This document shows, piece after piece, positions 1-24,893 of a stretch of 24,893 bases of DNA (positions within the stretch are counted from its first letter, which is position 1; the number at the start of each line of letters is the position of its first letter). The stretch is taken from IMG/VR virus record IMGVR_UViG_3300025646_000339, positions 1 through 24,893 of that record; one strand, written 5' to 3'. A program made the translations under genes and the position numbers. The stretch is from a virus. The notes beneath the pieces are model-generated. The model had not been told where the DNA came from, made no database searches, and saw nothing but the letters and a program-made list of their open reading frames with translations.

Positions 1-163
1 ACCCGCACCCGCCACGCCTCGAACACTCACCCGAACGCAACAGACGGAACCCGCACCGACAGAACACCCGCCGAGGTCGACACGCGACCAGCACGCCCCA
101 ACCGATTACGAGCACCGCCAGCAGTGCGAACGCGTCCGATATCTGTGCCGTGTCGCCTCTCAT
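1..163 (-). CDS. Small membrane/Cys-rich protein, 3' end cut by window edge
   Basis: Last visible gene of the minus-strand operon. It starts at ATG 163 in a 4-base ATGA overlap with the stop of the upstream gene, and a GATTGGGGCGAA stretch lies just before the start. Fifty-four codons are visible and no stop is reached before base 1. Residues about 11-28 are strongly hydrophobic (DAFALLAVLVIGWGVLVAC) and look like one membrane segment. An arginine-rich stretch follows, then closely spaced cysteines (CRC, then C and C further on), suggestive of metal binding on the cytoplasmic side. No family is recognised. The coupling supports its being a real gene; function is unknown. Confidence 0.6.
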   Translation of the reverse strand, partial: MRGDTAQISDAFALLAVLVIGWGVLVACRPRRVFCRCGFRLLRSGECSRRGGCG

Positions 164-1134
164 GACTTCGCCCCAATCGACACCGGAACCGATGAGAACA
201 GATCACGACCAGCACCCCGACGCAAGAACAGCACCGACGCACCGAGCCCCGACGGAAGACACAGCCGACACACGTCGCACGCGCCACGCACCAGCCCGCC
301 AAATTCCAGCGACCGCCTACGACCGTCTACGCCGACGATGTGCGCTGGCCCGCGTCCGTCCGTTGACCATTTGCCGCCAGCCGCTGGACATTGCCGCAAC
401 CCCGACAACACAGCCCACGCGCCCGAAACACTTCGCACCGCGTCCCACATCTTCCGCGCCTGTTCGGAATCGTCCGCCAAAATCGCTAAAGGTACTTGAT
501 GACGCACAGCGACACGCGCCGCCTTCAGCAAGTTGTGAGGGTCTGCCGAGACATACACGCGCAAGTTGTCGCCACCTCGCACGAGATGACGAACAGCGCC
601 CAACGTCCGCGTGTAGAGCCAGCCTTCAACGTCTGGCCGCGCCCGATGCGCCGACGCAATTGCCCGCGCTACCGGCTCCGACCAAATATCGCCGGACATA
701 TTCCAGCGGAACGTGACACGCTCCAGCCCGTCCCGCCGTTGATGCTCCGCTACATGGTCGAGGATGTCGACGAACACCCGAGACAACGCACGAGCCCCGC
801 CGCACTGCTCGACGTGTTGCAACGTTGCGAGGTTGTCAGCCGCCAAACGTTCGAACGCCGAATAACGTTCGAGGCTCTTGCCGTAGCACGACCGACATGA
901 CTCAGTGAACCCGACACACGAGCCCCCAACCGAACGCGGTCCCGCAGTCGTTGCGATGGCGTTCGCATAGACAGCGGTCGCACCCTTAGAGCCCCACACG
1001 CCCGCCGGAGATGTCTTCGAATCAGCAGAAAGACGAACCACCACCGACGCACCACACGAGCACTCAGAGAGCACCACAGAGGCCGACGCAGGCAACGAAC
1101 GACGCACAACACGCCCAACCGCCACCGCAGTCAT
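160..1134 (-). CDS. GP88-like Cys-rich phage protein (324 aa), function unknown
   Basis: The ATG at 1134 overlaps the upstream stop as ATGA; a GTG at 1143 in the same frame would overlap more and is less likely. The sequence resembles a family common in actinophages and actinobacterial mobile elements, here called GP88-like. It has an early cysteine cluster (C73, C80, C83, in ESCRSCYGKSLERY), a central WNMSGDIWSE block near residues 144-153, a WLYTRT block, a VYVSADPHN block, and a late cluster (C249, then C286, C289 and C292 in CDVCRLCL). The two clusters suggest a metal or Fe-S site. The family assignment comes from motif resemblance recalled without a search. It is the largest gene of a tightly coupled small-gene operon. 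Confidence 0.7.
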   Translation of the reverse strand: MTAVAVGRVVRRSLPASASVVLSECSCGASVVVRLSADSKTSPAGVWGSKGATAVYANAIATTAGPRSVGGSCVGFTESCRSCYGKSLERYSAFERLAADNLATLQHVEQCGGARALSRVFVDILDHVAEHQRRDGLERVTFRWNMSGDIWSEPVARAIASAHRARPDVEGWLYTRTLGAVRHLVRGGDNLRVYVSADPHNLLKAARVAVRHQVPLAILADDSEQARKMWDAVRSVSGAWAVLSGLRQCPAAGGKWSTDGRGPAHIVGVDGRRRSLEFGGLVRGACDVCRLCLPSGLGASVLFLRRGAGRDLFSSVPVSIGAKS

Positions 1135-1271
1135 TGTTCGCACCCGATGCAGTCATGCCAGTCGCGGTCGTGCAAGTCCCAAGACATGAACCAACACACA
1201 AAGCATTGCGAAAGATGCAAACAACGTTCAAACGGTAGGCCACAATTCTGGCAAATGTCCGCCACACTCAT
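1131..1271 (-). CDS. 46-aa Cys-rich zinc-binding microprotein candidate
   Basis: This short frame starts at ATG 1271, overlapping the upstream stop as ATGA, and ends in TGA at 1131, overlapping the next start as ATGA. The protein has CQNC (7-10), C17, CFVC (23-26) and CIGC (41-44), plus histidines at 19, 34 and 39. Three CxxC pairs in 46 residues imply one or two structural zinc sites. The exact coupling on both sides is the best evidence that it is translated; without it a 125-base hole would break an otherwise gapless operon. Exact role is unknown; protein or nucleic-acid contact is typical for such zinc knuckles. Confidence 0.7.
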   Translation of the reverse strand: MSVADICQNCGLPFERCLHLSQCFVCWFMSWDLHDRDWHDCIGCEQ

Positions 1272-1579
1272 GATTCGCCCCAATCCACATCGAAAAGATC
1301 AGACAACGCGACACGCCACTCGGCCGCGTTCTCATCGCCACGAGTAGCAACCACAGCAAAAGCTTCTGCCCCCGCATGGTCACCCACATCGACCGACAAA
1401 ACACGCACCGGAACCGACACCACATCAGCCCCAGAGCCGAGCACACACCACACACGACCAAACAGGTCACCAGTGTCGCCCCACTGATCGATGCGCGCCT
1501 CCCGATATTCGACGAAGTCAGACCACAACGCATGAAACAGCGAAGCAGGCACAGACACTTGAACGTCTCGCATGCTCAT
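1268..1579 (-). CDS. Hypothetical phage protein (103 aa)
   Basis: Starts at ATG 1579 in an ATGA overlap, with a strong Shine-Dalgarno (GGAGGTGAT) encoded in the last codons of the upstream gene. A second ATG six bases later (1573) is possible but lies outside the overlap pattern. The protein is acidic, mixed alpha/beta in character and soluble, with no cysteine cluster or membrane segment. Its last codons carry ATTGGGGCGAA just before the next start, a sequence repeated at the 160-163 junction. I do not recognise a family. Confidence 0.75.
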   Translation of the reverse strand: MSMRDVQVSVPASLFHALWSDFVEYREARIDQWGDTGDLFGRVWCVLGSGADVVSVPVRVLSVDVGDHAGAEAFAVVATRGDENAAEWRVALSDLFDVDWGES

Positions 1580-1827
1580 CGGATCACCTCCCCATCAGAC
1601 ACAACTTCGAGAAGGTTCTCGCATTCGAGCACCTGCTGAGCGAACTGCTCAGACAACCGCCACGCCGCACGAGCACCGCCCTCACCATCCGCAAACGGAG
1701 GAATGGACGAACCCGCCCGCAACTCATCAGCAACCGCCGACAACTCAGCCGAAGCCTTCCGATACTCATCGAGCGCGCAACGCAACGCCGCTTCGATGGT
1801 GTACAACTCGCCACGCTCAAAACTCAT
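1576..1827 (-). CDS. Hypothetical small helical protein (83 aa)
   Basis: Starts at ATG 1827 in an ATGA overlap, with GGAGGTG six bases upstream inside the preceding gene. Composition is Ala/Glu/Leu-rich. Two long amphipathic helices are likely, about residues 8-38 and 52-75, separated by a Gly/Pro-containing loop, as in a helical hairpin. Its C-terminus (ENLLEVVSDGEVIR) resembles that of the first gene of the operon (SVWEVVLEVAQS), so the two could be distant paralogues; this is weak. No known domain is recognised. Confidence 0.72.
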   Translation of the reverse strand: MSFERGELYTIEAALRCALDEYRKASAELSAVADELRAGSSIPPFADGEGGARAAWRLSEQFAQQVLECENLLEVVSDGEVIR

Positions 1828-2066
1828 GACGACACCTCCGAATTACGAAACCCGAACGCCTGCCCAGTCTCCTCGAGATACAACGCCTCGAGCGCCTCGA
1901 GCGCACCGACCTTCGTACGAGCCTTAATGCCATAAGCAACACGCACCATCTGGAGTATCGAACCTCGAGAATGCGTAAGACCCGTACGAGTCTCAATCCG
2001 AAGCGCGGCGATGCACTGCCCCATATGAAAAATACGCGAGTAATAAGCCTGTATTTCATTACTCAT
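1824..2066 (-). CDS. Hypothetical small protein (80 aa)
   Basis: The start is set at ATG 2066, not the in-frame upstream start at 2096, because 2066 forms the ATGA overlap and has GGAGGTG at a good distance. The protein MSNEIQAYYSRIF... is mostly helical. A central GSILQMVRVAYGIKART segment is followed by an Ala/Leu/Glu repeat (ALEALEALYLE). One cysteine and no membrane segment are present. Function is unknown. The final codons (SEVSS) encode the next gene's Shine-Dalgarno. Confidence 0.72.
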   Translation of the reverse strand: MSNEIQAYYSRIFHMGQCIAALRIETRTGLTHSRGSILQMVRVAYGIKARTKVGALEALEALYLEETGQAFGFRNSEVSS

Positions 2067-2347
2067 GACTGCGCCACCTCCAACACGACCTCCCACACCG
2101 ATTGCACATCATCGAGCACCGACTCGAAACGCTCAATTTCATCAGCAACCCAACCAGACGCAACCAGCCCAGCGTTCACCTCATAATCGCACCCATCAAG
2201 AGGAGAACGAAACACCGCGACCCCCTCGAACGAATCGCCACGAGCAACAACAGCCCGCAACACCGCCAAAGCAGAACGCAAATCACGCTCCACCCAACGA
2301 AGAGACGCATCGACTACGCCCCACTGTCCCAAATCCAAACGATGCAT
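2063..2347 (-). CDS. First gene of the small-gene operon, hypothetical (94 aa)
   Basis: Begins at ATG 2347 with AAAGGA eight bases upstream, the only start in this operon that is not overlapped by another gene, so it leads the transcript. The protein is acidic and helical: residues 15-37 form a likely amphipathic helix (LRWVERDLRSALAVLRAVV), and residues 68-92 another. A middle block (VFRSPLDGCDYEVNAGLV) may be a short beta region. No family is recognised. No convincing -10/-35 pair was found in the long leader region upstream (2348-2600). Confidence 0.72.
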   Translation of the reverse strand: MHRLDLGQWGVVDASLRWVERDLRSALAVLRAVVARGDSFEGVAVFRSPLDGCDYEVNAGLVASGWVADEIERFESVLDDVQSVWEVVLEVAQS

Positions 2348-2404
2348 AACACATTCCTTTCAATAACGGAGCCGACCCCACGCCGACCCACACAAACGAG
2401 GATA

Positions 2405-2461
2405 ACACCCACAACCACCCAAACCACGCACCCAACCAACAAACCAACCACCACCAAACCA
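2405..2461. other. A/C-only tract (G/T on the transcribed leader strand)
   Basis: Over 57 bases the plus strand has no T and a single G (position 2428). On the minus strand, which would be the 5' leader of the small-gene operon, this reads as G/T only, with many GG doublets (for example GGTTTGGTGGTGGTTGG). That could form a two-layer G-quadruplex or an unstructured loading site. Its position 60-110 bases upstream of the operon start makes a leader role possible. Confidence 0.45.
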
Positions 2462-2610
2462 GCAAGGCGTGGCACAACCGCCAGCCCGACGTGATCGGAG
2501 CAGTGAGTGAACGTGACACATGCCACTATCACGCTATGCACCGTCATGCATACATATACATCCTGCCAAAATTTTTTCGCTCGGTCGCTTCGCTCCCTCG
2601 CCCCCTGTAT

Positions 2611-2743
2611 CTCTACTGGCAGAGTTTTACTGACGGGATACCAGTCCCTCTCAGGTTCCAAACCCTGAGGAAGCCGCCCCCGGCGGCTGCTGTAATACCC
2701 CACCCCCCTACCGTCTGCTTGCAGAATCCTCGACCGGGGGTAT
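2611..2743. other. Run of consecutive hairpins, candidate structured RNA or replication element
   Basis: Five stems lie close together: CTCT/AGAG (2611-2624), GGGA/TCCC (2635-2648), CTCAGG/CCTGAG (2650-2669), AGCCGCC/GGCGGCT with a CCC loop (2672-2688), and an outer ATACCCC/GGGGTAT stem (2695-2743) that encloses CTGC-TT-GCAG. An alternative ACTGG/CCAGT helix (2614-2645) competes with the first two. No U-run follows on either strand, so a simple intrinsic terminator is unlikely. It does not match any tRNA or riboswitch I know. The strand on which it acts is not determined. Confidence 0.4.
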
Positions 2744-2858
2744 GCCGAGCCCTATGCAGGTGTATATCTTTATTATCTGTGTTTGAGATGTGTGGTTTTC
2801 TTGTTATCTGTTGTGGTGATGTGTAGGAGAGGTTGGAGAGGTAGGAGGGTTTTCCTAC

Positions 2859-3008
2859 ATGGGTGTGTTTGTCCCCCATCAGGGTGCCGCTGTTCCTGAT
2901 TCCCGCTCGTTGTCGTGGAGCTTCACGTTTAGTGTTTTGTTTTCGCCGTCGCCGGTTCGTGCTTCTCTCGTCTTCCTGCCCGCAGAGAGTTCTTATGGGT
3001 TCGTTTGA
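2859..3008 (+). CDS. Possible small plus-strand gene (49 aa), doubtful
   Basis: ATG 2859 lies nine bases after AGGAGGG and opens a 49-codon frame ending TGA at 3008 (starts MGVFVPHQGAAVPDS). The ribosome site is partly inside a 6-bp hairpin (GTAGGA/TCCTAC) that would cover it. The product has no recognisable domain, and it would be the only plus-strand gene left of 4750. The good Shine-Dalgarno is the only support, and purine-rich repeats nearby could produce it by chance. Confidence 0.2.
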   Translation: MGVFVPHQGAAVPDSRSLSWSFTFSVLFSPSPVRASLVFLPAESSYGFV

Positions 3009-3103
3009 GGGCATGAGAGATCGACCACGTTCCCGTGGGTTTCGTCCCGCCCTGTGCAACGAGGGTACGACCGAGCACTGCGTGGTGCGTGGTTTAGAGT
3101 GTA

Positions 3104-3829
3104 TCAGATTTGTAGCTCGAGTTGTTCCCAGTGCGGCTGGTTTGTCCAGATTACTTCTGTGCGTTTTTGTTGGTTGATGTTGTTGTGTTGTTGGAATGGT
3201 TTGAAGGGGAGCCAGTTGGCTGGTTGTTGTTCGCAGACGATGGTTTGTCCTGGTAGTTGTTGGCACCATTGTGCGAGGTGTTGGTAGTTGATGTGTTGGC
3301 TTCCGTGTCTGTATCCGTTGCCTGCTTGGTCGTTGATGCTGCGGTTTGGGTTGATGATGTTGAGTTGGTATGGGGGGTCTACGAAGTAGGTGGCTTCGAT
3401 TTGGGGGGTTTCGGTGTAGTCGGCGCAGCGTATTTCAATTTTGTAGAGGTGTGGCAAAATTTTTTTGAGCATTTTCTTTTTTTGGGGCCATTTTGTTTTC
3501 ATCCAGGGTGTGATTTGTCTGGATTTTCCGCTGAGTGTGGCGTGGACGCTGGTTCCTCCTCCGAGTCCGGCTATGAGTGGTTCGGTGGTTCGTTGTTTGT
3601 CAAGTTCTTTGTCGATTCTGTCAAGGTCTTGTAATGTCATGTTTTGGAGTCTGTGCCAGAGGTTGACTACTGCTTCGTCTTTTTCGATAAGCAGGATGCG
3701 TTTTGCTTTGTGTATGTGAAACATGGAGTATGCGGCTGATCCTGCGAATGGTTCGATGATGGTGTGGTGTTGTGGTGGCGGGTAGTAGCGGGCTAGTCGT
3801 GTTTTCGCCCCGTAGTATGCGAATGGCAT
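3104..3829 (-). CDS. dam: D12-class DNA adenine N6-methyltransferase
   Basis: Transfers a methyl group from S-adenosylmethionine to adenine N6 in DNA, likely to shield phage DNA from restriction or to mark it for replication or packaging. Visible motifs in order are the N-terminal PFAYYGAK (residues 2-9), the AdoMet-binding EPFAGSA (26-32) and the catalytic DPPY (151-154), the order of the Dam/D12 family. The length of 241 residues is close to the usual 250-280. The start is set at ATG 3829, which shares a base with the upstream stop (TAATG) and has GAGGA nine bases before; an ATG at 3838 lacks spacing for a ribosome site. The C-terminal third is rich in Gln, Asn and His, reflecting A/C-rich coding. 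The target site is unknown. No cognate restriction gene is present. Confidence 0.93.
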   Translation of the reverse strand: MPFAYYGAKTRLARYYPPPQHHTIIEPFAGSAAYSMFHIHKAKRILLIEKDEAVVNLWHRLQNMTLQDLDRIDKELDKQRTTEPLIAGLGGGTSVHATLSGKSRQITPWMKTKWPQKKKMLKKILPHLYKIEIRCADYTETPQIEATYFVDPPYQLNIINPNRSINDQAGNGYRHGSQHINYQHLAQWCQQLPGQTIVCEQQPANWLPFKPFQQHNNINQQKRTEVIWTNQPHWEQLELQI

Positions 3830-4590
3830 TAGTTGCATTCCTCACATTGGGTGGCGTAGTAGCGGCCTTGATCGTCTTCGAAGCTTGTCCAGCCGGTGGA
3901 GTCGCATGCTGGGCATTGTGGGCGTGGGGGACGGTCGTATGCGCGTACAGGGTCGCTGGTTTCTGTGGTGTCGTTGTCGTATGAGCCTGCGTTAAGCCAG
4001 GATGCCGGGTAAGGGATGTATTGGGGATCTCGTGAGAGTGCGGTTTCTGGGGTGGCTAGTTGTTTGCGGGTTGCTTCGATGATGTGTTCCGGGTTGACGG
4101 TTTTGGTGTGACGGTTCCATGCTTTGATGGCGTTTTGTTTGTTGACCTTTTTTGGGTATAGCTCCCACCATTTGTTAAACGCTTCACCGTCAGGTGAGCA
4201 AGAGTGTTTGGGTTCTTGGGTTCTATTGGGTTTGGGTGCAGTGGTTGCACCCCTGGGTGTCGTAGATTGCACCCCTGGATGCACAGATTGCACCCCTGGG
4301 CGTGTTTCGTAATAGATATCCACAGGAGGGAATAGGAATCGGTAGGTTGCCGGGTGGTGTTGGGTTGCTGGCCGGGTTTCAATGATGAAAAAGTCGTTGC
4401 ATAGCTGGTCGATGGCTTTTTGTACGGTTCTTCTCGAGGTCCGTGTTTTGGATGCAAGGTTGTCGGTTGACATCCAGAACTGGTTGTGGTTTTGGTCGGA
4501 CACTGTGTCTGCGATTGCGAGGTGGATGGTGAATGTTGCTCCGCTGTATGGCGAGTGCCGGTAGACGTAGCCGACTGCTTCTGCGCTCAT
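3829..4590 (-). CDS. Phage replication initiator, lambda-O-like organisation (HTH + linker + C-terminal domain + zinc ribbon)
   Basis: Probably binds the phage origin and recruits the host replication machinery. Residues about 36-88 form a winged helix-turn-helix (STDNLASKTRTSRRTVQKAIDQL then a wing). A Pro/Thr/Gln-rich linker (95-130) follows. The C-terminal domain at 136-205 carries WWELYPKK, AIKAWNRH and YIPYPASWLN, a block common in phage replication proteins. The last 30 residues hold a CPAC...CEEC zinc ribbon (C226, C229, C249, C252). GAAAGGAAA precedes ATG 4590. DNA iterons lie in the linker-coding stretch, as in lambda O. The gene is coupled to the methylase downstream. No helicase loader is visible next to it, so it may recruit host factors directly. 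Confidence 0.82.
   Translation of the reverse strand: MSAEAVGYVYRHSPYSGATFTIHLAIADTVSDQNHNQFWMSTDNLASKTRTSRRTVQKAIDQLCNDFFIIETRPATQHHPATYRFLFPPVDIYYETRPGVQSVHPGVQSTTPRGATTAPKPNRTQEPKHSCSPDGEAFNKWWELYPKKVNKQNAIKAWNRHTKTVNPEHIIEATRKQLATPETALSRDPQYIPYPASWLNAGSYDNDTTETSDPVRAYDRPPRPQCPACDSTGWTSFEDDQGRYYATQCEECN
4234..4299. repeat. Iteron cluster, candidate replication origin inside the initiator gene
   Basis: The 12-mer TTGCACCCCTGG occurs exactly three times, at 4245-4256, 4267-4278 and 4288-4299, spaced 22 and 21 bases, about two helical turns. Just before, GGGTGCA (4234-4240) forms a perfect 7-bp inverted repeat with TGCACCC of the first copy. Copies 2 and 3 are read in the same codon frame (PGVQ), but copy 1 is in another frame (PRGA), so the DNA and not the peptide is conserved. 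A DnaA-box-like ATATCCACA (4316-4324, one mismatch to TTATCCACA) lies 17 bases away, and a T-rich stretch (about 4134-4165) on the other side could be the unwinding region. Confidence 0.7.
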
Positions 4591-4625
4591 GTTGTTTCCT
4601 TTCTGTTGTTCCCGATGTGCACGTT

Positions 4626-4655
4626 ATCATGTTGTTGGTGATATAGTTGTGTCAA
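4626..4655 (-). promoter_or_regulatory. Promoter for the initiator/methylase operon
   Basis: Read on the minus strand, a perfect -35 TTGACA (4655-4650) is followed after 18 bases by CATGAT (4631-4626), four of six matches to TATAAT. Transcription would begin near 4618, giving a leader of about 28 bases with GAAAGGAAA before the start at 4590. Confidence 0.6.
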
Positions 4656-4680
4656 CCGGCGTAGTTCCTTTCCGCTGGTT
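4654..4680. promoter_or_regulatory. Inverted repeat in the divergent control region, candidate operator
   Basis: AACCGGCG (4654-4661) and CGCTGGTT (4673-4680) are inverted copies with one mismatch, separated by 11 bases. The left arm touches the -35 of the leftward promoter, and the repeat lies upstream of the rightward -10. That is the position expected for a regulator switching between replication and late genes. The regulator itself is not in the window. Confidence 0.35.
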
Positions 4681-4736
4681 ACACCCCGAGTGAAGCGGGT
4701 CGGGTTTTGTTTGGTTTCCCCGGCCCGCTCCTCGTG

Positions 4737-4742
4737 TATGAT
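4737..4742 (+). promoter_or_regulatory. -10 element for the terminase operon, likely leaderless start
   Basis: TATGAT ends seven bases before the terminase ATG (4750), so transcription would start at or next to the start codon. No Shine-Dalgarno precedes this ATG, in line with a leaderless mRNA as is common in actinobacteria. No good -35 is seen at 16-18 bases, so an activator or phage-specific factor may be needed. Confidence 0.45.
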
Positions 4743-4749
4743 GTGTCTA

Positions 4750-6735
4750 ATGGCTGGCACAACAAACAGCGGTAGACGTGACGTTCCTGCCGAAGACAAA
4801 ATCCGTTTCTGGGAAGCACGCGCAGCAGGCATCTCCATCAAAGAAGCTTGCAAAATAGCTGGCATTCATTACAACACCGGCCAAAAATGGGATGCCAAGA
4901 AACGAAAAATTGCTGCCGAACAACAAGCAGCCGACTTTGCTGTCAAAAAAGCTGGAGCACAATCCGGTCGTGAACGCGCACAGCTACGCCAAAGCTTGGA
5001 CGAAGCCACCGACCTGCCACCAGTCATCCCGTATGAGCGTCTGTCGGAACGAGCAAAACGCGGCTGGGACGACTTTGATTACTTCCGGCGTGTCTATCTA
5101 GGTCGAGTCCCGTCACCCTGGCAGGTAGATGCCGCATACAAAATTGTTCAACACCTCGAGTCTGAAGAAAAAGAGTTTCTTGTACTCAACTGTCCACCCG
5201 GTGCCGGAAAATCCACCCTTTTTCACGACGTAGCAGTCTGGTGCATAGTACGAAATCGTGCGATTCGAGTCCTTATCGGCTCGATATCGCAAACACTAGC
5301 GAAACAATACTCCCGTCGTATCCGTGAAACCCTTGAACGACCCACCCGCCTAATTGCTGACCCTGAAATGGTGAAAAAAGGGTTGACAATTGACGCTGAA
5401 GGCTGTTTGGCCCAAGATTATGGCCGGTTCAAACCGTTGGCTTCCGGTTCGTTGTGGCGTGCAGAAGAATTCGTGGTAGAACAGTTCATTCCTGGCGGGC
5501 TAGACAACAAAGAACCCACCGTTTCTGCGTACGGTATCGACTCAGAGTTCATCGGTCACCGTGCCGACCTATGTTTGTTTGACGATGTTGCCTCACCGGA
5601 GAACGCTAAAGAATCTGTTGCCCGTGACCGGCTGCTGGAACGCTGGGACTCAATGGCTGAGGCACGTTGCGACCCTGGCGGGCTAGTGAATGTAATCGGT
5701 CAGAGGCTCGGTCCAGGCGACTTGTACAAACATTGTTTAGACAAAGTGACCTATGACGACATTGAAGAGGATGACGGCGAAGACGCAACTGTTGAGGACG
5801 CTTTGGCCGATCCGGTGCGTGTACCCAAATACCATCATCTTGTTTACAAAGCGTATTACGAAGAGCTGGACACCGGCAAACAGTCGCGTTCTAAAAGTTC
5901 ACCGGCATGGCCGGAAGGACCGTTGCTAGATCCGGTACGTTTACCGTGGAAAGACCTGTCGTTCATCCGATACAACCAGCCACAAAAGTTCCGTGTCGTC
6001 TACCAGCAAGAAGACATCGATTTGGATTATCAGCTTGTGGAACGCCCACAGTTGATTGGCGGCATCGCATCAGACGGTGTGGAATATCCGGGTTGTATTG
6101 ACCGTGACCGTTTCCCAGGAAACATTACTCGTGGGTTGAAACCGCCGTGGGTGTCAATCATTTCGGTTGACCCTTCGCCAGCAAACTTTTGGGGGGTTAT
6201 TTGGACTATCTATCAGCCCGATCTTGGTTTGTATCACGTTGTCGATATAGAACGCACCAAACTTACAGCAGAAGACCTGCTCGGTTACGATATGTCCACT
6301 GGCCGATATACCGGAATTCTTGACGACTGGTGTGATCGTGCCGAGGACATGGGTTATCCGGTGTCACATATTGTTGTTGAGATTAACGCAGCGCAACGGT
6401 TTTTGTTGGCACACGATTTTGTGCGACGTTGGCAGGCGTTACGACAGGTGCTAATCATTCCGCATACCACGTCACGCAACAAGCTGGATGAGAACTTTGG
6501 TTTGGAAGCGTTGATCCCTCCGGTTGTCAGGTCGGGTTCGTTGCGGTTGCCTCGCATGTCGGAGAACTGGAAAACGTTGGCGTTGGTGCAAGAGTTGGAA
6601 ACTTGGACTCGTGATAAGAAAAAGGGCACGGACTTGGCGATGGCGTTGTGGTTTATGTTGTTGCACGCCCCGAAGTTGACGGAACCTAAACGTCCACCTC
6701 GCATGTGGCGACCCTCATTTTTGGTTGGTACATAA
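4750..6735 (+). CDS. terL: Terminase large subunit with N-terminal HTH
   Basis: Motor and nuclease that packages phage DNA into the prohead through the portal. The start is set at ATG 4750 (MAGTTNSGRRDVP), not at the upstream in-frame ATG 4690, which would run through the promoter region. Residues about 16-48 form a helix-turn-helix (SIKEACKIAGIHYNTGQKW) of the kind usually found in the small subunit. The ATPase has Walker A CPPGAGKST (148-156) and Walker B LCLFDD (274-279). The RNase-H-like nuclease shows SVDPS with D474, VVEINAAQRF with E544 and KGTDLAMALWF with D628. The length of 661 residues is long for the family because of the N-terminal extension. No separate small subunit is visible, so the HTH may take over DNA recognition. 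The next gene overlaps its stop by one base. Confidence 0.95.
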   Translation: MAGTTNSGRRDVPAEDKIRFWEARAAGISIKEACKIAGIHYNTGQKWDAKKRKIAAEQQAADFAVKKAGAQSGRERAQLRQSLDEATDLPPVIPYERLSERAKRGWDDFDYFRRVYLGRVPSPWQVDAAYKIVQHLESEEKEFLVLNCPPGAGKSTLFHDVAVWCIVRNRAIRVLIGSISQTLAKQYSRRIRETLERPTRLIADPEMVKKGLTIDAEGCLAQDYGRFKPLASGSLWRAEEFVVEQFIPGGLDNKEPTVSAYGIDSEFIGHRADLCLFDDVASPENAKESVARDRLLERWDSMAEARCDPGGLVNVIGQRLGPGDLYKHCLDKVTYDDIEEDDGEDATVEDALADPVRVPKYHHLVYKAYYEELDTGKQSRSKSSPAWPEGPLLDPVRLPWKDLSFIRYNQPQKFRVVYQQEDIDLDYQLVERPQLIGGIASDGVEYPGCIDRDRFPGNITRGLKPPWVSIISVDPSPANFWGVIWTIYQPDLGLYHVVDIERTKLTAEDLLGYDMSTGRYTGILDDWCDRAEDMGYPVSHIVVEINAAQRFLLAHDFVRRWQALRQVLIIPHTTSRNKLDENFGLEALIPPVVRSGSLRLPRMSENWKTLALVQELETWTRDKKKGTDLAMALWFMLLHAPKLTEPKRPPRMWRPSFLVGT

Positions 6736-6827
6736 TGCCTTGCGAGAACTGTGGAAAAGAATTTGATCCCGTAGCTACTCGTTGGCGATGCCCACACTGC
6801 GGATTAAAGCACCACTGCTGTGGATAA
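6735..6827 (+). CDS. 30-aa zinc-ribbon microprotein between terminase and portal
   Basis: ATG 6735 shares a base with the terminase stop (TAATG). The 30-residue product MPCENCGKEFDPVATRWRCP... has CENC (3-6), CPHC (19-22) and a HHCC tail (26-29), a rubredoxin-like zinc knuckle. The PVATRW motif between the two CxxC pairs is one I recall from similar tiny phage proteins at this locus, unconfirmed here. It may assist the packaging motor or the portal, but this is inference from position. The tight coupling makes chance unlikely. Confidence 0.75.
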   Translation: MPCENCGKEFDPVATRWRCPHCGLKHHCCG

Positions 6828-6869
6828 TGGTATCCTTAGCGTAAGACTGTCAACTATCTTGGAGTGCGC

Positions 6870-8633
6870 GTGAGGACTATCGAAGAAATTGTAGCGATGT
6901 ACAATCATCGTCGCCGGATACTAGGTCCAGTCCACGACCAAATGTTGAAGGTGCGTGAACTTGCCAAAGGCGACGTGATCGTTCCGTTGAACGAACTAGA
7001 CAAGAACGCTAAAGCATCTGTCGCCAACCTGCTGTCTGTCGGCCTTGACCAAATGTCAATGCGTGTTGCATCCACAATGCCACACCCGTACTTCCCTCCA
7101 ATGAAGGAAGGTTCGGAACGTTCTAAAGATTTGGCTTCGTTGCGACACAAAGCAATGTTGGCGATGTGGGATCAGAACCGGATGAACATGAAGCTCCGGC
7201 GACGCGCCCGACATCTGCTCGGCTACTCAATGTCACCTGTCGTGGTGAAGCCGTGTTTCCGCACGAACGCACCGAAATGGCATTTGCGTAACCCGCTTGA
7301 CACCTACCCGTCACCGAACGAAGATCCAGACAACCCTGTCCCAGAAAACGTGATCTTTACCTACCGCAAACCGTACTCGTGGCTCATCCAAATGTACGGT
7401 CCGCAGGTTGATGGCCGTCTACGGGTTGGCCGACCAGAACCAGACACCCAGTTCACGTTGCTGGAATATGTTTGCGAGAACGAAATTGTGGTCGGTGTGC
7501 TGGGCGCAGAGGATGACCCGTCGCTGAATTACATGGAACGTGCCGGTATGGAAGTGCTTGAACTGGAGCGCATCGTTAACCGTGCCGGTTGCCCCCTAGT
7601 AATTATCCCGCAACGCATCACACTTGACACCCCCAGGGGACAGTTCGATGACATGCTCGGAATGTTCTACACCCGTGCGCGTCTGCAAGCATTAACAGAA
7701 ATCGCCATTGAGCGAGGCATTTTCCCAGACGAATATCTGGTTGCCCGCCCCGGCGAGAACCCTGAAATTATTGCGTTAGCTGACGGCAAACGTGGTGAGC
7801 TGGGCATCATCAAAGGTGGCGACCTACAAATCCAGCAGGTCAACCCCGGCTACAAAACCGATACGGCTCTTGACCGCATTGAACGGCAGGAACGTTTGGA
7901 AGGTGCAATCCCGGCAGAGTTCGGTGGCGAATCTGGCACAAACATTCGTACAGGTCGCCGTGGCGAAAACGTGCTGTCAGCAGTCGTGGACTACCGAGTG
8001 CAGGAAGCACAAGACCTGTTTGCATCCTCTCTGCTGGAAGAAGACAAGGTTGCTATCGCAATCGAGAAAGCTTATTTCGGTTCGCAACCCAAATCGTTCT
8101 TCATGCCGGGACGCGCACAGTCCGGCAAAGTTGACTACACACCAAACAAAATTTGGGAAACCGACTTCCACTACGTTTCGTACTCTGCATCTGGTTCCGA
8201 CGTAAATAACTTGATTGTTGGCCTCGGACAGCGCATGGGTACTGGCATGATGTCAAAAGAATCTGCCCGTGAAGCCGACCCGATGATCGGTGACCCAGAA
8301 CTAGAGCATGATCGCATCACCGCTGAAGGCGTAGAGTCCGCGCTGCTAGCATCGATCCAGCAGCAAGCAGCCAACCCGGAAGGTCCATACCAGCCAGCCG
8401 ATCTTGCAGCGCTGGTTAAGAAAGTAATGTTGGAAAAGAAATCGTTGTTTGACGCTGTCACAGAAATTGATGAAGCAGCCCGTGAACGTCAAGCACAAGA
8501 AGTTCCGGCTGGCGCACCTGAAGGTATGCCAGGTTTGGCAATGCCAGGTATGGGTGCCGAGGCACCGATGGCTCCACCGCCAGGACCTGCGGAACCTTCT
8601 CTTGACGCTCTTCTCGCACAACTCGGAGGCTGA
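6870..8633 (+). CDS. Portal protein
   Basis: Forms the dodecameric ring at the capsid vertex through which DNA enters and leaves. The product (587 aa) follows the terminase and has the pattern of actinophage portal proteins: an N-terminal helical region (TIEEIVAMYNHRRRILGPVHDQ), a central mixed alpha/beta domain with many short acidic turns, a LDRIERQERLEGAIPAEFGG segment typical of the stem/crown helices, and a Pro/Met/Gly-rich C-terminal tail. GTG 6870 is preferred because GGAG lies five bases upstream; GTG 6864 in the same frame overlaps that ribosome site. Both lengths are within the family range. It ends two bases before the next start. Confidence 0.9.
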   Translation: MRTIEEIVAMYNHRRRILGPVHDQMLKVRELAKGDVIVPLNELDKNAKASVANLLSVGLDQMSMRVASTMPHPYFPPMKEGSERSKDLASLRHKAMLAMWDQNRMNMKLRRRARHLLGYSMSPVVVKPCFRTNAPKWHLRNPLDTYPSPNEDPDNPVPENVIFTYRKPYSWLIQMYGPQVDGRLRVGRPEPDTQFTLLEYVCENEIVVGVLGAEDDPSLNYMERAGMEVLELERIVNRAGCPLVIIPQRITLDTPRGQFDDMLGMFYTRARLQALTEIAIERGIFPDEYLVARPGENPEIIALADGKRGELGIIKGGDLQIQQVNPGYKTDTALDRIERQERLEGAIPAEFGGESGTNIRTGRRGENVLSAVVDYRVQEAQDLFASSLLEEDKVAIAIEKAYFGSQPKSFFMPGRAQSGKVDYTPNKIWETDFHYVSYSASGSDVNNLIVGLGQRMGTGMMSKESAREADPMIGDPELEHDRITAEGVESALLASIQQQAANPEGPYQPADLAALVKKVMLEKKSLFDAVTEIDEAARERQAQEVPAGAPEGMPGLAMPGMGAEAPMAPPPGPAEPSLDALLAQLGG

Positions 8634-8635
8634 CA

Positions 8636-8968
8636 ATGGCTGAAGCCGAATTCACTGGTCAAACATACGGCCAAGCAACGCAACAGGCCCAATCGCAACA
8701 AGCTGTTCCTACTGGCGCACCCCCAACCGAGGTTCAAGCACAAAAAATGTCTGCCCCAGTTACAGGTTTGACTGCACCAACTGAACGTCCTGATGAACCA
8801 ATTACTGCTGGTTCACCTTTCGGCCCTGGCCCTAACCGTGTTTCATATCAGCCACGCAAACTGGTTGGTGTTGACGAAGTCGAAGAACAACTTGCCGTGT
8901 TAAACGAAATGTACCCGAACGAAGGTGTCGCATTGTTGTTGGCTCGTTTACGGGAGCGTCGCCGGTGA
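8636..8968 (+). CDS. Hypothetical head-region protein (110 aa)
   Basis: GGAGG precedes ATG 8636, two bases after the portal stop. The first 75 residues are Gln/Pro/Ala/Thr-rich and probably disordered (GQATQQAQSQQAVPTGAPP). The last 35 form a likely amphipathic helix with basic end (VDEVEEQLAVLNEMYPNEGVALLLARLRERRR). Position between portal and the giant internal protein suggests a minor head or connector role, for example a portal-binding peptide. No family is recognised. It overlaps the next GTG start by four bases. Confidence 0.75.
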   Translation: MAEAEFTGQTYGQATQQAQSQQAVPTGAPPTEVQAQKMSAPVTGLTAPTERPDEPITAGSPFGPGPNRVSYQPRKLVGVDEVEEQLAVLNEMYPNEGVALLLARLRERRR

Positions 8969-11900
8969 GTGATCCCCGTGATATGTCCGTTGACGATGAA
9001 GAGCAGCTGTACCGTGAACTTGCCGCTTCTGAGTCCCGCCGCAACAGTTACCGTGCAACAGCCACGCCTGATCTCTCAGACATAACCAATCGGATCGTAC
9101 AAAACGTTCCACATATTGAACCTGGAGTCGCTTTATCTATCGCACAGGGCATCACAAACGGACAAATATCGTACGACGACGGCATCAATCTCGGGCTGAA
9201 CGCAACCAAAGCACAAATCGAAACAACCCCCCAAGAACCCGAACAGGGCGGCAGAGGTTTCTTCGGTCGCATTGTTGACGGCGCACAAGAAACATTGAAA
9301 AGCGGTGTCAAATGGGGTGTCGCTGGCCTCGAGTTCGTACCACAGATCGTCACGAACGTTGCTTCACGAGTTGTACCCCAGGGCGGCACGTCCGGCGCAA
9401 AATATGAAGAGCTGTACCAGGCTCCTAAAACAGATTTTTGGGATGGGCTCGTAGCATCAACCGATCTTGGTGCGCTCATGTCCGGCGTAGAATCCGGCAA
9501 CGGATATTTCATCGGTGAAGCAGCATTCGAACGACAGCAGCAAGCCGCCAAAGATTACCGTGGCACAATCGACGGTGAAGCTTGGACTATCGGTCGAGGT
9601 TTCGCAACAACATTCACCCAGCCAGGTTCACGCGAATACAACATCCTGTCCGGCATTGTTGACGCAGCAGCAGCTATCGCTATCCCTTCAGTTCCTGGAG
9701 GCAAAGCAATTTCCAAAGGTGTCACAAAAGCATCTGATCTTGCAGGTCTGCGTCGTGTTTCTGGTTTAACAGATTTCGCTACACCGTACATTCAGCGTTC
9801 CAAAGTGAATTCGTGGCTGGAAAGCGGTTCCGGCAGGGCGGTCATTGACCGAATCCAAAACGTCACGACAATGGACGAAGCAAAATCTTTGTTCCCTAGA
9901 GCAGACCGTTTGTTTCATTCGTCTGTTATTGATGCAAACTCGTTTGACGAAGTCAACACGCTGCTGCAAGACAGTTTGGGGTTGGCTAAACCAGGTTTGT
10001 ACCGTGTTGACGACATGAAGATCGGCATGCTTGATGATGCCCGTCGCAAAATTTCTTTGTCTCCGAGGTTCTCTGGCCGCTTAAGCGCAGTTGTCCCTGG
10101 ACGAGAATTCGTTGTTGATGCAGGAGATACTCGTGCGTTGACAAAAACTGTTGATAACGCTGACGCATACATGAAAACAGTGCGAATTGACGCAAAAGAT
10201 CGTAACCTAATCACTAAGCGTTTGACTGACGCATTGGGCAGCAACAACCGTGCCGAAGCTCGAATTGTATTAGACGAGCTGGAAAAAAGAGTAATTGACG
10301 CTGTTGTTGAAACAAGCGGCCCGCTTGCACGCAAAATTGACAGACAGTTCGTTGAACAAATGTTTGGCGAGTACCGAAAAAACGTCGACGAGTTCGTCAA
10401 CTACGGATACATCGACGATGCCGGTGACGCAGCAGTTATTGACGGGTTGACATACGAAGTCAAAAACGCTGCTGGAGACATCGAAGTTCGTAAAGGCGGA
10501 GGTGTCAAAGACACCGCACACCTGTCAACAGAAGTCAAAAAATTCTCTACGTTCTTCCCAGACCCACGAGCACTACGACGAGTCAGCTCCCAATACTCAT
10601 GGCTGTGGACAAAATCTGCACAAAACCCAGAGGTATTTGGTGACGCACGCACATTTGTGACCGCATTGGACTTTGTGCAAAACAAAGTATGGCGGCCACT
10701 CACCCTCGTCACGGGCGGATATATGTTCCGTAACATGCTTGAGTCCATCATGCGTCAAACAACAGCACGAGGAATTGCTTCAGGGCCTACCCACCCGATG
10801 CAATGGATACAGTCCATGATGGGCTACAAACATATCGGTGACCTTGAAGGCACACGCTGGCTTGGCGAAGCTGGACGTTTGTCCAGAGAAGCAAACAAAG
10901 AATTCTTTGAAGCAACCGGAGCAAAAATCCGTGAACTCCAAGACCCCGTGTACCTACAAGAACGAGCCATCCGCACAGGCCGGTTCGCTCTAGCAAAAAG
11001 AACTGACAGCCCAGACGATTACGCCCGTGGTGTAGCAACAGAAATCCGTTTGCTAGCTGGTGACGAAGTCGCACGACGACTAGCCCGAAACGAATCAATC
11101 AATGACATTGTCAACAACTTTTTGACTCAACCTCAAGGCAACCAATATGTGCAGGGCCTCCAGTCACGTTGGACAAACCGCAAAATCATTGGTTCTGACG
11201 GCGCAGAAACACAAGGAACAGTCAAGTTCATTAACGCTGACGGCACATACGATGTTGACAACTTGAAAGCGTACGTCAAGTCTGTAGAGGATCGTTTGCA
11301 TCTTAAAACTGGTTCCCGTTTCGAAATGGTTGACGGCAAAAAGCAGTACATCGCTAACACCGGCTACGAAAGCCTCCGCCAAGCTATTGCTAACTCACAA
11401 CCAGGATCTTTAGGAGGATTCGTTGGTCGCAACGGAAAACAATCCGACGCATTCCGACAAGTCAACGTCGGAGCAAAACTTGAAGACGGATACGAACCGT
11501 TCGAATACACTCAAGATTTCCTAGACGAAATCGCTGCTATCGCATCCGACGCAGATGTTCGCCTACCAGAATACGTCAAACTTGCCCCACGCCTCGAAGA
11601 CCAAGTGATTGCAGGCAAATCAAAAGCAAACTGGTTCGACCAAACAACAAACCACTTCTTCTCAAGTGTGTTCGGCAAAAAAGAAGCGTTCCTCAACCGT
11701 TCACCAGTGTTCAGACAGTATTACTACAGGAAAATTAACGACCTGGTTAACGCCAACGAACTGTCACCCGAAGCTCTCGCACGAGCATACGAAGCAGTTG
11801 CCGAAGGCGGCTACAAATATTTCAACGAAAAAGTTGACATGCTGTCCCGCTTGAAACCCAATGCTAACGGCAAATACACTTGGGATGGCCGTGATATCAG

Positions 11901-13929
11901 CGAACGGGCATACAAAAAATTGGTGTCTGACGCACAAAAAGACTTGACAAAAGCAAAAAAACGTGTAGCGGCGAAAGGCCCTGACGCTTACGAAATTTTG
12001 GATGACGATTGGGCAGCACGATATGTCGGTTCAAAAGAACTGTGGCAAAAAATTAAGGATGCGCGCTCAGGCAAATTTAAGCCATCGACAACGTCACGCA
12101 CCCGCCAGCTAGAAGCGTTAACACCTGATGCAAAGGGACGTTACCTTGTTGACGGCAAACTGGTTTCGCAACGCCAATACGATCAGCTCCTGATCGCATC
12201 TCGAGGGCTATCGCTAGAAGAAGCATCCTTTGCAGCAAAAGCATTCGCAATGGAAGAAACCAAACGAGTGTTTTACAACGCTGCGGAAGTCAACAACTTT
12301 ACTGACATCATGCGTATCGCTATCCCGTTCGGACCGGCATGGGGCGAAGCAATGCGGTTCTACGGCAAAGAAGTCATCACGAAACCGAACCGTGCAAAAA
12401 ACCTTGCTGTGTCGGTTCAAGGTGTCCGTGACGCAGACCCAGACGGCGACGGAAGAGGGTTCTTCTACAAAGACCCTGTTACCGGAGAAATGATGTTCAA
12501 CTATCCGTTCTCCACCGACCTGATGCCGTTTATCGGTGCAGGTGCTGGAGCAATCCTGTTTGAAACATTGTTTGGTCGTGGACGCAGCTCCGTAGCCACC
12601 GCAGGATTTGGCGCACTCGGCGGACTTGGCTTAGGCATAATCGGCAAACAAGTTGCTGACGAAAGCCTCGGGGACGCATCATTCCAACTACAAGCACCAG
12701 CACAATCACTATCACAATCTTTTCAGGTGCTTCCAGGTTTCGGTCCGGTCATTCAGATGTCTGCCGCAAAACTGTTGGGCGAAAGACCAGAGTTTGACGA
12801 CGTGTTAAGCGTCATATCGCCGTTCGGTTCTTACGAAGATCCGTTGTCAAGCATTGTTCCGTCATGGGCGCAGAAACTGACACAGGCTATTACTGCTGAC
12901 CCTGAGAACGACCGCTATTTCGCTGACTTGTATATCGAGTCGTTCCGTGCAATTTATGCGACAGGAGAATACGACAACACCGATTCGACACAGATGCAGG
13001 AATTGCGTAAGCGTGCAGGTTTTGTAGCTAAAACGCTTCTTGTGTTGCGTTCACTCGGACAGTTTGTTGGCCCTGCCCGACCAGAACCCGAACTTCTGGT
13101 TCCAACCAAATTTGAGGGCGATGTCACTGTAAAAGATGTTGAACTGTTTGTGCAGAACAATGTCCCTGCATCAATTCTTGCTTCGGTGTTCCGCACTATG
13201 CAGGAAGAGGACTACGAAAACGCTGTGGTCAATTTCTTGCAGACGTTCGGTTCAGAAGCGATGATGTACATGCCAGGTTTGTCAAACAGCAACGTTCAGG
13301 GTTTGCAAGCCACTGATGTGTTCGGTGATTGGGAGCGTCGCAATAAAGATGTGATTGAAGCGTTCCCCACGGTGTACGGATATTTCGCTACTTCGGGCGG
13401 CGAGTTTGAGTTGTCAACCTATCTGCGTCAGCTCAGGTCTGGGGCGCGTGACCGTATCACCGACCCAGCTATTTTGCAGCAAGACGCAGAAGCAGTGGTC
13501 GGCAAGGCGTTGTACATCCAACAGGTACGAGAGTTAGGTGACGATCTTTCTGATCGTACAGCTGCCGAGCTTCGCCAGTACCGTACCGATCTGGAGAATC
13601 GTCTTCCTGGTTTCAAGTACCAGCCGTTGAACATTAATGAACGTCAACAGATTCTTGCTCAGATCATTGATGCATCAGAGAATGCTCCTAGTTTGCAGAA
13701 CAATGCGATTGCCCGTTCGGTGCGTACTTATAACGTTTACCGTGAACAAGCGTTGGCTGTAGCTATTCAACGCAACGATGGTGTTGACACTGGTAGTTTG
13801 CTCACCCGCAAAAGTAACGCCGATCTGCGACAATGGTTACGGAAAGTAGGTGACACGTTGACATCTCAACCAAATTCACAGTTTGAACGAGTATGGACAC
13901 GAGTCTTTTTTGATGAGGTTGATTTCTGA
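8965..13929 (+). CDS. Giant internal virion protein (1654 aa)
   Basis: Starts at GTG 8965 in a GTGA overlap. With 1654 residues it is the largest protein in the window, between portal and capsid genes, where podoviruses carry internal ejection proteins. A hydrophobic glycine-rich region at about 1186-1230 (FIGAGAGAILFETLF, then FGALGGLGLGIIGK) could enter a membrane. Just before it, at about 1100-1135, is a block (NNFTDIMRIAIPFGPAWGEAMRFYG) I recall from large virion proteins of other phages. Another hydrophobic stretch lies near 225-245. Much of the rest is charged and helical. No peptidase or lytic transglycosylase motif is evident. A tape measure is less likely because no tail tube genes are nearby. 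Codon choice changes from A/C-ending to T/G-ending near 12,720. Confidence 0.75.
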   Translation: MSDPRDMSVDDEEQLYRELAASESRRNSYRATATPDLSDITNRIVQNVPHIEPGVALSIAQGITNGQISYDDGINLGLNATKAQIETTPQEPEQGGRGFFGRIVDGAQETLKSGVKWGVAGLEFVPQIVTNVASRVVPQGGTSGAKYEELYQAPKTDFWDGLVASTDLGALMSGVESGNGYFIGEAAFERQQQAAKDYRGTIDGEAWTIGRGFATTFTQPGSREYNILSGIVDAAAAIAIPSVPGGKAISKGVTKASDLAGLRRVSGLTDFATPYIQRSKVNSWLESGSGRAVIDRIQNVTTMDEAKSLFPRADRLFHSSVIDANSFDEVNTLLQDSLGLAKPGLYRVDDMKIGMLDDARRKISLSPRFSGRLSAVVPGREFVVDAGDTRALTKTVDNADAYMKTVRIDAKDRNLITKRLTDALGSNNRAEARIVLDELEKRVIDAVVETSGPLARKIDRQFVEQMFGEYRKNVDEFVNYGYIDDAGDAAVIDGLTYEVKNAAGDIEVRKGGGVKDTAHLSTEVKKFSTFFPDPRALRRVSSQYSWLWTKSAQNPEVFGDARTFVTALDFVQNKVWRPLTLVTGGYMFRNMLESIMRQTTARGIASGPTHPMQWIQSMMGYKHIGDLEGTRWLGEAGRLSREANKEFFEATGAKIRELQDPVYLQERAIRTGRFALAKRTDSPDDYARGVATEIRLLAGDEVARRLARNESINDIVNNFLTQPQGNQYVQGLQSRWTNRKIIGSDGAETQGTVKFINADGTYDVDNLKAYVKSVEDRLHLKTGSRFEMVDGKKQYIANTGYESLRQAIANSQPGSLGGFVGRNGKQSDAFRQVNVGAKLEDGYEPFEYTQDFLDEIAAIASDADVRLPEYVKLAPRLEDQVIAGKSKANWFDQTTNHFFSSVFGKKEAFLNRSPVFRQYYYRKINDLVNANELSPEALARAYEAVAEGGYKYFNEKVDMLSRLKPNANGKYTWDGRDISERAYKKLVSDAQKDLTKAKKRVAAKGPDAYEILDDDWAARYVGSKELWQKIKDARSGKFKPSTTSRTRQLEALTPDAKGRYLVDGKLVSQRQYDQLLIASRGLSLEEASFAAKAFAMEETKRVFYNAAEVNNFTDIMRIAIPFGPAWGEAMRFYGKEVITKPNRAKNLAVSVQGVRDADPDGDGRGFFYKDPVTGEMMFNYPFSTDLMPFIGAGAGAILFETLFGRGRSSVATAGFGALGGLGLGIIGKQVADESLGDASFQLQAPAQSLSQSFQVLPGFGPVIQMSAAKLLGERPEFDDVLSVISPFGSYEDPLSSIVPSWAQKLTQAITADPENDRYFADLYIESFRAIYATGEYDNTDSTQMQELRKRAGFVAKTLLVLRSLGQFVGPARPEPELLVPTKFEGDVTVKDVELFVQNNVPASILASVFRTMQEEDYENAVVNFLQTFGSEAMMYMPGLSNSNVQGLQATDVFGDWERRNKDVIEAFPTVYGYFATSGGEFELSTYLRQLRSGARDRITDPAILQQDAEAVVGKALYIQQVRELGDDLSDRTAAELRQYRTDLENRLPGFKYQPLNINERQQILAQIIDASENAPSLQNNAIARSVRTYNVYREQALAVAIQRNDGVDTGSLLTRKSNADLRQWLRKVGDTLTSQPNSQFERVWTRVFFDEVDF

Positions 13930-14648
13930 TGAGTCAAATTGATGACGGCACAAATGATGTTGATCCGTTGGGTTTGGGTACACCGACGTTTTATGCGCCT
14001 GCCCCGGATACCCCGTATCAGCCGCCTGCACGACAAGTTGTAATTGACGGTCAACGCCAGGACTACACAGGTCCAGGGCTTGTCAACGCAAATAACCGTT
14101 TCGAATTTTACGATCAATCAGGTAAGCCAGGTAACTACAACCTACGCAACGATCCGCTTCAACTCTATTTGTCTCTACCTCAAGAACAGCTTGATGGTTT
14201 GCTGGGTCTGATGGAAAACGTCGGTTACAAAGTGAATACTCGAGCACAGCAGTTGTCTGCTATTGGCGAGCTGATGGAAGCTTCTAATGTTATTGGGCGC
14301 ACTTACGATGTGACGTTGCGTGAACTGGGTATGCGTGCTCCGGCGATGGCTACTGCTGCCCCACGGTATAGGGTGTCTGCTCCTGGCGACATTCTTGCTG
14401 TCGGCAATGAGGTTGCTAAAAAGACGTTGGGCCGTCAGTTTACTGAGGATGAGGGGCAGCGTTTTGTGTCGTCTTATCAGCAGGCCGAGTTGCAGTATCA
14501 GCAGGCTGGTTCTGGTGTTGTGACTTCTGCACCTTCTGCTGATGTTGCTGCTGAACAGTTCGCTACCCAGGCTGCACCTGATGAGGCTCAGGCTTACAAG
14601 TATTTGGGTTCGGTCGATATGTTGATGCGTAACATAGGAGCAATCTGA
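13929..14648 (+). CDS. Virion structural protein, unknown (239 aa)
   Basis: The ATG 13929 shares a base with the previous stop (TGATG); GAGG lies upstream. The N-terminal 65 residues are Pro/Asp-rich and likely extended. Residues 75-130 are helical (LPQEQLDGLLGLMENVGYK...QLSAIGELMEASNV). A later block (EVAKKTLGRQFTEDEGQRFVSSYQQAELQYQQ) resembles a segment I know from structural proteins of other actinophages, followed by Ala/Gln-rich tail. It is probably part of the internal core together with its neighbours. Function is inferred only from position and coupling. Confidence 0.7.
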   Translation: MSQIDDGTNDVDPLGLGTPTFYAPAPDTPYQPPARQVVIDGQRQDYTGPGLVNANNRFEFYDQSGKPGNYNLRNDPLQLYLSLPQEQLDGLLGLMENVGYKVNTRAQQLSAIGELMEASNVIGRTYDVTLRELGMRAPAMATAAPRYRVSAPGDILAVGNEVAKKTLGRQFTEDEGQRFVSSYQQAELQYQQAGSGVVTSAPSADVAAEQFATQAAPDEAQAYKYLGSVDMLMRNIGAI

Positions 14649-16195
14649 TGGCACTCGATTTTGTGGGCAACCGCGTACTGGTGACAATAATTAAGTATTT
14701 GTCGCCCGGAGCACAACAGTATTTGAACACAGTTTCTCAAACAGGGCGATATTCGTCGTCTAATTTGCCTGCTGGTGTCACTTTGTCCGGTAGACGGTTA
14801 CTTGACAAAATCGCTACCGGCCAGGATTTTAGTGTTAAAGATTTGTTGGGTGCAGGTTTGTTGAAAGAATCTGCTCAACGCATTGATTTGATTGAGGATG
14901 CTGTAGAGAAAGCACGCGCCTTTGAAGAACCAAAATTTCCTTACTATAACCCTGCAACATCAACTGTTGAATCGTTAACTGTAGGGGAAGCTAGAAATGC
15001 TGGTTTGCTAGGGAATTACGCCGGTCCTGAAAAAGATCGGCAAGTCGCTACTGAAGGCGCTACCCCATCAGATGCTGGTCCTTCTGGCGATGGCATTGAT
15101 CAGGCTGCTTTAGCGGGAGCAGAATTTGGGGTTCCTCCAACAACACGGGAACCTTATACGGCCCCTCCCGGATATGAATGGGTTTATGATCCGCTGCAAT
15201 CAAAACCTGTTTTGCAAAAAATTGGTGAAGGTAGCGCAGCTACAACTGTTGATACTGGTGATGGCGTTGGCGGCGTTCCCGGTGCCGTCACTGCCCCGGT
15301 TGCAGAAACACCACCTGTCCCGGTTGATTGGGAAACCGCAGCCCAGGAAATGTACCCCGAGTATTACGCCATTGTAAAAAACAACCCTGAAATTGCTGAA
15401 CTATTAAAAAAGTCAGCGCAAGAAGGCTGGACAGAACAAAAGTTTGCTGCCGAACTACGAGGCACAAACTGGTATCAAACCACCACTTCCGCAGCACGCG
15501 AATGGGACACAGCCAGCGCACTCGACCCAGCCAGCTACCAAGCAAAAGTTGACGAAGCCGCAACAGCAATCCAAACCGAAGCATTGAACCTCGGTATACG
15601 GTTATCGGACGCAACGCTACAAAAACTTGCGTTAGATTCAGAACGACTCGGATGGGGAGCACAAACCATCACGAACGCTATCGGTATGGCAGCAACTGAA
15701 GGCGGCAGCGAAGGAGCGACACAGCTACGAGAAGGCTATTACGGTCAATCCGTACGCAGCCTCGCAAAACAATACGGTGTCACTCTCGCAGACCAGACGT
15801 TCAACTCGTTTGTCAACAAACTTGCTGTCGGAGAAGAAACCCTCGGTTCATTCCAGGACTACGCAATGACTATCGGCAAATCGTTGTACCCTCCGCTTGC
15901 AGAACAGTTCGACGCAGGACGCACATTCGAAGACATCACCGCAAGCTACAAAAACATTGCGGCAGACATCCTCGAGCGCGACGTTAACTCAATTGACATG
16001 GCAAAACCTGAATGGGTACAAGCGATCACTTACGTCCCTGACGCTAAAACAGGTGAGCAACGCCTGATGAACATGGGTGAATGGGGAGATTACCTGCGTA
16101 AAACAGAATCGTTGGGATACCAGAACACGACCGAAGCCCGTTCCAGGGCATACGAAGTTGGTAACAAGATCGCCAATATGTTTGGGAGAATCTAA
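14648..16195 (+). CDS. Virion structural protein, unknown (515 aa)
   Basis: ATG 14648 overlaps the upstream stop (TGATG) and has AGGAG in front. The N-terminus (to about residue 100) is helical, residues 100-230 are Gly/Pro/Thr-rich and flexible, and residues 230-515 are a long helical domain (YPEYYAIVKNNPEIAELLKKSAQEGW near 236, TSAAREWD near 280, and a final helix ending NMFGRI). This W/helix pattern occurs in internal or minor structural proteins of phages with similar gene order. Codon choice shifts near 15,300-15,360 from T-ending to A/C-ending, at the boundary between the flexible part and the helical domain. Probably a partner of the giant protein in the virion core. Confidence 0.7.
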   Translation: MALDFVGNRVLVTIIKYLSPGAQQYLNTVSQTGRYSSSNLPAGVTLSGRRLLDKIATGQDFSVKDLLGAGLLKESAQRIDLIEDAVEKARAFEEPKFPYYNPATSTVESLTVGEARNAGLLGNYAGPEKDRQVATEGATPSDAGPSGDGIDQAALAGAEFGVPPTTREPYTAPPGYEWVYDPLQSKPVLQKIGEGSAATTVDTGDGVGGVPGAVTAPVAETPPVPVDWETAAQEMYPEYYAIVKNNPEIAELLKKSAQEGWTEQKFAAELRGTNWYQTTTSAAREWDTASALDPASYQAKVDEAATAIQTEALNLGIRLSDATLQKLALDSERLGWGAQTITNAIGMAATEGGSEGATQLREGYYGQSVRSLAKQYGVTLADQTFNSFVNKLAVGEETLGSFQDYAMTIGKSLYPPLAEQFDAGRTFEDITASYKNIAADILERDVNSIDMAKPEWVQAITYVPDAKTGEQRLMNMGEWGDYLRKTESLGYQNTTEARSRAYEVGNKIANMFGRI

Positions 16196-17070
16196 TGAGC
16201 ATGACAGACGCAGTCGGCGGGATGACAGAACTGATCCAAGACACCGATCAACGTTCCGCATACCAAATCATTGAAGACACGTTGCGCGCATACGGTCTTG
16301 AAGGGCTGTCTAATTTTGTTAACAGCATGGTGTTTGACGAAGACATCTTGGATCAAAACATTTTGGTTGGCCGGATTCGTGAAACTGACCAATACAAGCA
16401 ACGTTTCTCAGGTAACGAGGCACGCCGACGTGCGGGACTTAACACCCTGTCAGAAGCCGAATACCTGTCACAAGAAAACCGTTACCGGCAACTGTTCCGT
16501 AACAGCGGTCTACCATCACAAATGTTTAACGACAAAGACATCACCGACCGACTCATTTCTAACGATGTTTCACCAGAAGAGGTAGCTGGCCGAGTCCAAA
16601 ACGCATACGAAGCAGTAGCTAACGCAGACCCTGTCGTGCTTCAAGAAATGCGTCGCCTGTACAACATTGACGACGGTGGGCTGGCCGCATACTTCCTTGA
16701 CCCAGAACGTTCACGCCCCATACTTGAAACCCAGGCTCGAGCCGCACAGATCGCCGGAGCCGCTGCACAGTCCGGTATGGGTATCGGTGTTGGCACAGCA
16801 GAAGAACTTGCACGTCGTGGTATCACTGAACAGCAAGCCCAAGCTGGTTTCCAGGCTATCGAAACAGGCCAGGAAATCTTTGGTTTAACCACGGAAGAAG
16901 CGCAGGCCGGGGAGCAGGCATTCGGGCAACAGGAACAAATCGGTGCGGTGTTCGGCACATCCGCTGCGGCACAGCAACGTTTACGTCAACGTGGCCGTCG
17001 CCGTCAAGCAGCTTTCGAGCAAGGTGGCGGTTTCGCAGGTCAAGGCGCAGAACTCACCGGACTTCAATAA
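16195..17070 (+). CDS. Virion structural protein, unknown (291 aa)
   Basis: ATG 16195 overlaps the upstream stop (TAATG), with GGGAG eight bases upstream. The first 115 residues are charged and helical (NSMVFDEDILDQNILVGRIRETDQYKQRF), and the middle contains MFNDKDITDRLISNDVSPEEV and a PVVLQEMRRLYN block. The C-terminal 120 residues are Ala/Gln/Gly-rich with repeated short helices and a basic patch (QRLRQRGRRRQAAFEQ), consistent with DNA contact or packing inside the head. No enzyme motif is seen. It is the last gene before the capsid promoter. Confidence 0.7.
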   Translation: MSMTDAVGGMTELIQDTDQRSAYQIIEDTLRAYGLEGLSNFVNSMVFDEDILDQNILVGRIRETDQYKQRFSGNEARRRAGLNTLSEAEYLSQENRYRQLFRNSGLPSQMFNDKDITDRLISNDVSPEEVAGRVQNAYEAVANADPVVLQEMRRLYNIDDGGLAAYFLDPERSRPILETQARAAQIAGAAAQSGMGIGVGTAEELARRGITEQQAQAGFQAIETGQEIFGLTTEEAQAGEQAFGQQEQIGAVFGTSAAAQQRLRQRGRRRQAAFEQGGGFAGQGAELTGLQ

Positions 17071-17074
17071 CTTG

Positions 17075-17083
17075 TGATATGAT
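17075..17083 (+). promoter_or_regulatory. Extended -10 promoter for scaffold and capsid genes
   Basis: TGATATGAT (TG-N-TATGAT) lies just after the stop of the preceding gene. Transcription should start near 17091, at the first base of a hairpin. No clear -35 is seen, which is normal for extended -10 promoters. It would give the capsid genes their own strong transcript. Confidence 0.55.
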
Positions 17084-17090
17084 TGTCCCG

Positions 17091-17178
17091 ATGCCCACGG
17101 TGGGCAGGAACCCCGCAAGGGAGAAATAGCAGCGTCACTATCTGCCTCCGGATGGTGATTGGGCAAAGGAGTGTACAT
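17091..17178 (+). promoter_or_regulatory. Structured 5' leader of the capsid transcript
   Basis: The predicted transcript begins with a TGCCCA/TGGGCA hairpin (17092-17106, 3-base loop), followed closely by CCC-GCAA-GGG, a GNRA-loop hairpin. The leader ends with AAAGGAG before the scaffold ATG. A hairpin at the very 5' end is a known way to protect an mRNA from decay and would suit a highly expressed capsid message. Confidence 0.45.
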
Positions 17179-17610
17179 ATGGACAGCAACTTCGATGAAG
17201 AGCAAGAAGGCAGAAATCCGTTACGCGATCGGATGAGGCAGCTGGAAGCAGAAAATGCTGAACTGAAAGCGCAAGCAGATGCAGCGTCTAGCGCGGCACG
17301 AGAGTTGGCGTTCGTCAAAGCAGGTATTGACCCTGAGTTGCCGATCTCCAAATATTTCGTGAAAGCGTATGACGGTGAACTGTCGGCTGACGCTATCCGT
17401 GAAGCAGGTATCGAAGCAGGACTTCTGAAAGACACGCAGGCTGAAAGCATCAAGCAGGAAGCCGGAACGTGGAATCGGACGAACCAGATTGCGGCAGGTT
17501 CAGACAGTGAACCTCCTGTCGATTTTGTTCAACGCATTTCGCAAGCAAAGTCTCAAGCGGAAGTTGAAAAGTTGCTGGCCGAAGCCCAAGCACAATCCGA
17601 AGCCTTCTAA
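17179..17610 (+). CDS. Scaffolding protein candidate (143 aa)
   Basis: Directs capsid shell assembly and is normally lost before maturation. It lies immediately upstream of the capsid gene, is acidic, and opens with a coiled coil (about residues 12-40, RDRMRQLEAENAELKAQADAA), then a compact region (FVKAGIDPELPISKYFVKAYDG) and a C-terminal helix (AEVEKLLAEAQAQSEAF). ATG 17179 is chosen because AAAGGAG is seven bases upstream; an in-frame start at 17083 would lie in the leader. The identification rests on position, size and coiled coil, not on a specific motif. Confidence 0.72.
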   Translation: MDSNFDEEQEGRNPLRDRMRQLEAENAELKAQADAASSAARELAFVKAGIDPELPISKYFVKAYDGELSADAIREAGIEAGLLKDTQAESIKQEAGTWNRTNQIAAGSDSEPPVDFVQRISQAKSQAEVEKLLAEAQAQSEAF

Positions 17611-17650
17611 CCGTTAGGGGGCTTCCTCTTTCCGAAAGGTTTGATCCCCA

Positions 17651-18616
17651 ATGGCATATACCCAACAGTCATCAGTATCCGTCGATCAGGCGGCATTTGA
17701 TCGGCTCGCATATTTTGCGCTCCGTTCAGAACTTTTGTTTGACGCTGTAGCAGACGTTCAGCCGACCCAGCAGGCGATGCCTGGTACGTCGGTTACGTTC
17801 ACGATCTTCAACGATCTTGCTGAAGCAACGTCAGCCCTCACCGAAACGTCAGACGTTACTGCTGTTGCGATGAGCGACAGCCAAGTGACAGTGACCCTCA
17901 ACGAATACGGTAACGCTGTTGCTACGACCGCTAAGCTGCGTGGCACCTCGTTCCTTGACGTTGACACTGTTGCAGCGAACGTCATCGGTTACAACGCCGG
18001 TTCGTCACTTGACACCATTGTTGCTGACGTGTTGAAGGCTGGTTCCAATGTCGCTTATGGCGGCGGCGGTGCAACCACCCCAAGTTCTCGTACCACCGTT
18101 GCTGTGGAAGACGAGTTGGAAGCCAACGACATTCGTAAGGCAACCGCACAGTTGCGTGCAGCGAACGTCCCAACGTTCAACGGTTTGTACATGGGATTCA
18201 TCCACCCGGACGTTTCCTATGACCTCCGTTCAGAGACCGGCGCAGCAGCATGGCGTGACCCACACGTCTATGTTGACACCGACATGATTTACAACGGTGA
18301 GATTGGTGCTTTTGAGGGTGTCCGTTTCATTGAGACACCACGCGCACCTCTGTTTGCTAACGCATCAAACGGATCCGGTTCAGCCGGTACCATTGATGTG
18401 TACGCAACGTTGGTGATGGGCCGTCAGGCTCTCGCTAAGGCACACTCAATCGTTGATGGTAACGGTGCGCTTCCGAAGATTGTCCGTGGTCCTATCACTG
18501 ACACCCTTGAGCGTTTCCGTCCAATCGGTTGGTACTGGCTCGGTGGTTACGGTCGCTTCCGTGAGGCAAGCCTCCGTCGTATCGAGTCATCGTCCAGCAT
18601 CGGTGCTAACGCCTGA
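17651..18616 (+). CDS. Major capsid protein, N4-gp56 family (HK97 fold)
   Basis: Forms the icosahedral shell. The 321 residues match the N4-gp56 pattern in order: N-terminal arm (AYFALRSELLFDAVADV), GTSVTFTIFNDLAEATSALTET, then VTVTLNEYGNAVATTAKL, SSLDTIVADVLKAGSNVAYGG, NDIRKATAQLRAANVP, then FIHPDVSYDLRSET, YNGEIGAFEGVRFIETP and a C-terminal LERFRPIGWYWLGGYGRF. A full-length, 5' AAAGG sits 11 bases before ATG 17651. A strong terminator follows, so this ends the capsid transcript. Codons are mostly the frequent T/C-ending ones, as expected for the most abundant protein. Confidence 0.93.
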   Translation: MAYTQQSSVSVDQAAFDRLAYFALRSELLFDAVADVQPTQQAMPGTSVTFTIFNDLAEATSALTETSDVTAVAMSDSQVTVTLNEYGNAVATTAKLRGTSFLDVDTVAANVIGYNAGSSLDTIVADVLKAGSNVAYGGGGATTPSSRTTVAVEDELEANDIRKATAQLRAANVPTFNGLYMGFIHPDVSYDLRSETGAAAWRDPHVYVDTDMIYNGEIGAFEGVRFIETPRAPLFANASNGSGSAGTIDVYATLVMGRQALAKAHSIVDGNGALPKIVRGPITDTLERFRPIGWYWLGGYGRFREASLRRIESSSSIGANA

Positions 18617-18638
18617 TCTGGTTGACCCTGGTTGCGTT

Positions 18639-18672
18639 GCCCCCTGCTTCGGCGGGGGGCTTCGCTCTTTCT
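18639..18672 (+). terminator. Intrinsic terminator after the capsid gene
   Basis: A 9-bp stem GCCCCCTGC / GCGGGGGGC (18639-18660, one G-T pair) is closed by a TTCG tetraloop, the most stable type, and followed by a T-rich tail (TTCGCTCTTTCT). It lies 22 bases after the capsid stop and 17 bases before the next promoter, so it separates the capsid unit from the fibre unit. Confidence 0.85.
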
Positions 18673-18676
18673 GGGG

Positions 18677-18685
18677 TGCTATTAT
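18677..18685 (+). promoter_or_regulatory. Extended -10 promoter for the tail-fibre operon
   Basis: TGCTATTAT (TG-N-TATTAT) follows the terminator. Transcription should start near 18692, and AGGAG lies six bases before the ATG at 18711. It has the same extended -10 layout as the capsid promoter and no clear -35. Confidence 0.55.
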
Positions 18686-18710
18686 TTAGTGACGACTACT
18701 AGGAGTTGAC

Positions 18711-19073
18711 ATGAGTATTTCTAATTATGCTGAGAACAAGTTGCTGGATGCGATTTCTGGTACTGCGTTCAGTGTTTCTGCTGCGTATTTGCAGTTGCAT
18801 ACGGGTGATCCGGGTGAGGATGGTACGGCTAATGCGGCTGGTGAGACTACTCGGAAGGCTGTGTCGTTTGGTGCAGCTTCGGGTGGTTCGATGGTTTCGT
18901 CTGGGACTGTTGAGTGGACGAATGTTTCTACGTCTGAGACTTATTCGCATTGGTCGTTGTGGGATGCTTCGTCTGCTGGTAATGCGTTGTGGTCTGGGGC
19001 GTTGGCTTCGTCTGCTGCTGTGACGGCTGGTGATACGTTTCAGATTACTTCGTTGACGTTGACGTTGGACTGA
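18711..19073 (+). CDS. Gp80-like tail/head-fibre protein (120 aa)
   Basis: AGGAG precedes ATG 18711. The order of motifs fits the actinophage Gp80-like family: SISNYAENKLLDAISGTAF, AAYLQLHTGDPGEDG, a KAVSFGAAS block, EWTNVSTSETYSHWSLWDA, AGNALWSGALAS and a final GDTFQITSLTLTLD, all beta-strand-rich. These proteins are minor virion components near fibres or the capsid surface. Codons end almost only in T or G, unlike the preceding capsid gene. It overlaps the first fibre gene by one base (TGATG). Confidence 0.75.
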   Translation: MSISNYAENKLLDAISGTAFSVSAAYLQLHTGDPGEDGTANAAGETTRKAVSFGAASGGSMVSSGTVEWTNVSTSETYSHWSLWDASSAGNALWSGALASSAAVTAGDTFQITSLTLTLD

Positions 19074-19657
19074 TGGCAACTAATTTTCCGGGTTCTTTGG
19101 ATTCGTTCACGAATCCGTCTGCTTCGGATGCGATGGATTCTGTTACGGTTCCTCATGCTACTCAGCACGCTAATTTGAATGATGCTGTTGAGGCTTTGGA
19201 GTCGAAGGTTGGTGTTGATGGTTCGGCGGTTACTTCGTCGCTTGATTACCAACTAAACGCCATCGGCACATGGATTAATTTCACTCCAACGTGGTCATTT
19301 ACTTCTGGCACAATTAACCCTAATGTTGCAACTGGTCGCTACATGGTTGTTAAAGAGTTGGTAATTATTCAAGCAATGTTGCGCGTTAACAGCGTAAGCG
19401 GTAGCGGGGATTTGCAACTCATCGTTCCTTCAGCGGCGGCAATGGATGCCACTCTCACCTCGTTTTGGTCTGGCGGGTACGGGACAACATACGACGCTAA
19501 CACTTTAGTTCACACCGCAGTTATGCCATACCACAGCGGCAGTAACACAATTTTTAATTTCAGGTATCACGGCGGTTTTATTTGCACTAGCACATCTCCG
19601 ATAACTTGGGCAAACAACGACGAACTATTTTGTACCATCATAGGGGAGAAGCCGTAA
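19073..19657 (+). CDS. Tail fibre 1 with shared N-terminal anchor (194 aa)
   Basis: Residues 1-50 (ATNFPGSLDSFTNPSASD, then HATQHANLNDAVEALESK) are the same anchor module as in the two later fibres; its helix likely forms a trimeric coiled coil. The rest (about 60-194) is a beta-rich globular region (INFTPTWSFTSGTINPNVATGRY...), probably the receptor-binding part. Codons in the anchor end in T/G, then change sharply at about 19,236-19,260 to mixed use, at the edge of the anchor, suggesting domain exchange. No peptidase S74 domain is present. The stop overlaps the next start (TAATG). Confidence 0.75.
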   Translation: MATNFPGSLDSFTNPSASDAMDSVTVPHATQHANLNDAVEALESKVGVDGSAVTSSLDYQLNAIGTWINFTPTWSFTSGTINPNVATGRYMVVKELVIIQAMLRVNSVSGSGDLQLIVPSAAAMDATLTSFWSGGYGTTYDANTLVHTAVMPYHSGSNTIFNFRYHGGFICTSTSPITWANNDELFCTIIGEKP

Positions 19658-19884
19658 TGGATTTAACGTCACCGTTTGACCAACAGAATGTTTCGCTTGA
19701 TTTGTATGTGGGTCGTATGCGCCACCAGCGTGATCGTTTGTTGGCCGAGTCTGATTGGACTCAAACCCATGATGATCCGACTGGTAACCGTGAAGCGTGG
19801 GCAACCTACCGTCAAGCCCTGAGGGACTTTCCTGCAACATGGGAACCGTCAGACACCGCCGAGTTCCCTGAGGCACCACAATGA
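19657..19884 (+). CDS. Tail assembly chaperone-like protein (75 aa), partner of fibre 1
   Basis: ATG 19657 overlaps the fibre stop. The protein reads YVGRMRHQRDRLLAESDW, then REAWATYRQALRDFP, ending WEPSDTAEFPEAP. This matches the Phage_tail_APC type of short protein (R..RDxLLAExDWT, then AWAxYRQALRDxP) usually encoded directly after tail fibres and thought to help their folding or attachment. The upstream in-frame start at 19606 lies inside the fibre gene and is rejected. It overlaps the next fibre start (ATGA). Confidence 0.8.
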   Translation: MDLTSPFDQQNVSLDLYVGRMRHQRDRLLAESDWTQTHDDPTGNREAWATYRQALRDFPATWEPSDTAEFPEAPQ

Positions 19885-21044
19885 CCACGAACTTCCCGTC
19901 CAGCATTGATGCGTTCACGAACCCTACGTCAGCTGACACGTTAGATAATCCGCCGCACGATCAACAACATGCCGATATTAATGACGCTATGGAAGCGGTG
20001 CAAACGTCGTTGTTGGATGGCGCACCGTTACATATTGATGATGCTAACGAACGAGTAGGTATTGGTACAACGACACCTAGCACGACACTTCACGTTGCTG
20101 GAAGTATCCTGTCTGATGACAGCGTAACGATTGGCTCTGGTGGCGAGTATGTTGCTGGTTCTATTTACTCAGATGCCAACTGGGGAATGATTCTTAGGGC
20201 AAAACAGGATAGCCCTTTGCAGGCCGAATTTAGGATTGCTAACTCTGCAGATACAGAGCGTCTGCGTATTGACAACTCTGGCAATGTTGGTATCGGTACA
20301 ACTACACCTAACAACACGCTGGAAGTCATGGGTGATTTATTTGTCGGTGATACAAGCCGAACATATTCAGGTCATCCGCAGTATGGAGGTGTTGCGTTTC
20401 CTCGTGGCGAGATCATGTTCTCAAACACGAACGGGCAGAACCAACTGTATCTAGCGTCGAACCTCACGATGAACTCGACAGGTAACAGTGGCACAGGTGC
20501 ATTTGAGACAATCAATACTGGTGTTTCAGGATTCATCGGTATTGACAATGGCGGCGTTGCTGTCGGCACAGCCGCTTCAACTACAGCAGGCGCGGAACCA
20601 ACATTCAACATTGGAGTAAGTGTTACAAACGCTGGTCATGTTTCAATGCCAAACCAGCCTCGCGTATCTGGTTACGCGAATATAGGTGGTAGTTACTTTG
20701 CTAATTCTAATTACGTAATGAGCAACCTGTTAGTCAATGTCGGGGGCGGTTACAACACTAGCACAGGTGTCTACACGGTTCCTGAAAGCGGAACTTACAT
20801 GATGTCTGTTTCTGCTTTATCATCACCAGCCCCAGGTTACGGCTACTACGAGTTTAAGAAGGGTGGTGTTGTTGTGGCTTACACCCATTTCAGTCACGAT
20901 GGCCCTTGGGAAAATTCGGGTGGCACTGTTCTTATTAATTGTGTTGCAGGCGATTTCCTAGAAATCTATATCCGTGTTACGGGCGGCAACGTAGGTGTTT
21001 ATCCGGTCAACCATAACTGCGGTTTAATAATGAAAGTAGCGTGA
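19881..21044 (+). CDS. Tail fibre 2 with anchor, GIGTT shaft repeats and C1q-like tip (387 aa)
   Basis: Begins with the shared anchor (TTNFPSSIDAFTNPTSAD, HDQQHADINDAMEA). At about residues 47-70 and again 130-150 lie shaft motifs (ERVGIGTTTPSTTLHVAG; NVGIGTTTPNNTLEVMGD) typical of trimeric tail fibres. The last ~130 residues (VNVGGGYNTSTGVYTVPESGTYMMSVSA, then GDFLEIYIRV) resemble a C1q/TNF-like jelly roll, a common receptor-binding head. ATGA overlap at the start and GTGA overlap at the end couple it to its neighbours. Assignment of the C1q-like domain is from pattern only. Confidence 0.8.
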   Translation: MTTNFPSSIDAFTNPTSADTLDNPPHDQQHADINDAMEAVQTSLLDGAPLHIDDANERVGIGTTTPSTTLHVAGSILSDDSVTIGSGGEYVAGSIYSDANWGMILRAKQDSPLQAEFRIANSADTERLRIDNSGNVGIGTTTPNNTLEVMGDLFVGDTSRTYSGHPQYGGVAFPRGEIMFSNTNGQNQLYLASNLTMNSTGNSGTGAFETINTGVSGFIGIDNGGVAVGTAASTTAGAEPTFNIGVSVTNAGHVSMPNQPRVSGYANIGGSYFANSNYVMSNLLVNVGGGYNTSTGVYTVPESGTYMMSVSALSSPAPGYGYYEFKKGGVVVAYTHFSHDGPWENSGGTVLINCVAGDFLEIYIRVTGGNVGVYPVNHNCGLIMKVA

Positions 21045-21049
21045 AATCA

Positions 21050-21331
21050 ATGGACATTACCGTCACGATGACAGACATCGAATACCGAGCGTTTTGCTAT
21101 GTTGCTGTCAGCCCTCAACAATGGGTTGAAAATCTTGTTGCTAATCGTTGCCGTGAGGCGATGGATGAAATGGTCAAGGATGAAACAGAACGCCTGTTGG
21201 CTGATCCTGAGGTTGTTTCTATTCCTGCTGATCGGGAACAGATTATTGCTGGTAGCACGTTGTTGTCTGCCGCTGAGCGTCAAGCCGAGCATGAGGCTAA
21301 TCCGCCTACTCCTCCCGAGGTGCCTGCATGA
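21050..21331 (+). CDS. Small fibre partner protein A (93 aa)
   Basis: ATG 21050 is chosen because it aligns the product with its paralogue further downstream; a GTG at 21041 would make a GTGA overlap and add three residues. The protein starts MDITVTMTDIEYRAF, has QQWVENLVANRCREAMDEMV and DPEVVSIPADREQIIAGSTLLSAAE, and ends in a Pro/Glu tail. It is about 45% like the protein at 22320-22592 by eye. Both follow a fibre carrying the same anchor, so they look like dedicated chaperones or connectors. The function is not known. Confidence 0.75.
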   Translation: MDITVTMTDIEYRAFCYVAVSPQQWVENLVANRCREAMDEMVKDETERLLADPEVVSIPADREQIIAGSTLLSAAERQAEHEANPPTPPEVPA

Positions 21332-22308
21332 CTACGAATTTTCCGTCCAGCATAGATAACTTTACGAACCCGACATCCAGCTCGACGATGGCTTCGCCGT
21401 CGCATTCTGCTCAACATGCGGATGTGAATGATGCGGTTGAGGCGATTGAGACTGCGTTGTTGGATGGTGCGCCGTTGCATGTTGATGATGCGAATGAGCG
21501 TGTCGGTATCGGTACAACGTCACCTGAAGTTCCCCTGCATGTGGAGGGAGGCACTGATGCCTCGCTGACTGCTGGTTCAGGCTATTTGCAGGTGGGTGAA
21601 ACATCAGGCGACAACATCGTTATTGACAGCAACGAGATACTCGCACGCAATAACAGTTCATTAGACACTTTGTTTCTGCAAAACGAAGGTAACTACGTCT
21701 ACATCGGGTCGAATGTGACGGGGACACGATCTACCGAGAGTTTGCGTATCCAGTCTGGTATCCGTGGACAGTTACCGTCAGCGAACGGGAGCAATCAACT
21801 GATTCACCTTTACAACAATGTGAACATTGGCTATCCGACTGGTTGGGGTGGGCAGGATGCACCGCAGTACGGGCTATCGGTCTACGGTGCTATTGACTCG
21901 GGCAACCCGATTATTTCTGGGCAGATGGGCACGGCGATGACCAGTCCGACTGGTGACACAATCCTATTGTTCAATGAGTTCTGGGAGAATCAAGGTGGTA
22001 TCACTTACTCGGCTGGTGTGTTCACAGTTCCTATTGCGGGCAAATACAGAATTACCTTGAACCCGTTTATGCACGGAAGTTCTGGCAATTTACGTGTTCT
22101 TATCGGCATCAACAACTCTGCACCAGCGAACTCTTCCCACTACGGTCACTGTTATGCCTCGTCTGGGTCTGGGTACAGAACTTTGTGTCTTGACTCAATC
22201 GTTGACCTAACAGCGAACAGCACCATCAGGTTTAGGTTGTATGAAGGACAAATCTACAACACATCTTCTGACCGCTTCAACCAGTTTTCAATAGCAAAGA
22301 TCGCATAG
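21328..22308 (+). CDS. Tail fibre 3 with anchor and C1q-like tip (326 aa)
   Basis: ATG 21328 overlaps the upstream stop (ATGA). The anchor (TTNFPSSIDNFTNPTSSS, HSAQHADVNDAVEAIET, LLDGAPLHVDDANERVG) is very close to that of fibre 2, at the DNA level too. A shaft motif GIGTTSPEVPLHVEGG follows. The tip (about residues 200-326: SAGVFTVPIAGKYRITLNP, then NSTIRFRLYEG, RFNQFSIAKIA) resembles C1q-like domains but differs from fibre 2. The anchor codons are T/G-ending and later ones are mixed. It could bind a different receptor from fibre 2. Confidence 0.8.
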   Translation: MTTNFPSSIDNFTNPTSSSTMASPSHSAQHADVNDAVEAIETALLDGAPLHVDDANERVGIGTTSPEVPLHVEGGTDASLTAGSGYLQVGETSGDNIVIDSNEILARNNSSLDTLFLQNEGNYVYIGSNVTGTRSTESLRIQSGIRGQLPSANGSNQLIHLYNNVNIGYPTGWGGQDAPQYGLSVYGAIDSGNPIISGQMGTAMTSPTGDTILLFNEFWENQGGITYSAGVFTVPIAGKYRITLNPFMHGSSGNLRVLIGINNSAPANSSHYGHCYASSGSGYRTLCLDSIVDLTANSTIRFRLYEGQIYNTSSDRFNQFSIAKIA

Positions 22309-22319
22309 GGAGAAACATC

Positions 22320-22592
22320 ATGGCTACATACACAATCACTTTGACAGAAGCAGAAGATAAGGCAATTCGGTACTTGGTGGATGACCCTCAAGATTGGATT
22401 CAGAACGCCGCAGGCAGTCAAGCACAGCGAGGTGTTGACGCTATTTATGCTGTGGAAGTTGAACGCATGACTGCTGACCCCAACATCGTCAGTATCCCAG
22501 CGAACAAGGAGCAGGTTGTGTTGGATGCGGAGGTGCTGTCTGTTGTGGAACGTAACGAACAAGCCGAGTTCCCTGACCCGCCACAGGAGTAA
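22320..22592 (+). CDS. Small fibre partner protein B (90 aa)
   Basis: GGGAG precedes ATG 22320. It is a paralogue of the protein at 21050-21331, with ATYTITLTEAEDKAI, QDWIQNAAGSQAQRGVDAIY, DPNIVSIPANKEQVVLDAEVLSVVE, and a Pro-rich end whose AEFPDPPQE resembles the end of the chaperone-like protein behind fibre 1. Directly behind fibre 3, it repeats the fibre-plus-partner arrangement. Role is inferred from that context. Confidence 0.75.
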   Translation: MATYTITLTEAEDKAIRYLVDDPQDWIQNAAGSQAQRGVDAIYAVEVERMTADPNIVSIPANKEQVVLDAEVLSVVERNEQAEFPDPPQE

Positions 22593-22595
22593 CCG

Positions 22596-23672
22596 ATGAG
22601 TCGGCTGTACGAATCCTCCACCGACTACGAAGAACACATAACGTACGCCGGAAACACCGTAGAACAAGACTACGACAACCCCGACTACCTATACGACCGG
22701 GAACAACTCACCTACGAAGGCACCACCGCCAACGTCGCACAAGGCTACGCATCCACAGCCCTGACGTATTCTACGAATACGACCGGCTACAACGGGTCAC
22801 GCACACTCGACACCACCGCTACCGGAACCGGCACCGGCAGCTCCACAACCATAGGTGTTCGCATAGCGTTCCGCACCGCCACAGGTGACGGCACCGGCAC
22901 CTCAACAGCAACAGGTTTACACGTCGCCCCACGCACAGCAACCGGCGACGGCACAGGAACCTCTGCTACAACCGGCCTACATATTGCGCCACGCACCGCC
23001 ACAGGCAGCGGAACAGGCACATCCAACAACGCCATCCTGCACAAACTATTACGCACCGCATACGGCAGCGGAGGCGCAAGCACCGGAGACAGCGCAACCG
23101 GACTACACATCGCACCCCGAACAGCAACCGGCGAGGGTGACGGAACCTCTGCTGTTGTCCAGGTACGCACCACGTTCGCTACAGGCAGCGCGTCAGGGGC
23201 AGGCACCTCAACTGCGATCGGTGTCCATATTGCTCCACGCACCGCTACAGGCTCAGGTGACAGCACCCAAACCGCCAGCGGACTACACATCGCCCCACGC
23301 ACAGCAACCGGAACAGGAACAGGCACAGCCACCTCCATCGGCGCACGCTTCGTGTTCCGTGAAGCAAGCAACACCGGCAACGGAGCAGACATCCCAGCCA
23401 CCTGGACAAAGAGCTTCATCTTCCGGCCACCCGTCGAAGCCGACTTCCCGTGGGCAAACTACCATTCCGCAACCCCAGCAAACCGGCTGTTCTCACGGCT
23501 CACCCCCGGCGAACGCCGACTCAACGTCTACAAACTCAGCGACGGAACCTACACCTCAATAGATCCACGCAACGACAACGCTGTCGTCAAAATCTATTTC
23601 GGTTCACACGAAAACTTTGTGACCGCAGAAGAAAAAGCAGACCTAGTAGCAGCAGGATACGATGTGACCTGA
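22596..23672 (+). CDS. Repeat-rich structural protein (358 aa) with a C-terminal module shared with the next gene
   Basis: GGAG sits nine bases before ATG 22596. Residues 1-73 are acidic and Tyr-rich. Residues 74-255 hold nine repeats of about 20 residues, with consensus TATGxGTGTS then ATGLHIAPR; one repeat has 22. Thr/Gly-rich beta repeats suggest an elongated fibre or surface decoration. The C-terminus (about 300-358: RRLNVYKLSDGTYTS, then VTAEEKADLVAAGYDVT) matches that of the following 95-residue protein and could be a common attachment module. Codons are C/A-ending, in sharp contrast to the T/G-ending genes upstream. No family is recognised. Confidence 0.78.
   Translation: MSRLYESSTDYEEHITYAGNTVEQDYDNPDYLYDREQLTYEGTTANVAQGYASTALTYSTNTTGYNGSRTLDTTATGTGTGSSTTIGVRIAFRTATGDGTGTSTATGLHVAPRTATGDGTGTSATTGLHIAPRTATGSGTGTSNNAILHKLLRTAYGSGGASTGDSATGLHIAPRTATGEGDGTSAVVQVRTTFATGSASGAGTSTAIGVHIAPRTATGSGDSTQTASGLHIAPRTATGTGTGTATSIGARFVFREASNTGNGADIPATWTKSFIFRPPVEADFPWANYHSATPANRLFSRLTPGERRLNVYKLSDGTYTSIDPRNDNAVVKIYFGSHENFVTAEEKADLVAAGYDVT
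22815..23360 (+). repeat. Nine tandem ~60-bp coding repeats
   Basis: The repeats encode the Thr/Gly-rich units of the 358-residue protein. DNA copies of the segment encoding LHIAPRTATG are similar but not identical, so they are diverged coding repeats and not a recent expansion. The array could change length by recombination, making fibre length variable between related phages. Confidence 0.8.
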
Positions 23673-23959
23673 TGGCAACATTCACACCACCCACCGACAA
23701 CCTTCACCACTTCTCAGATTTTGATGTGGATATCCCGTGGAACGAAGAACAACGGTTAGCGTTCCGGTTCCTACAGCACTACCGGCCAAACCCCCGTGGA
23801 CGAAACATCTACAAACTTGATGACGGCACCTATGTAGAATCAGAACCGTCAGATATGTCAACAGTTATCCACACCTATCAAGGGGGTCACGACCATGAAG
23901 TTTCCGCTACCGAAGCGGCAAGTCTTACTGCTGCGGGTTACGGCGACTATATTTCGTGA
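23672..23959 (+). CDS. Hypothetical virion protein (95 aa) sharing a C-terminal module
   Basis: ATG 23672 overlaps the previous stop (TGATG). The product begins MATFTPPTDNLHHFSDFDVD. Its residues about 40-95 (RPNPRGRNIYKLDDGTYVE, then GGHDHEVSATEAASLTAAGY) align with the last 55 residues of the repeat protein, including YKLxDGTY and the final AAGY. It may be a stand-alone copy of the attachment module. No enzymatic motif is seen. Confidence 0.75.
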   Translation: MATFTPPTDNLHHFSDFDVDIPWNEEQRLAFRFLQHYRPNPRGRNIYKLDDGTYVESEPSDMSTVIHTYQGGHDHEVSATEAASLTAAGYGDYIS

Positions 23960-23961
23960 CT

Positions 23962-24228
23962 ATGAAACATCGTGAAGTACATCCAACGCTTGATATTGAA
24001 GGCTGTTTCGGCTGTCGGATTGCGGGCGTTTCGTTCGCAGCGTCATCAATGCCGTCCCGAAAGATCGAAAATAATCGTATTGAAGCCACAGAACGTCAAT
24101 GGTCTAAAGACATGGATGCCTATAAGCGGCTCAAACAGGACGGTTTGCAACCAGCCAAAATTGATGGGGCGAGGGAAATCGAGCAGAAAGCTACCCACCG
24201 CTCGCAGGTAGAGACTGGCATTCTGTAG
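23962..24228 (+). CDS. Conserved-looking small phage protein (88 aa)
   Basis: The start is ATG 23962, two bases after the previous stop; a GTG at 23956 would give a GTGA overlap and two more residues. Neither has a ribosome site, so it relies on coupling. Blocks include EGCFGCRIAGVSFAASSMPSRK and QWSKDMDAYKRLKQDGLQP with KIDGAREIE, a set I recall from small proteins of other actinophages and cyanophages. A CxxC pair near the N-terminus could bind metal. Function is unknown. Confidence 0.7.
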   Translation: MKHREVHPTLDIEGCFGCRIAGVSFAASSMPSRKIENNRIEATERQWSKDMDAYKRLKQDGLQPAKIDGAREIEQKATHRSQVETGIL

Positions 24229-24234
24229 TACAAT
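24229..24234 (+). promoter_or_regulatory. -10 element, likely leaderless transcript for the basic-protein cluster
   Basis: TACAAT ends six bases before ATG 24241, placing the transcription start at the start codon. No Shine-Dalgarno precedes it. The layout mirrors the terminase start at 4737-4750. No good -35 is seen. Confidence 0.45.
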
Positions 24235-24240
24235 TAGCGC

Positions 24241-24498
24241 ATGGCTGTGTATCAGGGCAAGAACGTGGAGTTGGATTCTCCTCGTCGTATCCGTAAGGGT
24301 GAACCTGGTTATGGCCGCAAGAAGTCTGTCGTGTATGTGAAGGACGGTTCACGGGTTAAGAAAGTTATGTTTGGTGATCCGAACATGAAGATCAAGAAGC
24401 AAGATCCTGCCCGTAAAAAGTCGTTTGATGCACGCCACAACTGCGATAGTCCGGGTCCTAAAACACAGGCACGCTATTGGAGCTGCAAAGCATGGTAG
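24241..24498 (+). CDS. Basic small protein with RHNC...YWSCKAW C-terminus (85 aa)
   Basis: Starts at ATG 24241, directly behind a -10 element, with no ribosome site. The protein is strongly basic: RRIRKGEPGYGRKKSVVYVK, DPNMKIKKQDPARKKSFDARH, then NCDSPGPKTQARYWSCKAW. I recall this C-terminal signature from small proteins of many marine and freshwater phages; its two Cys and the His could hold a metal. A DNA- or capsid-binding role is plausible given the charge. It overlaps the next gene by seven bases. Confidence 0.78.
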   Translation: MAVYQGKNVELDSPRRIRKGEPGYGRKKSVVYVKDGSRVKKVMFGDPNMKIKKQDPARKKSFDARHNCDSPGPKTQARYWSCKAW

Positions 24499-24653
24499 CA
24501 AAGAAAGCGTTTTGGGATAAGCCAAGCCCTGTCAAAAAGTCAAAGGGTTTGTCTGATGTCCAGAAGAAAGCAGCGAAAGCCCGTGCTGCGAGAGCTGGCC
24601 GTCCGTATCCGAATCTAGTTGATAATGCTTGGGCATCAAGAAAGAAGAAGTGA
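24492..24653 (+). CDS. Lysine-rich microprotein 1 (53 aa)
   Basis: ATG 24492 lies seven bases inside the preceding gene and opens a 53-codon frame (MVAKKAFWDKPSPVKKSKG, then AAKARAARAGRPYPNLVD) ending RKKK. It is highly basic with an Ala/Lys/Arg helix. First of three consecutive microgenes ending in lysine runs, separated by one base or overlapping. Likely nucleic-acid binding; no family assigned. Confidence 0.7.
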   Translation: MVAKKAFWDKPSPVKKSKGLSDVQKKAAKARAARAGRPYPNLVDNAWASRKKK

Positions 24654-24654
24654 C

Positions 24655-24789
24655 ATGGCACATTACGGTGGCGTTTACATGAAGAAGAAGGGCGGGAAGT
24701 CCGCTCAGTCAAACGGTCCTGGTTCCAAGTCGTTTGGTCCTGCCTTGTCTACGGCAGAATCGAAAGTGAAGAAGGGCAAGAAACGCTGA
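24655..24789 (+). CDS. Lysine-rich microprotein 2 (44 aa)
   Basis: Begins one base after the previous stop (TGACATG). The product MAHYGGVYMKKKGGKSAQS... is Gly/Ser/Lys-rich, probably disordered, and ends KKGKKR. No Shine-Dalgarno beyond AAGAAGAAG, a purine run that can act as a weak one. Part of the polybasic cluster. Confidence 0.65.
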   Translation: MAHYGGVYMKKKGGKSAQSNGPGSKSFGPALSTAESKVKKGKKR

Positions 24790-24893
24790 TGCCGATGAAA
24801 AAGAAGAAGGCTCCTGCTGGCTACCATTACATGCCGAACGGGAAGTTGATGAAAGATTCGGCACATAAAGGTTCGGGTAAGAAGAAGAAGTGA
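24789..24893 (+). CDS. Lysine-rich microprotein 3 (34 aa)
   Basis: ATG 24789 shares a base with the previous stop (TGATG). The product is MPMKKKKAPAGYHYMPNGK..., ending GSGKKKK. The AGYHYMPNGKLMKDS core is one I recall in tiny proteins of other phages, unconfirmed here. The stop is the last base of the window, so anything following is unseen. Confidence 0.65.
   Translation: MPMKKKKAPAGYHYMPNGKLMKDSAHKGSGKKKK

Follow-up and report, generated by a model that had tools for sequence, protein, structure and literature searches.

A putative iteron origin within a phage replication initiator gene and a recognition-helix residue that tracks iteron sequence

Why would the DNA encoding the linker of a phage protein carry three identical repeats that are not all translated in the same frame? 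The question is raised by a replication initiator gene on a viral contig (IMG/VR record IMGVR_UViG_3300025646_000339, positions 1 to 24,893; this whole stretch of 24,893 nucleotides is referred to here as the window). An earlier note on the same DNA reported three exact repeats at a spacing of 21 to 22 bases in the linker-coding part of the gene, and all three were recovered, at spacings of 22 and 21 (Table 1). The 12-mer TTGCACCCCTGG has exactly three copies in the window, each reading CCAGGGGTGCAA on the gene strand, and no second 12-mer of the window reaches three copies in a 60-nt span. The translations given in that note also held, with PGVQ encoded by two copies and PRGA by the copy that is shifted by one base. 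The 12/12 triple match was reached in 0/100 synonymous-codon shuffles (best, 9) and 0/100 codon-order shuffles (best, 8); the repeat is therefore forced neither by the peptide nor by codon usage. We interpret the repeats as initiator-binding iterons of a phage replication origin located inside the initiator gene, a reading to which we assign a probability of about 0.88 on the basis of the sequence comparisons described below.

Table 1. Coordinates of the initiator gene and of the putative origin elements in the window
Feature	Position	Strand	Remarks
Phage replication initiator gene, 253 aa	3829..4590	-	Domain order from the N terminus: winged HTH, disordered linker, helical domain, zinc ribbon
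N-terminal winged-HTH domain, residues 1-88	4327..4590	-	AF2 helices 42-49 and 53-65; wing strands 69-73 and 82-85
Lys58 codon, recognition-helix residue	4417..4419	-	Tracks iteron sequence across the family
Linker, residues 89-133	4192..4326	-	pLDDT < 50 (AF2), predicted disordered; origin elements inside
C-terminal helical domain, residues ~135-205	3976..4188	-	AF2 helices; presumed partner-loading domain
C-terminal CxxC...CxxC zinc-ribbon-like end	3832..3918	-	From sequence; strands in the AF2 model
Iteron 1 (first in gene order)	4288..4299	-	PGVQ, frame 0
Iteron 2	4267..4278	-	PGVQ, frame 0
Iteron 3	4245..4256	-	PRGA, frame 1 (shifted by one base)
Terminal inverted half-site GGGTGCA (gene strand TGCACCC)	4234..4240	+	Exact inverted copy
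AACCC repeats (gene strand AAACCCAATAGAACCCAAGAACCC)	4206..4233	-	Counterpart of the relatives' AT-richer ~11-bp AACC block; candidate unwinding element
DnaA-box-like ATATCCACA	4316..4324	+	8/9 match; on conserved Val-Asp-Ile codons

The identity of the protein rests on profile matches. Its best PHROG match was phrog_270, a replication initiation protein (E value of 4.5e-27), followed at a distance by the O-like phrog_678 (E value of 2.7e-7), while a Pfam scan returned HTH_36 below the Pfam cutoff (E value of 7.6e-5), besides it only HTH_11 and HTH_Mga, and no match to a RepA_N domain. An AF2 model of moderate confidence (pLDDT of 68) matched winged-HTH (wHTH) proteins in Foldseek, including the plasmid Rep structures 4pql, 4pt7, 4pta, and 5kbj, all weakly, and nothing was found at an E value of ≤0.001. 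The same C-terminal domain occurs elsewhere with other N-domains and without a GGGGTGCA array, GGGGTGCA being the core of the iterons. The next gene downstream, where the lambda O/P system has its helicase loader, encodes a D12 DNA adenine methyltransferase (window 3104-3838), the two genes overlapping at the end of the initiator; a DNA methylase is also the gene directly after the initiator in the Arthrobacter phages LittleTokyo and Chickaboom. A search of the window and of four related contigs found no DnaB_C helicase gene, a point against the origin reading, although host DnaB could serve as the helicase in place of a phage-encoded one.

The array is followed in gene order by further elements. 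The perfect inverted 7-bp copy described in the earlier note is present, but it does not overlap an iteron as had been stated: GGGTGCA lies 13 nt downstream of the start of the last GGGGTGCA core and is separated by 5 bp from the TGCACCC at 4246-4252, with which it forms a 19-bp interrupted palindrome. Beyond it lie the AACCC repeats, whose AT-richness is slight, the GC dip being only 0.07 below the gene mean. The DnaA-box-like site that the note placed nearby also exists and is unchanged in close relatives of the window; since such sites were found in only 5 of 54 related genes, a DnaA box is not a supported part of the origin design, and this one is probably not a working element. One distant relative (L397) carries in its linker, instead of iterons, a pair of perfect DnaA boxes (TTATCCACA and the inverse of it) and is perhaps a DnaA-dependent variant.

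Identical DNA in different frames had been taken to argue for selection on the DNA itself, and comparison with close relatives demonstrates, at the level of sequence, both such selection and concerted change of the copies. The array is retained in eight aligned homologous sequences. In loci L003 and L004 (75% amino acid identity), all three repeats are kept and carry the same T-to-C change, so that the cores move from GGGGTGCA to a GCGCA form (GGGGCGCA, GAGGCGCA, and GGGGCGCA), and the inverted half-site changes from TGCACCC to TACGCCC. The change replaces Val with Ala in two copies and is synonymous in the frame-shifted copy, and both PGVQ peptides are lost, being replaced by SGAQ and PEAQ. 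The expectation that spacing and repeats would persist among related phages while codons changed was thus borne out, and PGVQ kept without the DNA repeat, which would have spoken the other way, was seen in none of the homologues compared. Synonymous variation is also low across the origin region: among amino acid-invariant codons of five representatives, 4/32 varied within codons 88 to 136, compared to 58/120 elsewhere (Fisher P = 2e-4). This was the widest of four spans tried, and the narrower ones gave P values of 0.001, 0.014, and 0.10; the reduction is clear when the origin region is taken as a whole, but the 22 iteron codons by themselves do not reach significance.

These observations bear directly on whether the repeat is instead selected as a PGVQ-type linker peptide. 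Two of the three copies do encode PGVQ, and repeats can occur in linkers. The third copy is nevertheless out of frame, PGVQ is gone in L003 while the DNA repeat remains, and the family arrays described below use all three frames; in addition, the linker is predicted to be disordered, and the origin-encoded linker of plasmid pSK41 is dispensable in trans (PMC5703833). On the strength of the out-of-frame copy and of L003, we reject a peptide repeat as the explanation and regard it as very improbable; the repeats of the window are conserved as DNA and not as peptide.

In locus L005, the C-domain of the window (54% identity) is joined to a different N-domain, and the array also differs (CCCCTCGCGC at 23 and 22 bp); support for it is weaker because 2/100 synonymous shuffles reach its score. 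An uncultured phage gene for a different wHTH-like protein (L012, 2330-2430) contains the same 12-mer TTGCACCCCTGG at a 22-bp spacing but in reverse orientation with respect to its gene, possibly by convergence on the same site.

The GGGGTGCA core is common to related initiators of Pseudomonas, Arthrobacter, and Amycolatopsis elements, mostly every 22 bp. Pseudomonas phages JBD68 and CF183a have ACGGGGTGCAA three times (22 and 22 bp; frames 2, 0, and 1), and Arthrobacter phage LittleTokyo has four cores 22 bp apart (frames 0, 1, 2, and 0). A scan for three GGGGTGCA cores at 21 to 23 bp returned at least 120 matches in viral contigs and at least 118 in genome contigs, and the matches located in initiators encode RGA, GC, and GVQ peptides in turn as the frame rotates. 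In 140 unique GGGGTGCA arrays within open reading frames with this N-domain, the spacing was 22 in 283 of 309 gaps, an inverted TGCACC stood at +13 in 130 arrays, and all three frames were occupied in 122, which extends the argument from frames well beyond the window. We define the class by (i) a wHTH N-domain homologous to JBD68 gp54, (ii) at least three GGGGTGCA cores at 21 to 23 bp, (iii) an inverted TGCACCC at +13, and (iv) a residue other than Arg at position 58, all of which the window possesses. Its nearest named counterparts are the PHROG 270/1032 initiators (JBD68 gp54 and LittleTokyo gp44), which share the homologous N-domain and in-gene GGGGTGCA arrays at 22 bp; the window differs in its 21/22 rather than 22/22 spacing, its zinc-ribbon end, and an AACCC rather than AACCRTC block.

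The arrays go with the N-domain. Among 56 representatives chosen by protein similarity, with two-copy chains that had further near-copies included, an array whose core reads GGGG(T/C)G or G(G/A)GGYGCA was present in 24 of the 26 genes with an N-domain HMM score of >90 and in none of the 30 genes scoring below 60, although many of the latter share the C-domain. Sequence comparison thus demonstrates co-occurrence of N-domain and array. Could the repeats still be a product of chance or of recent tandem duplication? Short tandem repeats arise easily, and some 21-bp GGGGTGCA arrays in Clostridia metagenome-assembled genomes (MAGs) look unrelated, but none of 100 shuffles reached the match seen in the window, the arrays are kept and changed in concert over 25% protein divergence, and the layout is conserved across phyla; of all the alternatives considered here, we find this the hardest to credit. 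Many matches in genome contigs with 21- and 21-bp spacings lie outside initiators and were excluded from the class, among them the 21-bp arrays of Clostridia/Oscillospiraceae MAG contigs (L150, L154, L158, L171 to L173, and L220).

Beyond this class, a search of about 1,190 genomes with the N-domain retrieved prophage relatives whose iterons have many other sequences. Across these sequences the terminal inverted copy follows the iteron of its own gene: in 54 genes with an array, the match between the two was 5.89, against a permuted mean of 5.21 (standard deviation, 0.10), and the highest of 5,000 permutations (5.59) fell below the observed value. After the inverted copy comes an AACC-repeat block with a preferred spacing of 11 (43 cases), AACC repeats being more frequent across the family than in synonymous shuffles (2.57 versus 1.44), and at +30 to +60 after the array the GC content is 0.14 to 0.17 below the gene mean.

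While variants were being tabulated, GGTGnCA arrays were first seen together with Arg at the position equivalent to Lys58 of the window, which the AF2 model places within helix 53-65 of the winged HTH. In a scan of all N-domain columns, that of residue 58 ranked first (Arg in 8/8 versus 0/52; P = 4e-10), and the runner-up had a P value of 0.008. A test set of viral contigs was then picked by the DNA pattern GGGTGWCA ×3 only, and the prediction of Arg58 was recorded before the proteins were inspected. The array lay within an open reading frame with this N-domain in 103 of 120 loci, and Arg58 was present in 66/66 dereplicated GGGTGWCA arrays compared to 0/50 GGGGTGCA-selected ones (Fisher P = 5e-34, a value that ignores relatedness and overstates independence, there being only 2 independent pairs on well-supported branches). 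A few test loci are close to the discovery set, e.g., L465, which shares a contig with L370. In a tree from which the residue 58 column was left out, both traits change 13 times and the changes coincide, giving 13 independent pairs on the best tree. Near-isogenic Arthrobacter phage loci provide a compact example, with Asn and GGGGTGCAC in L367 and Arg and GGGGTGMCA in L369. The correlation of residue 58 with iteron sequence is thus demonstrated by comparison and supports the wHTH domain as the probable reader of the iterons.

The same correlation weighs against a DNA-packaging or partition site. A divergent terminase gene does start at 4690, about 390 bp away, and pac and parS sites can be repeated. 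The arrays, however, vary with the N-domain of the initiator itself and with residue 58 of its recognition helix, and in the named phages inspected they lie in initiators beside early genes (resolvase and methylase) rather than beside the terminase; a packaging or partition function is therefore most unlikely.

In-gene iteron origins as a kind are already known, and two systems offer close parallels. The origins of lambda, in gene O, and of phi80, in gene 15, have tandem iterons at intervals of ∼20 to 24 bp midway along the initiator gene (PMC7466680), and the window shares the lambda-type arrangement of three or more direct repeats between the DNA-binding and C-terminal domains. The parallel with oriLambda that the earlier note drew extends to the frames: the annotated iterons of lambda occupy frames 0, 2, 2, and 1 (those of phi80, 1, 0, 0, and 0), so that iterons in different frames are a feature shared with oriLambda, and lambda O has an AT-rich tract at +30 to +60, the same offset as the GC drop of the family. 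In contrast, the iteron sequences are unrelated, and each lambda iteron is near-palindromic in itself, whereas in the window only the last one is completed by an inverted half-site. The best PHROG of lambda O (phrog_277) was absent among the PHROG matches of the window protein, only weaker O-like matches being in common. Direct homology of the N-domain to lambda O was considered and set aside, as the profile comparison was not significant (probability, 5.5%).

The second parallel is found in the RepA_N plasmid pSK41 and the chimeric pPR9 of staphylococci, in which, as proposed for the window, an in-gene origin occupies the linker between a wHTH N-domain and the C-domain. The N-domain of pSK41 binds boxes in the center of rep, the origin-encoded middle part acts as a linker that is dispensable for activity in trans, and the C-domain is separate; in pPR9, which replicates, a phage-like pfam13730 (HTH_36) N-domain and origin region replace those of pSK41 (PMC5703833). 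The window differs from both in iteron sequence and C-domain and in being a phage rather than a plasmid.

By analogy with lambda (PMC7466680) and with pSK41 and pPR9 (PMC5703833), the array would most likely work as follows. The wHTH N-domain would bind each GGGGTGCA core and read it with the recognition helix, of which residue 58 is a part. With ∼22 bp, or two helical turns, from one copy to the next, the bound proteins would stack along a single face of the DNA, and the last copy with its inverted half-site would form a palindrome marking the boundary of the array. The strands would open at the adjacent AACC-repeat block, which is usually AT-richer, and the C-terminal domain may bring in the replicative (host) helicase, after which replication would start.

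A different function for the same contacts would be that of operators, the wHTH protein only repressing its own or other early genes and the origin lying elsewhere. Autoregulation is common among wHTH proteins, many transcription factors are among the best fold matches, and the data point to matching of protein to DNA rather than to initiation as such. Yet the arrays are located in mid-gene and not at promoters, and the genes concerned encode proteins assigned to replication initiators or to O-like families; an AT-rich AACC block follows at a fixed offset, as in lambda; and the phage-like N-domain of pPR9, with its in-gene origin region, supports replication (PMC5703833). We consider operators improbable, though less so than the other alternatives, and favor an in-gene origin. 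The cumulative GC skew of the contig was uninformative as to origin position: its turning point is near 2.7 kb rather than 4.25 kb and falls in a stretch of different composition. The GC skew is about −0.22 to −0.27 in window 1-2700 and +0.33 from 3 kb, a contrast that could stem from the orientation of the genes, from a mosaic joint, or from a join made in assembly.

Which residue of an HTH selects which base is a long-standing question for which matched pairs have been too few. Each gene of this family carries its own binding sites, so that every sequenced copy is a matched protein-site pair supplied by the genome. We think it likely that these pairs constitute a readable protein-DNA code, in which Arg58 or its absence separates GGGTGWCA from GGGGTGCA origins, specificity has been switched many times through the residue together with all iterons and the half-site, and the linker peptide is largely a by-product of an origin translated in rotating frames. 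An origin translated in this manner would explain the odd repeated linker peptides (RGA/GC/GVQ) of many annotated phage proteins, and arrays in initiators offer a simple route to origins in uncultured phages and prophages. The open-licence papers searched contained no description of the GGGGTGCA class, of its three-frame register at 22 bp, of the terminal half-site that covaries with the iterons, or of the residue 58 correlation.

A second specificity position is possible at residue 53. Arrays of the GGGGCGCA type (L268, L271, L273, L278, L280, L288, and L003) tend toward Arg at the equivalent of window residue 53, a lead found post hoc and to which the window itself, with Arg53 and GGGGTGCA, is an exception.
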